From NCBI RefSeq assembly GCF_002706795.1, contig NZ_CP017705.1:4563501-4627500 (forward strand): a DNA stretch of 64,000 nucleotides, written 5' to 3'. This DNA is from Brevibacillus laterosporus DSM 25 (GTDB lineage Bacteria; Bacillota; Bacilli; Brevibacillales; Brevibacillaceae). The notes under the pieces were generated by a model, which was not told where the DNA came from, ran no database searches, and was given only the letters and a program-made list of their open reading frames with translations. A program made the position numbers and the translations under genes. Below are positions 1 through 64,000 of this stretch, piece after piece (within the stretch, counting starts at the first letter, position 1; every line of letters begins with the position of its first letter).

Positions 1-271
1 TCTGGCAAAATTTTAGGATCATGAAGGATACATGGTCAAGTTAGAAAAAAATCAAGATGGTACATATTTATTTGACGAAGCAAATTGTCCTGTTGTAGAA
101 GTTGCAATCCGCAATCGCCAAGCATGCAAATGTGAGGTTGCCCTGTTCGCAGCTTTGCTTGACGCTGATGTTGAACGTACGGAATGCATTGCAGACGGGA
201 ACGTGAGATGTCGTTATTTGATAAAAGAGAGGGGCAAGGCTAGTAGAACGGAAGGAGATGAATCGAACTGA
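1..271 (+). pseudogene. C-terminal remnant of a SufR-like / Cys-rich HTH regulator
   Basis: The readable part (ATG at 32, 79 residues) looks like the C-terminal effector domain of DeoR/ArsR-like SufR-type regulators. It has an NCPVVEVA motif and cysteines at residues 19, 32, 34, 52 and 60; in that family such cysteines bind an Fe-S cluster. No DNA-binding domain is present. The same frame reads family-like sequence upstream (DHEGY before MVKLE) but is interrupted by TAG at 14-16, so a nonsense mutation in a longer gene entering from the left is the simplest reading. A weak AAGG before ATG 32 leaves a short stand-alone protein possible. The family call is from recognition only. Confidence 0.45.
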
Positions 272-330
272 TATGAACAATGAATATGGGGGGAGTAATA
301 TTTGGAATTTATTAAGCATAATTCGAATGC

Positions 331-362
331 AGAGACCCTTTTGATTATACTAAGGGTCTTTC
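331..362 (+). terminator. Rho-independent terminator
   Basis: Inverted repeat AGACCCTT / AAGGGTCT with a 12-nt loop, followed by a short T-rich stretch. It closes the regulator remnant. The stretch from here to 651 shows no gene; it is AT-rich and must hold the promoter of the next gene. Confidence 0.5.
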
Positions 363-651
363 GCTACTATAGCCTATCTTTCAGAATCCCAAACCTCTAT
401 AAATTCCCACCTTATTAGCCTTTTCATGATCGAGAGCATGAATTATATTTCTCACATGTAGGATAAAGTATAAGTCAATAGCTGCTTACAATTATTTTTA
501 TAAGGTCATATGATAAGACGAGTATTTGATCGAATGAATTAAGCAAAATAATAGCTTTTTGTGATCAGTGTTTTCCTTTATAATCCAAATTGAGACAATA
601 TTAGACATTACAACTAGAAGAGAATATATATTATAAAGGAGAGGTTTTGTA

Positions 652-1386
652 ATGAAGAAGAGTGTGTATCAGTTTGTAGCTTTAGCTTTAACGATGAGTT
701 TAACCGTGTGCAATGTTGTTGTCGCAAAAGAATCGAATAAAAGCGACAATCAAAAACAAGCTATTGAGCATGTAAAAATACTTAAGTATGGCGATGATTT
801 CAATGAAAGCATGACTTTTAGTATTGAAGAACAATGGCGTAATTCGGCAAATAAGCGTACAGATTATTTTACTTATTCATATCCAACACCTCAATCGAAT
901 AGTGTGACTGAGTATGTTACTTATACCAAGGAATTTTATAATAATGCGAAGGACTCTTCTAAACGTGTAAAGATAGAATTAGATGAGGATGGGAGAGTAA
1001 AAGGAGAAGTAGCAAATGTAAAAGGTTCGAATTTATCCTATGATTCATTGTTTGAATACTATAAATCAAAGTACAAAGAGTCAGTAAAAGAAAACTCTTG
1101 GGAGCAACTCGGAACCGTTGAATTTATTGGGAAAAAAGTGAATAAGGTTCAAATGAAAGTCAACGTTGGGTTTGGCTTATACGCAGGAGAAAGAACGGGA
1201 GAAAAAGTCATAGCGTATCTTGACCCTGAAACGGGATTACCAGTAAAAGAAGAGGTATATGCAGAAAATGCAAAAGTACCAATGATTGTGAGAATTTTTA
1301 TGTTTGATACGCTAAGTGCTTCTAATAGTAATGTGTTTGAAGAATATGGCGGAGTACCTTTAGTCGATGTAAAAACTAAAAAATAA
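652..1386 (+). CDS. Secreted protein of unknown function, LolA/RseB-like tail
   Basis: 244 residues with an N-terminal signal peptide (Lys-Lys, then a hydrophobic run to about residue 25, probable cleavage near VVVAKE). No cysteines or lipobox follow the cleavage region, so it is predicted to be exported and soluble. The second half has a pattern seen in LolA/RseB-like folds: a GKKVNKVQM strand, then YLDPETGLPVKEEVY, typical of outer-membrane-lipoprotein carrier-like and sigma-regulator proteins in Gram-positives. AAAGGAGAGG lies 8-10 nt before the ATG. It stands alone, with long intergenic regions on both sides. I do not recognise a specific function. Confidence 0.7.
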   Translation: MKKSVYQFVALALTMSLTVCNVVVAKESNKSDNQKQAIEHVKILKYGDDFNESMTFSIEEQWRNSANKRTDYFTYSYPTPQSNSVTEYVTYTKEFYNNAKDSSKRVKIELDEDGRVKGEVANVKGSNLSYDSLFEYYKSKYKESVKENSWEQLGTVEFIGKKVNKVQMKVNVGFGLYAGERTGEKVIAYLDPETGLPVKEEVYAENAKVPMIVRIFMFDTLSASNSNVFEEYGGVPLVDVKTKK

Positions 1387-2138
1387 CAATTCAATCTGTC
1401 AAAGTGTTGAGGAGCCAAATCTCACAGAGAATGGCTCTTCAGCATGAAACATACATATTCATACATACACCATACTTTATACCCGGAATGGACGCATTAA
1501 TTGGGTATATTGCCTTTTGTCTTTTTACGTAGCGAGATACATGATTGAAAATGATATGGCCTATCTACTATAAACACAATAATAGTTATTCGACAACTTT
1601 TGCAAATAGCTATTATTGTTTTCTTTTCTTACTAATGCCCCAAGGCTTTTAAATATACCCTTTAAATAGAGTAACAACTTCATCTGTAAGGAATATCCCT
1701 TTGATGTTCTCATTAATAAATTCGTTATAATCAGTCAGATCTAGCTATTTCAAATTGATGTGAGAAAGAATGTTGTGCATTTTAGTTGTTTTGGTAGAAG
1801 CAATCGTTTCTACAGCTTAGAAATTCTTCAAAAAGTTCCTATGATTTGCTAAACGAACATCTCTCAACAAATTTACTGTATACTAAAGACCTCAATAATC
1901 AAAATTGGGCTTGTCCATGATGCAGAGTATTTTCTTTCGTGATAATGCTAAAAGGGCTGAGGATAACTCTAGCGTCTGATCCCTATTGTGAAGAAGGTGA
2001 CATAACTCGATTTGCACTTTATGGATTAAATCCAAGAGAGAAGCCTATTAACTTCTTCTCAATAAATGGGTACGGTAAGGCAAGGGTAACCCCCAATTTG
2101 TGATGAGGGAACATTATTTAGACTAAGGGAGAATCGCA
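1387..2138. other. Gene-poor intergenic region with two hairpins
   Basis: A GAGCCA/TGGCTC hairpin at about 1411-1437 probably terminates the upstream gene. A longer imperfect stem pairs AATAATAGTTATT with AATAGCTATTATT at about 1577-1620 and ends in a T-rich run. A 52-codon frame (ATG 1945 to TGA 2101-2103) is open but has no good ribosome site and no recognisable family; it could be a gene remnant. I see nothing else convincing. Confidence 0.4.
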
Positions 2139-2753
2139 ATGAGTAAAATGGATGAACAAATTCTAGTAGTAAAACGAACGAACCTATTTGATAATGAGAA
2201 GTTAGTTTTCCAAGGGATTGAAAAAGAACCTGATAGAATCACGAAGTTAATGAGTAACATCTCAACTCATTACACTGTTATGAGACGTGGAGATGCCGAG
2301 GAAGATCCAAGCTTTAAGCAACCAATTCCTTATGTTGTGATTCGCAAGGGTAATGAGCTGTTCATGTATAAACGTCTATCAGGTGGGGGAGAAGCACGTC
2401 TCCATGATAAGTTATCGTTAGGCACAGGTGGTCACATGAATGATGAAGATACTAATAGCTTTGAGGAAGTCTTAGAGATGAATTTACTCAGAGAGCTTGA
2501 AGAAGAGCTAGACATTCAAGCAGCGGAGAGAGAATTTAACACGATTGGCTTTATCAATGACGATCTTGAAGAAGTAGGTAAAGTACATATTGGGCTACTT
2601 GTAACACTTGATTTAGATGAGAATGCAATTGTGAATGTAAGAGAAATAGAACAGTTGGAAGGCAAATGGACAACCATCGAGGAGCTGTTACAACCTGATA
2701 CATATGAAAGACTAGAGAGCTGGTCTAAATTTGTAGTAGATGTATTGAAGTAA
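2139..2753 (+). CDS. Nudix (MutT-like) hydrolase
   Basis: 204 residues. A recognisable but stretched Nudix signature lies at about residues 94-128: GTGGHMND, a short insert, then NLLRELEEELDI, giving the REL.EE core that binds catalytic metal. The family hydrolyses nucleoside-diphosphate-linked compounds; the substrate here cannot be read from sequence. The insertion between the Gly-rich part and the REL.EE helix resembles the group once annotated as predicted MutT-family phosphoesterases. GGGAGA precedes the ATG at good spacing. It is monocistronic, with a GC-rich hairpin right after its stop. Confidence 0.75.
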   Translation: MSKMDEQILVVKRTNLFDNEKLVFQGIEKEPDRITKLMSNISTHYTVMRRGDAEEDPSFKQPIPYVVIRKGNELFMYKRLSGGGEARLHDKLSLGTGGHMNDEDTNSFEEVLEMNLLRELEEELDIQAAEREFNTIGFINDDLEEVGKVHIGLLVTLDLDENAIVNVREIEQLEGKWTTIEELLQPDTYERLESWSKFVVDVLK

Positions 2754-2759
2754 AACGTA

Positions 2760-2781
2760 GTGGGGGAGATAGCTCCCCCAA
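2760..2781 (+). terminator. GC-rich stem-loop after the Nudix gene
   Basis: TGGGGGAG / CTCCCCCA stem with a 4-nt loop immediately after the stop codon. It lacks a long T-run, so it is a terminator-like or 3'-stabilising hairpin. The following 2782-3242 is AT-rich; a minus-strand frame there has no ribosome site or family features, and I see no gene. Confidence 0.45.
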
Positions 2782-3242
2782 ATGTAAAGTTCATTAGGAA
2801 GTTTTTTATACTTTAAACTAGATATGTTTCCGTATTTTTTGCTAAAGAAAAAACGGCTTAAGAAACCTACTACTATTAATAAAAGATGGGATTGATATTA
2901 CAAATACATATGTATAACTTGATTCACAATGTGATGAAAGGATAGAACATAAAAGGTTATTTACAGAATATAATAACAGCTTAAAAGGGAGGCGGAATGT
3001 TAATCGTACTCCTTTTTTATTTTGACTTAATTTGCTGTGATCTGAATTTAAATTATTAAACAAGAGCAGAGTATATGGAGCCCATCTTTCATATTTCAAA
3101 AATTGATTCTTATTTGTAAAAAAGAATTATTTAATCCAATAATTTTTATTGTTATTTACAAAATTATACATAAAGGTTAGAATCAGGTTAAAAATAATAA
3201 AGGCTTCAATGCTACTATGATAACTTATGGAAGGGGATTAAT

Positions 3243-4325
3243 ATGTCTGAAAGTTTAACTTTCACAACATTGGGGGAACTGATAAAAATAAAAAGATTAG
3301 AATTAGGAATTAGCTTATCGGAGTTGGGAAGATTGTCAGGAATCAGTAAAGGGGTTTTGTCGAAGATTGAATCTGGGGAAACGAAGCGTCCAGAGTTAAA
3401 GACTTTAAAACCAATCGCAGAAGTTTTAAGCATCCCTTATGAAGAGATCATTGAACGGTATATTGAGATAGAACACCGACATGGACTACCTAACTACATA
3501 ACTAAAGGCTTATACCAAAAATATCTTATTGAGCGAGAAGATCTAAAATACTTAGATGAGTCGTTTAAAGTAGGTGAGGAGGTACTAAATTACACTGACT
3601 TTATGAGAAAGGATGAGAAAGTTCATTTTTACTATAAAATCTCTTTGCATGCACACAATATTGAGAGGTATGAGAAGTGTATTGAATATGGAGAAAAGGG
3701 GCATGAAGAGGACGCAACGAACAATAAGCTAAAAGAACGAGTAGCTCTAGCTATTTTGAATTCTCATTCACGATTAGGAAAATATATAGAGTTAGAAAAA
3801 CATCTTGAGATGTATGCCAGACTGGGCTATCGTCTAATAATAGAAAAAGTGAAGTATTTTCGTGCAATTATTCTTTCTAAAACCGGGCAATACTATGAAG
3901 CAATTCCATTACTGAAAGATTGTATAGAGGAAGCAACAGTAGATAATCGCTTACATAGAGTAAATGACTTATTAGAGGTCTTATTTAAAATCAATGACAC
4001 TGTTGCTATTCAGCAGATTTTAGGACAAGAAGAAAGAAATACCAATAGTAAAATTTCACCATATAAGTATTTAGAATTAGGTAAATATTTTAGATATAAG
4101 GGCAGATTTCTTGTACAACATGGCCTATTTGATGATGGAATGGAGGCATATCTAAAAAGTATGTATTTTTACAGCGAGATAAACGCTCGACATAACATTA
4201 TGGAGTGCTCCGAATATATTTATTCCTCCCATTGTGACATAGGGAAACAAATTGAATTATCTCTTCTGGAAAGAATAACGGAAGTATATAATAAGGTAAA
4301 TAAAGGTAATGAAAAGGAGAGATAA
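3243..4325 (+). CDS. RRNPP-type quorum-sensing receptor/regulator (HTH-XRE + TPR)
   Basis: 360 residues. Residues about 8-65 form an XRE/HTH_3 domain (TLGELIKIKRLELGISLSEL, then GISKGVLSKIESGE). The rest is helical repeat with TPR character. This is the architecture of the RRNPP family (PlcR, NprR, Rgg, AimR), in which the TPR domain binds an imported signalling peptide and changes DNA binding. The gene directly downstream encodes a small exported peptide, the classical arrangement. GGAAGGGGA precedes the ATG. Targets are unknown; self-regulation and control of nearby genes are plausible. The family call is strong; which subfamily it belongs to is open. Confidence 0.85.
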   Translation: MSESLTFTTLGELIKIKRLELGISLSELGRLSGISKGVLSKIESGETKRPELKTLKPIAEVLSIPYEEIIERYIEIEHRHGLPNYITKGLYQKYLIEREDLKYLDESFKVGEEVLNYTDFMRKDEKVHFYYKISLHAHNIERYEKCIEYGEKGHEEDATNNKLKERVALAILNSHSRLGKYIELEKHLEMYARLGYRLIIEKVKYFRAIILSKTGQYYEAIPLLKDCIEEATVDNRLHRVNDLLEVLFKINDTVAIQQILGQEERNTNSKISPYKYLELGKYFRYKGRFLVQHGLFDDGMEAYLKSMYFYSEINARHNIMECSEYIYSSHCDIGKQIELSLLERITEVYNKVNKGNEKER

Positions 4326-4328
4326 CTA

Positions 4329-4466
4329 ATGAAGAAATATTTTACTATTATTGCAACTGTTTCGTTGGTATTATTATCTTTTTTTACTGTAATCCATTAT
4401 TCTAATTCAGGAAATTACGTAATGTTTAAAGCCGCGAAGCAAAATCATGATGATCCTGGTCATTAA
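4329..4466 (+). CDS. Signal-peptide precursor of the RRNPP system (Phr/PapR-like)
   Basis: 45 residues: two lysines, a hydrophobic segment of about 18 residues (signal peptide), then a polar tail ending QNHDDPGH. AAGGAG at about 4314-4319 lies inside the end of the receptor gene, and the ATG is three bases after the receptor stop, so the two are translationally linked. PapR, NprX and Phr precursors have this size and layout; they are secreted, trimmed by extracellular proteases and re-imported by the oligopeptide permease. The active peptide is probably cut from the last 5-10 residues (DDPG region). The mature sequence is inferred, not seen. Confidence 0.75.
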   Translation: MKKYFTIIATVSLVLLSFFTVIHYSNSGNYVMFKAAKQNHDDPGH

Positions 4467-4615
4467 CTCATCTAAAACGAATCTAAAGAAGGCTATAACT
4501 TGAGGAGCGTTCTTTTTTATTGGAAATATGCAATATTTTGTCGGAATTTTAAGAACGTTTCACTCTCAAGATTTTTAAAGGTAGTTTCAGTAACTGATGG
4601 TAAAATAATACACAG

Positions 4616-4718
4616 GAGGAAGGAAGGAGGTGCCTTGCTATCAGTCTATGTTGCTTATCAAATAAAAGGGCGTTCCTGTTAGTTTGAAGACCATAGGAAC
4701 GCCCCCACCTTAAGCAAC
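4616..4718 (+). pseudogene. Decayed type I (holin-like) toxin locus with long stem-loop
   Basis: A very strong ribosome site (GGAGGAAGGAAGGAG, 4616-4630) precedes a GTG frame (4630-4665) reading MPCYQSMLLIK and then a stop. YQS-x-x-L-(M/L)-I is the start of the small hydrophobic putative holin-like toxins of Bacilli; here the transmembrane part is missing. Immediately after comes a 10-bp inverted repeat (GGGCGTTCCT / AGGAACGCCC, 4668-4704) nested within GTTGCTTA / TAAGCAAC (4650-4718), resembling the shared terminator region where the antisense antitoxin RNA of such loci arises. Truncation by deletion is my inference. Confidence 0.35.
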
Positions 4719-4970
4719 AAAAACAGTTACTCAGGTTCATTTTATCACTCACTTACAAACGATTAAAACAGAAATTTTAGAATTCGAAATCAATTTATAG
4801 AAACTTAGAAATCCTCCGAACAGAATTAGAACAGTTTTATTTCAAAAAGGTTCATTTTCGAATCCAGCAGTTTTACAAATAAGTCAGTAATTAGATGAAT
4901 ACACTAATGTCTTTCAGAAGTTTAAACGCTAGTTGTCGATATGGAATATTTGTACTGAAAATCCAATTTG

Positions 4971-4998
4971 AAAAAAGAAACTGAGCTGTTTTCAGTTA
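4971..4998 (-). terminator. Rho-independent terminator on the minus strand
   Basis: On the minus strand, AACTGA / TCAGTT with a 7-nt loop is followed by TCTTTTTTC. It lies about 95 bases downstream of the minus-strand membrane-protein gene. Apart from this, 4719-5092 shows no gene. Confidence 0.55.
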
Positions 4999-5092
4999 TT
5001 TCTTGAAGACATATAGGTGGGATTACATCATTTTTAATATGGGGTGATTCATATATAGAGGATGACATTATAGAAAAAGAAAAATGAAGGTT

Positions 5093-5275
5093 TTATAAGT
5101 TTTTCTTTTTTTTAAACAGTGAACCTATCCATTCAATAACTAGAGCAATAACAACTGAAAAAATTAGTAATTTGAAAAAAGCCATCCAAAAATCGGATGG
5201 TGCAATATTAATAATTCCTATTACTAGAATTATTAAAGGAATTATAACACTTGGTCTTAAGAGAAATGTCTTCAC
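5093..5275 (-). CDS. Small two-helix membrane protein, unknown function
   Basis: 60 residues, GTG start, with a strong ribosome site (GAGGTGAT) about 8 bases upstream on the minus strand. Two hydrophobic segments (about residues 8-25 and 30-50) are separated by a short polar turn, and the C-terminus is basic (KKKKNL), predicting a small integral membrane protein with the tail in the cytoplasm. It is divergent from the secreted-protein gene at 5341, so both promoters share about 65 bases. No family recognised. The ribosome site and the minus-strand terminator downstream argue that it is a real gene. Confidence 0.6.
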   Translation of the reverse strand: MKTFLLRPSVIIPLIILVIGIINIAPSDFWMAFFKLLIFSVVIALVIEWIGSLFKKKKNL

Positions 5276-5340
5276 GTTAATATCACCTCAAGAATCATTT
5301 TACCACTTTGTTCCAAATAAACAATAAGGAGTGTATTTTT

Positions 5341-6048
5341 TTGAAAAAATCGTTTATTAGTTCTATTGCAATGTCTGCTGTATTAGTTACTGGATTAGTT
5401 CAACCAACTTTTGCAACAGAGAGTGAAACAAGACTAACCATTCCTCAAAATACAGAAGGGTTATCCGCTTTAATGCAATCTGGCGCGATAAATGAAGATG
5501 GAACCATAATTCAAGCATTAAGAGCCGATGAAATTAAAAAAGCTCTTGCAAATGATGGAATGGAAACTTCAGGAAAGATTGATGGAGTAAAAGCTATAAA
5601 AGTTCATGAGTTTGAGGATGGAAGTAAAATCAGAGTGACTACTCATATGATTACTGAACCAAGCCCAAATAGGGGAATTAGTACACAAGCAAAAGAGGAG
5701 AAAGAGGAAAAAGTTACCGGTTACACGACCTATACATTAGAAAGCGCAATTGGGGTTGAGTTGTGGACTTATACACTTTATCAAAAAGTAAAAATCAAAA
5801 AAGAAAGAGTTACATGGTACGAAAAAAATCCTTATACAAAGTGGAAAACGAGTAATATTTTAAATGCTTGGCATCTTGATCACGAAACTTATCATAATGA
5901 CCCAGAGGGTAATGACGTAAGAGCTATTGTTAATTCTAAATTGAGTTGGGGAATTAGAGATATTATTAATTTGCAAAATATAAGCCTTAGAGGAGAATTA
6001 CTAGTTCGTGGTGACGGTACTTATACTGGTGGTTGGAAAGAGCTATAG
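5341..6048 (+). CDS. Secreted protein of unknown function
   Basis: 235 residues from TTG 5341, chosen because AAGGAG (5326-5331) is at proper spacing and the product then begins MKKSFISS with a classical signal peptide ending near TFATES. The frame stays open upstream to 5308, but that would put extra residues before the signal peptide. The mature protein is hydrophilic with no cysteines and has a lysine/glutamate-rich middle and aromatic-rich strands in the second half (GVELWTYTLYQKVK, then WYEKNPYTKWKTS). The layout suggests an extracellular beta-rich protein; toxin, adhesin or cell-wall roles are equally possible. Not recognised. Confidence 0.65.
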   Translation: MKKSFISSIAMSAVLVTGLVQPTFATESETRLTIPQNTEGLSALMQSGAINEDGTIIQALRADEIKKALANDGMETSGKIDGVKAIKVHEFEDGSKIRVTTHMITEPSPNRGISTQAKEEKEEKVTGYTTYTLESAIGVELWTYTLYQKVKIKKERVTWYEKNPYTKWKTSNILNAWHLDHETYHNDPEGNDVRAIVNSKLSWGIRDIINLQNISLRGELLVRGDGTYTGGWKEL

Positions 6049-6102
6049 AATAAATTGAAGTCTCCGTAGATGGCTTTTGATGATTTCCAAATGTGAAAAT
6101 TA

Positions 6103-6131
6103 ACGTCCGAATATACAAATTCGGGCGTTCA
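6103..6131 (+). terminator. Terminator-like hairpin
   Basis: AACGTCCGAAT / ATTCGGGCGTT (one G-T pair, 6-7 nt loop) about 55 bases after the secreted-protein stop; the T-run is weak. The rest of 6132-6590 shows no gene and is AT-rich. Confidence 0.45.
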
Positions 6132-6590
6132 ATTGTGTATTATACCAAATACAAAATGCAACTATCAGTATCCCTTACAAGATAATTTCATAGCTAGTAT
6201 CCGCACCATTTTGTGGATTCCTCACTATACATATCAGTAATTCTTTTTACTCGTATCGTAATACTTGAGAGAAGTCTAGCATCACGATATTCTCTGACCT
6301 GATTTTCTGTATTGGAAAATATTGAATATTTTGCGGAAGTGATTGAGCGTACGAATCATATGTAGAGTAAAACCATCAAATATATTTCTCCTAAATTTAA
6401 CATTCAATTTCTCATCATCTCTTGCCTTTGATCAAAGCGCCATAAAATCAATTAAACATATACTCCTGTAGATCAGTTCCCGTGAATAGTTGAAGCATTT
6501 GAGGAAGCGAAATCAATTATATTTCACAGATAAGACATCGGTACGGATTGACGTTGACCAGAGGTGTTGTTAAAATTATCATGGGAATAA

Positions 6591-6606
6591 TGTGAAAAAA
6601 TTCACG
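6591..6606 (+). promoter_or_regulatory. Candidate FNR/CRP-type box upstream of the SCIFF gene
   Basis: TGTGA-N6-TCACG, one mismatch from the TGTGA-N6-TCACA palindrome used by CRP/FNR-family regulators, 50 bases before the SCIFF ATG. A weak -35/-10 pair (TTGACC, 17 nt, TATCAT) lies just upstream, so the site could act on that promoter or on one closer to the gene. Regulation by oxygen is an inference. Confidence 0.35.
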
Positions 6607-6655
6607 ATATGTAAGTCTTATTTCTTCAAAAAAGTATCTTCAAAAGGAGTCGTGC

Positions 6656-6808
6656 ATGATGAAAAGAATCGTAACATTGAGCATTCGTAAACTGAAGGAT
6701 ACCGCAAAATACGGTGGATGTGGCGCCTGTCAGACATCTTGTCAGTCAGCCTGCAAAACTTCCTGTGGAGTTGCAAATCAGCAGTGTGAAAACACAATGA
6801 ACAGATAG
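6656..6808 (+). CDS. scfA: SCIFF ribosomally made peptide precursor
   Basis: 50 residues; six cysteines at 22, 25, 29, 33, 37 and 44 in the hallmark CxxCQTSCQSACKTSC...NQQCEN pattern of SCIFF peptides (six cysteines in forty-five residues). The N-terminal part (RIVTLSIRKLKDTAK) is the leader recognised by the maturase. AAAAGGAG precedes ATG 6656; the second ATG at 6659 is equally placed. In the characterised clostridial SCIFF a cysteine is joined to the alpha-carbon of the Thr five residues on (SCT); here that position is Gly38. The function of SCIFF products is still unknown. Family assignment is near certain from the motif. Confidence 0.93.
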   Translation: MMKRIVTLSIRKLKDTAKYGGCGACQTSCQSACKTSCGVANQQCENTMNR

Positions 6809-6819
6809 GAAACAGGCAA

Positions 6820-6860
6820 TGTACCGCCCAACTGCTTTGCGGATGGGCGGCAATTTTTAT
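6820..6860 (+). terminator. Intra-operon attenuator between scfA and scfB
   Basis: CCGCCCA / TGGGCGG stem (6824-6850, 13-nt loop) followed by CAATTTTTA. It sits between the peptide and maturase genes, so most transcripts should stop after the peptide and some read on into the enzyme gene, a common way to make more substrate than enzyme in RiPP loci. Confidence 0.65.
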
Positions 6861-6886
6861 GGGCAAAAGGAGCTTGATTATCAAGT

Positions 6887-8305
6887 ATGATTCATCAATA
6901 TAAACTAAACGGATACAACATTGTGCTCGACACCTACAGTGGATCGGTGCATGTTGTCGATGACCTCGCCTATGAAATCATCGCGCTTTATGAAAATACA
7001 CCTACGGAAAAAATAGTGGCAATGATGTTGGAGAAGTACGCACATGAATCTGACATTTCCGAGGAAGACATTCGAGAAACAATCGCGGATGTGGAGGAGC
7101 TAAAAAATGATGGGCAACTCTTTACAGAGGATGAATATAAGGCTCTCTCTATTGATTTGAGAAATCGTCCGACTTATGTAAAGGCTCTTTGCTTCAATGT
7201 TGCGCATACCTGTAACCTGTCGTGTGAATACTGCTTCGCCAGTCAGGGGAAATACAACGGAGACAGAGCAATCATGAGCTATGAGGTTGGACAAAAAGCG
7301 ATTGATTACCTATTGGAAAACTCTGGTCATCACCGAAACCTTGACGTCGATTTCTTCGGTGGAGAACCGCTCATGGCTTGGAAGGTTGTCAAGCAGATTG
7401 TCGCTTACGCAAGAAGTAAAGAAAAAGAGTACAAAAAGACTTTTCGTTTCACCTTTACTACGAATGGCATGCTGCTCAACGATGAGATCACCGATTTTTT
7501 GAATCAGGAAATGTATAATGTCGTATTGAGTCTTGATGGAAGAAGAGAGGTCCATGATCGACTTCGCAAAACAGTCACTGGAGAGGGGAGCTACGATCTT
7601 ATTGTTCGGAAGTTCCAGGAATTCGTTGAAAAGCGCGGAGACAAAGAATATTATGTACGTGGAACCTACACCCACAATAATGTCGATTTCACTAATGACA
7701 TTTTTCACATCGCAGACCTTGGTTTTGATAAACTCTCGATGGAACCGGTCATCTGTGATCCACGGGAACCGTATGCGCTCACTGAGGATGACCTCCCAGA
7801 GATTTATAACCAGTACGAGATTCTCGCCAAGGAAATGCTCAAGCGCGAGGAAAATGGCAATGGTTTTACCTTCTATCATTACATGCTCGACCTCTCAGAA
7901 GGCCCCTGCATTCAAAAGAGAATCTCTGGCTGCGGTTCAGGAACAGAATATCTCGCTGTCACACCATGGGGCGAGTTTTTTCCTTGTCACCAGTTCGTCG
8001 GGGATGAAGAATACAGCATGGGAAACATCTGGGATGGAATCACAAAACCAGAGATGCAATGCCAATTTAAAGAGAGCAACTGCTACTCGAAGCCTGAATG
8101 CCAGGACTGCTGGGCGAAACTATACTGTAGCGGCGGTTGTCCTGCCAATGCACTTCACGCAACTGGCTCCCTCAAGGGAACTTACGACTTTAGTTGTGAC
8201 ATCTTCCGTAAGAGAATCGAATGTTCCATGATGGTTAAGGTAGCCGAATCTATCAGCGCTATGGAAGAAGGCAATCAAGCTGTGGCTGGGATTTCTCTTG
8301 AGTAA
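6887..8305 (+). CDS. scfB: SCIFF peptide maturase, radical SAM/SPASM thioether-forming enzyme
   Basis: 472 residues, normal for the family. Residues 1-90 form the peptide-recognition (RRE-like) domain (starts MIHQYKLNGYNIVLD). The radical SAM cluster motif is C109-x3-C113-x2-C116 (TCNLSCEYC), followed by GGEP. The C-terminal SPASM part carries many more cysteines (CGSG..., FPCHQF, CQDCWAKLYCSGGCPAN, SCDIF), expected to hold two auxiliary 4Fe-4S clusters. It installs a Cys-to-alpha-carbon thioether in the SCIFF peptide. The ATG is about 15 bases from AAAGGAG, an unusually long spacing that may keep translation low. Base composition is richer in GC than the flanking accessory genes, consistent with transfer. 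Confidence 0.95.
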   Translation: MIHQYKLNGYNIVLDTYSGSVHVVDDLAYEIIALYENTPTEKIVAMMLEKYAHESDISEEDIRETIADVEELKNDGQLFTEDEYKALSIDLRNRPTYVKALCFNVAHTCNLSCEYCFASQGKYNGDRAIMSYEVGQKAIDYLLENSGHHRNLDVDFFGGEPLMAWKVVKQIVAYARSKEKEYKKTFRFTFTTNGMLLNDEITDFLNQEMYNVVLSLDGRREVHDRLRKTVTGEGSYDLIVRKFQEFVEKRGDKEYYVRGTYTHNNVDFTNDIFHIADLGFDKLSMEPVICDPREPYALTEDDLPEIYNQYEILAKEMLKREENGNGFTFYHYMLDLSEGPCIQKRISGCGSGTEYLAVTPWGEFFPCHQFVGDEEYSMGNIWDGITKPEMQCQFKESNCYSKPECQDCWAKLYCSGGCPANALHATGSLKGTYDFSCDIFRKRIECSMMVKVAESISAMEEGNQAVAGISLE

Positions 8306-8345
8306 TTGCTTTACTAACAAGTAACCATTTTGTTTTCAAGTACAG

Positions 8346-8380
8346 AAGAGTTCCTTCTATAAGTAAGGGGCTCTTTTTTC
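8346..8380 (+). terminator. Rho-independent terminator of the SCIFF operon
   Basis: AGAGTTCCTT / AAGGGGCTCT (two G-T pairs) followed by six T. It ends transcription after the maturase. Confidence 0.7.
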
Positions 8381-8657
8381 GTATATACTATTTATGGGAA
8401 TTAATAGGAGGTTACTAGGGACTGAAAACGAAGGTACACAGGATGGAGGGAGAAATCTTTCCTTTATCGAGGGCGCCATTTATGTGCCGAAAGAGTATAA
8501 TAAATTGGCAGAAGTAGACACTAACAGGGATTGCCTTGTGGGGGATAGAAAATAGATAACCAAAAATACCAAAGAATACTTATGATTTTTGTTCAATAGA
8601 ACAGAAAAAACTAGCATACTAAACGACATAAACAAGAAAAGGGGAATGGTAGATACG
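8381..8657 (+). other. Intergenic stretch with an orphan 53-codon frame
   Basis: An open frame runs from ATG 8394 to TAG 8553-8555 with fairly protein-like composition (FIEGAIYVPKEYNKLAE). It has no ribosome site before the ATG, which makes it more likely a gene remnant than a gene. The remaining bases up to 8657 must carry the promoter and leader of the selO gene. Confidence 0.25.
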
Positions 8658-10133
8658 ATGACAAAGGAAAAAGCAATAATAGAAACAGGATGGAATTTTG
8701 ACAACAGTTATGCACAACTGCCGAAATCATTTTTTGCCAGTCTCAATCTAAACCCTGTATCTTCACCAAAGTTGATCATTCTTAATGATCCGTTGGCAAC
8801 CTCTCTGGGGTTGAACGTACAGGAGCTGCAAAGTGAAAATGGGGTAGAAGTGCTTGCTGGTAACCGGATTCCTGAAGGTGCTTTTCCTCTTGCTCAGGCT
8901 TATGCGGGGCATCAATTTGGGCATTTTACGAGGTTAGGTGATGGCCGGGCTCTGCTGCTTGGCGAGCAAATCACTCCCCTAGGTGAACGCTTTGATATTC
9001 AGCTTAAGGGTTCAGGGAAAACGCCATACTCTCGACGGGGTGATGGTCGAGCGGCACTTGGACCGATGCTACGCGAATACATCATCAGCGAAGCAATGCA
9101 TGGGTTTGGTATTCCTACTACTCGCAGTCTAGCGGTGGTGACAACCGGTGAGTCAGTAATTCGTGAAACCGACCTGCCTGGTGCAGTTCTGACACGCGTG
9201 GCTGACAGCCATCTGCGCGTCGGCACTTTTCAATACGTTTCAAAATGGGGCACTGAAGAGGAACTCCGAGTACTAGCCGATTATACATTACAACGACATT
9301 TTCCAGAAGTTGAAGCTGGTGAGAATCGCTATCTTTTACTACTTCAGGAAGTGATCAAGCGTCAGGCCTTGCTGATTGCTAAATGGCAGCTGGTTGGCTT
9401 TATTCACGGGGTAATGAACACTGACAATATGGCCATTAGTGGAGAAACCATTGATTATGGTCCTTGCGCCTTCATGGATGCCTATGATCCGGCAACGGTA
9501 TTCAGTTCCATTGACATTCAAGGCCGCTATGCCTATGGCAATCAGCCGTATATAGCTGGTTGGAATCTTGCCCGATTCGCTGAAACCCTATTGCCTCTGC
9601 TACATGTCAATCATGAGCAGGCAGTCAAACTGGCTCAGGATGCGATTTCAGATTTTACTGAGTTGTATCACAGTAATTGGCTCGCGGGAATGAGAGCAAA
9701 GCTAGGAATAAGCAACGAAGAGATACAGGATGAATCCCTTATTGAAGACCTCCTCAGTATGATGCAGAAGTATCGTGCGGACTATACCAATACCTTCCGC
9801 GCATTAACTTTTGATACACTGAAGGACACGGTTCTGTTTGAGACTCCAGAATTTACTCAGTGGCATGAGCTGTGGCAGGCGAGACTAAGTAGGCAGCAGG
9901 GATCGAAAGCCTCCTCACATCAGTTGATGCAAAACAGCAATCCTGCGCTAATTCCTCGGAACCACCGGGTAGAAGACGCTTTAGAAAGCGCAGTGAACCA
10001 AGGAGACTACAGCGTGATGGAGCGGCTTCTTGTTGCTCTTTCAAACCCCTACGCGCACTCTTCTGAGCAGGCGGAATACTCCAAACTGCCTCCGCTATCA
10101 ACCGGTCCTTACCGAACCTTTTGCGGTACTTGA
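8658..10133 (+). CDS. selO: Protein adenylyltransferase SelO (YdiU family pseudokinase)
   Basis: 491 residues from ATG 8658. SelO transfers AMP from ATP to Ser/Thr/Tyr of target proteins, in E. coli linked to oxidative-stress proteins and glutathionylation. Diagnostic segments: [43 protein letters not shown] (nucleotide binding), HGVMNTDNM (catalytic-loop equivalent) and DYGPCAFMD (DFG equivalent). The chain ends in FCGT; the Cys third from the end matches the selenocysteine position of animal SELENOO. ATG 8646 is possible but sits one base after the GGGG ribosome site; the frame is open to 8589 without a better start. It stands alone. Confidence 0.92.
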
Positions 10134-10255
10134 TCATATAGAAGCGTTAGACAAACGTATTGATGACAAGAAAAACGATGACAATAATTTTTCTAAATGG
10201 TTATGTAAAATGTTCACCTACGAAGAAACAGATGGTTAATCTAAAATTCATGATA

Positions 10256-10297
10256 CAAAAAGCTCGTGCTTTCTTTTGGAAAACCGAGCTTTTTTGT
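10256..10297 (+). terminator. Bidirectional terminator
   Basis: AAAAGCTCG / CGAGCTTTTTT stem; A-rich on one side and T-rich on the other, so it can serve selO on the plus strand and the small gene at 10321 on the minus strand. Between selO and the hairpin the frame at 10134-10239 is open but lacks a start signal. Confidence 0.7.
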
Positions 10298-10320
10298 GTT
10301 AGATTTGCTTCAGCATTGGA

Positions 10321-10506
10321 CTACTCAGCTTTTGGTAATACCTGCATGGATGAAGGACTGTCCACTTTTCCGAAATGGAGGATTCTCCAGACTTCAAAAA
10401 TTAGATGATGGGTCACTTGGTCTAATTCTTCCGTACGGGAAATAATTTTGTAAATTCGGTCCATCATGGCCTGATACTCTTCTTCGCTTAAATGCACGTG
10501 AGGCAT
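10321..10506 (-). CDS. Small conserved-type helical protein, unknown function
   Basis: 61 residues from the ATG at 10506, chosen because AAGGTG lies about 8 bases upstream; six further residues (MEGECD) are open but overlap that site. The product (MPHVHLSEEEYQAMMDRIYK...) is mostly helical, acidic and cytoplasmic, with no cysteines. It ends 24 bases before a bidirectional terminator and is divergent from the MoxR/VWA pair. No family recognised; the ribosome site and terminator support a real gene. Confidence 0.5.
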   Translation of the reverse strand: MPHVHLSEEEYQAMMDRIYKIISRTEELDQVTHHLIFEVWRILHFGKVDSPSSMQVLPKAE

Positions 10507-10647
10507 GTCACATTCACCTTCCAATTTATGGTTTGTATCCTTATTGTCACCTTAATATCAGCGGTTTTAATCAGTGCTCAACTTTCTTTTTTTACTCTCA
10601 TATGTCATCATGGAAGCAGATTTGTATCAGAGAGGAGCAGCAGATGT

Positions 10648-11952
10648 ATGAAGCCAAATACGAAAGCTATGCAACGTGGTATACAAAGCGCTATTAAGCA
10701 ATTGGAAGGACGTTTCTTAGAGCGAGAGGAATTGATTCGTCTGTTGTTTTTAGCGGTCATGAGCGGTGAGAATGCTTTGTTGGTTGGACCGCCAGGAACT
10801 GCAAAATCACAGCTAGCTCGTGCCTTCTCACAATTATTTGGTACCAATCATTGGTTTGAATATTTATTGACACGCTTTAGCACACCGGATGAATTATTTG
10901 GACCCATCTCCTTACAACAATTAAAGCAGGATCAATATGTGCGCAAAACAAATGGATATCTACCTACGGCACAATTTGCATTTTTGGATGAAATTTTTAA
11001 GGCTAATAGTGCGATTTTAAACGCCTTACTGTCTATATTAAATGAACGTATCTTCTTTAATGGTCAAGAGAAGGAGGAAGTGCCGTTAATGTTTGTGATG
11101 GCGGCCTCTAACGAACTACCTGACGATCAGGAGCAATTAGCAGCGTTATATGATCGGTTTCTGATTCGTTATGAGGTTGGCTATTTGAAGCTTGCCTCCA
11201 GTTACGAAAAAATGTTCCAACTCGAATCGGAGCCACTTCCCGCCTTATTTAACATGTACGAAGTAAAAGATGTACAACAGGCTGCTTCTAAAGTACATAT
11301 ACCGGAATCACTTGTTTATTTCTTATATAGATTAAAGCAGCAGATGGAAGATAAAGAGTTCATTATCTCTGATCGTCGTTTGCGTAAAATTGCATTGGTA
11401 TGGCAGACCTCCGCTGTGTTAAATGGGCGGGAAGAAGTTTCTCTCTGGGATACGGTGTTCACCCCACATATGCTATGGGACGTGCCCGAAGATTTGCCGA
11501 CACTGACTGAGCTTTACCAAGAACGATTTATCGAGTCTTTGAAGGCAGAGCTAGAGAAGGAGCTACCATTACGCTACTACGAACAAGTTTCAAGCAAATG
11601 GATGGAAAAAGAAGAAGAACTCCATGCTTTCCAATTTAAAAAGGAAATTGGCTCGAAAATGACCAAGGAAGCTTCAGAACAAGCAAAAATAATGCTAGAG
11701 CAATGCCAAATAGAATTGGAAGAAACAGCACGCCATTTACAACAAAAGCTGACGGAATGGCTTAAACAAGAAGGGGACTTGCCTGGTTATCTTTTAGAGA
11801 AAAATTTCATGCTGCTACATGTAGAGTCCTATACGGTGAAGTTTGCTCACCTGCGTCTGGAGGGTGAACGACAATTACAAATCCTGCAGGGCTTGTATCG
11901 TACATTGTTTGACCGTGAGCTTCCTGGAGTTGAGTACGACTATACCTTGTAG
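10648..11952 (+). CDS. MoxR-family AAA+ ATPase (RavA-like)
   Basis: 434 residues from ATG 10648, preceded by GAGGAG; the frame is open upstream to 10492 but that part reads as non-coding. AAA+ features: Walker A GPPGTAKS, Walker B FAFLDEIF, sensor-1 MAASNELP, arginine-rich lid, then a C-terminal helical extension as in RavA. MoxR ATPases act as chaperone-like motors that load metals or assemble complexes together with a VWA-domain protein. The next gene, 15 bases on, encodes exactly such a partner. The target is not predictable here. Confidence 0.88.
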   Translation: MKPNTKAMQRGIQSAIKQLEGRFLEREELIRLLFLAVMSGENALLVGPPGTAKSQLARAFSQLFGTNHWFEYLLTRFSTPDELFGPISLQQLKQDQYVRKTNGYLPTAQFAFLDEIFKANSAILNALLSILNERIFFNGQEKEEVPLMFVMAASNELPDDQEQLAALYDRFLIRYEVGYLKLASSYEKMFQLESEPLPALFNMYEVKDVQQAASKVHIPESLVYFLYRLKQQMEDKEFIISDRRLRKIALVWQTSAVLNGREEVSLWDTVFTPHMLWDVPEDLPTLTELYQERFIESLKAELEKELPLRYYEQVSSKWMEKEEELHAFQFKKEIGSKMTKEASEQAKIMLEQCQIELEETARHLQQKLTEWLKQEGDLPGYLLEKNFMLLHVESYTVKFAHLRLEGERQLQILQGLYRTLFDRELPGVEYDYTL

Positions 11953-11967
11953 TGGTGGTGAACGGAT

Positions 11968-13713
11968 ATGTTTGTACGACACCAGCGTGTAGATCGCTAT
12001 GTGTTTGATGCTTATTTTCGTTCTTCTCGTATGGCAAAGGAATGGGTGGAGGAAACGAAGCGTAAATCGCCATGGTTTAGTGAGCCACTCTTGTTTGATT
12101 TTTTCTTAGCTTTTTATTTGAAACAACCAGAGGTAAATGAAGCTAGTGATGTTTCTCCTTTTCATCGTTGGATGATACGTTCCTTGTTGCGTCAGCATTT
12201 TTACCAAAGTATTCATCCAAGAACAATAGCCAGAGAGAGCGCCTCTTTTAAAACAGCGAGTAAGGCACTTATGTGGCTGGTTTCTAGCTTTGAAGAAGAG
12301 GTGGAGAAGCGTAAAAAAATGGACAGGATGCTAGGTGTTGGAGATCAACCACAGCAGGGTCAGAAAGGCGATGAGCAATCGAACCAACCTGAACAAACGG
12401 ACCAACTACTAGAGCGTCTGACTCAAAAACAACAAGAGCAATTGCGATTGGTAGGCTACACCTTACAGCAGGGCAAGCGGATGGTTGAGGAAAAAGAAGA
12501 ATCTCAATCTTCTCGTCCGTTGGCAGAAGAAGAAGTGCGGTTATTGCGTAGTCGAATCGAAAAGTTGCAAGAAGAGATGAAAACGAATTATATAAAGCGT
12601 CCCAAGCTGTTGCAGAAAGTAAAAAAGCTAGAAGAGGAAGTAGTGCAAAAACAGAAGCAAATAGAGCGCCTCATGAAGCAAGAAAAATCGGCAATACATC
12701 ACCTAGAACAAGAACTGGGTAATTGGTTACATCAATCATTAAAGAAGTCATTAGAGGCAGAAGAGAAGGATACCTCATACTTGCACGCCTTATTAGAGGC
12801 GAGTCAACGTTTTTCGAATCGGCGTTGGGGAAGTGAACTAGGGAAATTAAGACGAGAAACATATGAAAAATATTTAAAATGGGTAGAACAGCTTACAAAG
12901 CATCCAGACCTGATACACTTTTTGCAGGAAGTGGGACGTAACGTTCATGAATTCTCCATGCGTAAAAAAAAGCGTAAAGAGCGACGGATACCGGAAGAAT
13001 ATGATGATTTAAGACAATCTGGGAATCTGTCCCATTTATTGGCAAGCGAAGCGGTATTACTCGCTGATCCTGATTTAGAAACCTACTTCATGGTCAAGGC
13101 ACTGGAACAAAAATTACTTACTTATGATACGATCGGATGGCGCGATGACCCTCCTAGTGGACCTGTTATTTGCATGTTAGACAGTTCTCATTCTATGCGA
13201 GGTGCTAAACTTCGGCTAGCCCAAATTTTTGTTATGACTTTCGCAGCTATCTCTTTATTGGAAAAACGTGACTTTATGCTAATGCTATTTGGGACTAAGG
13301 GTGAAGTTGTTGAACGCCCTTTGTATTATAAAAAGCCGGATTGGACAGGATTTTATCAGCTAGCTCAACAGGCATTTGGTGGAGGCACTAATTTCGATGA
13401 ACCAATAAAGCGTGGCATACATATTTTGAATGAGAATCCAAAGTTCGAGGCTGCTGATTTTGTCATGATTACAGATGGTATTGGAGAAATATCTCCACCA
13501 GTGCGCCAGTTATTAGGGCAGGTAGCTAAGGAAAAACAGGTTCAATTACATTCATTAATTATGGGAACGGCGCGGCAGCATCTCGTGCAGACCTATGACC
13601 TGATCGGCATTTCTCACCATGTACGCTTCGCCACTTCATGGGAGACCAATGACCCGGAGAATGGCGAATTATTCCTTGATGTGTTTGCTGCTGAACGGAG
13701 AAAAGCTACGTAA
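11968..13713 (+). CDS. VWA-domain protein, ViaA-like partner of the MoxR ATPase
   Basis: 581 residues. A long N-terminal helical and coiled-coil part (about residues 110-260, rich in Gln, Glu and Lys) is followed by a C-terminal von Willebrand A domain (about 390-570) with an intact metal-ion site: DSSHS, the later Thr in GGGTNFDEP and the Asp in ITDGIGE. This matches ViaA/YehP-type proteins paired with RavA-like ATPases. Likely cytoplasmic, as no signal peptide or membrane segment is seen. GGTGG precedes the ATG, 15 bases after the ATPase stop, so the genes are co-transcribed. Confidence 0.85.
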   Translation: MFVRHQRVDRYVFDAYFRSSRMAKEWVEETKRKSPWFSEPLLFDFFLAFYLKQPEVNEASDVSPFHRWMIRSLLRQHFYQSIHPRTIARESASFKTASKALMWLVSSFEEEVEKRKKMDRMLGVGDQPQQGQKGDEQSNQPEQTDQLLERLTQKQQEQLRLVGYTLQQGKRMVEEKEESQSSRPLAEEEVRLLRSRIEKLQEEMKTNYIKRPKLLQKVKKLEEEVVQKQKQIERLMKQEKSAIHHLEQELGNWLHQSLKKSLEAEEKDTSYLHALLEASQRFSNRRWGSELGKLRRETYEKYLKWVEQLTKHPDLIHFLQEVGRNVHEFSMRKKKRKERRIPEEYDDLRQSGNLSHLLASEAVLLADPDLETYFMVKALEQKLLTYDTIGWRDDPPSGPVICMLDSSHSMRGAKLRLAQIFVMTFAAISLLEKRDFMLMLFGTKGEVVERPLYYKKPDWTGFYQLAQQAFGGGTNFDEPIKRGIHILNENPKFEAADFVMITDGIGEISPPVRQLLGQVAKEKQVQLHSLIMGTARQHLVQTYDLIGISHHVRFATSWETNDPENGELFLDVFAAERRKAT

Positions 13714-13788
13714 TTGAATTGAGTAGAGAATATCTTCTTGTAAACAATGCTGTTTGGATTAGTATGCCCAAAATGAAAACCTGTAAAT

Positions 13789-13832
13789 ATAAAAAGAGCT
13801 GTAGACCAATGAGGTTTTACAGCTCTTTTTGT
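13789..13832. terminator. Bidirectional terminator
   Basis: AAAAAGAGCTGTA / TACAGCTCTTTTT perfect stem with a 13-nt loop between convergent genes; it works on both strands. Confidence 0.85.
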
Positions 13833-13848
13833 TTGTCTGTTTCTTGTT

Positions 13849-14721
13849 TTATCCAATCCGTGCAAGCATTGTTTTGCTAAATTCTAATTCATTCATTTTT
13901 TCTAAAACCAATAGGGGATCGTATTGCCAGCTCGCCTCTTCTAATACCAATTCCACGGGTACATTAGAGAGAATGGTCGCTAATTTTTGACTCATATATA
14001 CCTGTTCCTTATTCTCAACCAATTTGGCGCGCATTTTAGTTGTTAGGGAGTCTAAATTGGCATAGAGATTGTCCAAGGAACCATGCTCCTTTATTAACTT
14101 CACTGCTGTTTTTTCACCAATACCAGAGCAACCTGGGATGCAGTCGGAAGTATCTCCTTGCAGGGCCTTTACATCAATGACTTGAGCAGGAGTAATTCCT
14201 TTTTGTTCAAGTAAAGACTGCGGGCAGTAATGTTCATGCTTACCCCCGTTTTTTAAAATTTTAACATGTACCTGATCGGAGACAAGCTGCAAGTTGTCAT
14301 AGTCACCAGAGCAAATAATTACTTCGTGTCCTTCTTCAGCAAATCGTCTGGATAACGTACCTAAGATATCGTCCCCTTCATAACCAGACAAGCCTATATT
14401 AGGTATGGAAAAAGCTTGAGTAACTTCCTTTACCAGCGAGAACTGAGGAATTAACTCAGCAGGTGGTTCAACTCGGTTCGATTTATACCCATCGTACCAC
14501 TGGCTTCGCAATAAGGACTCGCGAGAAGCAACATCCCAAGCAACGATCAAATGAGTTGGTTGAATCAAGTCTGCATAATCAAGCATCATTTTGGTAAAAC
14601 CATAGACAGCATTCGTGTACACACCGCTTTTTGTCTGACGAATACTGCCTGTCCAAGAGGAGGCATAGAATGCACGGAATAGAAAGCTCATGCCATCCAA
14701 TAGTAAAATTTTATTCTTCAA
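13849..14721 (-). CDS. ypcP: 5'-3' exonuclease, DNA polymerase I N-domain type (YpcP/ExoIX-like)
   Basis: 290 residues from the TTG at 14721, chosen because GGGAGGAG lies about 10 bases upstream; an ATG at 14751 in frame would overlap that site. PIN/FEN-type nuclease residues: LLDGMSFLFRAFYA near the start, AWD, SGYEGDDILGTLSRR, SGDYDNLQLV and the helix-hairpin-helix GDTSDCIPGCSGIGEKTA. The acidic cluster binds catalytic metal. B. subtilis YpcP (about 296 residues) removes RNA primers and flaps during replication and repair; the same role is expected. It is transcribed alone. Confidence 0.9.
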   Translation of the reverse strand: MKNKILLLDGMSFLFRAFYASSWTGSIRQTKSGVYTNAVYGFTKMMLDYADLIQPTHLIVAWDVASRESLLRSQWYDGYKSNRVEPPAELIPQFSLVKEVTQAFSIPNIGLSGYEGDDILGTLSRRFAEEGHEVIICSGDYDNLQLVSDQVHVKILKNGGKHEHYCPQSLLEQKGITPAQVIDVKALQGDTSDCIPGCSGIGEKTAVKLIKEHGSLDNLYANLDSLTTKMRAKLVENKEQVYMSQKLATILSNVPVELVLEEASWQYDPLLVLEKMNELEFSKTMLARIG

Positions 14722-14984
14722 AGCAAGTAACTCCTCCCATAATAAAGCCAACTTTCTCTATTCCTTGATTATAGCACGAAAGACAGGGATTAGCTGATTT
14801 CTAGAAAATAGTAAAAAAAAGCAGGAATGAAATAAATGAAATGATACATGATATAGATACACCCCACACAACAGCAAAGGAATAGTGTAGCCGTTAGCAT
14901 TGAGCTTATCTAAAGCAGATAGGTTGAATGCTGAAGGCCACAATAGCCTCAGCAAAAATCCAAACAGAATGGAGATGAAAGGTT
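14722..14984. other. Intergenic region and leader of the spore-protein gene
   Basis: Divergent promoters of the exonuclease and SASP genes lie here. GGAATGA (14824-14830) and CATGATA (14847-14853), 16-17 bases apart, resemble a sigma-G promoter but would give a leader of about 125 bases. A stem (GCTGA-A-GGC / GCC-TCAGC, 14930-14953) lies just before the ribosome site and could affect translation or stability. A minus-strand frame in this stretch is judged spurious. Confidence 0.35.
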
Positions 14985-15185
14985 ATGGCAGCTAACAACA
15001 ATGGTTCTAGCAACAACCTTTTAGTTCCTCAAGCTAACCAAGCTCTTGACCAATTGAAATACGAAATCGCTACTGAATTCGGCGTACAATTGGGACCGGA
15101 CACTACTTCTCGCCAAAACGGATCTGTTGGTGGAGAAATCACGAAGCGCCTTGTTTCTTTCGCTGAGCAACAATTAGCTCGCTAA
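14985..15185 (+). CDS. Small acid-soluble spore protein, alpha/beta type
   Basis: 66 residues. It has both signature segments of alpha/beta SASPs: [16 protein letters not shown], containing the GPR protease site around Glu-Ile-Ala, and [22 protein letters not shown]. These proteins coat spore DNA, force an A-like form and protect it from UV and heat; on germination GPR cleaves them. GGAGATGAAAGG precedes the ATG. Expression in the forespore under sigma G is expected from the family. This gene marks the organism as a spore-former. Confidence 0.97.
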
Positions 15186-15234
15186 TTAAACAACTGCATA
15201 CGTGGATGATGAGGGATGAAACACCCTCATAACG

Positions 15235-15277
15235 AAAAGGAGGGTCGGTTTGCTTTTAAGCACCGATCCTCCTTTAC
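15235..15277. terminator. Terminator after SASP, probably bidirectional
   Basis: AAAGGAGGGTCGGT / ACCGATCCTCCTTT stem between convergent genes. A second smaller hairpin (ATGAGGG / CCCTCAT, 15209-15230) sits just before it and may stabilise the SASP transcript. Confidence 0.7.
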
Positions 15278-15290
15278 TTATGCAGAGTTA

Positions 15291-15980
15291 TTAGGAAGGA
15301 AGATGAATCGTTTTAATATGCTGTACATTCCAACTGGTTCGATCTCCGTTAGCATTGGTAAGCTCCAATAAATTGTTTTCTAGACGGCTGACTATTCCAA
15401 TCTTATGAGGATCATCACCTGTATCAAGTATAGTTAGCTCTCCTTCTAGCCGTTTCATCTGTTCTTCAAAAGAACGAGAAAGCGGAATCTGAGATGGTTT
15501 AATTGGTAGATGATGACTACTAAGGGAGAAAGGGGTAATGCTTCGGCTGTAAGGGATTAGCCATTTCAAATGATGGAGGGAAATAAACATAGTCTTAAAG
15601 ATCGGGGAATAGAACACCAGATAATTGTTTAGAATTGTCGTCACGTAACCGTGTAAAGAGTGTTTACCTGTCACATTGATCTCTATGAACAAACCTTTTG
15701 CGTTATTTAGTATATTACGATAGGAAAGAGCTTCTTTATTTAAAAAGATGGGACTATCTTGTATCTCAAGAGCATTGACTAGATCTGTAGTTACCTGTCT
15801 GATTGATTTTACATGTATCCAAGGTACATAAATGTATCGCGTACCATCATATAAGACGAGGATATCAATCCCCTGATCCATAACCTTACCCAGTATTTGC
15901 TTCTCTTCAGGTAATGCTACTTCAACAAACTGATTTATGAAGGGAGAGATGGGTTCCAAGAGAGGCTGCCTCCTTTCCAA
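15291..15980 (-). CDS. Triple Sm-like-module protein, probable spore-associated
   Basis: 229 residues on the minus strand. Three segments of about 45 residues share the same strand pattern (a hydrophobic strand with V-x-V, G-x-V, then ILVLYDG..YIYVPWIHVKSI; LFIEINVTG..LHGYVTTILNNYLVFYS; ELTILDTGDD..IGIVSRLENNLLELTN..VQHIKTIHL). That is the pattern of small beta-barrel Sm-like/DUF2642-type modules such as YuzF, several of which are spore-coat-linked in Bacilli. It follows its larger paralogue at 16002 by 21 bases in what looks like a two-gene operon. Spore coat location is an inference. Confidence 0.6.
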   Translation of the reverse strand: MERRQPLLEPISPFINQFVEVALPEEKQILGKVMDQGIDILVLYDGTRYIYVPWIHVKSIRQVTTDLVNALEIQDSPIFLNKEALSYRNILNNAKGLFIEINVTGKHSLHGYVTTILNNYLVFYSPIFKTMFISLHHLKWLIPYSRSITPFSLSSHHLPIKPSQIPLSRSFEEQMKRLEGELTILDTGDDPHKIGIVSRLENNLLELTNANGDRTSWNVQHIKTIHLPS

Positions 15981-16001
15981 GGCTAATGGGAGAGTAACGG
16001 T

Positions 16002-16943
16002 CTACTTTTTCCCTCTCGGAATGAACACACCTGGCAGTTTTATCGTAACCCTTTGGATGGAATTCCCTTTTTTTCTGAAAGGATATTCTGTTCTTATCGC
16101 AACTTGCTTTGAGGAGTTCCTTTTTGGACGGATTTTTACTGCTGGTGGTGCAGGAAAGAACGTTTTCCGTTTATGCTTATCGCGTTTTTTCACACGTAAG
16201 CTGAATATTTCTCGATTACCTACATTTTTGGTATTCTGATTAGCTACAGGAGTTGCATCGCGAGCTGTTGTTATTACACTAGCAATCGTTGCTTGGGAAA
16301 TCCAGATGAGTTCCTTATCATGGACCAATGCAATTTGATTCTGATCCGCTTGCGTCAAAATACCTGATATAGTTTCATGACATGCGAAATGGATGTGAAC
16401 AAATGTATTTTGTAATTTGGTTAATAAAGAGGAGAAATTGGGAGCATCATGAAACTTATCCAAAGGGCTGGTAGTTCTAATTTTATCATCATTTCGATCT
16501 TTTTTATGATGTTTAGGTGGTCTTTCTTGAATACCTATGGACTTGATTTCATTTGATTGATAATACACAAATGTCTCTTTATTGGTTTGCAAAACAGCAT
16601 AGTCAGTGCCAACGAAACGAAGTAGTCCTGTGCGAGAATCATTCCCATTTTGTTCAATTTTCACTCTTTTATTGACCAGAAATCCTAACAGTTGTTGGAA
16701 TGATGCGGCATCGATTACTTCCTGAGGGATTCCTTCCTTAATTTCAAATGGCGGGTGTCGAAAATCCTCTTCAATACTAGTAAGTGGTGGCAAATAATAA
16801 TACAAGACTTGGCTATCTTCTGATAATTGAACGAGGTAGTTTGATTTGACAGCCAGCAAGATTCCACGCAGTGATTCAGCTCCACCTCTATAGAGGCGTA
16901 CAGTCTTGCCGACCAGAGACTGTAAAGTGGTAATATCGAACAT
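16002..16943 (-). CDS. Triple Sm-like-module protein with basic tail, probable spore-associated
   Basis: 313 residues from the ATG at 16943 (MFDITTLQSL), chosen because AAAGGGG lies 11 bases upstream; ATGs at 16952 and further out to 17054 are in frame but badly placed. Three tandem Sm-like modules occur in the first 240 residues: LQSLVGKTVRLYRGG..ILLAVKSNYLVQL; LGFLVNKRVKIEQNG..LLRFVGTDYAVLQT; LQNTFVHIHFACH..ILTQADQNQIALV. A basic, proline-rich C-terminal tail of about 80 residues follows and could bind nucleic acid or acidic polymer. It shares its architecture with the gene downstream (15291). No specific function can be assigned. Confidence 0.6.
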   Translation of the reverse strand: MFDITTLQSLVGKTVRLYRGGAESLRGILLAVKSNYLVQLSEDSQVLYYYLPPLTSIEEDFRHPPFEIKEGIPQEVIDAASFQQLLGFLVNKRVKIEQNGNDSRTGLLRFVGTDYAVLQTNKETFVYYQSNEIKSIGIQERPPKHHKKDRNDDKIRTTSPLDKFHDAPNFSSLLTKLQNTFVHIHFACHETISGILTQADQNQIALVHDKELIWISQATIASVITTARDATPVANQNTKNVGNREIFSLRVKKRDKHKRKTFFPAPPAVKIRPKRNSSKQVAIRTEYPFRKKGNSIQRVTIKLPGVFIPRGKK

Positions 16944-17180
16944 GTTATACATAGCCCCTTTCATTTGACCAATCAAGATATTTACTATGCATGTATATGT
17001 ATCCCCCGACATTCTTGCTGTAAACAAGAGCCCTTTTCTTGAATAATTCCACATTTGCCCTAGATTCCAGCCCTTTCTTGTTGCACTGGTTATTCACACA
17101 AACGGCATGAGCGGACTAGTCATATGGTAGTAAAGAAACCATGTGCTTATCAATAACGCACAGGAGAGGGGAAATAATCA

Positions 17181-17456
17181 GTGAAAAAAAGTACGGCAAA
17201 ACGAATTTTGCGTGATTATCCTGAATTTGAATCGTGGTTAAAGCAAAAGCCAACGCGTGTTGCCAAAGTGCTAAGCAATCCTGCCCAGATGGACAAATAT
17301 TTAGAGCAATGGGAAAAGGAAAAAAGAAAGCAACGTACCTCTTTCGCTTCCTTTGTTAATTTAGAGAATATTTCAGAGAAAACGCGTAAAGTAAACGAGA
17401 AGCTAACCAGTTTGCAAAGTATATTAGACGTTATTTCGGATAACAAAAAAATATAA
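17181..17456 (+). CDS. Conserved-type small basic protein, unknown function
   Basis: 91 residues, GTG start with AGGAGAGGGG upstream. Highly charged, lysine-rich and predicted all-helical (RDYPEFESWLKQKPTRVAKVLSNPAQMDKYLEQWEKEKRKQR), with a C-terminal amphipathic helix; no cysteine, no membrane segment. The WLKQKP...LSNP pattern recalls small YlbE/YqzE-like Bacillus proteins linked to sporulation, but I cannot name the family. It is monocistronic, with a hairpin and T-run directly after the stop. Confidence 0.65.
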   Translation: MKKSTAKRILRDYPEFESWLKQKPTRVAKVLSNPAQMDKYLEQWEKEKRKQRTSFASFVNLENISEKTRKVNEKLTSLQSILDVISDNKKI

Positions 17457-17477
17457 GTGAATAATTTGTGGATTTTG

Positions 17478-17512
17478 TGGGGTGGTGGTCAGAAGCCAAC
17501 CCTTTTTTCTTT
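17478..17512 (+). terminator. Rho-independent terminator
   Basis: An imperfect GGGTGG..TGG / CCAACCC stem followed by TTTTTTCTTTT, 22 bases after the small basic gene. Two TATACT hexamers just after it (about 17520 and 17550) are candidate -10 elements for the cobalamin operon. I found no B12-box (cobalamin riboswitch) in the 130 bases available. Confidence 0.6.
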
Positions 17513-17587
17513 TATTCTGCTATACTAGAAAAGAAGATATTTATACTAAACGGGCAATGGACCTAGACATCTGAGGAGGATTTTGAC

Positions 17588-18652
17588 ATGAGCTTTAGCG
17601 ATAAATTATCTAGTATGATACATACGATACCAGCCATAGATCTGGTAGCAGCCGAACAGGCAAAAAAAGAACTGAAACGTTTGACCAAACCTGTTGGAAG
17701 TCTAGGCGTTTTAGAAGATATAGTTGTTCAGTTGGCTGGCATTACAGGACAAGCTAAGCCGCGGATCGAGCGAAAAGATGTCGTTGTTATGTGTGGCGAC
17801 CATGGTATTGTGGATGAGGGTGTAAGCGCCTTCCCTCAGGAAGTAACTCAACTTATGATGGTTAACTTTATTAATGCTGGAGCAGCAGTAAACGTGTTAG
17901 CTAGACAAGTTGGTGCTGAAGTAACGGTAGTTGACATTGGCTCTAAAGCATCGGAAGTACCTGAGAATGTCATAAATAGGAAAGTGAAAGCAGGAACAAA
18001 CAACTTTGCTAAAGGCCCAGCAATGAGCAGAGAAGAAGCTGCACAAGCGATCTTGGTGGGAATTGAAACAGCGCAGGAGCTGGCGAAAAAAGGCAGTAAT
18101 GTCATTGCTCTTGGTGAGATGGGAATCGGAAATACAACGCCTAGTGCAGCGATTACCAGTGTATTATTAGGCCGTCCGCTGGAAGATGGTTTGGTAGGAC
18201 GAGGTTCGGGTATAAATGACAAATCTCTTTTAATCAAACGTGAAGTAATTCAACGCGGTATTGAGGTAAATAAGCCTCAGGCAGACGATGCGTTGGATGT
18301 ACTTGCTAAGGTAGGTGGTTTAGAGATTGCCGGAATGGCTGGGGTAACGCTTGGTGCTGCTCTTTCTCGCATTCCTGTACTATTAGATGGAGTGATTGCT
18401 TCAGCGGCCGCATTGGTAGCTGCACGTCTTCAACCAGCAATTATTCCTTACCTCATGGCCACTCATTTATCAGTTGAACCTGCTCATCAATATATTCTGG
18501 AAGATTTAGGTATTCAACCATCCCTTCACTTAAACATGCGTTTAGGGGAAGGAACTGGTGCTACGCTATTTATGCCAATGATGGATTCAGCTTGTCGTGT
18601 ATTGCAAGAGATGGCTACCTACTCTGATCTAGGTCTACCTGATCCAGAGTAA
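17588..18652 (+). CDS. cobT: Nicotinate-nucleotide:dimethylbenzimidazole phosphoribosyltransferase
   Basis: 354 residues, standard length. It makes alpha-ribazole phosphate from dimethylbenzimidazole and NaMN, activating the lower ligand for cobalamin. Typical segments: KPVGSLGVLEDI, VVMCGDHGIVDEGVSAFPQEV, GEMGIGNTTPSAA, GRGSGIND, and the C-terminal LGEGTGATLFMP with the catalytic Glu. AGGAGG precedes the ATG. It is the first gene of a seven-gene operon with short spacings or overlaps, dedicated to the nucleotide loop and salvage of corrinoids. Confidence 0.96.
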   Translation: MSFSDKLSSMIHTIPAIDLVAAEQAKKELKRLTKPVGSLGVLEDIVVQLAGITGQAKPRIERKDVVVMCGDHGIVDEGVSAFPQEVTQLMMVNFINAGAAVNVLARQVGAEVTVVDIGSKASEVPENVINRKVKAGTNNFAKGPAMSREEAAQAILVGIETAQELAKKGSNVIALGEMGIGNTTPSAAITSVLLGRPLEDGLVGRGSGINDKSLLIKREVIQRGIEVNKPQADDALDVLAKVGGLEIAGMAGVTLGAALSRIPVLLDGVIASAAALVAARLQPAIIPYLMATHLSVEPAHQYILEDLGIQPSLHLNMRLGEGTGATLFMPMMDSACRVLQEMATYSDLGLPDPE

Positions 18653-18698
18653 CAAATAAACTGAGATTAGGTGAGGCAACAGGAAGAGGGGCATGATT

Positions 18699-19802
18699 AT
18701 GATAGAGCGTTTTGGACATGGTGGGGACATATGGACTGCTGCAGAGTCCTTTGGCCTAGAGGCGGATCGTATTCTTGATTATAGTTCAAATATTAATCCG
18801 TTTGGACCTCCTGAGCAGCTTTTTTCTATACTGAAACAAGCATTACCACAGGTCCTTAGATATCCTGATCCCACATGCCGTAATCTTCGCAAAGCAGTTG
18901 CAAACTCGCTTGGATCACATATTCAACCAGAAAATATCTTGGTAGGGAATGGAGCTGCTGAGTGCTTGCACTTGGCGGTTTCCGCTCTCAAGCCACAAAT
19001 CGTAGGGATTATTTGTCCCTCTTTCTCAGAATATGAAGCGATTGCAAGACAAGCTGACTGTGAGATTCGCATGCTATTTACGAAAAAAGAAGAGCAGTTT
19101 TTACCTGACGTCGAAGAGTTATGTGCCTTCGTGAAACAGGTGGATATGCTGTTCATTGGACATCCTAACAATCCAACCGGTAATTTTCTGCCACGTAACG
19201 AATTACAAAAGGTGGCTGAAGCTTGTAAACAACACAAAACCTATCTTTGTGTGGATGAAGCATTTCTGGACTTTGTGAATCAATCTGAGAAGCATTCTTT
19301 AGTAACTGATCTACATAAGCTTCCCCATGTGCTTTTATTTCGTTCTATGACTAAAATGTACGCGATTGCAGGGCTGCGGCTCGGTTACGTAATGGGGCAA
19401 GAGCAAGTGATCAGACGTCTAAAATCTAAACAGATATCTTGGAGTGTGAATCATTTAGCGCAAGTGGCAGGTGAATTCTTGCTTCAACAGCATGATTATG
19501 TGTTACGAACTCAGGAATATGTTACTACACAAAGAGCAAGCTTGCTGACATCTCTTGAAACACTGCCAGGCATCACAACTTTTAGGAGCGAAACCAATTA
19601 CTTATTAGTTCATGTAGATTCTACTCAATCTCAACTACTTCAAGAAGAGATGGCTAAAAGAGGCATCTTAATTCGAAATTGTAGTATGTATCCAGGTTTA
19701 GGTGAAGGATATATACGACTTGCGATAAAAACAAAAGAAGAGAACGAACGAATGGTAAGCGTGTTCCGTGAATCCCTACAAATCCTGTCAACTAGGAGAT
19801 AA
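18699..19802 (+). CDS. cobD: L-threonine-O-3-phosphate decarboxylase (histidinol-phosphate aminotransferase fold)
   Basis: 367 residues from ATG 18699; ATG 18693 is only 1-2 bases from GAGGGG and less likely. A PLP enzyme of fold type I: starts ERFGHGGDIWTAA (family hallmark), then LDYSSNINPFGPP, GNGAAE, HPNNPTGN, DEAFLDF and the Schiff-base lysine in RSMTKMYAIAGLRLGY. It makes (R)-1-amino-2-propanol phosphate, the linker attached by CbiB at the end of this operon. This is cobD in the Salmonella sense (cobC in Pseudomonas). Confidence 0.93.
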   Translation: MIERFGHGGDIWTAAESFGLEADRILDYSSNINPFGPPEQLFSILKQALPQVLRYPDPTCRNLRKAVANSLGSHIQPENILVGNGAAECLHLAVSALKPQIVGIICPSFSEYEAIARQADCEIRMLFTKKEEQFLPDVEELCAFVKQVDMLFIGHPNNPTGNFLPRNELQKVAEACKQHKTYLCVDEAFLDFVNQSEKHSLVTDLHKLPHVLLFRSMTKMYAIAGLRLGYVMGQEQVIRRLKSKQISWSVNHLAQVAGEFLLQQHDYVLRTQEYVTTQRASLLTSLETLPGITTFRSETNYLLVHVDSTQSQLLQEEMAKRGILIRNCSMYPGLGEGYIRLAIKTKEENERMVSVFRESLQILSTRR

Positions 19803-19818
19803 AAGGAGAGAAGGTATC

Positions 19819-20415
19819 ATGAAGATCATTCTTATTACAGGTGGCGTTCGATCGGGGAAAAGTGCTTTTGCCGAAAAGCTAGCGGAACAACAGAAGCAGG
19901 AACATGGCGGCGCTTTAGTGTATCTTGCAACAGGGCAAGCTTGGGATGAAGAAATGCAAAATCGGATTCATTTACACAGAGAACGAAGAGAGAATAATTG
20001 GGAGACGGTGGAAGAGCCATATCAATTACAGATGGCGATCCAAGCTATGGTCGAATTCGATAAGCGTGAAGGATATTCTGAGTCACCGATTATTTTATTG
20101 GATACATTCTCAGGCTGGATTGCGAACTTATTAATGCAGCTGCCTGAAGATCAACTAAGTAATTCCGCTGTCCGTCAAGCTTGTCAACAACAAATAATCT
20201 CTTGTGTATCTGCTATGCGTTCCTTAGATCGGACATGGATAGTGGTAAGTGATGAGGTTGGACTAGGTGGAGTAGCGCTATCTAAGTTGGGCAGAGCATT
20301 TCAGGATATTACTGGTTTTGCTAATCAGATAGTAGCACAATATGCTGACGAAGTATATGTAGTGGTGGCTGGTATCCCGATGAAGATTAAAGGGAGCGAG
20401 GCGAGTGATAAATGA
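19819..20415 (+). CDS. cobU: Adenosylcobinamide kinase / adenosylcobinamide-phosphate guanylyltransferase
   Basis: 198 residues from ATG 19819 (AAAGGAGAGAAGG upstream; an in-frame start at 19768 lies inside cobD). P-loop GGVRSGKS at residues 8-15, then YLATGQAWDEEMQNRIHLHRERR with the guanylylated His, and SDEVGLGGVA. It phosphorylates adenosylcobinamide and then adds GMP, giving adenosylcobinamide-GDP for CobS. Its end overlaps the cobS start by four bases (ATGA). Confidence 0.95.
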   Translation: MKIILITGGVRSGKSAFAEKLAEQQKQEHGGALVYLATGQAWDEEMQNRIHLHRERRENNWETVEEPYQLQMAIQAMVEFDKREGYSESPIILLDTFSGWIANLLMQLPEDQLSNSAVRQACQQQIISCVSAMRSLDRTWIVVSDEVGLGGVALSKLGRAFQDITGFANQIVAQYADEVYVVVAGIPMKIKGSEASDK

Positions 20416-21182
20416 ATGCGTTTTGGAGCGCACTAACCTTTCTTACGCGCATTCCGGTACGCTTTCAAGCAACAGAGCAAGATTGGTATCATAGCGTAAA
20501 ACATTATCCCTATGTGGGGATGGTTATCGGAATCTTTTTAGCGGGAATCGCAGGGATTACCCAGTGGCTGTTTCCAGATGTCTTACATTCCCTTGCAGTG
20601 GTTGCATTTTGGGTTTATATAACTGGCGGCCTGCATTTAGATGGTTGGATGGATACCGCTGATGGACTCGGATCTGCTCGTTCACGTGAACGCATGCTAG
20701 AAATCATGAAGGATAGTCGAGTCGGAGCAATGGGTGTACTTGCTTGTTTTCTCTTATTAGCGGTAAAGGTGGTATCATTGTATTGGATTACGACTAACTT
20801 ACCTTTACTATCAGTCAGTTACGTATTGATTATTATCCCGTTTGCAGCTCGCGTTTCCTTACTGGGATGCATTTATTTTTGGCCTTATGTGCATAAAGGG
20901 AAGGGAATGGCTTCTGGTTTTAGGGAGCATCTGCATATGAAGCACATTATCATTTCAATTGTTATCTCAAGCCTTGTCGCTTTCTTATTAGTTGGATACC
21001 AATTAGCGATCATTTTTTTCGTACTTACGACGGTCACGCATTATCTGTTTAATCGAATGATTGTCAAACAGCTGGGCGGCTTAACGGGCGATACCTATGG
21101 GGCACAAATTGAATGTATTGAGATGGTATTGCTTCTTGGGGCGGTCAGCTACCTACATCACGGAGGTTTGATCGGATGGTAA
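20412..21182 (+). CDS. cobS: Adenosylcobinamide-GDP ribazoletransferase (cobalamin synthase)
   Basis: 256 residues, integral membrane protein with about six hydrophobic segments. The family metal-binding motif is at about residues 73-100: LHLDGWMDTADGLGSARSRE, then MLEIMKDSRVGAMG. The C-terminal LGGLTGDTYGAQIE is also diagnostic. It joins adenosylcobinamide-GDP with alpha-ribazole (phosphate) to make adenosylcobalamin (phosphate). The start overlaps cobU and the end overlaps cobC, implying translational coupling. Confidence 0.96.
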   Translation: MNAFWSALTFLTRIPVRFQATEQDWYHSVKHYPYVGMVIGIFLAGIAGITQWLFPDVLHSLAVVAFWVYITGGLHLDGWMDTADGLGSARSRERMLEIMKDSRVGAMGVLACFLLLAVKVVSLYWITTNLPLLSVSYVLIIIPFAARVSLLGCIYFWPYVHKGKGMASGFREHLHMKHIIISIVISSLVAFLLVGYQLAIIFFVLTTVTHYLFNRMIVKQLGGLTGDTYGAQIECIEMVLLLGAVSYLHHGGLIGW

Positions 21183-21796
21183 AAGTTATTTGGTTACGAC
21201 ATGCTATAACAGCCGAAAATCTGGCTAAACAATATATTGGGCACTATGATGTTCCTTTATCGAACAAAGGAGTAGAACAGGCCCAGCAGGTCGCAAAATT
21301 CTTAGCTAATCAGCCCCTTACAGCAATCTTTACAAGTGATTTAATGCGAGCTAAGGAAACGGCGGCTATTGTGTCAGAATACCATCCAAATCTTCCTGTG
21401 CAGACCAGTAGTGACTTACGTGAAGTGTTTTTTGGTGAGTGGGAAGGGTTGACGTACCAAGAGATTGAGCGAATAGATCGGAAACGAATTTATCAATTTT
21501 ACGATGATCCGTGGAATGTAGCCCCTCCTGGTGGGGAAAAATTACTAGAATTACAAAAACGGCTAGAGCGATTCGTGAACCAAGAAATCAGTCTTTACTG
21601 CAAGAAGACAAAGGGTTATTCGAGTGACCCCAATCCTATTTTATTGGTGGTTACTCATGGTGGAATGCTACGCTTGGTTTCTGCTCTTTTATTAGAAAAT
21701 GATCCAGGTCGTTATTTTGATTCATCCATTGGGCATGGGCAATTTCTGATTACGTGTTGTAGGGAAGACGGAGAGTGGGAAACATGCAATTTATAG
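21176..21796 (+). CDS. cobC: Alpha-ribazole phosphatase (histidine phosphatase family)
   Basis: 206 residues. Histidine-phosphatase signature LRHAITAEN near the start (His9 is the phospho-acceptor), FTSDLMRAKETAAI, the general acid in REVFFGEWEGLTY, and the second His in VVTHGGMLRL. It removes phosphate from alpha-ribazole phosphate or from adenosylcobalamin phosphate, the last step of the loop pathway. Operon position makes this substrate much more likely than a general phosphoglycerate mutase role. It overlaps cobS by 7 bases and cbiZ by 13. Confidence 0.88.
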   Translation: MVKVIWLRHAITAENLAKQYIGHYDVPLSNKGVEQAQQVAKFLANQPLTAIFTSDLMRAKETAAIVSEYHPNLPVQTSSDLREVFFGEWEGLTYQEIERIDRKRIYQFYDDPWNVAPPGGEKLLELQKRLERFVNQEISLYCKKTKGYSSDPNPILLVVTHGGMLRLVSALLLENDPGRYFDSSIGHGQFLITCCREDGEWETCNL

Positions 21797-22479
21797 AAGA
21801 TTGGTATTTAGATGTAAACAAAGAACGTGTGCTTATTAGTTATCCTAAAGGGTTTCGTGCTTGCTCTAGTGCTGTTTTTGGTGGTGGAATTAGCGAGGCG
21901 AAGTGGATATTAAACCAGTATGTGGGAAAGGGCTACTTATCAGATAATCCTCAGGAAGATATCAGAGAGTTTGTCCTGCAAAATCAAGCAATACCTGAGC
22001 AAACAATAGGATTGTTGACAGCAGCCTGTGTGGAGGATTTAGGGATTTCTACATTAAAAGGAGACGAATTTGAACTCTGTGCAGTTGTGACCACTGGCAT
22101 TGGTAATGCGGTTCGAGCAGGTACCGTAGAACAGCGCTATAATGCCTATGCAGCTGGTACGATTAATACCGTCGTATTCATTGATGGAAATCTGACAGAC
22201 GGGGCTCTAATAAATGCTGTCATTACGGCAACAGAAGCTAAAACGATTGCGTTAGCAGAAATGGGAATTAGCGATGGAGAGGGAAGATGTGCAACAGGAA
22301 CTACTACTGATGCCATTGTAGTGGCGGCTACTTGTAACCAATCACGTTATCAGTCCGTCCATCCTTATGCTGGAACTGCTACGAACTTGGGCCATGCAAT
22401 TGCTTGTGCAGTACGCGATGCTACTCGCATGGCGCTTACCCATGAGCAAAATCGAAAAGAGCGTAGGAGTGCAGAATAA
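21784..22479 (+). CDS. cbiZ: Adenosylcobinamide amidohydrolase, corrinoid remodelling
   Basis: 231 residues from ATG 21784 (GGAGAGTGGG upstream; GTG 21775 lies within that site). CbiZ signatures: RACSSAVFGGG, LTAACVEDLGIS, CAVVTTGIGNAVRAG, GTINTVVFIDGNLTDGALINAVITATEAKT, and CATGTTTDAIVVA. It cleaves the aminopropanol side chain of pseudocobalamin or cobinamide to adenosylcobyric acid, letting the cell discard a foreign lower ligand. With cbiB next to it, the pair forms a remodelling route for imported corrinoids. It was best characterised in archaea and Rhodobacter and is scattered among Bacilli. Confidence 0.92.
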   Translation: MQFIEDWYLDVNKERVLISYPKGFRACSSAVFGGGISEAKWILNQYVGKGYLSDNPQEDIREFVLQNQAIPEQTIGLLTAACVEDLGISTLKGDEFELCAVVTTGIGNAVRAGTVEQRYNAYAAGTINTVVFIDGNLTDGALINAVITATEAKTIALAEMGISDGEGRCATGTTTDAIVVAATCNQSRYQSVHPYAGTATNLGHAIACAVRDATRMALTHEQNRKERRSAE

Positions 22480-22481
22480 TT

Positions 22482-23468
22482 ATGGAAATAATGCTAGGAA
22501 CTAGCTTGTTATGTGCCTATCTATTGGATCTTATTATTGGTGATCCACGTTGGATTCCACACCCGGTGATTGGCATGGGAAAAGTGATTACATGGCTGGA
22601 TCGTCATATTCGACCGATATATCAGACACTTGTTAGCCGCGGGCGTTCGGCTGTACTCTCAGGTCGTTTGTTAGGTCTTTTATTTCCAGTGGTATTAGTC
22701 AGTTTGGCTTTTTTGGTTCCATATTTTTTATTGAAGGGGCTAGCTAGCATTCATCCATGGCTTGCTTTCACAGCTGAGGTTGTATTGATTGCTACCACAA
22801 TTGCTACAAAAGGACTTGCTCAAGCTGGACAAAAAATATATGCGGCTTTACAGAAGGGCGATCTAGGGGAAGCTCGCTTTCAATTGTCGATGGTAGTTGG
22901 ACGTGATACAGAACAGCTGGATGAGAAGGAAATTTCACGTGGCACTGTGGAAACAGTAGCAGAAAACATTGTGGATGCAGTTACTTCTCCTTTATTTTTT
23001 GCCATGCTAGGTGGAGCACCGCTTGCTATGGCCTATCGGGCGGTTAATACGTTAGATTCAATGGTAGGCTATAAAAATGAGAAGTACTTACACCTTGGCT
23101 GGGCTTCCGCACGTTTAGATGATCTCTGTAACTATCTTCCCGCACGAATCACCTTTGTTTTTCTGATTCTAGCATCGTTCTTTTTGGGAAAAGATTGGCG
23201 GGATGCCTGGAAAGCAGGAATTCGTGATGCAAGTAAGCATCCAAGTCCAAACAGTGGGTGGAGTGAAGCGGCTGTTGCTGGTGCCCTACACATTCAATTA
23301 GGAGGAACCAATACCTATCAAGGGGTGGTTTCTCACCGTGCTCTCATGGGGATACCAAAGACCGAGCTTCATGCTGTGCACATTAAACAAACCATACAGC
23401 TTCTATATGCAACCACTTTTTGCTATACCTTATGCGCTTTCATTTTAAGAGGGTTGCTTTTATACTAA
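22482..23468 (+). CDS. cbiB: Adenosylcobinamide-phosphate synthase
   Basis: 328 residues, membrane protein. Typical segments: LLDLIIGDPRWIPHPVIGMGK at the start, RDTEQLDEKEISRGTVETVAENIVDAVTSPLFFA, AYRAVNTLDSMVGYKNEKY, HPSPNSGWSEAAVAGAL. It attaches aminopropanol phosphate (from CobD) to adenosylcobyric acid. It is the last gene of the operon, 2 bases after cbiZ. No cbi/cob genes for ring synthesis and no adenosyltransferase are in this window, so the locus serves salvage. Confidence 0.95.
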   Translation: MEIMLGTSLLCAYLLDLIIGDPRWIPHPVIGMGKVITWLDRHIRPIYQTLVSRGRSAVLSGRLLGLLFPVVLVSLAFLVPYFLLKGLASIHPWLAFTAEVVLIATTIATKGLAQAGQKIYAALQKGDLGEARFQLSMVVGRDTEQLDEKEISRGTVETVAENIVDAVTSPLFFAMLGGAPLAMAYRAVNTLDSMVGYKNEKYLHLGWASARLDDLCNYLPARITFVFLILASFFLGKDWRDAWKAGIRDASKHPSPNSGWSEAAVAGALHIQLGGTNTYQGVVSHRALMGIPKTELHAVHIKQTIQLLYATTFCYTLCAFILRGLLLY

Positions 23469-23608
23469 AAGAAGGAACGGTCCGAATAAGGCTGGAGTTT
23501 GTATGATTTTGACTCGAAAACGGCAGGATTTTTTGTTGTTACGTCGAAATACAATAAAAGAAATGCTAGACTATCGTGTCATCCGAGATTGATGGGGGTT
23601 CTAAACCT

Positions 23609-24442
23609 ATGAGCGAAATTAAAAACATAAAAGCTCGCATACCCAAAAAAGTACTAAACCGTCTCGTCACAATTTTAAATCCGTATGAGCAAGTTGTTGA
23701 CGAATTAAAGCTAAAGGTAAAAGGAATAAAATACGGGTTTCTAAAAGGTGGACGCTATTCTCCGATTGAATTTGTAGTCGGGCGAGTCAAGAAAACAGAT
23801 AGTCTATTACGAAAAGCTCTTCTTAGAGGCATTGATTTTGCTCAAGATGATTGGGAAAATAGATTGTGTGAAGAAATTACCGACATTGCTGGTATCCGTG
23901 TTGTTTGCCGCTATATTGATGATGTCCGGGAAGTGCAGAATCTGCTGATGGAACGGGAAGACTTTGTGGTACATGACGTTAAAGATTATATTACCAATCC
24001 AAAAGAATCTGGCTATCGTAGCATTCATATGATTGGGGATTATACGGTGTACCATGGAAGTGAAAAGAAAATCTTGCCTTGTGAAGTACAAATCCGGACG
24101 TTAGGCATGAATTTTTGGGCAACCAATGAGCATGAATTGCGTTATAAATATGACGGAAATATTCCTTCAGACGTATTAGAACAGCTGCATATTGCTTCGA
24201 CTGTCACCAATCAATTAGATGAGTTGATGAACAGTTTACGTCAGGAAATTATGACGCCACCAGATCTTGACACTGATATGGAAGAAAGATTGGAAGAAAT
24301 CTTCTCACTTTATGTCAAACAAGATTTTGAATCTGCTGAAGCGCTATACAAGGAACACTTTATTGGGTATGAAGAAGCTTTTCTGGATAATCCAAAATTC
24401 CGTATGATTAATGAACTGTTAAGTAAACGGTTTGGAAAATAA
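23609..24442 (+). CDS. Small alarmone synthetase, (p)ppGpp synthetase without hydrolase domain
   Basis: 277 residues from ATG 23609, with GGGGG upstream; a GTG at 23576 is open but has no ribosome site. The RelA/SpoT synthetase domain spans about residues 35-180: GRYSPIEFVVGRVK, ITDIAGIRVVCRYIDDV, NPKESGYRSIHM, and EVQIRTLGMNFWATNEHELRYK with the catalytic Glu. There is no HD hydrolase, TGS or ACT domain, as in B. subtilis YjbM/YwaC (SasB/SasA), but the chain is somewhat longer, with a helical C-terminus. It makes ppGpp, pppGpp or pGpp under stress. Which of the two Bacillus types it matches is uncertain. Confidence 0.9.
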   Translation: MSEIKNIKARIPKKVLNRLVTILNPYEQVVDELKLKVKGIKYGFLKGGRYSPIEFVVGRVKKTDSLLRKALLRGIDFAQDDWENRLCEEITDIAGIRVVCRYIDDVREVQNLLMEREDFVVHDVKDYITNPKESGYRSIHMIGDYTVYHGSEKKILPCEVQIRTLGMNFWATNEHELRYKYDGNIPSDVLEQLHIASTVTNQLDELMNSLRQEIMTPPDLDTDMEERLEEIFSLYVKQDFESAEALYKEHFIGYEEAFLDNPKFRMINELLSKRFGK

Positions 24443-24458
24443 CTGATGTATAACAAAG

Positions 24459-24490
24459 AATAGCCTCAGTCTACGTGACGAGGCTATTTT
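24459..24490. terminator. Bidirectional terminator
   Basis: AATAGCCTC / GAGGCTATT stem with a 12-nt loop between convergent genes, T-rich on the plus strand. Confidence 0.7.
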
Positions 24491-24534
24491 ACTATCAACA
24501 TAGTAGGAATTAGATTCCTTCATATAAGATTCGG

Positions 24535-25914
24535 TTAGACGAGCCGTGCAGGATTTAATAACTCGTTGATTTCTATTGTCGTCAATTCGGTGTCTCTCGC
24601 AACGATTTCTCTGACTGTTTTTTTCTCCTGATAAGCAGTCTTAGCAAGTTTGGCGGCTTTCTCATAGCCAATTACGGGATTAAGAGATGTAGCAAGTGCA
24701 GTACTTTGCTCAACATAGTACTGACAACGCTCTGCATCAGCTTGGAGCCCTTCTATACATTTTTCACGGAATACTTCCATAGCATTTGTCAAAATATGAA
24801 TGGAATGTAACAGGTTATAAGCGATAACGGGCATCATAACATTAATCTCCAATTGAGCACCCATCGTAGCCGCAGTGATTGTGGCATCATTGCCGATGAC
24901 TTGCGCACAAACCATGTACATCATCTCAGCCATCACAGGATTTACTTTTCCTGGCATGATGGATGACCCAGGCTGAACAGCGGGAAGTATCAGCTCGCCA
25001 AGTCCAGTGCGTGGCCCTGAACCAAGTAAGCGTAGGTCGCTTGATATTTTTAATAGGTGAATCGCTAGCTCCTTTACAGCATGGCTTGCTTGAATAGCAC
25101 CCATGGTATTTTGCATAAAAGCGAAACGATCACGAGGTTGCTTAAAAGGTTGGTCTGTTCGAAGTATAATCTCACGTAATGTTCGTTCTGCGTACTCAGG
25201 ATGAGCGTTAATTCCAGTACCTACCGCGTTACCCCCAATACCCATCACGTATAACTCCAAGAGAGCATGCCGAATACTTTTTTCAGCCGATACTAGGGAC
25301 GCTGCATAGCCTCCGAATTCTTGTCCCAGCCGGATGGGAACGGCGTCTTGTAAATGGGTTCTTCCTGATTTGATGATAGGATCAAATTGTTTGGATTTTT
25401 GTTTTAGGGCGTAGTGAAGTCGCTGAAGAGATGGTAGCAATTCTTTTTTTATCATTTCGACAGCACTAATATTAATCGCTACATGTATCGTATCATTGGT
25501 TGATTGAGCCATATTCACATGATCGTTGGGGTGGACAAGCGAAAAATCTCCTTTTTCACCACCTAATATTTCAATTGCGCGGTTTGCGATAACCTCATTT
25601 GCATTCATATTTTGAGAGGTACCCGCACCAGCTTGATAGGCATCTACTACGAATTGATCGTCCCATTTGCCATTAATCATTTCTTCTGCGGCTGTTACAA
25701 TAGCTCTAGCAATAGGTTCGGATAAATTGCCCACTTCCCTATTTGCAACAGCCGCAGAGGCTTTGATGATTCCTTGTGCTTTAATGAATGCTCGTGGTAA
25801 ACGAAGACCGCTAATGGGAAAGTTATGGATAGCGCGTGTGGTTTGTGCATCGTAATATACGGATCGAGGGATATACACCTCGCCTAACGTGTCTTTGCTG
25901 ATGCGTTCATCCAT
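24535..25914 (-). CDS. Class II fumarase / aspartase superfamily lyase
   Basis: 459 residues from the ATG at 25914, preceded by AAAGGGTG; an in-frame ATG at 25932 overlaps that site. Superfamily hallmarks: SGRTHLQDAVPIRLGQEFGGY, the mobile loop GSSIMPGKVNPVMAEMM with the catalytic Ser, and HPNDHVNMAQSTND. N-terminal DTLGEVYIPRSVYYDAQTTRAIHNF is as in aspartases and fumarases. The loop text PGKVNPV is intermediate (fumarases usually PGKVNPTQ, aspartases PAKVNPV), so fumarate hydratase versus aspartate ammonia-lyase cannot be settled here. It is transcribed alone. Confidence 0.85.
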   Translation of the reverse strand: MDERISKDTLGEVYIPRSVYYDAQTTRAIHNFPISGLRLPRAFIKAQGIIKASAAVANREVGNLSEPIARAIVTAAEEMINGKWDDQFVVDAYQAGAGTSQNMNANEVIANRAIEILGGEKGDFSLVHPNDHVNMAQSTNDTIHVAINISAVEMIKKELLPSLQRLHYALKQKSKQFDPIIKSGRTHLQDAVPIRLGQEFGGYAASLVSAEKSIRHALLELYVMGIGGNAVGTGINAHPEYAERTLREIILRTDQPFKQPRDRFAFMQNTMGAIQASHAVKELAIHLLKISSDLRLLGSGPRTGLGELILPAVQPGSSIMPGKVNPVMAEMMYMVCAQVIGNDATITAATMGAQLEINVMMPVIAYNLLHSIHILTNAMEVFREKCIEGLQADAERCQYYVEQSTALATSLNPVIGYEKAAKLAKTAYQEKKTVREIVARDTELTTIEINELLNPARLV

Positions 25915-26101
25915 CTGTAACACCCTTTCCATAAAAAAATTTTACGTAAATAATGACAAGCTATAAATACCGCTAATACAACATTTTTACCCATTTCCCC
26001 CAGCATTTAATCGACATAATGTCCAAATAGGCACTTGTTCAATGCCTTTTCCATTTGATAGAGTGGTGAGGTAACTTGTTCGTAGAAAGGATTTTACAAG
26101 C

Positions 26102-27328
26102 ATGAAAAAATGGATGAAAACGTTCTTGGCAATTGGTTTTTCTCTGATTACGTTTGGAATTCAGCCAAGTTACGCTGCGCAACCACCAGCCCTACCACTA
26201 GAAGAAGTAAAAGGGGAGGGTGCGATTCTCATTGATGGCTCGTCAGGAACCGTTCTATTTGAAAAAAATCCCCAACAGTATTTATTTCCTGCTAGTATTA
26301 CCAAAATCGCCACTGCTATTTATGCTATAGAAAACGGAAATATAAACGATATGGCCACCGTTTCTAATAAGGCGAGAACGGTAGAAGGATCCCGCGTCTA
26401 TCTGGCTGAGGGTGAACAAGTATCCATGCGAAATTTACTCTTTGGGCTGATTTTAAATTCAGGTAATGATGCTGCCATTGTGATTGCCGAACATATGGCT
26501 GGTTCCACAGAAGCTTTTGCTGAAAAGGTTAATGCTTATTTAAAAGAAAAAGTCGGAGTAAAAAATACTCATTTTACGAATCCACATGGATTGCATGATG
26601 AGAATCACTACACAACTGCTGCTGACATGGCTAAGATTGCGCAGTATGCCATGAAAAATCCCTTCTTACGTGAAATTGCCGGTACCAAACGTTATGAATG
26701 GCACCAAAAAGAATGGGATACCGTGCTGGTCAATCATAATAAAATGCTTACTACTTATGAAGGAACCACAGGTTTAAAAAATGGCTTTACGGATCAAGCA
26801 CGAAATACTTTGGTGGTTACAGCTAAACGGGGAGATACAGAACTGATTGCGGTTACCATGAAGGCACCATCTAATGTGGTTAGTTATCAGGATGTAAACA
26901 AAATGCTCGATTTTGGCTTTACCCATTATGAAACGAAAAAGATCGTAAATGCAGGACAATACCTGGTATACCAACCCCAGACTGATACCGAGAAGGCAGC
27001 AAACTTTTATACGGATAAAGATTTATTTATCACGGTTCCCAAACAGACTACATACGAACAAAAGCTACTGAACAACGGGGACCTTGAGGTGACTTTATCC
27101 AATGGAGAAGTGAGGAAGCTACATCTACAACCTGAAGTACTTCCGACGGCTGTTTCTACTTCAGAGGAGAGTGAACAGGTGATTACTCGTAATCCAATTG
27201 CTCTATATGGTATTGTCGTATTTTGGGCGCTACTTAACTTGTTTTTCATCCTTTTCTTCATTCGTTTATTACGCGCGAAACGGCGTACGAGGCGTACGAA
27301 TATTGTGTTGAGGAAACGAGCAAATTAA
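26102..27328 (+). CDS. D-alanyl-D-alanine carboxypeptidase (low-mass penicillin-binding protein, DacF-like)
   Basis: 408 residues. Signal peptide to about residue 25 (PSYAAQ). The peptidase S11 motifs are present: SITK at about 65-68 (active-site Ser65), SGN in LILNSGNDAAI, and KNG instead of KTG in TGLKNGFTD. A beta-rich C-terminal domain follows, then a transmembrane helix (about 365-390) and a basic tail, so the enzyme is anchored to the outer face of the membrane. It trims the terminal D-Ala of peptidoglycan stem peptides. DacF is forespore-specific in B. subtilis; timing here is unknown. Confidence 0.9.
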   Translation: MKKWMKTFLAIGFSLITFGIQPSYAAQPPALPLEEVKGEGAILIDGSSGTVLFEKNPQQYLFPASITKIATAIYAIENGNINDMATVSNKARTVEGSRVYLAEGEQVSMRNLLFGLILNSGNDAAIVIAEHMAGSTEAFAEKVNAYLKEKVGVKNTHFTNPHGLHDENHYTTAADMAKIAQYAMKNPFLREIAGTKRYEWHQKEWDTVLVNHNKMLTTYEGTTGLKNGFTDQARNTLVVTAKRGDTELIAVTMKAPSNVVSYQDVNKMLDFGFTHYETKKIVNAGQYLVYQPQTDTEKAANFYTDKDLFITVPKQTTYEQKLLNNGDLEVTLSNGEVRKLHLQPEVLPTAVSTSEESEQVITRNPIALYGIVVFWALLNLFFILFFIRLLRAKRRTRRTNIVLRKRAN

Positions 27329-27363
27329 AAATAAGCAAGCCTACTATGAGCTATATATGCGAA

Positions 27364-27397
27364 AGAACAATCGGACAAGCCGGTTGTTCTTTTTTTG
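27364..27397 (+). terminator. Rho-independent terminator
   Basis: AGAACAATCGG / CCGGTTGTTCT stem followed by seven T, 36 bases after the carboxypeptidase stop. Confidence 0.85.
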
Positions 27398-27479
27398 CAG
27401 GAAAAAGTTATAATAGAAAAAGATGTAAGATTATTGAAAATATAGACAGACACATAGAAGAATGTAGGAGGGCATTGCA

Positions 27480-28316
27480 ATGAGAATAGAAACGTTTACT
27501 AGCAAGGGTATAGGCTGTTTAAACGAAGATTCGTTGATTGTTCATCCAACCCTCCCTATTTATGGTGTGGTTGATGGTGTTACTTCACTACATGGATTCG
27601 TTAATGAAAATAAAGAAACCGGTGGATACCTGGCTTCAACAGCTATTGCTCGCTATTTTACACAGATACATAGACTGATCTCGTTACCAGACCACATAGC
27701 GACTGCTAATTTGCTTGTTCGTCTACACATGCAGGAAGCCGGAATTGATCTGTCTTTCAAACAAAATCTTTGGGGAGCCGCAGTTGGAATTGTGGCAATC
27801 GAGAAGAACGGTATATCGTATGCACAAACAGGAGACTGTATGATTTTTGCTGTATATGAAAATGGTAATGTACGTATATTAACTCGTCCACAAGTGGAGA
27901 TGTTAGAAGAACGTACATTGCAAAAATGGCAGGAAGGCATTGAGAATGGTCTACTATCACGTGCGGAATTAAGTTTACTCATTCGAGATTTAATTATTCA
28001 AAATCGTGAATTACAAAATGAAACGAATGGCTATGGAGTATTAAATGGAGAGGAACAAGCCTTAGATTTTGTGGAATATGGCAGAATTAGTCGTGTTGGA
28101 GTAAAGCACGTGGTCATGATTACAGACGGATTGTTCTGGCCATTAGGCAATCAAAAAAAGCAGGATTGGTCATGGATGGTTCATAAAATAATGGATATGG
28201 GTCTAGAAAACTATGCTCAAGCGCTAACAAAGGTAGAAGAAAGCGATCCAGAGTGTGTGAAATACCCACGATTTAAAATCTCTGATGACAAAACGGGTAT
28301 TATCCTTACACTATAA
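27480..28316 (+). CDS. PP2C-like protein serine/threonine phosphatase
   Basis: 278 residues. PPM-family metal residues are visible: N-terminal EDSLIV, GVVDGVTSLHG, the QTGDCMIFAVY strand, VVMITDGLFWPLG and the C-terminal DDKTGIILTL. GGAGGG precedes the ATG. There is no membrane segment or sensor domain, so it is a cytoplasmic single-domain enzyme. A partner kinase is not in the window. The PP2C group called PPM2 is common in Bacillales near nucleotide-related genes. The protein substrate is unknown. Confidence 0.8.
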   Translation: MRIETFTSKGIGCLNEDSLIVHPTLPIYGVVDGVTSLHGFVNENKETGGYLASTAIARYFTQIHRLISLPDHIATANLLVRLHMQEAGIDLSFKQNLWGAAVGIVAIEKNGISYAQTGDCMIFAVYENGNVRILTRPQVEMLEERTLQKWQEGIENGLLSRAELSLLIRDLIIQNRELQNETNGYGVLNGEEQALDFVEYGRISRVGVKHVVMITDGLFWPLGNQKKQDWSWMVHKIMDMGLENYAQALTKVEESDPECVKYPRFKISDDKTGIILTL

Positions 28317-28367
28317 AGAAAGATTGGTATAATAGGGATTGAACCAAATAAAAAGGTGGTAATCAGC

Positions 28368-28919
28368 ATGAAGTTATTTTTTCTCTCAGACATCCACGGT
28401 TCTTTAACCTATGCCCAAATAGCCCTAGAAGCATTTGAACGAGAACAGGCAACTCATTTAATCCTATTAGGAGATGTGATGTATCACGGACCACGTAATG
28501 CCCTACCAGACGGATATAATCCGTCTGAAGTAGCCACTCTGCTAAATAGGTATTCTAACAGCATTACAGCTGTACGTGGAAATTGCGATTCAGAAGTTGA
28601 TCAGATGCTCCTTCATTTTCCGATTATGAGCGATTCTAATACGATCATTACGGATAAACGTCGTATTTTTGTTACGCATGGACATATTTATCATGAGGAT
28701 CATCATCCGGCATTATCGGTTGGAGATGTGTTGATTCATGGTCACACACATATCCCGATGGCCAAGAAAAAGGGTGATCTATTTATCCTAAACCCTGGTT
28801 CCATAGCTATTCCGAAAGAGAATCATCCGCATACATATGGGGTGATTGAGGATGATCAGTTTTTGATTAAAAAATTGGATGGCGAGGTGTATATAGAGTC
28901 TTCACTCGTATTGAATTGA
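28368..28919 (+). CDS. yfcE: YfcE-type metallophosphodiesterase
   Basis: 183 residues from ATG 28368 (AAAGGTGG upstream; GTG 28356 overlaps it). Calcineurin-like motifs in order: FLSDIHGS, LLGDVMYHGPRN, VRGNCDSE, THGHIYHE, IHGHTHIP. All expected His/Asp ligands for two metals are present. The family hydrolyses small phosphodiesters; the natural substrate is unknown. It follows the phosphatase gene by about 50 bases and may share its transcript. Confidence 0.9.
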   Translation: MKLFFLSDIHGSLTYAQIALEAFEREQATHLILLGDVMYHGPRNALPDGYNPSEVATLLNRYSNSITAVRGNCDSEVDQMLLHFPIMSDSNTIITDKRRIFVTHGHIYHEDHHPALSVGDVLIHGHTHIPMAKKKGDLFILNPGSIAIPKENHPHTYGVIEDDQFLIKKLDGEVYIESSLVLN

Positions 28920-28938
28920 TCGGGAATTCATACTACTA

Positions 28939-28966
28939 TTGACATATCGGGAAATATCGATATAAT
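28939..28966 (+). promoter_or_regulatory. Promoter with ArsR-type operator, apparently leaderless
   Basis: TTGACA (28939-28944), 16-nt spacer, TATAAT (28961-28966). Between and over them lies ATATCG-N8-CGATAT (28944-28963). The -10 ends 7 bases before the ATG of the regulator, so transcription would begin at or near the A of ATG and no ribosome site is present. An identical arm-and-spacing operator recurs at 29321-29340. Confidence 0.75.
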
Positions 28967-28973
28967 CATCATT

Positions 28974-29279
28974 ATGGATTATGTCATGATTTTTAAAGCT
29001 TTATCGAATGAAACCAGATTGCAAATGTTACATTGGTTAAAGGAGCCAGAGCTACACTTTCCGCCATCCTCTTGCAACTATGAGCATTTTCCAGGAGGAA
29101 TCTGTGTAGGACAAATTCAAGAAAAAGCGGGTCTATCCCAATCGACCACGTCACAGTACCTAGCAATTATGCAACGTGCGGGGTTATTAGAAGCTAGGCG
29201 CTTTGGCCAATGGACGTACTATCGCAGAAATGAGGAAATGTTGCAGAAACTGGCTACATATTTCGAAAAGGAGTTGTAA
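28974..29279 (+). CDS. ArsR-family winged-helix repressor
   Basis: 101 residues. Starts MDYVMIFKALSNETRLQMLHWLKEP (typical ArsR), recognition helix AGLSQSTTSQYLAIMQRAGLLEARRFGQWTYYRRN. Two cysteines, at about residues 34 and 44 (SSCNYEHFPGGICVGQ), flank an insertion before the HTH and could sense thiol stress or metal; no classical alpha3 CVCDLC metal site is seen. The promoter predicts a leaderless message. Matching operators before this gene and before the flavin-dependent monooxygenase downstream suggest it represses both. Confidence 0.88.
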   Translation: MDYVMIFKALSNETRLQMLHWLKEPELHFPPSSCNYEHFPGGICVGQIQEKAGLSQSTTSQYLAIMQRAGLLEARRFGQWTYYRRNEEMLQKLATYFEKEL

Positions 29280-29320
29280 AAGAAGAGTGGAACACCGTTT
29301 CATTTTTCTTTTTTAACCTA

Positions 29321-29340
29321 ATATCGAAAATTTCCGATAT
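29321..29340 (+). promoter_or_regulatory. Second ArsR-type operator
   Basis: ATATCG-N8-CGATAT, same arms and spacing as at 28944-28963, about 57 bases before the monooxygenase ATG and after the arsR stop. Probably the operator of the luciferase-like gene and perhaps of namA. Confidence 0.7.
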
Positions 29341-29396
29341 TCCGATTTAGCATATTGCAGTGACTACACATGATATATCTTCAAAAGGAGAGTCCC

Positions 29397-30422
29397 ATGA
29401 AAATTAGTGTACTGGATCAATCGTATGTAATAGATGGGGGAACCCCAGAGCTAGCCTTGGAGCAAACGACTGAGCTAGCGCAATACGTGGATGAAATTGG
29501 GTATCACAGGTATTGGGTGTCTGAGCATCATCATTCCGAAGCGCTAGCAGGTTCATCTCCAGAAGTTCTTATCGCTTATTTGGCGGCAAAAACGAAAAGA
29601 ATTCGTATTGGGTCGGGGGGTGTAATGCTTCCTCATTACAGTGCATATAAAGTGGCAGAAAATTTTAACGTATTAAGCACTTTGGCCCCAGGTCGCATAG
29701 ATGTAGGAATTGGGCGTGCTCCAGGGGGGATGCCACTCTCAACCAGAGCTCTACAGGATTTGCAGGCGCGTGACATAGATACATTTCCAGAGCAAGTCCA
29801 GCATCTAATTAGCTACATTGACGACAGATGGAATGGGGAACAGCCTTTTCCAGGATTAAAAGCTACTCCACTTCCAGCGCATAAGCCTGAAATCTGGATG
29901 CTTGGATCTAGTGACAACAGTGGATCGGTAGCTGGGCAGCTGGGATTGCCATATGCATTTGCTCACTTTATCAATTCCCAACCAGGAGCGATGGACCAGG
30001 CTATTCGGCAGTATCTACGTGCATTTCAAGCATCATCACGTCTTCTACAACCCAAAGTACTTGCAGCAATGAAAATCATTGTGGCAGATACAGATGCAGA
30101 GGCGAATGAACTCGCGCTAAGTGCGTTACATCTTACTCATTTATTGTATCGGGGACGTTTGCAACCGCTTGTTAGCCCGAAAACGGTAAATGCCTACCCC
30201 TATACCGCAAGTGAATTTGCTGAGATAGAAGCAATGAAGCGTACATTCCTAATCGGATCAGTACAAACCGTTGCCCTAAAAATCAGAGAACTACAAGAGC
30301 GATATCCGATTGAAGAGTTGATGGCAGTTTCACCTATTTATGATGTAAGTGCCCGTAAACGATCCTATGCCTTATTAAAGCAGGCTGTGGATGAAGCAAG
30401 TTCGGGTTATACATACAGCTAA
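29397..30422 (+). CDS. Luciferase-like flavin-dependent monooxygenase
   Basis: 341 residues from ATG 29397 (AAAAGGAGAG upstream). Group-1 luciferase-family oxidoreductase: ISVLDQSYVIDGG, WVSEHHHSEALAGSSPEVLIAYLAAKTKRIRIGSGGVMLPHYSAYKVAENF, LAPGRIDVGIGRAPGG, PEIWMLGSSDNSG. Uses reduced FMN from a partner; the substrate is unknown. It lies behind an ArsR-type operator and upstream of an old-yellow-enzyme gene, so the group may answer to electrophiles or quinones. No dedicated flavin reductase is adjacent. Confidence 0.88.
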   Translation: MKISVLDQSYVIDGGTPELALEQTTELAQYVDEIGYHRYWVSEHHHSEALAGSSPEVLIAYLAAKTKRIRIGSGGVMLPHYSAYKVAENFNVLSTLAPGRIDVGIGRAPGGMPLSTRALQDLQARDIDTFPEQVQHLISYIDDRWNGEQPFPGLKATPLPAHKPEIWMLGSSDNSGSVAGQLGLPYAFAHFINSQPGAMDQAIRQYLRAFQASSRLLQPKVLAAMKIIVADTDAEANELALSALHLTHLLYRGRLQPLVSPKTVNAYPYTASEFAEIEAMKRTFLIGSVQTVALKIRELQERYPIEELMAVSPIYDVSARKRSYALLKQAVDEASSGYTYS

Positions 30423-30470
30423 AAAATCATTCAAATCAAATGCAGGAAACAAAACTAAGGAGGAAGAAAG

Positions 30471-31487
30471 ATGACTGTGAAATTATTTCAACCCTATCAA
30501 GTAAAAGAGGTTACATTAAAAAATCGTATTGTCATGGCTCCCATGTGCATGTATTCTGCAACTGAAAAAGACGGAAAAGTTACTGACTTTCATATTACGC
30601 ACTACTCAACACGCGCTGTAGGACAGGTAGGTCTTATAATCGTGGAAGCTACTGCTGTTGAAGCTCAGGGACGTATTTCTGAATTTGACCTAGGGATATG
30701 GAATGATGAACACATTGCTGGATTACAAAGAATTGTCGACCAAGCACATCAATACGGGGCTAAAATGGGTATTCAATTAGCGCATGCTGGCCGAAAAGCA
30801 GAGGTTCCTGGTACCATCTATGGGCCATCTGCAATTGCTTTCGACGAGGGTAGTCGCGTTCCAAAAGAAATGTCAGTTGAGAAAATCAAACAGACAGTAG
30901 AAGCATTTAAGCAAGCAGCAATTCGAGCCAAACAAGCAGGCTTTGATGTCATTGAAATTCATGCTGCTCATGGATATTTATTGCATGAATTTTTATCTCC
31001 GCTCTCTAATCAACGAACAGATGAATATGGGGGCTCTCAAGAAAATAGATACCGTATATTATCAGAAGTAATAACAGAAGTAAAGAGTGTTTGGGAAGGT
31101 CCGTTGTTGGTGCGTGTCTCCGCTACCGACTACACAGAAGGGGGCTTAACCATCGAGGATCACGTACAATTCGCAGCTTGGATGAGAGAACAGGGCGTGG
31201 ATCTTATTGACGTTAGTTCTGGAGCGCTCGTACGGGCTACTATTAATGTGTATCCAGGCTATCAAGTAAAATTATCAGAGCAAATTAAAGAAGAAGCGAA
31301 CATTCCAACTGGTGCAGTAGGATTAATTACATCTCCAATACAAGCAGAAGAGATTTTACAAAATAATCGTGCAGATGTAATCATTTTGGGCCGCGAGCTG
31401 TTACGCAATCCATACTGGGCTAGAGGTGCTGCAGATGAATTGCAAGTGGAGATTGAAGCACCAAGACAGTATCGATTGGGCTGGTAA
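30471..31487 (+). CDS. namA: NADPH dehydrogenase of the old yellow enzyme family (YqjM-like)
   Basis: 338 residues, the same length as B. subtilis YqjM. FMN-binding start [39 protein letters not shown] with the Cys that tunes FMN in YqjM; substrate-binding [37 protein letters not shown]-terminal NPYWARGAA and the conserved RQYRLGW end. It reduces alpha,beta-unsaturated carbonyls, quinones and nitro compounds and is induced by oxidative stress in Bacillus. 48 bases after the monooxygenase, with its own AGGAGG. Confidence 0.95.
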
Positions 31488-31580
31488 ACGTAAGCGTATG
31501 CGTGACAACATTCATTCTTGAATGGATTGCAGGTACCCTTTTAAAAAAATTGTTTGTAGAAATTACAAATTGACTATGAG

Positions 31581-31622
31581 AAGCTAGTGATCCTTTGGAC
31601 GTATAGGATTCTAGCTTTTCTT
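31581..31622 (+). terminator. Rho-independent terminator
   Basis: AAGCTAG-tg-ATCCT / AGGAT-t-CTAGCTTTTCTT stem about 95 bases after namA. Confidence 0.7.
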
Positions 31623-31785
31623 GTGTTAGGCGATTATTGCAAGAAAGCTGAGATATTTGTGAATGTACATAAATACAGCAATTGGTTTGACCTTATGGAT
31701 AAAATGGTATAAGTTATAGTATATATATGAAATATATTTCTGACAATTTAAATAAAGCTTACAATACATTAAAAGAGGGGTTACT

Positions 31786-32466
31786 ATGCCAATTCCTAAG
31801 AATTACACTTCTTCTATTCGCTTAACGGCAAAAGAAAAAGCGTTTCGACAGCTACAGAGCTGGATTATTGATGGAACCTTAGAGCCTGGGGAAAAGTTAT
31901 ATGATGCTGAAATTGCAGAAGCGATAGGAGTAAGCAGGACTCCTGTAAGGGAAGCCTTTCAGCTACTCGAAGTCCAAGGCTTTATTGAAACCTATCGAGG
32001 GCGAGATACAAGAGTTACTACTGTTTCAAAAGAAGATGTACAGACGATGTATTTACCCCTTGCTTCCCTGCAAGCATTGGCAGCCAAATTAGCTGCGACT
32101 ACAATTACAGAAGAACAAATTGCAAAATTAAACGACGTAAATGTTAGCTATAGACAAGCAATCCATGATAAAGACGTACCTAAAATTGTAGAAATGGATA
32201 GTCAATTTCACACCTTTATTTTAGAAATTGTGGACAATCCCTATATTATTAATTTTACGTCTGTCCTTCAGCTACATATTCAACGCTTAGAATATATATT
32301 TTTTAAGCAACAACACATTCCTAAGGAAGATTCTATTGGTGAACATGAGAGAATTGTTCAAGCCTTTATACAGAAAAATGGACAACTAGCTGCAGAGATT
32401 ATGGAGCAAAATTGGCTGCGTCCTATGAAAGAAGTATATCAACTGATGCAATATAAGAAACCGTGA
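31786..32466 (+). CDS. GntR-family regulator with FCD domain
   Basis: 226 residues. N-terminal winged helix (residues about 15-75): LQSWIIDGTLEPGEKLYDAEIAEAIGVSRTPVREAFQLLEVQGFIETYRGRDTRV. C-terminal all-helical FCD ligand domain with DSQFHTFILEIVDNPYI and HERIVQAF, carrying the Asp/His residues that usually bind metal and a carboxylate. AGAGGGG precedes the ATG. The transporter gene follows 27 bases on and is the likely target. Confidence 0.9.
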   Translation: MPIPKNYTSSIRLTAKEKAFRQLQSWIIDGTLEPGEKLYDAEIAEAIGVSRTPVREAFQLLEVQGFIETYRGRDTRVTTVSKEDVQTMYLPLASLQALAAKLAATTITEEQIAKLNDVNVSYRQAIHDKDVPKIVEMDSQFHTFILEIVDNPYIINFTSVLQLHIQRLEYIFFKQQHIPKEDSIGEHERIVQAFIQKNGQLAAEIMEQNWLRPMKEVYQLMQYKKP

Positions 32467-32493
32467 AGAATGGTAGATCAGTGAGGAGACCAT

Positions 32494-33420
32494 ATGAATA
32501 CTGAAAAGATCGTGCTGTCTAGAAAAGTCGGAGTTGCCTTGGTACTTACAGGAGCTGTGTTGTGGGGGATATCAGGCACTGTTGCTCAGTATCTGTTTCA
32601 GCAACAAGGCTTTAGTCCCGAGTGGTTAGTTGTTATACGTCTATTACTGTCAGGTATTATTCTATTAGGAGTTGCCTATAGAAAAAAGAAACAAAATATC
32701 TGGGGAATCTGGAAAAACAACCAGGAACGACTCAATCTTATCTTATTTGGTATCCTAGGAATGTTAGCTGTTCAATATACCTATTTTGCGGCTATTAAGC
32801 ACGGAAATGCAGCGACGGCTACTATCCTTCAATACTTGGCACCTGTGCTTATTACATGCTATGTAGCCATTCGGTTGAAAAGGTTTCCCACTTTAAAAGA
32901 ATTGCTAGCTGTCATTTTGGCACTTTTAGGAACATTTTTACTGGTTACACATGGAAGCATCCGTAGCCTATCTATTTCTGGATGGGCATTATTTTGGGGG
33001 ATTGCCTCGGCTGTAGCATTGGCTTTTTATACATTACATCCACATAAACTTCTTGCCAAATGGGGAGCAGCAATCGTAGTAGGTTGGGCAATGCTAATAG
33101 GAGGTATTGGTTTTAGTTTGGTCCATCCACCATGGAGATTGGAGGGGCAATGGTCGATTTCTTCCTCTTTAGCCGTCATTTTTATTGTGTTATTTGGAAC
33201 ACTTATTGCTTTTTATTGCTATTTGGAAAGTCTCAAGTATCTTAGTGCCTCCGAAACTAGTTTATTAGCTTGTGTCGAGCCTGTTTCAGCAGCTGTCTTA
33301 TCAGTGATCTGGCTACATGTATCCTTTGGCTTTACAGATTGGGTAGGTACTTTGTGTATTCTTGTTACCATTGCTATACTCTCCCTGGGTGGGAATAAGG
33401 AGACCGTAAAGACAAATTAG
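32494..33420 (+). CDS. EamA/DMT-family transporter
   Basis: 308 residues with ten hydrophobic segments in two EamA repeats (first starts GVALVLTGAVLWGISGTVAQYLF, second SISGWALFWGIASAVALAFYTLHP). ETSLLACVEPVSAAVLSV near the end is the classical last-repeat signature. Drug/metabolite exporters of this type move amino acids, sugars or antibiotics; the substrate is unknown. Co-transcribed with the GntR regulator. Confidence 0.88.
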   Translation: MNTEKIVLSRKVGVALVLTGAVLWGISGTVAQYLFQQQGFSPEWLVVIRLLLSGIILLGVAYRKKKQNIWGIWKNNQERLNLILFGILGMLAVQYTYFAAIKHGNAATATILQYLAPVLITCYVAIRLKRFPTLKELLAVILALLGTFLLVTHGSIRSLSISGWALFWGIASAVALAFYTLHPHKLLAKWGAAIVVGWAMLIGGIGFSLVHPPWRLEGQWSISSSLAVIFIVLFGTLIAFYCYLESLKYLSASETSLLACVEPVSAAVLSVIWLHVSFGFTDWVGTLCILVTIAILSLGGNKETVKTN

Positions 33421-33555
33421 GTTTTACCTTCCTTCTGAACGAGAAAGATCAGTAAAGCTGTAATATGTAATCAGTGGTCTGTGGTGGTCTAATTCAGGAG
33501 AGCCTCGATAGTACATGAACTATAATTTAACATTAAATATTGGTTATCAAATAAA

Positions 33556-33598
33556 AAAGGCCGGTATTCCGATATGGAATACTGGCTTCGTCTTTTAT
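33556..33598 (+). terminator. Rho-independent terminator
   Basis: GCCGGTATTCC / GGAATACTGGC stem with a 5-nt loop, then TTCGTCTTTTAT. The bases from here to 33730 hold no gene. Confidence 0.75.
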
Positions 33599-33730
33599 AA
33601 ATGAAAAAGGGAGGAATCGTTTTACCTGTTCGAGCAAATACATTTTTTCAAAATGTTTCCTTTGTGTGTCCTTGAAGATGATATTTACTGTTGAAAGGAT
33701 TTCACTGAAACTTGGTCTTTTACGCTATTG

Positions 33731-34837
33731 TTAGTAGAGAAATCTCCACAAATAAAAGGTGGCATAGGCTTCCCAATTTGTCCATGTCGCAGAGAGTTTT
33801 AAAATTTCTTCTTTCGTCGGCTTTTGTGGAGTGCCCTGGAGATATTTAATTGCATTGTGTAGGCCCACATCATCAATAGGAAAAGCCGAGGGAATCTTCA
33901 AGCAACGCATTAAAACGTAATTAGCGGTCCACGGTCCAATGCCACGGATTTTTACAAGCATGTTTTCTGCTTTTTTATAATCTCCGCAGTTCCATAACTG
34001 TTCTTTGGTTAATTTGCCTTCCACCATAAGCTGAGCTACGCCAATTAGATACTCACATTTCTTAACCGTCATTCGCAATCCATTCAAGTCTTCAACGCTC
34101 AGAGCTGAGATATCATGTGGAGTGGGGAATATCCAGTACTTTTCACCATTACATTCAACGCTTCGGCCAAACGATTCCACCATCCGCCTTTTCAACGTAT
34201 AGGCGAAGGGCAGGTTGATTTGCTGACCGATAATTCCCCAGCAGATTGCTTCGAATAGATCAGGAATTCCAATATTACGCAAGCCAGTAAATTCAGTAAC
34301 TGCTCTTTGTAACAATACATCTGTTCTAGCTAAATCATAAAATGGTAGCAAATCTGTGTCCAAATCAAACCAATCTCTTACATAACGGGCCACCTCGGCT
34401 CGTACCCATTTGCTGGATGGCATTGTATCTCCTAAAAATCGAATGTGTATCACGTTATCCTGATCTGCACGAATTTCAACAACGGGCGTTTCTTCCTCAA
34501 TGGGTATGGCTCTATAAATTCGTTGATTCTTACTATAAAATAAGCATTCGTTAGGCTCTTTGGACAAGTATTTCATATTTTCGGTAAAGCTGAATTCTTT
34601 TGGCACAACCAGAGTTAACTCTTTCTGTTGATCCTCCCAAGCGCCTACGGGAAGAGTAGAACAGCATGTTTTACATGAGCGATAGCCTGCCTGTTCAGCA
34701 TTTGCTCGTGTTTCAAACCGAACCGTATTTTCCAGATCAAGCAGTTCCGTACACCAAGGGAAACAATATATTTTTTCTGTTTTTTTACCAGTGAAATAAG
34801 AAGCATCCCACTCTGGATAAACCGCTCTCTTTTCCAT
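33731..34837 (-). CDS. AlkA-type DNA glycosylase fused to an Ada-like zinc domain
   Basis: 368 residues from the ATG at 34837 (GGAGG upstream; an upstream ATG at 34867 is poorly placed). Residues 1-60 carry four Ada_Zn cysteines: C25-x3-C29 (IYCFPWC) and C55-x2-C58 (RSCKTC), the methylphosphotriester-accepting module of Ada. The C-terminal 190 residues are an HhH-GPD glycosylase: IIGQQINLPFAYTLKRRMVESFG, VKIRGIGPWTANYVLMRCL, and the catalytic Asp in FPIDDVGL. B. subtilis AlkA lacks the zinc part. It removes alkylated purines such as 3-methyladenine and is divergent from the adaA operon. Confidence 0.85.
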   Translation of the reverse strand: MEKRAVYPEWDASYFTGKKTEKIYCFPWCTELLDLENTVRFETRANAEQAGYRSCKTCCSTLPVGAWEDQQKELTLVVPKEFSFTENMKYLSKEPNECLFYSKNQRIYRAIPIEEETPVVEIRADQDNVIHIRFLGDTMPSSKWVRAEVARYVRDWFDLDTDLLPFYDLARTDVLLQRAVTEFTGLRNIGIPDLFEAICWGIIGQQINLPFAYTLKRRMVESFGRSVECNGEKYWIFPTPHDISALSVEDLNGLRMTVKKCEYLIGVAQLMVEGKLTKEQLWNCGDYKKAENMLVKIRGIGPWTANYVLMRCLKIPSAFPIDDVGLHNAIKYLQGTPQKPTKEEILKLSATWTNWEAYATFYLWRFLY

Positions 34838-34981
34838 AAATATCCTCCATTCATTGCAAACAAACACACTCTTAGTTTTAACATAAAAGGCTTCTACGAA
34901 ATTTCAATATCTTGCTATTACAATCATAAAATCGTACATAGGTTCGTTGTGGAGGGTATACTGTGGATGGAGGTGAACCAA

Positions 34982-35602
34982 ATGAAAGATATCCAAAGGC
35001 ATGGGAAGGAGCATGGTTCTCTAACGGACGAGAAGTGGCAAGCGATCATAAGCAACGATGCATCTTACAATGATAAATTTTTTTATGCGGTTAAAACTAC
35101 AGGTATTTTTTGCAGACCTTCTTGTAGGTCTAGAGAGCCCAAAAAGGAAAATGTTCGAATATTTCTTACGGCAGAAGAGGCGCTGTCAGAAAATTTCCGC
35201 CCCTGCAAGCGGTGCAAACCCACTGGACAACGTTTGCCTGATGTTGAGTGGGTGGCACAGATTACGGATTACATCAAGAAGAATTACAGTGAAACCCTAA
35301 CGCTTGAATCCTTAGCTGATATATGCCATGGGAGTCCTTATCATATGCATCGGACATTCAAACGAATTATGGGTATAACTCCCATCGAATATATCCAACA
35401 GACGAGAATAAATAAAGCTATGGTTTATCTAATTCAATCTGATAAAACGATTGCCGATATCGCAATGACTGTTGGAATGCCCAACACACCGTATTTCATC
35501 ACGCTGTTTAAGAAAGTAACAGGGTATACACCTAAAAAATTTCGCCAATTAAATAAAAATACACAAACCATGGAGGTGTTGCAAAGTGGCAGCAAAAAAT
35601 AA
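34982..35602 (+). CDS. adaA: Methylphosphotriester-DNA methyltransferase and AraC-type activator
   Basis: 206 residues from ATG 34982 (GGAGGTG upstream). Ada zinc domain with C44-x3-C48 (GIFCRPSC) and C75-x2-C78 (RPCKRC); the first Cys accepts a methyl from DNA phosphotriesters. An AraC double HTH (about residues 95-195: LTLESLADICHGSPYHMHRTFKRIMGITPIEYIQ, then IADIAMTVGMPNTPYFITLFKKVTGYTPKKFRQ) turns the methylated protein into an activator. Matches B. subtilis AdaA (about 211 residues). It overlaps adaB by 17 bases and probably controls this island. Confidence 0.95.
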   Translation: MKDIQRHGKEHGSLTDEKWQAIISNDASYNDKFFYAVKTTGIFCRPSCRSREPKKENVRIFLTAEEALSENFRPCKRCKPTGQRLPDVEWVAQITDYIKKNYSETLTLESLADICHGSPYHMHRTFKRIMGITPIEYIQQTRINKAMVYLIQSDKTIADIAMTVGMPNTPYFITLFKKVTGYTPKKFRQLNKNTQTMEVLQSGSKK

Positions 35603-36134
35603 ACAGACGATTTACTATTCGGTGTTGGTTTATCAGGAATGGAGCCTATACATTGCTACAACAGCGAAGGGACTTTGTTACGTAGGCTCGCAAAATAAAC
35701 CGTTTGAAGAATTATCACATTGGGTAAATAGACGGTTTACGAATGGTGAATTGGTGCATGATGATGAAAAATTAGAAAAGTATGTAGCAGAATTAGTTGA
35801 GTATTTTCAAGGAACACGTAAAAGCTTTTCTATTGACTTTGATTTTTATGGTACACCATTTCAGCTTGCTGTGTGGAACGCGCTCTGTGAAATCCCATTT
35901 GGACAAACCCAGTCCTACTCAGATATTGCTTATTATATACAAAAACCGAATTCAATACGTGCTGTTGGAACTGCAATTGGTGCTAATCCAGTTTTAATTG
36001 CGGTACCTTGCCATCGAGTAATTGGTAAAAATGGTTCCCTAACCGGCTATCGAGGTGGTTTGGAAATGAAAACGAAGCTCCTGCAATTGGAAAACGAAAA
36101 TAGTTTGACAGAGGGGAGCAAGCAATATGCCTGA
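35586..36134 (+). CDS. adaB: Methylated-DNA-protein cysteine methyltransferase
   Basis: 182 residues, GTG start with GGAGGTG upstream inside the adaA end. Active-site PCHRVIG with Cys142; also GTPFQLAVWNALCEIPFGQTQSYSDIA, GAVGTAIGANP-like segment (RAVGTAIGANPVLIAVPCHR), and GSLTGYRGG. It transfers the methyl group from O6-methylguanine to itself in a single-use reaction. It overlaps the next gene by 8 bases, so all are translated as one unit. Confidence 0.95.
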   Translation: MAAKNKQTIYYSVLVYQEWSLYIATTAKGLCYVGSQNKPFEELSHWVNRRFTNGELVHDDEKLEKYVAELVEYFQGTRKSFSIDFDFYGTPFQLAVWNALCEIPFGQTQSYSDIAYYIQKPNSIRAVGTAIGANPVLIAVPCHRVIGKNGSLTGYRGGLEMKTKLLQLENENSLTEGSKQYA

Positions 36135-36840
36135 ACGCCTCACAGACCGGATTGCCGCCTTAGATTGGACTGCACTACAACAGACTTTAGATGAGCAGGG
36201 CTATGCTACAATTCCAACTTTATTAGATAAAAATGAATGTAATGAAATGATCAGCACGTGTGAGAAAGAAGTGTATTTTCGAAACACGATTGATATGGCT
36301 AGATTTCGATTCGGCATTGGGGAGTATAAATATTATCAAGCTCCCCTTCCAGATTTGGTGCAACAGCTTCGTGAAGGTTTCTATCCCCAACTTGCTACAA
36401 CTGCGAATCGATGGCTAAAACAGCTTGATCGTGAAGAAGTTTACCCAGCATTGTTGTCAGACTTTCTTGTTCAATGTCATAAACAAGGGCAGACACGCTC
36501 AACACCCTTAATCCTTAAATATGAAGCTGGGGGATACAACTGTTTGCATCAGGATTTGTACGGAGATGTCTCCTTTCCATTTCAAGTAGTATTTGCCCTA
36601 TCCCAAAAAGAGATGGATTATACAGGCGGTGAGTTTCTACTGATGGAACAACGGCCAAGGGCGCAAAGTAGAGGGCAAGTGATAACCTTGGATCAAGGTT
36701 CAGGACTAATCTTTCCAACGAATTATCGCCCTGTACTAGGCTCGCGCGGTTATTATAAGACAACGATTCGGCACGGTGTCAGCACTATTACTTCAGGAAC
36801 GAGATATACGCTTGGTATTATTTTTCATGATGCGAAGTGA
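36127..36840 (+). CDS. 2-oxoglutarate/Fe(II)-dependent oxygenase of the ada operon
   Basis: 237 residues. The double-stranded beta-helix Fe(II) ligands are visible: HQDLYG (H-x-D) at about residues 139-141 and the distal His in TTIRHGVSTI with the following Arg for 2-oxoglutarate. Upstream YATIPTLLDKNECNEMI and the LKYEAGGYNCLHQD strand fit COG3826-like proteins that are often encoded beside ada genes. It is not a standard AlkB, but oxidative demethylation of nucleic acid is the natural guess from its place in the operon. Confidence 0.8.
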   Translation: MPERLTDRIAALDWTALQQTLDEQGYATIPTLLDKNECNEMISTCEKEVYFRNTIDMARFRFGIGEYKYYQAPLPDLVQQLREGFYPQLATTANRWLKQLDREEVYPALLSDFLVQCHKQGQTRSTPLILKYEAGGYNCLHQDLYGDVSFPFQVVFALSQKEMDYTGGEFLLMEQRPRAQSRGQVITLDQGSGLIFPTNYRPVLGSRGYYKTTIRHGVSTITSGTRYTLGIIFHDAK

Positions 36841-36909
36841 TTGTACGCTTAATAAGTAAAAAATCAAGCTTATACAGCAAAGTAAATCATACAGAAGGAG
36901 GCGATAAAT

Positions 36910-37731
36910 ATGAAGAGTGAGTTTTTTTACAAGTATCCCAAGACACTTCTTAATAAAGGAACAGGCTTTCTTGCCGATTACACTCATTCTTTGAATCCTT
37001 ATACAGGCTGTTCCTTTGCGTGTTCCTATTGCTATGTACGACAAATGCCGGTATCGACATTTCGTAAGAAGGAGTGGGGAACTTGGGTTGACATCAAAAA
37101 GGAGGCGGCAAATTTATTGCGTAAAGAGCTCAAAAGGGCAAAAAGTAAAGGGAAGGTAACAATTTTCATGTCATCGAGTACAGACCCTTACCAGCCAATC
37201 GAGCATAAAGAAAAGGTGACAAGATCTCTTTTGGAGGTCATGGTGGAAGAACCGCCTGACTTTTTATTTATCCAAACCAGGAGCCCCCTTGTTGGTCGAG
37301 ACATTGATTTATTATTGTCCTTAGAGGAGAGGGTTCGGGTAAGTATGACCATAGAGACAGATCGTGAGGATATCCGCAAGCATTTCACACCTCATGCACC
37401 ACCAATTCAGGCCAGATTACAGACACTACAGCTATTAGCAGATGCAGGTGTACCTACTCAGGCAACCATTGCTCCATTATTACCAAGCAGTGAAGAATTT
37501 CCGAAAAAGTTAATAAAGCTGGTTGATCGTATCTGTATTGATGATTATTTTATGGGGGATGGTAGTGGAGGAAGACGAACCAGGAACTTAGGAATTGAAT
37601 CGTTGTATCAAGAGTTAAATGTAGGGGAATGGTATGATCCTACTGCCTATCAACTGGTTTATGATCGATTTAAACGGGTTTTTCCTGGCGATCAGGTTTT
37701 GCTAAGTCAGAAGGGATTCGCGCCGTACTGA
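36910..37731 (+). CDS. Radical SAM protein of the spore photoproduct lyase-like group
   Basis: 273 residues. Cluster motif C34-x3-C38-x2-C41 (YTGCSFACSYCYVR), then SSSTDPYQPIEHKEKVTRSLLEVM, FIQTRSPLVGRDIDLL, and SMTIETDREDIRKHFTPHAPPIQARL. This is the SPL/COG1533 family in the short (Rv2578c-like) form; true SplB proteins are about 340 residues and carry a Cys H-donor near the end, which is absent here. Substrate unknown; its place right after alkylation-repair genes suggests a nucleic-acid role. AGGAGGCG lies before the ATG. Confidence 0.85.
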   Translation: MKSEFFYKYPKTLLNKGTGFLADYTHSLNPYTGCSFACSYCYVRQMPVSTFRKKEWGTWVDIKKEAANLLRKELKRAKSKGKVTIFMSSSTDPYQPIEHKEKVTRSLLEVMVEEPPDFLFIQTRSPLVGRDIDLLLSLEERVRVSMTIETDREDIRKHFTPHAPPIQARLQTLQLLADAGVPTQATIAPLLPSSEEFPKKLIKLVDRICIDDYFMGDGSGGRRTRNLGIESLYQELNVGEWYDPTAYQLVYDRFKRVFPGDQVLLSQKGFAPY

Positions 37732-37754
37732 AAAAATTTAAAAACGATGATGAG

Positions 37755-37790
37755 CTTGTAGCGTCCGGTATTGGGGGCTATTTTTTTGTG
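37755..37790 (+). terminator. Terminator-like hairpin
   Basis: GTAGC-gt-CC / GG-gc-TA stem followed by seven T, 25 bases after the radical SAM stop. The rest of 37791-38163 is AT-rich with no gene and holds the collagenase promoter and leader (AAAAAGGAG before ATG). Confidence 0.5.
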
Positions 37791-38163
37791 TAAAAATGAG
37801 AATTCAATAGACAAACTATTTAACGGTATCTGAAATAGATGTCACAGTAGGGAGAACATTCCCACTAGCGCAATTCACCCTTGGTTCCATCTGAGAGTTT
37901 TATGATGTTCATTGTGTCTTGAAGGATGTGAGAGCAATTTTTTTGTTAACAAACTTGGCAAGGAAGTAAGAATGAAGTTTAGTTTATTTTTTGAATTTTC
38001 AATAAACATTTTGTATAAAATACTTAATTAGTTAACAATATTCTATATTTCGACATAATTTAGTCAAAAATAGGTGTTAGGTAATATTTCCAGTTTTGGA
38101 TTTTAAACCGATACTATGGTATGGAAATAAAATTCCAACTAAAAAAGGAGTCGATTAGAAGCG

Positions 38164-41100
38164 ATGAATTATAAGTGGCTAAGTATGATGACGGCAAGTG
38201 CAGTTTTACTCTCCAATGGTGCAGTATGGCTACCTACACCTGCCAATGCAGCAACAAACAAAGTAAACAAATCAGTATTCTCACTAAGTAAGCAACCGCC
38301 TTTACCTCAATTCAAAACAAGTGCTGGTGTCCTAGGAGCAGAGGTAACTCCACTGGGAGAAGAGGAGCTTCGTACTGAAACCTTTTCCCAGCTAGAGAAA
38401 AAGAGCAAGCGAGTCAAACGCCAAGCACTTCAAGAATCTCAAACTGAACAGCAGACGTACAGTATGTCACACTTGAATAGTCTTAGCTATGAAGAGCTAG
38501 TAGAGGTTCTACGCAAGATAGAATGGAAGGATATACCTGATCTGTTCAAGTTTAATTCAGATTCGGTTGAATTCTACTCAGATCACGATCGGGTTCAGGC
38601 CATTATTAATGCCCTTGAGGAAAGTGGAAGCTCCTTTACCGATCGTGATGCTCGTGGAATTTCGACACTCGTTGAAGTTTTACGTTCAGGTTATTATCTT
38701 GGATACTACCATGATGAATTAAAATACCTCGACCGCTCTGAGTATAAAGAAAAGGTACTGCCAGCTGTAAAGACCATTATGGCAAACAAGTATTTTGCAT
38801 GGGGAAGCAATACACAACAGGAAGTAATCGGTGCTACGGGGAAACTTATCTCAAACACAACGGTTGATGTTGAGACGATAACTCGTATGACTGGATTAGT
38901 TTCAGACTTTATTGATCATTTTGATGAATATGGAAAAGATCGAGAAATGAGCACCTCGTTTCACTCTGTAATTCAAGGGATTGGGTATGTACTCATGTGG
39001 CAAGTGCGTGAGCCAGAGGAACAAAAAGTGTTCATGGGTAGAATTGATGAATATTTGGAACAAATGTTCCGTGTCGCTCATAAGGATCAAGCATCCAGTG
39101 ATCTTTCGTGGCTAGTAAGCAACGGCTTGTATTACACCGGTTCTTTAGGGCACTACCACAGTACCCCTGAGAAAGGTAATAAAATTCTTACTGAGGCAAT
39201 GAATTTATATCCAAAGCTTAGCGAATTATATTTTGTGGCAGCAGAGCAAATTTCTTATCGATATGATGAAAAGAACTATTATGGCGAGAAAATTGATATG
39301 AAACAACTGAAAGAAGAAGGGAAAGAGCAATATCTACCCAATCGATATGAGTTCGATGGAGGAAGCTTTATCTTCCGCACAGGGGATCAATTGACTGAGG
39401 AACAGCTACAGCGACTTTATTGGGCAGCTAAAGAGGTAAAAGCTCAGTTTCACCGTGTTGTAGGGAATGACCAAGAGCTAGAAAAGGGTAACCCTGATGA
39501 TGTGCTAACTGTCGTTATCTACAATAATCCTGACGAATACCGAATGAATAAATCTTTATATGGTTACGAAACGGAAAATGGTGGGATTTACATTGAGGGA
39601 GATGGAACGTTCTTTACCTATGACAGAACCCCTGAGCAAAGCATTTATTCACTAGAAGAATTGTTCCGTCATGAGTTCACCCATTATCTACAAGCTCGAT
39701 ACGTGGTTCCAGGTATGTTCGGTCGAGGAGAGATGTATCAAAATGGACGCTTGCCTTGGTTTGAAGAAGGTGGGGCAGAGTTTTTTGCCGGCGCTACTAG
39801 AACAGATGGCATTCATCCACGTAAATCTGTCGTTGGGAATATGAGATATGATGATCCATCTAGTCGTATGTCTGTGTCTGATACCCTACACGCTCAGTAT
39901 GGCTCGTGGAATTTTTACAACTATGGATTTGCTATGCAGTATCATTTATTCCAAAATGATTTTCCGATGTTGGATAGCATTCATAACGCTATTATGAAAA
40001 ATGATGTAGCTCAATTTGATCAATATATCGAACAGTTGAGTAGAGACAAGCGGGTAAATGACGACTATCAACAAACCATTGATGAACTGGTACAGAATTA
40101 TGAAAATTGGGATGTACCACTTGTGTCAGATGATTACCTAAAGGTATTGGAACCGAAGCAGAAAGCAGATATTTATGCAGAAATCTCTGAAGCTACAGGT
40201 TTGCGTGACGTAGAGACTGTAGAGCATGAATCTGAATTTTTTACTACCTTTACCTTACACGGGACCTATGTCGGTGACAGGTCAGCAGGGGAAGAGCAAG
40301 ATTGGAAAAAAATGAATCAGGTAACAGATGACTTCTTGAAGGAATTAGGTAAAAAATCTTGGAATGGATATCGGACTGTAACCGCCTACTTTGTAAATTA
40401 TAAGGTAACGAAGGATGGAAGATTCTCCTATGATGTAGTGTTCCACGGCAAATTACCAGAAGGTAGCCATAGTGGGAACCTAGCGCCTGTCGTAGAAATG
40501 AATGGTCCGTATACGGGAATCGCGCGTGAGGCAGTTTCGTTTAGCAGCAAAGGAACTCACGATAAAGACGGGAAGATTATGTCTTACCAATGGGATTTTG
40601 GCGATGGACAGACAAGCCAAGAAGAGAATCCGACATATGTATATGCTGAAGCTGGAACCTACGAGGTGAGCTTGCAGGTAACTGATGATTTTGGACAAAA
40701 AGTGACGAAAAAGACCACCGTAACCATTAGTGAGAAGGATAGCAAGCCGTCCGATAACTCTAATGATTCCTTTGAAAATGCCAGCAAGCTAGAAGCATTT
40801 GGTAAGCAATTAAAGGATGAGATAAGCCCGAAGGATCAAGCTGATGTATTCTATTTTGATGTAAAAAACCCAGGGAAATTAGATGTATCAGTAGAAGTGA
40901 AGGATAGAAAAGGAGTTGCATGGCTATTATTCCACGAGGATGATTTGAAAAATTACATTGCCTATCCAAATCAGGGCGAAGACGATCGGTTGATGGCGAC
41001 TCACGAGGCAAAAGCAGGTCGATATTATCTTTATGTGTATCCAACAACAGAAGAGCCTGTTTCCTACAAGTATCAAGTAGATCTGGCTGGCGGATCACAG

Positions 41101-41448
41101 GATTTTACTGAGAGTGAGCCAAACGATAAATTTGAGGATGCAAATGGCCCGTTACCACTAGGTGAACCTGTTAAAGGGATACTAGATGAGGACGATAATG
41201 CAGATGTCTACCGTTTTGAACTGAAAAAAGAGAGTGATTTAGAAATTATTCTGAAGCATACGAAAAAAGCGGGAATTAACTGGATGCTTTACCATGAGGA
41301 TGATTTGAAGAACCCAGTTTCCTATCCAGTATCGATCGATAAGGATCAGATGAGTGCTACTTATACAGCCGAACCGGGTCTCTACTATTTGTATGTCTAT
41401 AAATACAAAGATGAGGTTATTCCATATACGCTATTCGTAAAAGAGTAG
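38164..41448 (+). CDS. colA: Secreted microbial collagenase, peptidase family M9
   Basis: 1094 residues. Signal peptide to about residue 30 (PANAAT), then a pro-region and the M9 activator part. Catalytic zinc site H503-E504-F-T-H507 (HEFTH), with the third ligand probably E539 in FEEGGAEFF. After the catalytic core come one PKD domain (about 775-860; NLAPVVEMNGPYTG... WDFGDGQTSQEENPTYVYAEAGTYEV) and two pre-peptidase C-terminal domains (about 865-975 and 980-1090; both with a WxLxHEDDLKN core), the collagen-binding layout of clostridial ColG/ColH and Bacillus ColA. It degrades native collagen outside the cell and stands alone behind a long leader. Confidence 0.95.
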   Translation: MNYKWLSMMTASAVLLSNGAVWLPTPANAATNKVNKSVFSLSKQPPLPQFKTSAGVLGAEVTPLGEEELRTETFSQLEKKSKRVKRQALQESQTEQQTYSMSHLNSLSYEELVEVLRKIEWKDIPDLFKFNSDSVEFYSDHDRVQAIINALEESGSSFTDRDARGISTLVEVLRSGYYLGYYHDELKYLDRSEYKEKVLPAVKTIMANKYFAWGSNTQQEVIGATGKLISNTTVDVETITRMTGLVSDFIDHFDEYGKDREMSTSFHSVIQGIGYVLMWQVREPEEQKVFMGRIDEYLEQMFRVAHKDQASSDLSWLVSNGLYYTGSLGHYHSTPEKGNKILTEAMNLYPKLSELYFVAAEQISYRYDEKNYYGEKIDMKQLKEEGKEQYLPNRYEFDGGSFIFRTGDQLTEEQLQRLYWAAKEVKAQFHRVVGNDQELEKGNPDDVLTVVIYNNPDEYRMNKSLYGYETENGGIYIEGDGTFFTYDRTPEQSIYSLEELFRHEFTHYLQARYVVPGMFGRGEMYQNGRLPWFEEGGAEFFAGATRTDGIHPRKSVVGNMRYDDPSSRMSVSDTLHAQYGSWNFYNYGFAMQYHLFQNDFPMLDSIHNAIMKNDVAQFDQYIEQLSRDKRVNDDYQQTIDELVQNYENWDVPLVSDDYLKVLEPKQKADIYAEISEATGLRDVETVEHESEFFTTFTLHGTYVGDRSAGEEQDWKKMNQVTDDFLKELGKKSWNGYRTVTAYFVNYKVTKDGRFSYDVVFHGKLPEGSHSGNLAPVVEMNGPYTGIAREAVSFSSKGTHDKDGKIMSYQWDFGDGQTSQEENPTYVYAEAGTYEVSLQVTDDFGQKVTKKTTVTISEKDSKPSDNSNDSFENASKLEAFGKQLKDEISPKDQADVFYFDVKNPGKLDVSVEVKDRKGVAWLLFHEDDLKNYIAYPNQGEDDRLMATHEAKAGRYYLYVYPTTEEPVSYKYQVDLAGGSQDFTESEPNDKFEDANGPLPLGEPVKGILDEDDNADVYRFELKKESDLEIILKHTKKAGINWMLYHEDDLKNPVSYPVSIDKDQMSATYTAEPGLYYLYVYKYKDEVIPYTLFVKE

Positions 41449-41489
41449 AATGATAAAGTAGTAAGCAGCAATCATATTCATTACTAGGC

Positions 41490-41555
41490 ACCCCTTACAG
41501 TAAACATTGATATCGCCCCCTTAAAGATATCCAATGTATTACTGTAGGGGGTTTT
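41490..41555 (+). terminator. Long imperfect stem-loop after the collagenase gene
   Basis: A 24-bp imperfect stem pairs 41491-41514 with 41526-41550 (CCCC-TACAGTAA...ATATC against its complement), followed by GTTTTG. It is much longer than a usual terminator. A miniature repeat is possible but no target duplication is visible. Confidence 0.55.
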
Positions 41556-41556
41556 G

Positions 41557-42001
41557 ACTTTACGCAGCAAAGGGGAATCGTTAGCTCTGTTTTCGGATAT
41601 GGATAAAATCAAACAAAAGCTTGTCTACTTAGATAAAATTGGCTTAGGATATATAAAATTAGGTCAACCAGCAAATACCTTGTCTGGAGGAGAGGCGCAA
41701 AGAATTAAATTGGCCTCGGAGCTAGCTACTGCTACTGGACAAAATACGTTCTATATTTTAGATGAACCTTCAGTGGGATTATATGAAAGCGATACTGATA
41801 AACTCATTGAGGTCCTACATGAGCTTGTTGATAAAGGAAATAGTGTTGTCGTCATCGAGCATCATGTAGGCCTGATCCGTCAGGCTGATTGGATTATTGA
41901 AATGGGACCAGGGGGTGAGAAGACGGGGGAAGCGTAATTGCCGAAGGGACTCCTCAACAGATCAAAGCTAATGCAAATTCTATTATAAAACAATTTTTAT
42001 A
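41557..42001 (+). pseudogene. UvrA-like ATPase, C-terminal fragment with frameshift
   Basis: The first frame reads the last ~120 residues of a UvrA-type excinuclease ATPase: SDMDKIKQKLVYLDKIGLGYIKLGQPANTLSGGEAQRIKLASELA (ABC signature LSGGEAQR), ILDEPSVGLYESD (Walker B), VIEHHVGLIRQADWIIEMGPGG. It stops at 41935-41937. The neighbouring frame then continues the expected tail (GSVIAEGTPQQIKANANSII..., stop about 42001), so one base was lost or gained near 41928. The N-terminal 800 residues are missing. Probably the wreck of a second UvrA (UvrA2-like) gene. Confidence 0.85.
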
Positions 42002-42024
42002 GGGTTCTGAAAGAAGGTGTTTTT

Positions 42025-42447
42025 TTGACAAAATTATTGGAAGATAGCTTTATTCCGTTTCAATGTGAAATTGTGAGCCGTCATAATAAATTTAATATCG
42101 AAGGAATCACGTCGGCTCAGTACAATGTTCTTGAGCTTATTCAAAAAGGTCCAAAGACAACAAATGAACTGGCTAGCGCACTTGGCATAACAGTATCAGC
42201 TATCTCAAAATTAACCAAAAAACTTTTACATAAAGAACTTATTGAACAACAGCGGAGTGAGGCAGATAGGCGTTATTATCATATTGTCTTAACAGAATCA
42301 GGAGAGAAATTCCTGATGAAAGCTGAAAAATCACGCAAGGAGATTATTCAATTAATTGGAAAAGCACTTTCAAAGGATGAAATCGAAGCTTTTACCCGTA
42401 TTTGTTCGAAGTTAAACATATTTTTGACTGATCATAAATCAAAGTAG
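42025..42447 (+). CDS. MarR-family regulator
   Basis: 140 residues, TTG start with GAAGGTG 8 bases upstream. Winged helix: ITSAQYNVLELIQKGPKTTNELASALGITVSAISKLTKKLLHKELIEQQRSEADRRYYHIVLTESGEKF, with the DRR wing typical of MarR. It ends 12 bases before the broken acetyltransferase gene and may have regulated it. The ligand is unknown. Confidence 0.88.
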   Translation: MTKLLEDSFIPFQCEIVSRHNKFNIEGITSAQYNVLELIQKGPKTTNELASALGITVSAISKLTKKLLHKELIEQQRSEADRRYYHIVLTESGEKFLMKAEKSRKEIIQLIGKALSKDEIEAFTRICSKLNIFLTDHKSK

Positions 42448-42459
42448 GAGACTGACGAT

Positions 42460-43332
42460 ATGAATGAGCTAGCGAATTTACTATCCCCGATAACCAAATT
42501 CGATGAGTCTGATATTCCTGAATTAATTGAACTCTCGTCTTCTGTAGGCTGGGACTATGATCAAAATGAGATCAACACAATTATGTCCTCTGGCAACGTA
42601 TATGGACATAGAAATCAAGAAGGAAGAATCATCTCAAGTGCAGCCATTATCCCATATGGTTTACATCTAGCTTCTATTGGCATGGTGATTGTTAACCAAG
42701 AATATAGAGGACTGGGATTAGGAAGAAAAGCAACCCAAAAATGCTTAGAATCGATTCCTGATTAGATACCAGCTATGCTTATTGCTACAGAGGAGGGAAA
42801 ACCAATGTATGAAAAAATGGGCTTTCATTGTACAGATTATGTTCACAAATATCTTTGTTCAAACTATCAATCCATCGATTTTAGTAAGAATATAGATGTT
42901 ACTATCATGCCAATGTACAAGGAAGATCTATCACACGTGATAGAGATAGATAAAGATGCCTTTGGTGCAAAGAGAGAAGTTTTTCTTCTCCATAGATATA
43001 ATCAGGCAAAACAGGCAGTGGTTGTGAAAAATCCAGACGGTCAGGTAGTAGGCTATGGTTTTTCCATATTGGGTCCTGTTAATCTCATACTAGGTCCTAT
43101 CGTCGCTCCGAATGCAGATCTAGCATATGCAATATTTGATCAATTAGCCAAGCAGCATCAAGGGAATTTAAGAATTGATGTCCCCTCAGGGAATGAAATT
43201 TTTATGTCTTATGTAGAAACGTGCGGGTTTGAAAAGGTAAGTCAGCCTCCTATCATGATTACAAATACAATTGAATTACCTCCCCGAAACAAAACATTAT
43301 TCGGGATTGCTGCACAGATATTTGGTGAATGA
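42460..43332 (+). pseudogene. GNAT acetyltransferase gene split by one nonsense codon
   Basis: Two open segments (42460-42765 and 42775-43332) are in the same frame, separated only by TAG 42763-42765; together they give about 290 codons of a tandem GNAT protein. The acetyl-CoA loop GLGLGRKATQKCLESI precedes the stop, and LIATEEGKPMYEKMGF continues after it with no break in similarity. The second half (ATG at 42775, no clear ribosome site) contains another GNAT-like region. Recent loss by point mutation, readthrough or a sequencing error are all possible. Confidence 0.8.
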
Positions 43333-43571
43333 TTCCGATCCCAATGAAACTACTTGTATGATGATTTCACCTATGAAGGGAAAGTTATAAAAGCTAGTTC
43401 TCTGCTCATAATAGATGGTACTGAAGAGATCGTGTATCAATAGACAAAAGTGTAAGAAGATATGTAAATTGAATCCTCTATTGCATTACAAAGCGTTATA
43501 ATAGGAAAAAGAGAGAGTATTATTAAACTGACGATCTCATTTCGCTATTAAATCGTGAGGTGACGGCATCC

Positions 43572-44057
43572 ATGTTTCAAGCAGAGGGATATACAGGTAA
43601 TAAACAAGAGAATTATGAGCTTCTTGTAAAACAACTAGATGCATTAGTAGATGGAGAAACTAATGTGCTGGCTAATCTAAGTAATGCAGCTGCTCTATTA
43701 AATCAATTTCTGACAGAAGTTAACTGGGTAGGGTTCTATTTATATGACAAGGAACAAGCCGTATTAACTCTTGGTCCATTCCAAGGTCTGCCGGCATGCA
43801 CACGTATTCCAGCAGGTAGGGGTGTGTGCGGAACAGCAGTTTCAAAGCGACGCACGATGAGAGTAGCAGATGTACATGCATTCCCTGGACATATTGCTTG
43901 CGATGCGGCATCTCGCTCCGAAATTGTTATTCCGATCTTCAAAGAGGAAGAAATCTATGGGGTGCTAGATATAGATAGCCCGATTACAGATCGTTTTGAC
44001 GAAATAGATGAGAAGTATTTGAAAGAGTTTGTCCTACGTGTAGCAAAGTGTGTGTAG
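43572..44057 (+). CDS. msrC: GAF-domain free methionine-R-sulfoxide reductase
   Basis: 161 residues from ATG 43572, with AGGTGA 8 bases upstream; GTG 43560 overlaps that site. fRMsr signature: NWVGFYLYD, LGPFQGLPACTRIPAGRGVCGTAVSKRRTMRVADVHAFPGHIACDAASRSEIVIPI, with the three conserved cysteines (PAC, GVC, IAC), then YGVLDIDSP. It reduces free methionine-R-sulfoxide with thioredoxin as electron donor; B. subtilis YtsP is the relative. It stands alone. Confidence 0.93.
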   Translation: MFQAEGYTGNKQENYELLVKQLDALVDGETNVLANLSNAAALLNQFLTEVNWVGFYLYDKEQAVLTLGPFQGLPACTRIPAGRGVCGTAVSKRRTMRVADVHAFPGHIACDAASRSEIVIPIFKEEEIYGVLDIDSPITDRFDEIDEKYLKEFVLRVAKCV

Positions 44058-44091
44058 TATAGAACATATAACAGAAAAGAAATAACTAACA

Positions 44092-44130
44092 ACCAGGCGT
44101 CAAACGAATAAAAGGCGCCTGGTTTATTTA
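44092..44130 (+). terminator. Rho-independent terminator
   Basis: ACCAGGCG / CGCCTGGT stem with a 16-nt loop, followed by TTATTTAT. Confidence 0.75.
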
Positions 44131-44179
44131 TATGTAAGTTTATTAGGTAATGAGATTTTCTAGGAAATATCACTTATTC

Positions 44180-44208
44180 TTGACAATATCAGTGCTCTTT
44201 AATATATT
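44180..44208 (+). promoter_or_regulatory. Sigma-A promoter of the marR-like gene
   Basis: TTGACA (44180-44185), 17-nt spacer, TATATT (44203-44208), 46 bases before the TTG start of the second MarR gene. Confidence 0.7.
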
Positions 44209-44253
44209 TTAGTCAATTAAATTTTTAGTAAGCAAAATAAGGTGGTAAGCATT

Positions 44254-44673
44254 TTGGAAGATAATCATTCCGTTGATCATGATATCCAAACAGTAATGAT
44301 CGAAATGAGCCGTGTGCAACAAAAATCAAAGGCTTTTATGGATATTTTTACAAAAGATGTGGTTTTATCACAAAATCATGTTATGTTACTAATCGACTTA
44401 AAACTAGCAAATAGTATGAGAATCACTGAAATCTCCGAAAGATTCCTCATTACAGCAGGTGCTGCAACTGCTATGTGTGACAAATTAGAAGAGCTTGGTC
44501 TAGTGTGTAGAATTCGTACGAAAGAGGATCGTAGAGTGGTTTTGGTTGCTCTTACAGAAAAAGGAGAAGAAAAAATAAACCAAGTATTTAAAGGCTTTTC
44601 TAAGGAAAAGCTACATGAATTTGCTAATGTATTTAAGCAGGTAAATGAATTATTGTCAACAATTATTGATTAA
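44254..44673 (+). CDS. MarR-family regulator
   Basis: 139 residues from TTG 44254 (AAGGTGG upstream; GTG 44242 is part of that site). Winged helix with ITEISERFLITAGAATAMCDKLEELGLVCRIRTKEDRRVVLVALTEKGEEKI; the KEDRR wing is the MarR hallmark. One cysteine in the recognition helix (AMC) may be redox-active, but this is speculative. An AT-rich pair of palindromes (44761-44774 and 44807-44820) lies after its terminator and before the next small gene, a possible binding site. Confidence 0.88.
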   Translation: MEDNHSVDHDIQTVMIEMSRVQQKSKAFMDIFTKDVVLSQNHVMLLIDLKLANSMRITEISERFLITAGAATAMCDKLEELGLVCRIRTKEDRRVVLVALTEKGEEKINQVFKGFSKEKLHEFANVFKQVNELLSTIID

Positions 44674-44704
44674 TATGGAAGAATGAGTAAAATGTAAGAC
44701 AAAA

Positions 44705-44742
44705 GTGGGCTACTCCAATCATGGGGTAGCTTATTTTTTATT
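44705..44742 (+). terminator. Rho-independent terminator
   Basis: GGGCTACTCC / GGGGTAGC stem followed by TTATTTTTTATTTTATTTTG. Confidence 0.8.
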
Positions 44743-44915
44743 TTATTTTGTTGACAGAAAAATATATGTATATTAAGTTATAAATGAAATATATTTTAGT
44801 TATTAAAATATATACATATTAAATTATGTGAGAACGAGGATGGTGGGGCTTAGATGAATAAAACCTACCTTATTTATTTCTGAAATAGTTCTATGTAGAT
44901 GAAAGGGAGAAATAC

Positions 44916-45209
44916 ATGATGGAAAATAGGTATATTCAATATTTATGTAGAGGAGTAGTAGGTCTGTTTGCGGTTCCTGTACTCAGCGTCTTTTCTATAG
45001 GAATGTGTATTTGCTCCTTTGTCTCTGTGATTGGCGGGGTGCTATATATAGTGGGGTTTGACATTCATTTGAGCATTTGGAAGTTTGGTCAAGTATCACA
45101 GCTGTCTAATTTTTTTATCTCTGTGATGTTTGGTGGGATTTTATTACTAGTAGCTTTCGGTAGTTGGAGGCTGTTACAAGTATCTTGTCACTATGTTAAG
45201 AAAGGCTGA
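44916..45209 (+). CDS. Small membrane protein, unknown function
   Basis: 97 residues; AAAGGGAG precedes two adjacent ATG codons (44916 and 44919). Two or three hydrophobic segments (about residues 13-45 and 62-85) indicate an integral membrane protein with a short basic C-terminus. The gly-rich hydrophobic pattern (VVGLFAVPVLSVFSIGMCICSFVSVIGGV) recalls HAAS/DUF1700-associated membrane proteins, but I cannot name a family. TTGACA at 44752 and an AT-rich -10 region form a possible promoter. Confidence 0.6.
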   Translation: MMENRYIQYLCRGVVGLFAVPVLSVFSIGMCICSFVSVIGGVLYIVGFDIHLSIWKFGQVSQLSNFFISVMFGGILLLVAFGSWRLLQVSCHYVKKG

Positions 45210-45236
45210 AATATAACGAAGGATTCATGTTGTAAG

Positions 45237-45334
45237 AAAAAAGAACATGTATAATTAATATCAGAAATTCAATATTATTTTGCTGAGATTAGCAATTATC
45301 TCCAATCCAGTATGAGTGTACGTTCTTTTTTTAC
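45237..45334 (+). terminator. Terminator-like hairpin with long loop
   Basis: AAAAAAGAACATGT (45237-45250) pairs with the GTACGTTCTTTTTTT run (45318-45332) across a loop of about 65 bases. The stem end and T-run support termination of the small membrane gene; the loop length is unusual. Confidence 0.4.
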
Positions 45335-45370
45335 TAGCATCTGTATTACATGTGAGGAGGAAATGAAAAA

Positions 45371-45916
45371 GTGATCGTAAATCTAGGGACATTTCAAATT
45401 ACATCTGGGACATTAGTGGTATCAGATCCTTGTTATGAATGTCAACAAGGCATTTCAGGAATTGTAGAAGAAGCGGCAATTGGTACATGGATAGGTATAA
45501 TCGATCAAATTGACACAGGAGATTGGGGAGAGCGATGTGCCTATGTTTGTGCTTATCACGAGTCAATTGACATTGAACAAGTGACGAATTGGGAAGCATG
45601 TGACTTTATTGTAGGGGTAGACAGCGGTCAAGCGGGAATCTTTGAGCATCAAATATATAGAGTGGATGATTCTGTAATCGGAGAAACGAAATTCATGCCT
45701 GAGGATAGATGGTACTCTTCCTGCTGCGATCAGACTTTGGGTGAGCCAAAAGCAGGAGTGATTAATGGAGGGGTCGTATCTAGCTCGGGATTTGGCGATG
45801 GGGGTTATGATGCATTTATCGCGAAAAATGCTGAAGGTAAAGTGATTGCAGTGCAAATCGTATTTATTACAGAAGAGGATTTACTTGAAGAGGAGGAAGA
45901 CGAAGACGAAGTGTAA
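45371..45916 (+). CDS. DUF4241-like protein
   Basis: 181 residues, GTG start with GAGGAGG at proper spacing. The start (GTFQITSGTLVVSDPCYEC) and the end (SGFGDGGYDAFIAKNAEGKVIAVQIVF) match my recollection of the DUF4241 pattern; a highly acidic tail (EEEEDEDEV) follows. Nine cysteines, two adjacent (SSCCDQ), are many for a cytoplasmic protein and could bind metal. It has no signal peptide. DUF4241 proteins are of unknown function and appear in secretion-linked polymorphic loci of Gram-positives. Confidence 0.65.
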   Translation: MIVNLGTFQITSGTLVVSDPCYECQQGISGIVEEAAIGTWIGIIDQIDTGDWGERCAYVCAYHESIDIEQVTNWEACDFIVGVDSGQAGIFEHQIYRVDDSVIGETKFMPEDRWYSSCCDQTLGEPKAGVINGGVVSSSGFGDGGYDAFIAKNAEGKVIAVQIVFITEEDLLEEEEDEDEV

Positions 45917-45927
45917 TCCTACACCCA

Positions 45928-45954
45928 TAGGGACCTGAGTGGTTCCTTTTTTAC
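45928..45954 (+). terminator. Rho-independent terminator
   Basis: AGGGACC / GGTTCCT stem with a 5-nt loop, followed by TTTTTTAC. Confidence 0.75.
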
Positions 45955-46058
45955 ATTATTTTTTAACTTATATAATATTATGATAACGATTGATTAATTC
46001 TAGTAAAGTAAGCTTCTATAGTAGTATTTTATGGTTATCTTAATGAAGGGAGAAACCG

Positions 46059-46991
46059 ATGAAGAAAAAAATTACATACGAGTTACGCAGGTTTATAGAT
46101 ATTAGCCCATATACAGAGGATTATGAGGTAGTAACTTCAGCATTGGGTTATGACAAAAAGATATACATCTTACTAGTGAATAAAACACCAGAAAGAATGG
46201 ATGGAATGTTTGTTCAATCAAAAACAACAAGCCTGTTTACCTATAAAGTACTAACGATTGCTGAAGATGGTCAAATCTATGAAACGTCGCTATCTAAGCA
46301 GCGATACAACTATCATTTTATACAGCCTATCAATGACGATAACCTGTTGGTAGTTGGTGCAAGAACAAGATATTTTGGTCCTAACAATTACGAGCTTAAC
46401 GGCAAAATTTTTGATTTGGATGGGAATCTAATCAAGGAGTTGTTACTAGGAGATGGGATTCAAAATGTACAAGTATCAGCTAACGGGACTATTTGGACAG
46501 GGTTTTTTGATGAAGGAGTATTCGGGAATTACGGATGGGTCGAACCAATCGGAGCTTCAGGCCTGATTGCTTGGGATCGAAATGGAAAACAAGTATTCTC
46601 AAATCACAAGGCAGATATATGTGATTGTTATGCATTAAATGTGGCTAGTGATCAAGAGATTTGGTTCTATTACTATACCGACTTTCACTTAGTAAAAATA
46701 GCTAATGATCAAATGGAGTTTTTCAATCCTAAAATTTCAGGATCATCAGGTTTTATTACCTATAACAGTTACTTTTTATTTGATAAAGGATATGGTAAAC
46801 ATGATGAATATATCTTACTGAAAAATAATAACTCTGGGAAGTTTATACAAAAATGTGAAGTAAGGTTTATCACTCAAGAAGGAAAGACGATTCAGTCATA
46901 TGATCGAGATTTTAGAGGAGATGTTTTGATTCTGAGAGAAGGAGATTGCTTATATAAAGTTCATTTACATGAGATTGTAAATCGAGTGTGA
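46059..46991 (+). CDS. Beta-propeller-like protein of unknown function
   Basis: 310 residues, AAGGGAG before the ATG. No signal peptide or membrane segment. Repeating strand pairs ending in Asp-Gly or Asn-Gly turns (TIAEDGQIYET, IFDLDGNLIKEL, QVSANGTIWTGFFDEGVFG, AWDRNGKQVFSN, ASDQEIWFYYYTDFHLVKI) suggest a beta-propeller or NHL-like fold. Such orphans are common in Brevibacillus and Bacillus accessory DNA. It is monocistronic. I do not recognise a family. Confidence 0.65.
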   Translation: MKKKITYELRRFIDISPYTEDYEVVTSALGYDKKIYILLVNKTPERMDGMFVQSKTTSLFTYKVLTIAEDGQIYETSLSKQRYNYHFIQPINDDNLLVVGARTRYFGPNNYELNGKIFDLDGNLIKELLLGDGIQNVQVSANGTIWTGFFDEGVFGNYGWVEPIGASGLIAWDRNGKQVFSNHKADICDCYALNVASDQEIWFYYYTDFHLVKIANDQMEFFNPKISGSSGFITYNSYFLFDKGYGKHDEYILLKNNNSGKFIQKCEVRFITQEGKTIQSYDRDFRGDVLILREGDCLYKVHLHEIVNRV

Positions 46992-47590
46992 TTACAAGGG
47001 AGGAATATTTGTCATATATACGGAGGTCCCTATCTTTGTTTTATCTAGTATTTGTTTTTTGTGCTAAGTTTTTCATATTCGCTTATTGTACTGTTTAGAC
47101 GTTTAGGAAGCCCTGATCTGAGTCAGATATCCTTCTTGAACGTCTCTTTCTTTTGCCACTTATTCTACAGTGTCTAAAATAAGTCTAAACTCATTTTTTA
47201 TCTTCCAAATCTGTCTGCATTGTACAGATTTGGATTGCTTTTTAGGTAATCTACCTGTGTCCTTCAAGTAATTCCTTTCCTAGTCCAACAGTGCACTGGG
47301 CGTACCTTAAAAGAAGACCTACTTATATTGCTGTTCCTCACTTGTTCAAAATGCTTTCTCCACTTCGTTTTTTTCACCCTATTCATTAGTCCCCAATATT
47401 TCAGCAATAAATCAAAATCCTTTGGTTATTACATCCCAGCATCAGCATTTTCGTACTCTATTCGAAAGTGTAATTGTGACATTTTTTTTAAAAAATGCAT
47501 TTTTAAAGAAAAATATGTAATAAATTTTTGAGTTAATTTCCAATATATGTTAAGTTTTATTAAAATATAGAAAGTAGAGAGGTGTTATCG
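46992..47590. other. AT-rich intergenic region upstream of the bacteriocin block
   Basis: Holds a short perfect palindrome (ATCTGA-G-TCAGAT, 47116-47128) and the promoter of the LuxR-type gene. A 67-codon frame at 47328 has neither ribosome site nor protein-like composition and is left out. I see no gene here. Confidence 0.5.
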
Positions 47591-48268
47591 TTGCAACAGC
47601 ACACAGAGATGCCGGTAGTGACAATAAACCATTTGCTCACTTATCTTAAAGAAGAAATTCACTTTGTCCAGCCTTTTTTTCATAACCCTTATTTCTTTAT
47701 TGTAACCAATAAGGATGCTAAGAGCATTGATTTTATGTGCTCACATGGAAAGTTGAAGAATGAAGAAATGGATGATTCTTTTCAGAAGAGCATGATTGCG
47801 CTCTCAATGGAGACGATCCAAGAGGCAAGCTTTACAAAAACTCCTGCTATTCGATACGGAGATGAAATGCTTCCAAATGCACTACCAGGATGGATCAGTA
47901 TTGGAAGTCCTATTTATATAAATAATAAAAGAAAGGGATATGTTAGTTTAAATTATCAATCAGAAGAGCATATCTCCTACATAGTCAATATTTTTTGCTA
48001 CATCATAAAAACAGTAGAAAGGAAATTAAACAATGTTGATACTTCCCACAAAGAGCAGGAACTGGAGAAGAAATTCAAAGTTTTTCAGCTAACTAAGAAA
48101 GAATGCGAGATAGCTAGTAGTCTTCTTGAAAATATTTCGATCAAAGATATTTCAAAGCATCATTTTATTTCGGTAGAGACTGTAAGAACACATGTAAAAA
48201 ATATTTACAATAAGGTTGGAGTAAACAACAGAGTAGACTTAATTAGAACATTTGTCTACCACGGATAA
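47591..48268 (+). CDS. LuxR-type HTH regulator of the bacteriocin locus
   Basis: 225 residues from TTG 47591 (AGAGAGGTG 6-7 bases upstream; GTG 47582 lies in that site). The C-terminal 60 residues are a LuxR/GerE helix-turn-helix (FQLTKKECEIASSLLENISIKDISKHHFISVETVRTHVKNIYNKVGVNNRVDLIRTF). The N-terminal 150 residues look like a GAF/PAS-type sensor (FFIVTNKDAKSIDFMC, LPGWISIGSPIYINNKRKGYVSLNY). No phospho-acceptor domain is seen, so a small-molecule or peptide signal is expected. It is 250 bases upstream of, and co-directional with, the bacteriocin gene, making it the likely activator. Confidence 0.85.
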   Translation: MQQHTEMPVVTINHLLTYLKEEIHFVQPFFHNPYFFIVTNKDAKSIDFMCSHGKLKNEEMDDSFQKSMIALSMETIQEASFTKTPAIRYGDEMLPNALPGWISIGSPIYINNKRKGYVSLNYQSEEHISYIVNIFCYIIKTVERKLNNVDTSHKEQELEKKFKVFQLTKKECEIASSLLENISIKDISKHHFISVETVRTHVKNIYNKVGVNNRVDLIRTFVYHG

Positions 48269-48520
48269 AATCCCCCTTGAAGGTGATTTCAAATTCATTT
48301 GGTTATAATATAATAAAAATAGAAAATATTACCATTTTAAAAATGAATGATATTTTTATCATAGCAGTCGAAAATGGTGATTTTTCAATGTGGTTCGAGG
48401 GTTCTTATATCTCTAGCGCGCTTTTCCATGGAATAGAGTGTAATCCCGTGCACCACAGATGAAAGAGTATGTGTAAGTTAATTCTTAAAAATTCTAACAT
48501 TTGAATGGAGGATGAAAGGT
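48269..48520 (+). other. Promoter region of the bacteriocin gene
   Basis: AT-rich, with a TATAATATAATAAAA run near 48304 and GGAGG at 48507-48511. A 61-codon frame beginning at 48277 has AAGG nearby but its start lies over that site and its composition follows the AT-rich background; I do not accept it as a gene, though a second small peptide cannot be excluded. Confidence 0.35.
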
Positions 48521-48679
48521 ATGGCATGCGTAAATGAATGTCCAGATGCAGTTGATGATTGGGTTTACGGTGATTGGAAGTGTCACCCAGTAGAAGGAAA
48601 ATATTATAGACATGTTTTTGCTGTTTGCATGAATGGTGCTAATTTGTATTGCAAAACAGAATGGAGCAAAGGCTGCTAG
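48521..48679 (+). CDS. Laterosporulin-family defensin-like bacteriocin
   Basis: 52 residues. Begins MACVNECPDA and ends CKTEWSKGC; six cysteines at 3, 7, 21, 36, 44 and 52, with the HVFAVCMNGANLYCKTEW core matching laterosporulin and laterosporulin10 of Brevibacillus (known class IId peptides, about 5.6 kDa, three disulfides, human-defensin-like fold). There is no leader or signal peptide: only the initiator Met precedes the Ala that starts the mature forms. GGAGG lies 9 bases before the ATG. Spacing of all cysteines is conserved with the known members as I remember them; residues between them differ, so this is a distinct variant. Too short for ordinary gene finders at a 60-residue cut-off. 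Confidence 0.92.
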   Translation: MACVNECPDAVDDWVYGDWKCHPVEGKYYRHVFAVCMNGANLYCKTEWSKGC

Positions 48680-48713
48680 ATTTTACACATAGATAGGAAA
48701 TACAGAAGGGAAG

Positions 48714-48742
48714 GGAACACTCTATCTAAGATAGAGTGTTCC
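48714..48742 (+). terminator. Perfect 13-bp stem-loop between bacteriocin and machinery genes
   Basis: GGAACACTCTATC / GATAGAGTGTTCC with a 3-nt loop (TAA), no T-run after it. It probably protects the 3' end of a short bacteriocin message or partly attenuates readthrough, so that peptide is made in excess of the proteins encoded downstream. Confidence 0.75.
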
Positions 48743-48772
48743 TAGTCCTTTATCTTAGTGGGAGGTTAAAAA

Positions 48773-49258
48773 ATGGAAGCAGATAATCACAAAAAGTTCC
48801 TCAAAAACCCAGATCGTTTTTTGGAAAAGATCGGTAGTTTTTTTCCGGAAGAAATGAATTTAATGAAAGATGGACCATCCTTAGATTTTACATGGGTTCG
48901 TAAGGAGGCTTGTGGAACAGTTATCTACATAATGAGTGATTCATGCAGGTTTTGTAGATTTGATGCCATAAAACAGTTTGCTGACAAATACAATAAATTT
49001 TATCATTTGATTTTCTTATATGGTTCAGAGGAATCTAAGGAACAGATAAGAGAAGAGTATGAGATTTCCATTCCGATCGAGTTGACGGATCTAAAAGAAA
49101 TAGGAGAAAAATTATTTATAGAGCTGGTTCCTACTATGATTGCAATGAATCGTGTCGGTCAAATTATCACTTGTGGTAGTTTTCGTAATGAAGTGGAGTC
49201 ACTTGAAATGAGAATGGAACCGTTTCTGAATGTCTATTACTCCTTGGAGAGTTGTTAA
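48773..49258 (+). CDS. Thioredoxin-fold protein with CxxC (bacteriocin locus)
   Basis: 161 residues. C58-R-F-C61 follows a hydrophobic strand (TVIYIMSDSCRFC), placed like the active site of thioredoxin and TlpA-like proteins; later ELVPTMIAMNRVGQI supplies the cis-Pro strand. No signal peptide or membrane segment, so it probably works in the cytoplasm or on the inner face of the membrane. GGGAGG precedes the ATG. As the first gene after the six-cysteine peptide it is a likely disulfide oxidase/isomerase or chaperone for it. Overlaps the reading frame leading to the transporter. Confidence 0.75.
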   Translation: MEADNHKKFLKNPDRFLEKIGSFFPEEMNLMKDGPSLDFTWVRKEACGTVIYIMSDSCRFCRFDAIKQFADKYNKFYHLIFLYGSEESKEQIREEYEISIPIELTDLKEIGEKLFIELVPTMIAMNRVGQIITCGSFRNEVESLEMRMEPFLNVYYSLESC

Positions 49259-49260
49259 AA

Positions 49261-51111
49261 ATGAACCTGAATGGCAGTGATTCTGTACATAGCACGAGTA
49301 ACCGAGAGCATTTGGGATTTTTTCAAAGGATGCGACACAGGAAACATTTATTTCTGTATGCGTGTAAAATCGTCTGGAGATTTAATAAAACCTACATGCT
49401 TTTGGTAGGTTCCTTAAGTATTATTCTTGCACTACAATCAAATGCAATTATTATTGCGAATAAATATACAATCGACAATCTTGTCAGTTCACAAATATAT
49501 CTTGCGTTACTTGGAATTGGAATGATGCTATTCCTCGAATTGCTTCAGGAGGCGTTTGATCTTTTCCTGCGATTCTATAATTCGAAATGCGATGAACAGT
49601 TTGGGATTTACAGGGAGCAACAACTATTTGACAAGCTAGCAAGAATGCAATTGTTAGAACGTGAGCATCCTAGTTTTTTAGGAAAGATACAGGTATGGTC
49701 GCTTGGACTTATGAAAATACAAGCCACCTTTCAAACAGGGATACAATGTGTAAAAGCTTTACTGACAGGGGGACTTTCCATTTATGTGCTGGTAAGTGGG
49801 TATTGGCTCATAGGTGCTATTATTATTGGGTTTTCCCTTATAAAAAGCATATTTGTGTTTAAGGTTATCGATCCACTTGTCAGTATGAATTTACAAATGG
49901 CACGCGCTCATAACCTAACTACGTATTTTCGAGATCTATTAGTCCGAAAAGAGGCCCAAAAGGAATTTCTCTTATTTCAGGCCTTCTCCTTTTTTAAAGA
50001 GAAATGGCTTGATGCGAAAACAAACATCATGAACATGAATATTAAAATCACGAAATTAAATGTAAGACCAGAACTGATCAGTAGTTTGTTATCTGTATGT
50101 AGCAGATTGCTTATTATGGTGATGATGGTCTTTCTTGTTGCAGATAAGAGGATGACCATTGGAGATTTCGTTGCGGTATCATTGGCTGCCTCTTTGGCTG
50201 AAAGAAATATCCTCTCTCTGTTTCTCCAATGCAAAAATCTATTAGAAAATCTGCGCTATGTAGATGAGTATAAGAAATTGGATCTGATTACTCCGAGCAA
50301 GGAGGATAAACAAACGGCGATAACAGATTTTCAGCTAAAGCAAGGTATAGAGGTAATCGATTTAACCTTCACCTATCCGAATAGATTGGAACCCGCGCTT
50401 CATAATATCAATCTATCGGTAAAAAAAGGGGAGAAGATTGCTATTATTGGCGATAATGCAGCTGGTAAATCTACGTTGATAAAGCTATTGCTAGGCTTAT
50501 ACCAGGCTCCAGATAACACGATTTTTTATGATGGTGTGGAACAAAAACAACTAGATGTTGCTGGCTTATGGAAAAGCTGTGGGGCAATCTTTCAGGATTT
50601 TATGAAGTACAAGGTATCTATTCAGGATAATATCTGCTTGGGAAATGAAAGGAAGGACGATCAGGAGCTATATCATCTGCTCGAACATCTGAATATTCAA
50701 GATTTCTATCGGTTAAAAAACGGTTTGTCTACCAAGCTTGGAGACATTCATGAGGATTCGGTAGACTTATCCGGAGGTCAATGGCAAAGAATCGCACTAG
50801 CTAGACTATTATATCGAAATCTGGATTTGATGGTATTAGATGAACCTACTTCTGCCTTAGATCCGAACAGTGAAGTGAAAGTATTTGACGATATCCTAGA
50901 GTTAGCGAAGGATAAAACACTCTTCATCATTTCTCATCGAATTGGAATCGGTAAAAAGGTAGATCGCATCTATTATATGAGGCAAGGAAGTATTATCGAG
51001 CAAGGAAGTCATCAGCAATTAATGGATGCAAAGGGTGAATATTATCAAACCTGGGAACGTCAAAGTGAGTGGTATAATTCAGAATTAGTTTACGAAAATA
51101 GGGGGTCATAA
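49261..51111 (+). CDS. ABC exporter, fused membrane and ATPase domains
   Basis: 616 residues from ATG 49261 (GGAGAG upstream; TTG 49252 is closer than useful spacing). The N-terminal 330 residues carry about six membrane helices; the ATPase has Walker A GDNAAGKST, signature LSGGQWQRIALARLL, Walker B LMVLDEPTSALDP and switch ISHR. There is no C39 peptidase, which agrees with a peptide that has no leader to remove. The sequence resembles RiPP exporters such as lantibiotic LanT without protease. It should export the laterosporulin-like peptide, dimerising with itself. Confidence 0.88.
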   Translation: MNLNGSDSVHSTSNREHLGFFQRMRHRKHLFLYACKIVWRFNKTYMLLVGSLSIILALQSNAIIIANKYTIDNLVSSQIYLALLGIGMMLFLELLQEAFDLFLRFYNSKCDEQFGIYREQQLFDKLARMQLLEREHPSFLGKIQVWSLGLMKIQATFQTGIQCVKALLTGGLSIYVLVSGYWLIGAIIIGFSLIKSIFVFKVIDPLVSMNLQMARAHNLTTYFRDLLVRKEAQKEFLLFQAFSFFKEKWLDAKTNIMNMNIKITKLNVRPELISSLLSVCSRLLIMVMMVFLVADKRMTIGDFVAVSLAASLAERNILSLFLQCKNLLENLRYVDEYKKLDLITPSKEDKQTAITDFQLKQGIEVIDLTFTYPNRLEPALHNINLSVKKGEKIAIIGDNAAGKSTLIKLLLGLYQAPDNTIFYDGVEQKQLDVAGLWKSCGAIFQDFMKYKVSIQDNICLGNERKDDQELYHLLEHLNIQDFYRLKNGLSTKLGDIHEDSVDLSGGQWQRIALARLLYRNLDLMVLDEPTSALDPNSEVKVFDDILELAKDKTLFIISHRIGIGKKVDRIYYMRQGSIIEQGSHQQLMDAKGEYYQTWERQSEWYNSELVYENRGS

Positions 51112-51115
51112 TACG

Positions 51116-51550
51116 ATGTCAAAAAAACTAGTTCGTGATACCGGTTTAGAGATAGGTACAACGATTTCACAAATTCACTTCACAAATTGGGATTCCTCAA
51201 AACTAGAGCTGAATTTTTTGCCTAAGGGAGCAGCTTTGGTTTTCGTCTCTGTCTTTTGCTCGTATTGTATCGATTTATTGCCTCACCTTCGATCGATAAG
51301 TCAGCGTCAGAATATGCAGCTTTATCTTTTTTCTGATGGAGAGATCGAGGATCATGCAGAAATGGTTGATTATTTTGAATGGGAATTCCCCGTTATTCAA
51401 CTAAAACATAATGAGATGAACGAAATCTTTGAGGTTACCTACCATCCGTTTCTCCTGTTCGCGGATTCGAAGGGTGTGATTGTTAGCAAAGGGGATATCT
51501 ATAATGCAGTAGATATCCATAAAATTCTAGAAAGTGTATCATTACAATGA
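51116..51550 (+). CDS. Second thioredoxin-fold protein with CxxC
   Basis: 144 residues; GGGGG precedes the ATG 5 bases after the transporter stop. The start (LVRDTGLEIGTTISQIHFTNWD) is redoxin/TlpA-like, then a strand leads into C48-S-Y-C51 (VSVFCSYC). Hydrophilic, with no signal peptide or anchor visible. TYHPFLLFADSKGVIVSKG gives the cis-Pro region. Overlaps the next gene by 4 bases. Together with the MauE-like protein it looks like an electron relay. Confidence 0.75.
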   Translation: MSKKLVRDTGLEIGTTISQIHFTNWDSSKLELNFLPKGAALVFVSVFCSYCIDLLPHLRSISQRQNMQLYLFSDGEIEDHAEMVDYFEWEFPVIQLKHNEMNEIFEVTYHPFLLFADSKGVIVSKGDIYNAVDIHKILESVSLQ

Positions 51551-52080
51551 TGTCATATCTCTTCTTACTCCCATATGGTTTTGCGTTCATGTTTTTTGTT
51601 TCAGCCGTTACAAAGTGTTTTTCTATGTTTGAATTTAGGCAGTCTATTGTACACTTTGATGTTATATCCAGAAAATATGTGATGATCAGTTCCTTTTTGG
51701 TTCTTTTTATGGAATTTGTTCTAGCAATTTGTTTTTCCCAACTCGTTTTTTTACATGTGGCTTTTATCCTGACTGGCTTGTTGATGATTTTTTTTACTGC
51801 CCTTTTTATACGAGCTAGTAAGCAGAAAAAGAGTTTTGCCTGTAGCTGCTTTGGGGTCAGTGCAAATAAGACAAACATGAAACTTGCCATCCTACGTAAT
51901 AGTTTGTTATTACTTGGAGCAATATGGGGAGCATGTATAGCCAATCAGCTAGAGAGGTTACCATACGCTCAAGAGAATATCATGTCTTATCTTATTGCAG
52001 TAGCTTTTTTCATCCATGCTTATAAGGAATTACATATTTTGTATAAAATGAAGAAAAAAATAGGGATGATTGTACCATGA
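51547..52080 (+). CDS. MauE/DoxX-like membrane protein
   Basis: 177 residues with four predicted membrane helices. Between helices 3 and 4 lies F-A-C99-S-C101-F-G, the CxCFG motif of MauE-type proteins that pass electrons or disulfides between the quinone pool or membrane and thioredoxin-like partners. In methylamine dehydrogenase maturation MauE works with the thioredoxin-like MauD on a disulfide-rich subunit. Here the substrate is presumably the six-cysteine bacteriocin or the CxxC proteins of this operon. Overlaps both neighbours by 4 bases. Confidence 0.75.
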   Translation: MMSYLFLLPYGFAFMFFVSAVTKCFSMFEFRQSIVHFDVISRKYVMISSFLVLFMEFVLAICFSQLVFLHVAFILTGLLMIFFTALFIRASKQKKSFACSCFGVSANKTNMKLAILRNSLLLLGAIWGACIANQLERLPYAQENIMSYLIAVAFFIHAYKELHILYKMKKKIGMIVP

Positions 52081-52493
52081 TGAACTTCATGCTAAGTATT
52101 TGGGGCATCATACTTGTTTTGATCATCGGGATGAAGATAACAAAAGCCTTCTATTATAAAAGGTATTTTCAAATCTATGTATCTGGTAGTGAGGAAATAA
52201 CGGAATTGCATGATAAGAGTGTCTTTCTCTTTCTATCTTATACAGATCCTGGAAACGCTGAATATCTTGCGGAAATCAGCCGTCGCTTCCCTAAGTATCA
52301 GATTTATATCATCTATAAGGCACCTGAATGGAAAGCAAGGGTATTGTCCCGCCAAATAAACGATCTTGCAAAGCTACGGGTTGATGAACAGGGGATGATG
52401 TCTGATGATTTAGGGATTTCAGCTTTTCCTGCTTATCTTACCTATCAAGAGATTGTTAAGAAAATACCGATCGTACGCTTTCATACGTATTAA
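52077..52493 (+). CDS. Membrane-anchored thioredoxin-like protein lacking cysteines
   Basis: 138 residues. One N-terminal membrane helix (about 5-25) followed by a thioredoxin-like domain: SVFLFLSYTDPGNAEYLAEISRRFPKYQIYIIY then DLGISAFPAYLTYQE (cis-Pro strand). At the position of the CxxC the sequence reads YTDP, and the whole protein has no cysteine. It therefore cannot do redox chemistry and may present or scaffold the substrate, or confer self-protection. The fold call is from pattern only. Confidence 0.6.
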   Translation: MMNFMLSIWGIILVLIIGMKITKAFYYKRYFQIYVSGSEEITELHDKSVFLFLSYTDPGNAEYLAEISRRFPKYQIYIIYKAPEWKARVLSRQINDLAKLRVDEQGMMSDDLGISAFPAYLTYQEIVKKIPIVRFHTY

Positions 52494-52519
52494 GATTAGA
52501 TGCGAGGTGTTGTTCATAC

Positions 52520-52909
52520 ATGAATAGTCAATTACTAGTTGTAGATAAAGTCAATTTTAGCAGCGAACATAAAAAACATATCATAGGCCATATCCTTGAA
52601 GATATCACGGTTCCAGCATTGCCTTTTGTGTGTACTTTTCACATGTTTATCGCTTTAAAAGAGTTACCTGATCGGGCAACTTTTGAACTTCAATTGAAGA
52701 TGAAGGATCGGAATGGAAAAGACGTTGGAATTTCGAGTCCCATAACAATGTATCATGAGCGTAAGGATGACCAATCCTCTGAAATGGAAACATCATTAAA
52801 AATGTCTATGGTACTTAGTTTAGAAGGAACGTATACAGCAGAGCTATATTATGATGGAGAAGTGGTAACGACTCATCCAGTCCATGTACAGATGGAGCAA
52901 GTGTCGTAG
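52520..52909 (+). CDS. Orphan at end of the bacteriocin operon (possible immunity protein)
   Basis: 129 residues, GAGGTG before the ATG. Hydrophilic with immunoglobulin-like strand alternation (PFVCTFHMFIALKELPDRATFELQLKMKDRNGKDVG, SLEGTYTAELYYDGEVVTTHPVHV), no signal peptide and one cysteine. It resembles the DUF6941-type proteins, which I recall only vaguely. Last in the operon, before a strong terminator, a usual place for an immunity gene; but there is no membrane segment, so the function is open. Confidence 0.5.
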   Translation: MNSQLLVVDKVNFSSEHKKHIIGHILEDITVPALPFVCTFHMFIALKELPDRATFELQLKMKDRNGKDVGISSPITMYHERKDDQSSEMETSLKMSMVLSLEGTYTAELYYDGEVVTTHPVHVQMEQVS

Positions 52910-52960
52910 TAATTGTAAGGTTACTCTTATCGTAAATAAATAGAACGATCGTATTAATGG

Positions 52961-52994
52961 AGCTACCTGACTCATATGGTAGCTTTTTATTTTG
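52961..52994 (+). terminator. Rho-independent terminator of the bacteriocin operon
   Basis: AGCTACC / GGTAGCT stem with a 10-nt loop, then TTTTTATTTTG. Confidence 0.85.
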
Positions 52995-53141
52995 TAGAAA
53001 TAACGAAATCTGCTACTAAAAATGATGATAAAATTGCAATGTAAGTGGCATTGATGAAACGGTACAATAAACTAGAAAAGATTGTATTTTTTTAAGACAT
53101 ATGGTATTCTGAAACAAATTTATCGAACGGAGGGTTTTCTA

Positions 53142-53183
53142 ATGGCATTCATAAGATTCCGATTTACTACTTTGGCCCACTAA
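53142..53183 (+). CDS. 13-codon leader peptide upstream of the macrolide-resistance gene
   Basis: MAFIRFRFTTLAH, with an unusually strong ribosome site (GGAGGG, 7 bases before ATG). The core R-F-R-F-T-T-L parallels R-L-R-F-P-T-L of the ErmD leader (MTHSMRLRFPTLNQ), whose R-x-R motif makes macrolide-bound ribosomes stall. A TTGTAT/TATTCT pair about 17 bases apart lies 25-60 bases upstream. Two hairpins follow within 40 bases and the next intact gene is a macrolide phosphotransferase, so this is read as an arrest leader for inducible resistance. Confidence 0.75.
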   Translation: MAFIRFRFTTLAH

Positions 53184-53310
53184 TTTAATAGTGCTCAAAG
53201 GCTCTACCTGTGTGTAGAGTAATCGGGATTAGTCTGCCTTTTTTGAGAAAACTCTATGTAGTGTTATGCTAAAAGAAAGGGATGGACATGTCTACGTCTG
53301 TCCTTTTTTT
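53178..53310 (+). promoter_or_regulatory. Attenuator region after the leader peptide
   Basis: Three stems: CACTA / TAGTG (53178-53193) covering the leader stop, CTCTAC / GTAGAG (53202-53219) within AAAGGC...GCCTTTTTT (53197-53244), and GGACA / TGTCC followed by seven T (53284-53310). ACTCTA at about 53250 could pair with TAGAGT (53215-53220) as an alternative fold. This is the layout expected for drug-induced antitermination. The rest, up to 53600, shows no convincing gene; a 65-codon frame at 53345 is doubtful. Confidence 0.55.
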
Positions 53311-53600
53311 CATAGTTATATTTATGTAAGATGAGGAACATGGTGTGTGCGATAAGACCATCATTTTGGTGAAGAAGCAAGCTACTAGTGCCATTATGGC
53401 TAGTGTAAAGAGCTTTGAAGCTGATATCTACGTGTTGCTTCGTAACGTATTGTTTATTACGAGCTATTCCAATGACCCATCTTATTTTTTGGTGTTCTTT
53501 CCCCGTTACTCAAACACAGGTAGCAATGCCTGTGTATTTTAATTTGTGACAATAACCAATGTTTCGGGTGTAGAAAAACCAAAAAAAGGATGTGTAGAAT

Positions 53601-54497
53601 ATGATAAAAACCAACGAGCATATTATAGCAGAAGCGAAAAAGCATGGACTGTTAATAAAAGAAGATTCTTTACAGAGAAATGATTCTGGTTTAGATTTTC
53701 AGGTTGTTTTTGCACGCGATGTGGATGAAGTAAAATGGGTGTTACGATATCCAAGAAGAGAAGATGTGCTTCCTTCAGCAAAAAAAGAAAAGCAGATTTT
53801 AAACTTGATAGAATCGAAACTGTCGGTACAAGTTCCGAATTGGAAGATTTACACGGAAGATTTGATTGCCTATCAATTGTTAAACGGTGTGCCAGCAGGA
53901 ACAATTGATCCCGAAGCAAAGGCATATATTTGGGAAATTGACGAAAAAAATGTACCAGATATCTTTCATGAAACACTCGCCCTTGCAATCGCATCCTTAC
54001 ATCGGATTGATTCTACAGCTTGTAGGGAGGCAGGAATTGAAATGGAGACGGCGGAAGAAGCAAGATCTTCAATGAAGGAGCGGATGGATAAAGTCAAAAT
54101 GACATTTGGGGTAAGCGATGAACTATGGAATCGCTGGCAAAATTGGCTTGCTAATGATTCGCTTTGGCCCAAGAAAACCGCGCTTATTCATGGGGACTTG
54201 CACGCGGGTCATATTCTAGTGGATGAAGCATCACGAGTAACGGGCTTGATTGATTGGACAGAGGCAAGGATAACTGATCCTGCCCATGATTTTGTTGCTC
54301 ACTATCGGACTTTCGGAGAAGCAGCACTTCAAAGACTTATTTATCACTATGAACAAGCAGGTGGTTATGTTTGGCCAAATATGGCTGCTCATGTGATTGA
54401 ACTAACGGCTGCTTATCCTGTTGGCATTGCTGAATTTGCTCAAAAATCTGGGTTAGAAGAGTACAAAGAGATGGCTAGACAAGTGCTTGGAGTATAG
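53601..54497 (+). CDS. mph: Macrolide 2'-phosphotransferase
   Basis: 298 residues, AAAGGA before the ATG. APH-fold kinase: KWVLRYPRREDV (ATP-binding Lys/Arg), IAYQLLNGVPAGTIDPE (typical of Mph enzymes), ALASLHRID-like segment, catalytic loop LIHGDLHAGHILVDEA and metal-binding GLIDWTEARITDPAHDFV. It inactivates 14- and 15-membered macrolides by phosphorylating the desosamine 2'-OH, using GTP in studied members. Chromosomal Mph genes occur in Bacillus and Brevibacillus. The Mph class letter cannot be given. Followed by a strong terminator. Confidence 0.92.
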   Translation: MIKTNEHIIAEAKKHGLLIKEDSLQRNDSGLDFQVVFARDVDEVKWVLRYPRREDVLPSAKKEKQILNLIESKLSVQVPNWKIYTEDLIAYQLLNGVPAGTIDPEAKAYIWEIDEKNVPDIFHETLALAIASLHRIDSTACREAGIEMETAEEARSSMKERMDKVKMTFGVSDELWNRWQNWLANDSLWPKKTALIHGDLHAGHILVDEASRVTGLIDWTEARITDPAHDFVAHYRTFGEAALQRLIYHYEQAGGYVWPNMAAHVIELTAAYPVGIAEFAQKSGLEEYKEMARQVLGV

Positions 54498-54552
54498 GTA
54501 ATTGATAGGATGAGAACAGGTTGTTAGAATGGGATTTATTGATTGAAAATCT

Positions 54553-54590
54553 TGCCCTCCGGAAAAGTAAGTCCCGGAGGGATCTTTTTT
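54553..54590. terminator. Bidirectional terminator
   Basis: CCCTCCGG / CCGGAGGG stem with an 11-nt loop, then TCTTTTTT, between convergent mph and nadE. Confidence 0.85.
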
Positions 54591-55410
54591 ACTGCCACCA
54601 GTCATCAAATGGAGTTACAGGTAAATGGCGTTTGTGCTCGGTTTCATCATATTTTACTTCGATTTTTTTCGCTATTTCAGCAGGTACTGGCTGAAGTGTT
54701 AAATAGTTATCTAAAGCATCATAAGAAAAGCCAAGGGCGGTTTCATCAGGTAGTTGAGGACGCTCATCTTCAAGATCAGCTGTAGGAATTTTCAAATATA
54801 AGAAATCTGGTGCTCCAAGATATTGCAGGATTTGTCTCACTTGCCCTTTTGTCAGACCGGAAAGGGGAACAACGTCAGTGCCTCCATCTCCATATTTTGT
54901 GAAAAAACCGGTAGTTGCTTCGACTGCTTGATCAGTTCCGAGAACTAATAATCCTAAATGTCCAGCTATATCATATTGGACCTTCATGCGCTCTCTTGCT
55001 TTCGTATTACCCTTGAGAAAATCTGACAGCTCATATCCAGTTGATCGTTTGAGCTGTTCAAGAGAGGTATCAACAGCAGGTTTGATGTTAACCAGCAAAT
55101 TTTTATGTGGTTTGATGAATTGAAGTGCACTTTGAGCATCATCTTCGTCAACTTGAGTTCCATAGGGGAGACGAACAGCCACAAAATGATACTGTTTACT
55201 CGTTTCTTGAGTAAGCTCATCGCAAGCAACACGAGCCATGATACCAGTTAAAGTAGAGTCAATACCGCCGCTTATTCCAATAATGTAGCCGTTAGCAGCA
55301 GACGTAAGCAGGTATTTCTTTAAAAAATCTACCCTGTTACGAAATTCTCGTTCTGGCTGTGTATTTATGTGAACATGTAGCTTTCTGATGATTTCTGCTT
55401 GTTTCGTCAT
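54589..55410 (-). CDS. nadE: NAD synthetase (ammonia-dependent)
   Basis: 273 residues, same size as B. subtilis NadE. PP-loop SGGIDSTL, then HFVAVRLPYGTQVDEDDAQSALQFI, LVLGTDQAVEATTGFFTKYGDGGTDVVPLSGLTKGQVR, and C-terminal KRHLPVTPFDDWW. It amidates nicotinate adenine dinucleotide to NAD. Its ATG begins one base after the nadD stop. Last gene of the four-gene minus-strand operon. Confidence 0.97.
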   Translation of the reverse strand: MTKQAEIIRKLHVHINTQPEREFRNRVDFLKKYLLTSAANGYIIGISGGIDSTLTGIMARVACDELTQETSKQYHFVAVRLPYGTQVDEDDAQSALQFIKPHKNLLVNIKPAVDTSLEQLKRSTGYELSDFLKGNTKARERMKVQYDIAGHLGLLVLGTDQAVEATTGFFTKYGDGGTDVVPLSGLTKGQVRQILQYLGAPDFLYLKIPTADLEDERPQLPDETALGFSYDALDNYLTLQPVPAEIAKKIEVKYDETEHKRHLPVTPFDDWWQ

Positions 55411-55411
55411 C

Positions 55412-56050
55412 TTAGCGGACCTCTCTTACATATAATTGATGTTCCTTGATATAGTCCAATACCTCCTCAGGTAAGAGAAAGCTAGCCTCACCATCATTGC
55501 GAAGCTCCCCACGAATATAGCTAGAGCTGATTCCCATACTAATCCCTTTCGACATCGTACGGAAATTTTCATCGTTATTGCGTAATAAGGGGTCCTTAGC
55601 AATTAGATCATCGGAGTGATAGCCTTCTCTTGCCATGACGATGAACTTGTTGTTCTTGACCAATTTTTCAGCGTTCCCCCAAGTTGATATACCTTCTAGC
55701 AAATCTGCACCCATGATGAAAAAAATCTCATCCTGCGGATACAGTTTTTTGAAATGATTCATTGTATCGTAGGTATACGTCTCACCTGGTAAGGCGTTCA
55801 TTTCAACAGTAGAGATTTCAAATAGAGGTTCTCCCAAGCGATTTTTCTTGTTTTTGCACGTTTCTAAGGCAATCTGAAGCATGTTTAATCGGTGCTGATC
55901 TTCTGTTTGAAGTATTTTATCTCTGCGTAGAGAGGAGCAGGGAATAAAAAATACTTTGTCCAGACGTTTACGTTTTGCCACAGCAGCAGCTGTAAAAAGG
56001 TGAGAATAGGTGATCGGATCAAAACTACTTCCATAAATACCGTAACGCAT
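55412..56050 (-). CDS. nadD: Nicotinate-nucleotide adenylyltransferase
   Basis: 212 residues. Nucleotidyltransferase start YGSSFDPITYSHLFTAAAVAKR with the T/HxGH-like SHL site, IMGADLLEGISTWGNAEKLVKNNKFIVMAREGY, and ISSSYIRGELRNDGEASFLLPEEVLDYIKEHQLY. It converts NaMN to NaAD. The first motif reads SHLF rather than the usual GHL, a modest deviation. Sits between pncB and nadE. Confidence 0.9.
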   Translation of the reverse strand: MRYGIYGSSFDPITYSHLFTAAAVAKRKRLDKVFFIPCSSLRRDKILQTEDQHRLNMLQIALETCKNKKNRLGEPLFEISTVEMNALPGETYTYDTMNHFKKLYPQDEIFFIMGADLLEGISTWGNAEKLVKNNKFIVMAREGYHSDDLIAKDPLLRNNDENFRTMSKGISMGISSSYIRGELRNDGEASFLLPEEVLDYIKEHQLYVREVR

Positions 56051-56063
56051 GAAGGTTCCTCCT

Positions 56064-57698
56064 TTAAGATTCTATCAAGGCAAGCTCGCGTATTTCGTTA
56101 ATCATCGTATTTTTCAGTACTCGTAATTCGTCAGACAACGTAACAGGATATACTTCTGGATTGTCTAAGCGAAGATATTCCTCCCAGAATGTATTTTTTT
56201 GAGCTTGATGGAACTTTTTGATTTCTTCAAGGGAAGGCTTATCATAGACCAGCTTTCCTTCTTCAAAGATAGGAACTAATAACTCGACTGCTTTAAAATG
56301 ACTTACTCGCTTCATTTTCAATGGATTCAGCGGATGTTTCAGTTGAATTTCCTTCAGGCCTTGAATATTCTCATGATCGAGGCAAATATAATCACCTTTT
56401 GCCATACCATCTTGATCGTATAACCGGTAGGTTTTCTTGCAACCCGGATTACTAATCTTATCTATATTTTCAGAGATTTTAATAAGAGCCACCCAATCCT
56501 TTTCGGTTCGTCGAGCAACAATTTTGTGTACTCCCCCTAGTGCAGGAGTATCATATGCAGTGATAAATTTGGTTCCAATTCCCCAAATATCAATTTTAGC
56601 CCCTTGATGTTTGAGAGAGGTAATCGTATGCTCATCGAGATCACTGGATGCAGCAATTTTTACATATGGGAACCCTGCATTGTCTAGCATTTTTCGCGCT
56701 CTCTTGGATAAAAAGGCTAAATCTCCACTATCTAAACGAATGCCAGTAAGCTTTTGTCCATACTCTTGCATTCGTTTAGCTACTTTAATCGCATTCGGGA
56801 TACCTGAACCTAAGACATCAAATGTATCAACAAGAAGGATACTTTTGGCAGGGAAAACTTCTGAAAAGGCGAGAAAGGCGTCAAGCTCAGTTGGGAAAAA
56901 TTGAACAAATAAATGAGCATGTGTACCTGTAGTTGGAACACCATATTTTTTCCCTGCTTTCATATTAGAGGAGTAGTCAAATGCTGCAATATAGGCGGAT
57001 CTAGCTCCTTGTACTGATGCGTCTCGTCCCTGAGCACGTCTTTTTCCCATTTCAATAACACTTTGCCCATCTGCTGCTGTCACAATTCGAGATGCTTTTG
57101 TCATGAGCAGGGATTCGCTGTTCACTGTATTAAGCAACTGGGCTTCTATCCAGATACACTCCATGATAGGGGCAACAATTCGTATGTAGGGAGTGTTTGG
57201 AAACACGATTTGGCCTTCTTTCATTGCATGTAAGCTTCCAGTAAAACGTAGTGTGCGAAGTTCTGCTAGAAAAGCTTCCTCATACAAGTTTTTGGAACGC
57301 AGATATTCAATGTCGCTCTCATTAAAGTAAAGATTCTCGACAATATCAATGAGTTGTTCTAGACCTCCAAAAGCAACATACCCCCCTAAGTCGCCAGTAA
57401 AATCACTGCCTGGCTTAACAAATGGAGCTTTACGATAAAAATCATCAAATACAACTTCCGTGTGGTGAAGGTTCTTTTTGTATAAAGCATACATCATTGT
57501 AATCGCGTATTCATCCACATCAAGACCATAATCTTTAGAAGGATCGTAGAATGGGAGTATTTCAAAATCTTGTTCTCCACAAATAGGGCAGGGTGTTTCT
57601 TCAGGTGACATTCTAAAAGTAGGTTGTTTACAAAAATGGCACACATGAATATAGCGATATATTTTTGGATCAACAATATCAAAGATTGTTTTTGTCAT
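56064..57698 (-). CDS. pncB: Nicotinate phosphoribosyltransferase with N-terminal zinc ribbon
   Basis: 544 residues, longer than the usual 480-490. Residues 15-45 hold C20-x2-C23 and C37-x2-C40 (HVCHFC, TPCPIC), a zinc-ribbon-like module not part of the core enzyme. The core has PGSDFTGDLGGYVAFGG, LRFTGSLHAMKEGQIVFPNTPYIRI, KRRAQGRDASVQGARSAYIAAFDYSSN, GTHAHLFVQFF, TGIRLDSGDLAFLSKRARKML, and WGIGTKFITAYDTPALGGVHKIVA. It makes NaMN from nicotinate. The pncA product upstream supplies nicotinate. Confidence 0.93.
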   Translation of the reverse strand: MTKTIFDIVDPKIYRYIHVCHFCKQPTFRMSPEETPCPICGEQDFEILPFYDPSKDYGLDVDEYAITMMYALYKKNLHHTEVVFDDFYRKAPFVKPGSDFTGDLGGYVAFGGLEQLIDIVENLYFNESDIEYLRSKNLYEEAFLAELRTLRFTGSLHAMKEGQIVFPNTPYIRIVAPIMECIWIEAQLLNTVNSESLLMTKASRIVTAADGQSVIEMGKRRAQGRDASVQGARSAYIAAFDYSSNMKAGKKYGVPTTGTHAHLFVQFFPTELDAFLAFSEVFPAKSILLVDTFDVLGSGIPNAIKVAKRMQEYGQKLTGIRLDSGDLAFLSKRARKMLDNAGFPYVKIAASSDLDEHTITSLKHQGAKIDIWGIGTKFITAYDTPALGGVHKIVARRTEKDWVALIKISENIDKISNPGCKKTYRLYDQDGMAKGDYICLDHENIQGLKEIQLKHPLNPLKMKRVSHFKAVELLVPIFEEGKLVYDKPSLEEIKKFHQAQKNTFWEEYLRLDNPEVYPVTLSDELRVLKNTMINEIRELALIES

Positions 57699-57754
57699 CT
57701 TCGGTCAGTCCTTTCTTTTACAGCATCTTTTGAGAGAAAAGCATACATGATCGA

Positions 57755-58309
57755 TCAATAGTTAGTTACAACCTGCATTCCCATTTGGTTTTTACAATGC
57801 TGTAATGCCCAATCGTGTCCAACAGAGTTAAAGCTTGCAACTGCGTCCTCATGAATAATAACTTCAAAGCCTAGGTACCAAGCAGATACCGCCGTATGGA
57901 GTATACATATATCAGTGCATGTACCAACAAGATGAATTTGACGAATACCGCGCGTATAAAGCTGTAACGCTAAATCAGTTCCTTCAAATGCGCTATATCT
58001 GGTTTTATCCATCCAATAAATAAACGCTTCCTTTTGTTTATAGAGGTTTTGCAGTTCGCCATATAATTGGCGTCCCTCACTCCCGAGCATATTGTGGGGG
58101 GGATAGAGCTTCGATTCAGGATGGAAGGGATCTCTTTCTTCGTGTGCATCTATAGCCATCACTACGAATTCTCCCTCTTGTAGAAAGTGATTGGTAAGAT
58201 GAACAATGCGCTCTTCAATTTTTTGGGCAGGTTCTCCGCACGTCAAAGCACCGTTGGTTGCAACAAAATCATTTGTATAATCGATGATCAGGATAGCTTT
58301 TTGGTTCAT
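57755..58309 (-). CDS. pncA: Nicotinamidase (isochorismatase family)
   Basis: 184 residues, GGAGG before the ATG on the minus strand. Catalytic triad candidates: Asp in ILIIDYTNDFV, Lys in WMDKTRYSAFEGTDL, Cys in LVGTCTDICILHTAVSAWYLGF. Metal ligands appear as D54-x-H56 (AIDAHEERD) with a second His near HPES. Converts nicotinamide to nicotinate. First gene of pncA-pncB-nadD-nadE, preceded by a palindrome shared with the nrtR promoter. Confidence 0.93.
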   Translation of the reverse strand: MNQKAILIIDYTNDFVATNGALTCGEPAQKIEERIVHLTNHFLQEGEFVVMAIDAHEERDPFHPESKLYPPHNMLGSEGRQLYGELQNLYKQKEAFIYWMDKTRYSAFEGTDLALQLYTRGIRQIHLVGTCTDICILHTAVSAWYLGFEVIIHEDAVASFNSVGHDWALQHCKNQMGMQVVTNY

Positions 58310-58338
58310 AAATAAATACCTCCGTTTTGTAAATTCGA

Positions 58339-58353
58339 TTTAACATTGTTAAA
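58339..58353 (-). promoter_or_regulatory. Probable NrtR operator of the NAD operon
   Basis: TTTAACATTGTTAAA, a 15-base palindrome about 30 bases before the pncA start. Its 13-base core TTAACATTGTTAA shares TTRAYATTGTYAA with the site before nrtR (59213-59225). Confidence 0.65.
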
Positions 58354-58385
58354 ACGACTATATTAGATATTAAAAAAAAGAGGGA

Positions 58386-59162
58386 TTAATAGATGCTCAC
58401 AAATGGCACGTAATTTGTAAATTTATATAGTTTGGCTCGGTTTTGTGAGTATTTAGTCGAGTATTTAGCGGAACCTTCAGCATCTCTGACTTCTTCAATA
58501 ATCCCTTTTCTATTTATCGTTGACACCAATCGTCTGCTAAAATTAGAGCGATCTACTTTAAAATCGGGTACCACCGTTTCAATGACCTGAAGTAATTCAG
58601 ATAACGTAAATTCTTCTGGTAGAAATTCTTTTGCAATATTTGTTTGAACCATAATCTCTTGAATTTTTTGTAGAGCATCCTTCAAAATTTCGTTGTGGTC
58701 AAACGCCAAATTCATAGACATTGCTTCCTCAACTGTGAACAAACGTGCATCTACGGCATCGTCATCAGCTTTATATCCAGCCAATGCCTGCTCATTAACA
58801 AGGGCATAATAAACAACTGTTGGAATCCATCCACCAGGATCACGTCCTGGAGTGTAGTAGGCTTTTAGCTGTTTAATATGTACTTTGTCATTTAAGATAT
58901 GTGTTTCCTCACGTAATTCACGTTCAGCACATTGATCAAGCGTTTCGTGTTCATTGAGAAAACCGCCTGGAAAAGCCCAATATCCTGGAAAGCGATCACT
59001 TTGAGGATCACGCTGAATCAGCAATATTTTTAACTTACGATCGGGAAGTGATTTGTGGTTGGTATCTTTTCTGGGCTCCGATGTAATCGTAAAAATACAA
59101 ATGTCGGTAGGTAAACCATCAGGAGAGCGATAGACTGGCTTTTCCTTTGGAGGAATTTGCAA
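58386..59162 (-). CDS. nrtR: NrtR-type repressor of NAD metabolism (Nudix + winged helix)
   Basis: 258 residues, TTG start with AAAGGAG 9 bases upstream. Nudix domain (about 25-165) with box GGFLNEHETLDQCAERELREETHI; the final Gly is replaced by His, so catalysis may be impaired while ADP-ribose binding remains. The C-terminal 80 residues are a winged helix (FTLSELLQVIETVVPDFKVDRSNFSRRLVSTINRKGIIEEV, then KLYKFT). NrtR senses ADP-ribose as a sign of NAD turnover and represses NAD genes. Neighbouring pnc/nad genes and shared palindromes support this strongly over a housekeeping Nudix role. Confidence 0.92.
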   Translation of the reverse strand: MQIPPKEKPVYRSPDGLPTDICIFTITSEPRKDTNHKSLPDRKLKILLIQRDPQSDRFPGYWAFPGGFLNEHETLDQCAERELREETHILNDKVHIKQLKAYYTPGRDPGGWIPTVVYYALVNEQALAGYKADDDAVDARLFTVEEAMSMNLAFDHNEILKDALQKIQEIMVQTNIAKEFLPEEFTLSELLQVIETVVPDFKVDRSNFSRRLVSTINRKGIIEEVRDAEGSAKYSTKYSQNRAKLYKFTNYVPFVSIY

Positions 59163-59196
59163 AGAAGACAGCTCCTTTCTACAAGTTCTTGAGATT

Positions 59197-59225
59197 ATTT
59201 TACATAGTCATTTTGATATTGTCAA
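59197..59225 (-). promoter_or_regulatory. nrtR promoter with overlapping operator
   Basis: On the minus strand TTGACA (59225-59220), 17-base spacer, TAAAAT (59202-59197). The palindrome TTGATATTGTCAA (59213-59225) overlaps the -35, so a bound repressor would block polymerase; it matches the operator-like site before pncA. Between here and 59494 I see no gene. Confidence 0.75.
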
Positions 59226-59494
59226 TATAACTAAATAAAAAACTAGAAGTTTTTACATATATTCTTTTCTTATGACAAAGAAACCGCATTTCACTTGTTT
59301 GTAGCTGAGGGATTATATGGCTGTCAAGGGAAGCTTCAAGAAAGAAGTAGGTCAATCAGCGGTTTAAAGAAGCAGGAATGGAAAATAGAGTTTGATAGAT
59401 AATAATAAAAATGGATCAAAGCACGAACTCTCATCAACTCGGTTTATGCAAGATATTCAGCTTGAATTGCATCTTGTAGGAAAGGAGGATTCCA

Positions 59495-59878
59495 ATGAAG
59501 ATTAAACTAACTAGTATATTTGTCGATGACCAGAATAAGGCCCTCACATTTTATACGGATGTTTTGGGCTTTGTGAAAAAAAGAGAATTGCCAGCTGGAG
59601 ATTTTAAATGGTTAACGGTTGTCTCGCCAGAAGGACCGAACGATATTGAATTGCTTCTTGAGCCACTAGGACATCCTGCTGCCAAGACATTCCAAAAGGA
59701 AATGTTTGAGGCAGGCATACCTGTAACGGCGTTTGCTGTTGAGGATATTCACAAAGAGTACGAAAGGATGATCGGGCTAGGTGTGGTGTTTAAGACAAAG
59801 CCTATAGACATGAATGAGACCTCCATTGCTGTGTTTAATGATACATGTGGTAATCTCATACAACTCTTTCAGGGATGA
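59495..59878 (+). CDS. VOC-family (glyoxalase/bleomycin resistance fold) protein
   Basis: 127 residues, AAAGGAGG before the ATG. One full betaalphabetabetabeta pair: IKLTSIFVDDQNKALTFYTDVLGF, KWLTVVSPEGPNDIELLLEP, and GIPVTAFAVEDIHKEYERMIGLGVVFKTKPIDMNETSIAVFNDTCGNLIQLFQG. The metal-binding Glu/His positions are only partly present (ELLLE, NLIQLF), so glyoxalase activity is not assured. Related small proteins bind or modify small toxic molecules. It stands alone before a strong terminator. Confidence 0.85.
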   Translation: MKIKLTSIFVDDQNKALTFYTDVLGFVKKRELPAGDFKWLTVVSPEGPNDIELLLEPLGHPAAKTFQKEMFEAGIPVTAFAVEDIHKEYERMIGLGVVFKTKPIDMNETSIAVFNDTCGNLIQLFQG

Positions 59879-59950
59879 TAAATATGCACGAAGCAATACC
59901 AGTTTGGAATGTTAGCTGATAGACTGTACTCCAAGTGATCCTTATCTGAC

Positions 59951-59998
59951 AACATAAATGCCGGTATCCTCTATGATAAGGATACCGGCATTTATGTT
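59951..59998. terminator. Perfect 19-bp bidirectional terminator
   Basis: AACATAAATGCCGGTATCC pairs perfectly with its complement at 59980-59998 (10-nt loop), between convergent genes. Confidence 0.85.
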
Positions 59999-60072
59999 GT
60001 AAAATTAGTGACGATAAGATGGAGGGACGTAGTGCGTCATGATGTTCTTCCGTACAGGAGTGGAAGTGTCTT

Positions 60073-60681
60073 TTATTCCGCTCTATAATCCTTCGTTAAA
60101 AGCAAGCCATTCAGTATGACAGAGAGGCTCTTTAAAGCCTTGGCTAAGTCAGACTCGGCATTCTCGGAGTTTGCGATCCATAAAGCAGCGTCTACGAGAC
60201 CTCCATTCAATAGACGTGCTAAGGCTTCACAGTCAGTCGTTGCAATTAGTTGGTCCTCCATCAATTGTTCAAGCATGTGAGCCATTGTTGCTAGGCAATG
60301 AGACTGTGATGATCGAGAATAATCATTGCCTAGTACTGATGGTGCGTCTCTTAGCACGATTCGCTGGATCTCTGGCTCAAGCGCCATAGCGAGATAAGCA
60401 CGACAGCGACTGACGAAGCCTTCCCAATTTCCTTCTGCTGTCTCTGAGATCTTTGCCAATCTGTCATCCATTTCCACATCGATTTCTTGAACAACGGCTG
60501 CCAATAAACCCTTTTTATCACCAAAATGATGATAGAGCGCACCGCGCGTTAGTCCCACAGAAGCTGTGAGTTCATCCATGGATGTGTCTGCGTACCCAAT
60601 CGTGCCAAAAGCCTTCCTTGCCGCGCCCACTAACTTGGCGCATGTTTCTGCAATCATTTCCGTCCGCGCTTTTCGAGCCAT
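60073..60681 (-). CDS. TetR-family repressor
   Basis: 202 residues from the ATG at 60681 (AGGAGGAAAA upstream; an ATG at 60762 adds an unrelated N-terminus). HTH: LVGAARKAFGTIGYADTSMDELTASVGLTRGALYHHFGDKKGLLAAVV. The C-terminal ligand domain is all-helical with IVLRDAPSVLGND, seen in repressors of multidrug efflux. It is divergent from the MFS gene; two ACATAC-N5-GTATGT palindromes lie between them. Ligand unknown, probably the drug exported by the pump. Confidence 0.92.
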   Translation of the reverse strand: MARKARTEMIAETCAKLVGAARKAFGTIGYADTSMDELTASVGLTRGALYHHFGDKKGLLAAVVQEIDVEMDDRLAKISETAEGNWEGFVSRCRAYLAMALEPEIQRIVLRDAPSVLGNDYSRSSQSHCLATMAHMLEQLMEDQLIATTDCEALARLLNGGLVDAALWIANSENAESDLAKALKSLSVILNGLLLTKDYRAE

Positions 60682-60847
60682 TTTTCCTCCTGTTTTCACA
60701 CGTTGTACATAATGAATTGTCCTCTTTTCTGACTCAATCCCATGTTTATTATTGTTCGACACACAAAGGAATAATCCTTTGAAAATAAGCGATTGTACAG
60801 GTGTTATTCATGTGAAGAAACTGGTGGGATGTTTAAAATGAGTATTG

Positions 60848-60864
60848 ACATACGTTATGTATGT
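60848..60864. promoter_or_regulatory. TetR operator 1
   Basis: ACATAC-N5-GTATGT, 17 bases, immediately after TTGAC of the plus-strand promoter (TTGACA at 60845-60850 overlaps its left arm). Confidence 0.75.
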
Positions 60865-60878
60865 GTATTATGGTATTC

Positions 60879-60895
60879 ACATACACGACGTATGT
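60879..60895. promoter_or_regulatory. TetR operator 2
   Basis: ACATAC-N5-GTATGT, 17 bases, same arms and spacing as operator 1; the centres are 31 bases apart, about three helical turns. The -10-like TATTAT lies between the two, so binding would close the promoter. Confidence 0.75.
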
Positions 60896-60942
60896 AAAGT
60901 TGTTTAATCTGACTGACGAATCCAACAAGGAGGTTGTAAGGA

Positions 60943-60993
60943 ATGAAGATTGCATTGCGAAACGGTATTTATTTGGAGGGAGATTATGCCTAA
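60943..60993 (+). CDS. 16-codon leader ORF overlapping the MFS start
   Basis: MKIALRNGIYLEGDYA, with AAGGAGG 9 bases upstream (60927-60933), a stronger site than that of the transporter. Its stop codon (60991-60993) overlaps the transporter ATG region (60986), so translation of the leader should couple to the transporter. Function as a coupling or sensing leader is inferred. Confidence 0.5.
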   Translation: MKIALRNGIYLEGDYA

Positions 60994-62197
60994 TCCATAT
61001 CGTGAGTTATTCGATGCCCCTGGCGCAAAGGGTTTCTCGGCTGCTGGTTTTATTGCGCGGATGCCTATATCTATGACTGGCATCGGTCTTGTAACTATGT
61101 TGTCTCAGTTACGCGGCGAGTATTGGCTTGCCGGTACTGTTGCCGCTACCTTTGCGTTAGCGACAGCTTTGATGGCCCCTCAAATTTCCCGTTTGGTGGA
61201 TCGATTAGGTCAATCCCGTGTTTTGCTACCAGCCACAGTGGTTTGCGTGCTATCTATTATCGCCTTACTACTGTGTACCAGATATCAAGCGCCAGATTGG
61301 ACGTTATTCCTTTTCGCATTATTGGCAGGATGCATGCCTAGTATGCCAGCGATGGTACGTGCCCGATGGACCGAGCTTTACCGAGGCTCGCCAAAGCTGC
61401 ATACCGCTTTTTCCTTCGAGTCGGTTGTTGATGAAATTTGCTTTATCATCGGCCCGGTCATTTCTGTTGGTTTAAGCGTTATGGTTTTCCCAGAAGCGGG
61501 TCCTCTTCTGTCGTGCGTATTTCTAGCAATAGGGGTATTGCTATTCACGGCACAAAAGAGTACCGAACCTGCTGTGCGTCCCCTTAGCACTAGAAGCAAG
61601 GGAGCGGTGATCAAGATTGGTTCTTTGAGAGTGCTGGTGTACACACTCGCAGCCATAGGAACCATATTTGGGACAGTGGATGTAGTAAGTGTAGCTTTTT
61701 CTGAAAATCAGGGAAATACGGTAGCCGCCAGCATGGTGCTTTCCGTCTATGCTATCGGTTCATGTCTAGCCGGATTGATTTTCGGAACTCTTACGTTGAA
61801 CGCTCCGCTTTATCGTCAGTTTCTGGGAGCCGTTGCAATATCGACGATGACGATGCTTCCACTTCTGTTCGTAGATAGAATTGCTACGTTAGCAGTCGCT
61901 ATTTTTTTCGCTGGAATGTCTGTGGCTCCCACTATGATCATCACGATGGGATTGGTGGAAAAAATTGTTCCGGAGTCCCAGATTACGGAAGGAATGACCT
62001 GGGCAATCACAGGCTTGGGCATCGGGGTTGCTCTAGGATCAGCTGTAGCTGGATGGTTTGTGGATAGATTTGGCGCACGGTCAGGGTTTTTCGTGGCCGT
62101 AGTGGCAGGTGTGCTTGCTCTGGTTATCATAATTCTTGGCTACAGAGCCCTCCGATCAGCATACAATCAAGCGATCATGAGCATGGAGAAAATGTAG
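60986..62197 (+). CDS. MFS efflux transporter
   Basis: 403 residues from ATG 60986 (GGAGGG upstream; the frame is open to TTG 60950 without value). Twelve hydrophobic segments; motif-A-like loop APQISRLVDRLGQSRVLLPATV after helix 2, and a matching VAGWFVDRFGARSGFFVA after helix 10. VSVAFSENQGNTVAASMVLSVYAIGSCLAGLIFG in the second half fits drug:proton antiporters. Under a divergent TetR repressor with two operators; efflux of a toxic compound is the likely role. The substrate is unknown. Confidence 0.9.
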   Translation: MPNPYRELFDAPGAKGFSAAGFIARMPISMTGIGLVTMLSQLRGEYWLAGTVAATFALATALMAPQISRLVDRLGQSRVLLPATVVCVLSIIALLLCTRYQAPDWTLFLFALLAGCMPSMPAMVRARWTELYRGSPKLHTAFSFESVVDEICFIIGPVISVGLSVMVFPEAGPLLSCVFLAIGVLLFTAQKSTEPAVRPLSTRSKGAVIKIGSLRVLVYTLAAIGTIFGTVDVVSVAFSENQGNTVAASMVLSVYAIGSCLAGLIFGTLTLNAPLYRQFLGAVAISTMTMLPLLFVDRIATLAVAIFFAGMSVAPTMIITMGLVEKIVPESQITEGMTWAITGLGIGVALGSAVAGWFVDRFGARSGFFVAVVAGVLALVIIILGYRALRSAYNQAIMSMEKM

Positions 62198-62394
62198 TAG
62201 ATTTGAAATGATTAAACTCATACAAAAACGCCATCCTTTCTGTATACTCCTACAAAAAGAATCGCGTTTTTTTGATATAGGCATCAGGCTGTTGCTGATT
62301 ATGAATAGAAGGCAAAAGCATTGGACAAGAAGATAGAAAGTATCCGTTCCCATGTATGGATACTTGTGTTATACTACTGGCAATTGCATAACCA

Positions 62395-62524
62395 CCTTCA
62401 GGGCAGGGTGAAATTCCCGACCGGCGGTAATGACAATTATGTCTGAGCCCGCGACTCGCAAACCGTTTTTGCGACTGACTTGGTGAAAATCCAAGGCCGA
62501 CGGTATAGTCCGGATGGGAGAAGG
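62395..62524 (+). ncRNA. FMN riboswitch (RFN element)
   Basis: Conserved core GGGCAGGGTGAAATTCCCG, ACCGGCGGT, the GAGCCCGCGA segment, TTGGTGAAAATCCAAGGCCGACGG and AGTCCGGATGGGAGAAGG, closed by a CCTTC/GAAGG basal stem. It binds FMN and lowers expression of riboflavin genes. Downstream, GACTGT / ACAGTTT (about 62583-62617) and GTTAC / GTAAC followed by T7 (62647-62680) are candidate antiterminator and terminator parts. Confidence 0.97.
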
Positions 62525-62721
62525 TACAAGGCTTATCACATTTTTCAGTGAGGCACAAGATTAAATTGTGGCGGCCACCGAAGACTGTTTTTTCAAAAAT
62601 GAGAAGACAGTTTATTTAGACGTATTCAAAAATGTTTTTTGAAGGCGTTACGCGTAAGCGGTGGGTAACTCTTTTTTTGTAGCCTTTTTTAGAAAAATGA
62701 CATGATAGGCTGTATTTCTCT

Positions 62722-62750
62722 ATGCCCTTTTACTGAAAAGGGCATTTTTT
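62722..62750 (+). terminator. Rho-independent terminator in the riboflavin leader
   Basis: ATGCCCTTTT / AAAAGGGCAT stem with a 4-nt loop followed by TTTTTTATTG, between riboswitch and ribD. Probably the terminator formed when FMN is bound. Confidence 0.8.
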
Positions 62751-62849
62751 ATTGTAAAAAAATAGGTTATGTAAGTAACCAAGGTGCGTTTGCAAGAGTA
62801 AAAGCAGTATAAAAGTAATGGGAAAAAACACCGAAAGGAGGAACGCTTT

Positions 62850-64000
62850 ATGAGTGAGTATCAAAAACACGAGAGGAGAGAATGTGAGAATCAAGCGCTT
62901 TTGGAGCAATCTTTTATGAAGCTAGCAATCCAATTGGCAGAGGGAGCAAGGCATCAGACATCTCCTAATCCTACAGTGGGTGCTGTTATTGTTAAGCACG
63001 GGAGCATCGTAGGAATGGGAGCACATCTGCGAGCAGGTGAATCCCACGCTGAAATTCACGCCTTACGAATGGCTGGGGAAAAGGCAATGGGGGCGACTGT
63101 ATACGTAACCCTAGAGCCATGCAGTCATTATGGAAAAACACCACCATGTGTACAAGCGCTACTGGAGGCAGGAGTTGCGCGGGTTGTCATCGCTACAGTA
63201 GATTCCAATCCACTGGTGGCAGGTAAAGGTTTAGCAGTACTAAAAAATGCAGGTGTTGATGTACAAATCGGTGTATTGGAGAAAGAAGCCCGACAATGTA
63301 ATGAGTCGTTTTTTCATTATATCAACACGAGAAGGCCGTTTGTTACGTTGAAGACGGCTAGTACATTAGATGGGAAGTTGGCCACAACAACAGGCGATAG
63401 CAAATGGATTACAAGTGAAATTGCACGAAGAGAAGTTCATGAGGAAAGAGCCAAATCTGACGCTATTTTAGTGGGCATCAGCACCGTAATACAAGATGAT
63501 CCTTTACTTACAGCTCGGTTGTATGAAAATGGAAAGCAGCCGATACGTGTCATTCTTGATCAAACACTTCGTATTCCAAAGACAGCTACTATTTTGAAGG
63601 ATTCTACATCTTTGGTCTGGATTTTTACCACAAGAAGAGCTTCTCAACAAAAAGCAGCGTTCCTGCGTGCAAAAGGAATCCGGATTACGGTGCAGCAGGA
63701 AGATCAACTAACGATACCTTTTGTTCTACAAACCTTGGGAGAGGCTGAAATTGTCTCGGTACTTGTGGAAGGTGGTAGCAAGATAAGTGGGGCTTTTTTA
63801 GAAGCAAAAGCAATACAAAAAGTAATCGCCTATGTCGCTTTTACACTCGTGGGTGGAGAGCAGGCTCCAGTTGCCTATGGGGGATTCGGCATCCCCTTTA
63901 TGAAAGATGCAATCAGGCTGAGGGATGTAACCGTAGAGACGGTGAGTGAACAGGAACTGAGGATAACGGGTTACCCACTTTGGACAGATCCAATCAATTC
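62850..64000 (+). CDS. ribD: Bifunctional riboflavin deaminase-reductase, 3' end outside the window
   Basis: 383 codons to the window edge with no stop. AAAGGAGG lies 8 bases before the ATG. The N-terminal deaminase has the zinc site SHAEIHAL and PCSHYGKTPPC, the C-terminal reductase has TLKTASTLDGKLATTTGDSKWITS and VLVEGGSKISGAFL. It carries out two successive steps, deaminating and reducing the GTP-derived pyrimidine. A 22-residue charged extension (MSEYQKHERRECENQALLEQ) precedes the usual start. FMN control comes from the riboswitch upstream; ribE, ribBA and ribH are expected beyond the edge. Confidence 0.96.
   Translation, partial: MSEYQKHERRECENQALLEQSFMKLAIQLAEGARHQTSPNPTVGAVIVKHGSIVGMGAHLRAGESHAEIHALRMAGEKAMGATVYVTLEPCSHYGKTPPCVQALLEAGVARVVIATVDSNPLVAGKGLAVLKNAGVDVQIGVLEKEARQCNESFFHYINTRRPFVTLKTASTLDGKLATTTGDSKWITSEIARREVHEERAKSDAILVGISTVIQDDPLLTARLYENGKQPIRVILDQTLRIPKTATILKDSTSLVWIFTTRRASQQKAAFLRAKGIRITVQQEDQLTIPFVLQTLGEAEIVSVLVEGGSKISGAFLEAKAIQKVIAYVAFTLVGGEQAPVAYGGFGIPFMKDAIRLRDVTVETVSEQELRITGYPLWTDPIN

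What the first reader, a model, noticed from the sequence alone, without database searches (positions are those of the whole stretch)
47591..52994. Laterosporulin-like bacteriocin with its own three-thioredoxin/MauE/ABC folding and export operon
A leaderless six-cysteine peptide of the laterosporulin family is followed by two CxxC thioredoxin-fold proteins, a MauE-like CxCFG membrane protein, a third thioredoxin-like protein without cysteines, a one-chain ABC exporter lacking a C39 peptidase, and an orphan. Everything points to a dedicated pathway that oxidises three disulfides of a defensin-like peptide and exports it without a leader. I know of laterosporulins as peptides, but not of a described biosynthetic route, so the operon could define a new maturation mechanism. 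The three-thioredoxin set (one redox-dead) is the most unusual part.
Basis: partly seen in the sequence, partly recalled or inferred. Interest (0 to 1): 0.93.

Follow-up and report, generated by a model that had tools for sequence, protein, structure and literature searches.

The report
Cytosolic disulfide factory for leaderless bacteriocins
A Brevibacillus bacterium carries the gene of a defensin-like peptide of the laterosporulin family beside six partner genes that recur next to dozens of other unnamed cysteine-rich peptide genes, and these partners are predicted to tie the peptide's sulfur bridges inside the cell before it is likely exported.

Summary
The peptide at 48521-48679 is a true laterosporulin (PF17861) without apparent leader, followed by Trx1 (CxxC), an ABC protein without C39 peptidase, a MauD-like Trx (CxxC), MauE (CxCFG), a cysteine-free Trx-like membrane protein (Trx3) and a DUF6941 protein; a LuxR-type gene precedes it.

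The machinery is a module in its own right. Profile searches found it in Brevibacillus and in at least 44 of 394 genomes of a second, unnamed family; 36 of 36 complete six-gene copies have a same-strand Cys-rich ORF beside them. The 65 distinct peptides have 6, 8 or 10 cysteines, 63 a Met-excision-permissive second residue; PF17861 matches 3 of 66 scanned. MauE's CxC and Trx3 are predicted to face the cytosol and Trx1 and MauD rarely have a signal, so I propose cytosolic oxidation, then export of the folded peptide. Co-occurrence is shown; redox direction, compartment and export are inferred.

Published attempts to express laterosporulin elsewhere failed; the fragments likely ended at or within MauD, without MauE, Trx3 and DUF6941: a testable re-reading.

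The parts
47591..48268 (+). LuxR-type regulator (TTG start)
   Evidence: PF00196 E=3.4e-13; 85-86% identical in the two other laterosporulin genomes; among the other loci, blastp relatives within 3.5 kb of the module only in L120 and L129
48521..48679 (+). laterosporulin-type structural peptide, 52 residues, 6 Cys, no apparent leader
   Evidence: PF17861, NF033806; GGAGG 9 nt upstream
48714..48742 (+). 13-bp perfect hairpin between the peptide gene and the machinery, a likely partial terminator that would set peptide excess
   Evidence: 48713-48743, 14 pairs with G-T; z=-5.0 for the 90-nt stretch; such a stretch after other module peptides: 50 of 69 segments with z<-2
48773..49258 (+). Trx1, 161 aa, CRFC, no signal or TM
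   Evidence: profile A10 vs ResA E=5.6e-7; CxxC in 65 of 66
49261..51111 (+). one-chain ABC exporter, no C39 peptidase (ATG 49261; the ORF listing gives TTG 49252)
   Evidence: PF00005 E=4.4e-28; start by SD and by homologues in L004, L005
51116..51550 (+). MauD-like thioredoxin, 144 aa, CSYC, no signal
   Evidence: TIGR02661 E=4.5e-9, AhpC-TSA E=0.0015, both below cut-off; CxxC in 65 of 67
51547..52080 (+). MauE membrane protein, CSCFG
   Evidence: PF07291 E=5.8e-21; invariant K23, E56, C99, C101, G103, R117 in 50 of 50
51841..51855 (+). CSCFG codons, on the predicted cytosolic loop
   Evidence: positive-inside counts
52077..52493 (+). Trx3, 138 aa, one N-terminal TM, no cysteine
   Evidence: overlaps MauE; Trx3-like part fused to MauE in L122, L129, L133
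52520..52909 (+). DUF6941 protein, role unknown (chaperone or immunity proposed)
   Evidence: PF22091 E=1.7e-11
52961..52993 (+). terminator-like inverted repeat plus T run at the operon end
   Evidence: read by eye; not listed, whose loop limit is 8 nt (this loop is 10)
51383..51388 (.). EcoRI site inside MauD: the EcoRI fragment with the peptide (44510 to 51383, 6,873 bp) ends here

Best explanation
The window holds a laterosporulin gene at the head of a six-gene machinery that also recurs beside dozens of other leaderless cysteine-rich peptide genes, and that likely oxidises such peptides on the cytosolic face of the membrane before its ABC protein would export them folded. Steps: (1) the peptide is made without leader and Met is removed (reported for laterosporulin; inferred here); (2) Trx1 and/or MauD, CxxC proteins without signals, would pass disulfides to the peptide (inferred); (3) MauE, with one CxC on a predicted cytosolic loop and no second conserved Cys pair, would re-oxidise them and hand electrons to a quinone (inferred); (4) Trx3, cysteine-free, membrane-anchored and paired or fused with MauE, would dock the Trx partner or the peptide (inferred); (5) the ABC protein, lacking a leader peptidase, would export the folded peptide (inferred); (6) DUF6941 may be a chaperone or immunity factor (guess). 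The cargo varies, the machinery is kept.
For: Laterosporulin (PF17861) in 3 of 39 family genomes, each with all seven neighbours; against the window the peptide is 54.5% identical but Trx1 88-89, ABC 93-94, MauD 85-88, MauE 78-82, Trx3 85-88, DUF6941 82-83%. A second, paralogous module in two of these genomes with three tandem 8-Cys peptides each, and one in G023 with the window's gene order. Trx1 profile: 60 of 394 genomes of a second family; of 62 loci read from 54 of those 60 genomes, 50 loci in 44 genomes hold Trx1+MauD+ABC (three of them with only an ABC fragment), 30 hold all six. Same-strand Cys-rich ORF within 900 bp: 36 of 36 six-gene modules, 52 of 56 Trx1+MauD+ABC loci. Such ORFs: 76 in 388 kb inside modules +-900 bp, 15 in 825 kb outside, 5 of the 15 being of the same kind. 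65 of 65 peptides have an even Cys number (background 34 of 59), Cys within residues 2-4 in 62 of 65 (15 of 59), Met-excision-permissive residue 2 in 63 of 65 (1258 of 2936); background ORFs start at the first ATG, without SD filter. MauE: K+R per sequence 3.58, 3.82, 2.98 in loop 1, loop 3 and C-term against 0.02, 0.24, 0.66 in N-term, loops 2 and 4, n=50; Trx3, 44 of 47 with a TM: K/R after it 189, before it 39. Trx1 62 and MauD 64 checked: 2 and 3 with a hydrophobic N-terminal stretch. Trx3 never without MauE (41 of 41 loci with Trx3 among 60), and the two have the best-correlated distance matrices (0.61).
Against: No redox assay, no expression data. 11 of 60 loci have no MauE (two of them with only Trx1 fragments), nor has L056, so MauE is not universal at the locus; DUF6941 is absent in 19 of 60. 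MauE proteins of other Brevibacillus cassettes show much the same charge pattern, so the topology is a family trait; three of them (L011-L013) also have 3-5 K/R in the N-terminus, which weakens the N-out call there. Trx3's fold is not proven (AF2 pLDDT 58; hhalign to MauD 0.9%). The 2012 paper reports that DTT did not affect laterosporulin activity (passage), and a search listing (PMC8529825) speaks of in-vitro folding of recombinant laterosporulin, so the machinery may not be strictly needed. A cytosol-facing oxidase must outrun the cell's thioredoxin system. The authors of the failed 2019 expression thought their clusters complete, and EcoRI sites differ between the window, L004 and L005, so where their fragments end is a guess from size.
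Confidence: 0.6

Rival explanations
1. The module is a dedicated pathway, but its redox proteins keep the cysteines reduced (or unscramble them) so that an unfolded peptide can be exported; disulfides form outside, by air or the host's general oxidases.
For: Trx1 and MauD resemble ResA/MauD-type proteins, and ResA is a reductase (recalled); ABC exporters of class II bacteriocins usually take unfolded peptide (recalled); in-vitro folding of laterosporulin is mentioned (search listing).
Against: A reducing cytosol would need no membrane MauE for this; MauE has only one conserved Cys pair, so it should not relay electrons across the membrane as CcdA does (recalled).
Confidence: 0.22
2. Ordinary extracytoplasmic oxidative folding: the charge-based topology is wrong and the MauE loop, Trx3 and the Trx proteins act outside.
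For: MauD/MauE of methylamine dehydrogenase serve a periplasmic enzyme (recalled); bacterial disulfide formation is normally outside (recalled); N-termini of MauE in L011-L013 are positively charged.
Against: K+R counts in 50 MauE and 44 Trx3 sequences point the same way; Trx1 and MauD mostly lack signals; in the three MauE-Trx3 fusions the Trx3 part follows the positively charged MauE C-terminus and its own TM is gone.
Confidence: 0.12
3. The peptides are not disulfide-bonded in the cell but bind metal through thiolates, and the machinery handles metal or thiol stress.
For: 6-10 Cys in 41-72 residues.
Against: Laterosporulin has three disulfides in its structure (statement in PMC6510442, passage) and antibacterial activity; all 65 Cys numbers are even.
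Confidence: 0.04
4. Chance neighbours: unrelated redox and transporter genes beside a bacteriocin.
For: None beyond general abundance of Trx and ABC genes.
Against: 36 of 36 complete modules beside a peptide ORF, two families, several gene orders; distance matrices correlate at 0.12-0.61, against -0.04 to 0.05 in five permutations run for Trx1-ABC only.
Confidence: 0.02

Closest known systems
Laterosporulin / laterosporulin10 (class IId, PF17861, NF033806)
   Same: The window's peptide is a member; N-terminal Ala, 6 Cys, no leader; regulator, hypothetical, ABC and 'dehydrogenase' neighbours were noted in 2012 and a seven-gene cluster in B. laterosporus MG64.
   Different: No pathway and no role of MauE, Trx3 or DUF6941 is described in the passages read; the family models match 3 of 66 module peptides.
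Sublancin (SunT, BdbA, BdbB) and other bacteriocins with a Trx accessory (bactofencin, PedC)
   Same: Dedicated thiol-disulfide proteins next to a disulfide-bearing bacteriocin (passages; PedC recalled).
   Different: Those have leaders and a leader-cleaving exporter, and act outside the membrane (recalled); here no apparent leader, MauE instead of a DsbB-type oxidase, predicted cytosolic.
MauD/MauE of methylamine dehydrogenase maturation
   Same: MauE-family membrane protein with CxC and a MauD-like Trx in one operon.
   Different: No methylamine dehydrogenase gene in the operon; the MauD-like protein has no membrane anchor; extra Trx1, Trx3, DUF6941, ABC.
Helical leaderless bacteriocins (aureocin A53, enterocin DD14, garvicin KS)
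   Same: Translated without leader; export poorly understood (review passage).
   Different: Those lack the Cys framework and the redox genes (recalled).
Actifensins
   Same: Defensin-like, three disulfides, ABC genes and a LuxR regulator nearby (passages).
   Different: 32-residue leader, protease; 'thioredoxin' does not occur in that paper.
Cytosolic disulfide systems (poxvirus E10R pathway, archaeal PDO)
   Same: Disulfides made on the cytosolic side (recalled).
   Different: No relation tested here; recalled only.

Membership tests
Laterosporulin family (peptide) | matches PF17861 / NF033806 above curated cut-off | tested here: met
   73.4 bits vs 25; 123 bits vs 40
Laterosporulin family (peptide) | six Cys in the solved framework, no leader, N-terminal Ala after Met removal | tested here: met
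   alignment to 4ozk, 6lwy, 6lwz; SD position; the N-terminus of this very peptide was not measured
Laterosporulin family (peptide) | three disulfides | not testable with these tools
   needs mass or structure
Laterosporulin family, for the other 63 module peptides | matches PF17861 or NF033806 | tested here: not met
   3 of 66 match; best non-laterosporulin score to the window peptide E=0.0014 in a set of 65
C39 peptidase-containing bacteriocin exporter | N-terminal C39 domain | tested here: not met
   no C39 match in Pfam; TIGR01193 bacteriocin_ABC 172.8 bits vs 523.85
MauE family | PF07291 above cut-off, CxC | tested here: met
   75.6 bits vs 27
MauD equivalog | TIGR02661 above cut-off | tested here: not met
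   36 bits vs 188.6: MauD-like only
Thioredoxin fold, Trx1 | CxxC plus profile match to solved Trx proteins | tested here: met
   ResA E=5.6e-7 with a profile of 38; the single sequence gives no Pfam hit; Redoxin or Thioredoxin_8 in 4 of 38 members each
Thioredoxin fold, Trx3 | fold | tested here: inconclusive
   hhalign 73% to Trx1, 0.9% to MauD, control 0.1%; Redoxin in 1 of 34; AF2 pLDDT 58
DUF6941 | PF22091 above cut-off | tested here: met
   45 bits vs 27

The most novel reading that the evidence does not exclude
A categorically new kind of bacterial peptide factory: a MauE-driven, cytosol-facing disulfide relay (Trx1, MauD, redox-dead Trx3) that folds leaderless knotted peptides inside a Gram-positive cell and exports them already folded, one conserved machine serving a very large, almost entirely unannotated family of 6-, 8- and 10-Cys peptides of which laterosporulin is merely the first known.
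Probability: 0.45. Interest if true: 0.93.

Novelty: new variant of a known kind. Interest (0 to 1): 0.85.

Why it matters
It gives a handle on how leaderless bacteriocins are matured and exported, which a 2024 review calls poorly understood (passage). It supplies a genome-mining signature that finds peptides which family models miss (63 of 66 not matched by PF17861 or NF033806), and it makes a failed experiment repeatable: a 2019 paper reports that EcoRI fragments of 6738-6750 bp with the laterosporulin cluster gave no product in other hosts and that an earlier 4-kb attempt failed too. In this window regulator to MauD is 3.96 kb and the EcoRI fragment carrying the peptide is 6.87 kb and ends inside MauD, so MauE, Trx3 and DUF6941 were likely left out. 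If the compartment prediction holds, it would be a dedicated disulfide-forming route facing the bacterial cytosol.

Tried and rejected
AF2 on Trx1 (pLDDT 45) and Trx3 (pLDDT 58): alignments of 7 and 10 sequences too shallow, so I made no fold search with these models.

Plasmid searches with MauE and the peptide: no match. A scan of genome contigs with the MauD alignment found only two loci of one B. laterosporus strain, which understates the spread; profile searches by family reached further. Phylum-wide sample with the Trx1 profile at E<=1e-10: 1 of 398 genomes, the own one. That sample also held genomes of the second family (f4) without a match, so rarity outside the two families is shown only at that threshold. 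Of the weaker class-level Trx1 hits I read three (G027, G050, G269): thioredoxins in other contexts, without the module; the rest were not read.

PDB profile hits of Trx3 to a stretch of about 43 residues of an unrelated large protein were set aside as chance: short stretch, no other support. PHROGs: no match for four proteins. DUF6941 profile vs PDB: one hit at E=2 only. The peptide profile A13 finds the three laterosporulin structures in the PDB, but contains laterosporulins itself, so this is circular.

First automated peptide calls picked wrong start codons in several loci (for example L019, L101, L109, L117); one search chose starts by SD strength instead. Filters used there (SD match of at least 5, at least 6 Cys, 28-100 aa) exclude 4-Cys or longer cargo. 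For the 65-peptide statistics I dropped L020, L139, L142, L145, L149 (other cassettes), opposite-strand ORFs and non-ATG ORFs except L094. One TTG ORF inside the ABC gene of L119 is counted among the 76 and is likely spurious. Loci with no such peptide in range: L020, L129, L133, L136, L141, L144, L147, L148; L129, L133, L136 and L141 hold one further away; L130's in-range peptide is on the opposite strand. Six of the 60 matching genomes (G438, G451, G459, G466, G515, G650) were not read.

Brevibacillus for the window's genus rests on names returned; that the second family is Paenibacillaceae is my guess.


Full report
What is there. The operon runs from a LuxR-type gene (TTG 47591) to a terminator-like repeat at about 52990. 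Order: LuxR, laterosporulin peptide, Trx1 (161 aa, CRFC), ABC (616 aa from ATG 49261), MauD-like (144 aa, CSYC), MauE (177 aa, CSCFG), Trx3 (138 aa, no Cys), DUF6941 (129 aa). MauD/MauE and MauE/Trx3 overlap by four bases. A macrolide phosphotransferase-like gene follows. The peptide matches PF17861 and the three laterosporulin structures. Its start is most likely ATG 48521: the GGAGG abuts ATG 48512. A perfect 13-bp hairpin lies between peptide and Trx1.

Conservation. PF17861 occurs in 3 of 39 genomes of the family, own one included. All three have the whole operon: against the window the peptide is 54.5% identical, the machinery 78-94%. MauE of the window finds the same three genomes strongly (277-367 bits) and nothing else above 60.1 bits in the 39; of 398 genomes of the class, 4 match at E<=1e-8, these three and G023. 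G023, the 60-bit hit, led to the generalisation.

The machinery is a module. In G023 (L019) the same six genes stand in the same order behind a different, 8-Cys peptide without apparent leader; two laterosporulin genomes carry a second module (L021, L022) with three tandem 8-Cys peptides each. A Trx1 profile then found 23 of 398 class genomes at E<=1e-4, of which only G000, G029, G030, G023, G183 and G163 exceed 60 bits. G183 and G163, of another family, hold the module with new peptides: six genes and a 10-Cys peptide in G183; Trx1, ABC, MauD, DUF6941 and a 6-Cys peptide, without MauE and Trx3, in G163. In that family 60 of 394 genomes match at E<=1e-7. I fetched 60 loci and annotated them with HMMs built from the module genes. 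Of these 60 loci, Trx1 is in 56, MauD in 57, a full ABC in 51 (3 more with only a fragment), MauE in 49, Trx3 in 41, DUF6941 in 41. With L055 and L056 that makes 62 loci from 54 of the 60 genomes: 50 loci in 44 genomes hold Trx1+MauD+ABC, and 30 loci in 30 genomes hold all six. Over the 69 loci tabulated, the commonest orders are Trx1-ABC-MauD-MauE-Trx3-DUF (14 loci, the window's) and Trx1-MauD-MauE-Trx3-DUF-ABC (11 loci).

The cargo. All 36 complete modules have a same-strand Cys-rich ORF within 900 bp; 52 of 56 Trx1+MauD+ABC loci do. The peptides: 65 distinct, 41-72 residues, 50 with eight Cys, 9 with six, 6 with ten, Ala second in 44, Cys third in 53, 46 ending in CC or nearly so, net charge -4 to +4. 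Against background small ORFs of the same loci, even Cys number is 65 of 65 vs 34 of 59, and a Met-excision-permissive second residue 63 of 65 vs 1258 of 2936; related peptides are not independent, and the starts of the module peptides were chosen by SD. PF17861 and NF033806 match only the 3 laterosporulins among 66 scanned. By single-linkage phmmer 46 of 65 fall in one group, 10 and 6 in two others, 3 alone. The direct link of laterosporulin to the rest is weak (best E=0.0014 in a set of 65), so I do not call the others laterosporulins. A stable hairpin often follows the peptide: 50 of 69 segments with z<-2, median z -3.0, in L021, L022 and L097 only after the last tandem copy.

Redox parts. 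CxxC is kept in 65 of 66 Trx1 and 65 of 67 MauD, and found in 1 of 47 Trx3. In 50 MauE sequences K23, E56, C99, C101, G103 and R117 never vary. Positive charges sit in loop 1, loop 3 (with CxC) and the C-terminus, predicting N-out, C-in and a cytosolic CxC; Trx3's soluble part is predicted cytosolic too. In L122, L129 and L133 MauE continues into a Trx3-like part without the extra TM, which ties the two together; Trx3 is never found without MauE (41 of 41). Trx1 and MauD rarely have a hydrophobic N-terminus (2 of 62 and 3 of 64). Control and caution: MauE of other Brevibacillus cassettes shows much the same charge pattern, with charged N-termini in three, so the topology is not special to this module and not proven.

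Mechanism. Shown: the gene set, its recurrence, the peptide features. Inferred: cytosolic oxidation by MauD/Trx1, re-oxidation by MauE to a quinone, a docking role of Trx3, export of folded peptide, DUF6941 as chaperone or immunity. Some loci lack MauE and Trx3; genomes G713 and G728 have another locus that has them (L128, L119), so sharing is possible (inference).

Literature. Searches. Seen as passages only: PMC6989792, PMC7017464, PMC3293901, PMC7616364, PMC5100339, PMC10731318, PMC6510442, PMC9867215. The 2012 paper named regulator, hypothetical protein, ABC transporter and 'dehydrogenase' and the lack of a protease domain in the transporter. No passage that I saw describes MauE, Trx3, DUF6941, or leaderless Cys-rich peptides with this module outside Brevibacillus; supplements and most subscription papers are not held, so absence in print is not proven. 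PMC6510442 reports unsuccessful heterologous expression of clusters carried on EcoRI fragments of 6738-6750 bp, which its authors thought complete, and says that the 2012 authors failed with 4 kb; the 2012 text itself holds no such passage under the terms I tried. The window's EcoRI fragment with the peptide is 6,873 bp and ends within MauD; the sites in L004 and L005 differ. That the BGSP fragments end at the same place is inference from size.

Noticed in passing
53601-54497: Mph-type macrolide 2'-phosphotransferase-like gene just downstream (best NCBIfam Mph(B), 414 bits, below its cut-off of 615), kept beside the operon in L004 and L005.
   Followed up: no
L091, L094, L095, L097, L104, L107, L116, L120, L122 and others: SBP-type lipoproteins (about 440 aa; PF01547/PF13416 in the four scanned) next to or inside the modules in 18 loci, three copies plus a fragment in L104; possible immunity or decoy receptors.
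   Followed up: partly
L056, L098, L107, L121, L125, L126, L129, L131, L132, L141, L144: Extra ABC ATPase genes beside 11 modules; possible self-protection.
   Followed up: partly
L020 7198-11865; also L023, L025: A different cassette: MauE, ABC and TM-anchored TlpA-like proteins; in L020 with three Cys-rich peptides that have a short N-terminal extension.
   Followed up: partly
L142, L149, L139, L145: Cassettes with MauE, a Trx-like protein with a hydrophobic N-terminus and ABC; very short Cys-rich peptides (32-36 aa, 6 Cys) in L142 and L149.
   Followed up: no
L097 9629-10507: Four identical tandem copies of an 8-Cys peptide gene; hairpin only after the last copy.
   Followed up: no
L122, L129, L133: MauE-Trx3 fusion proteins (293, 298, 323 aa).
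   Followed up: yes
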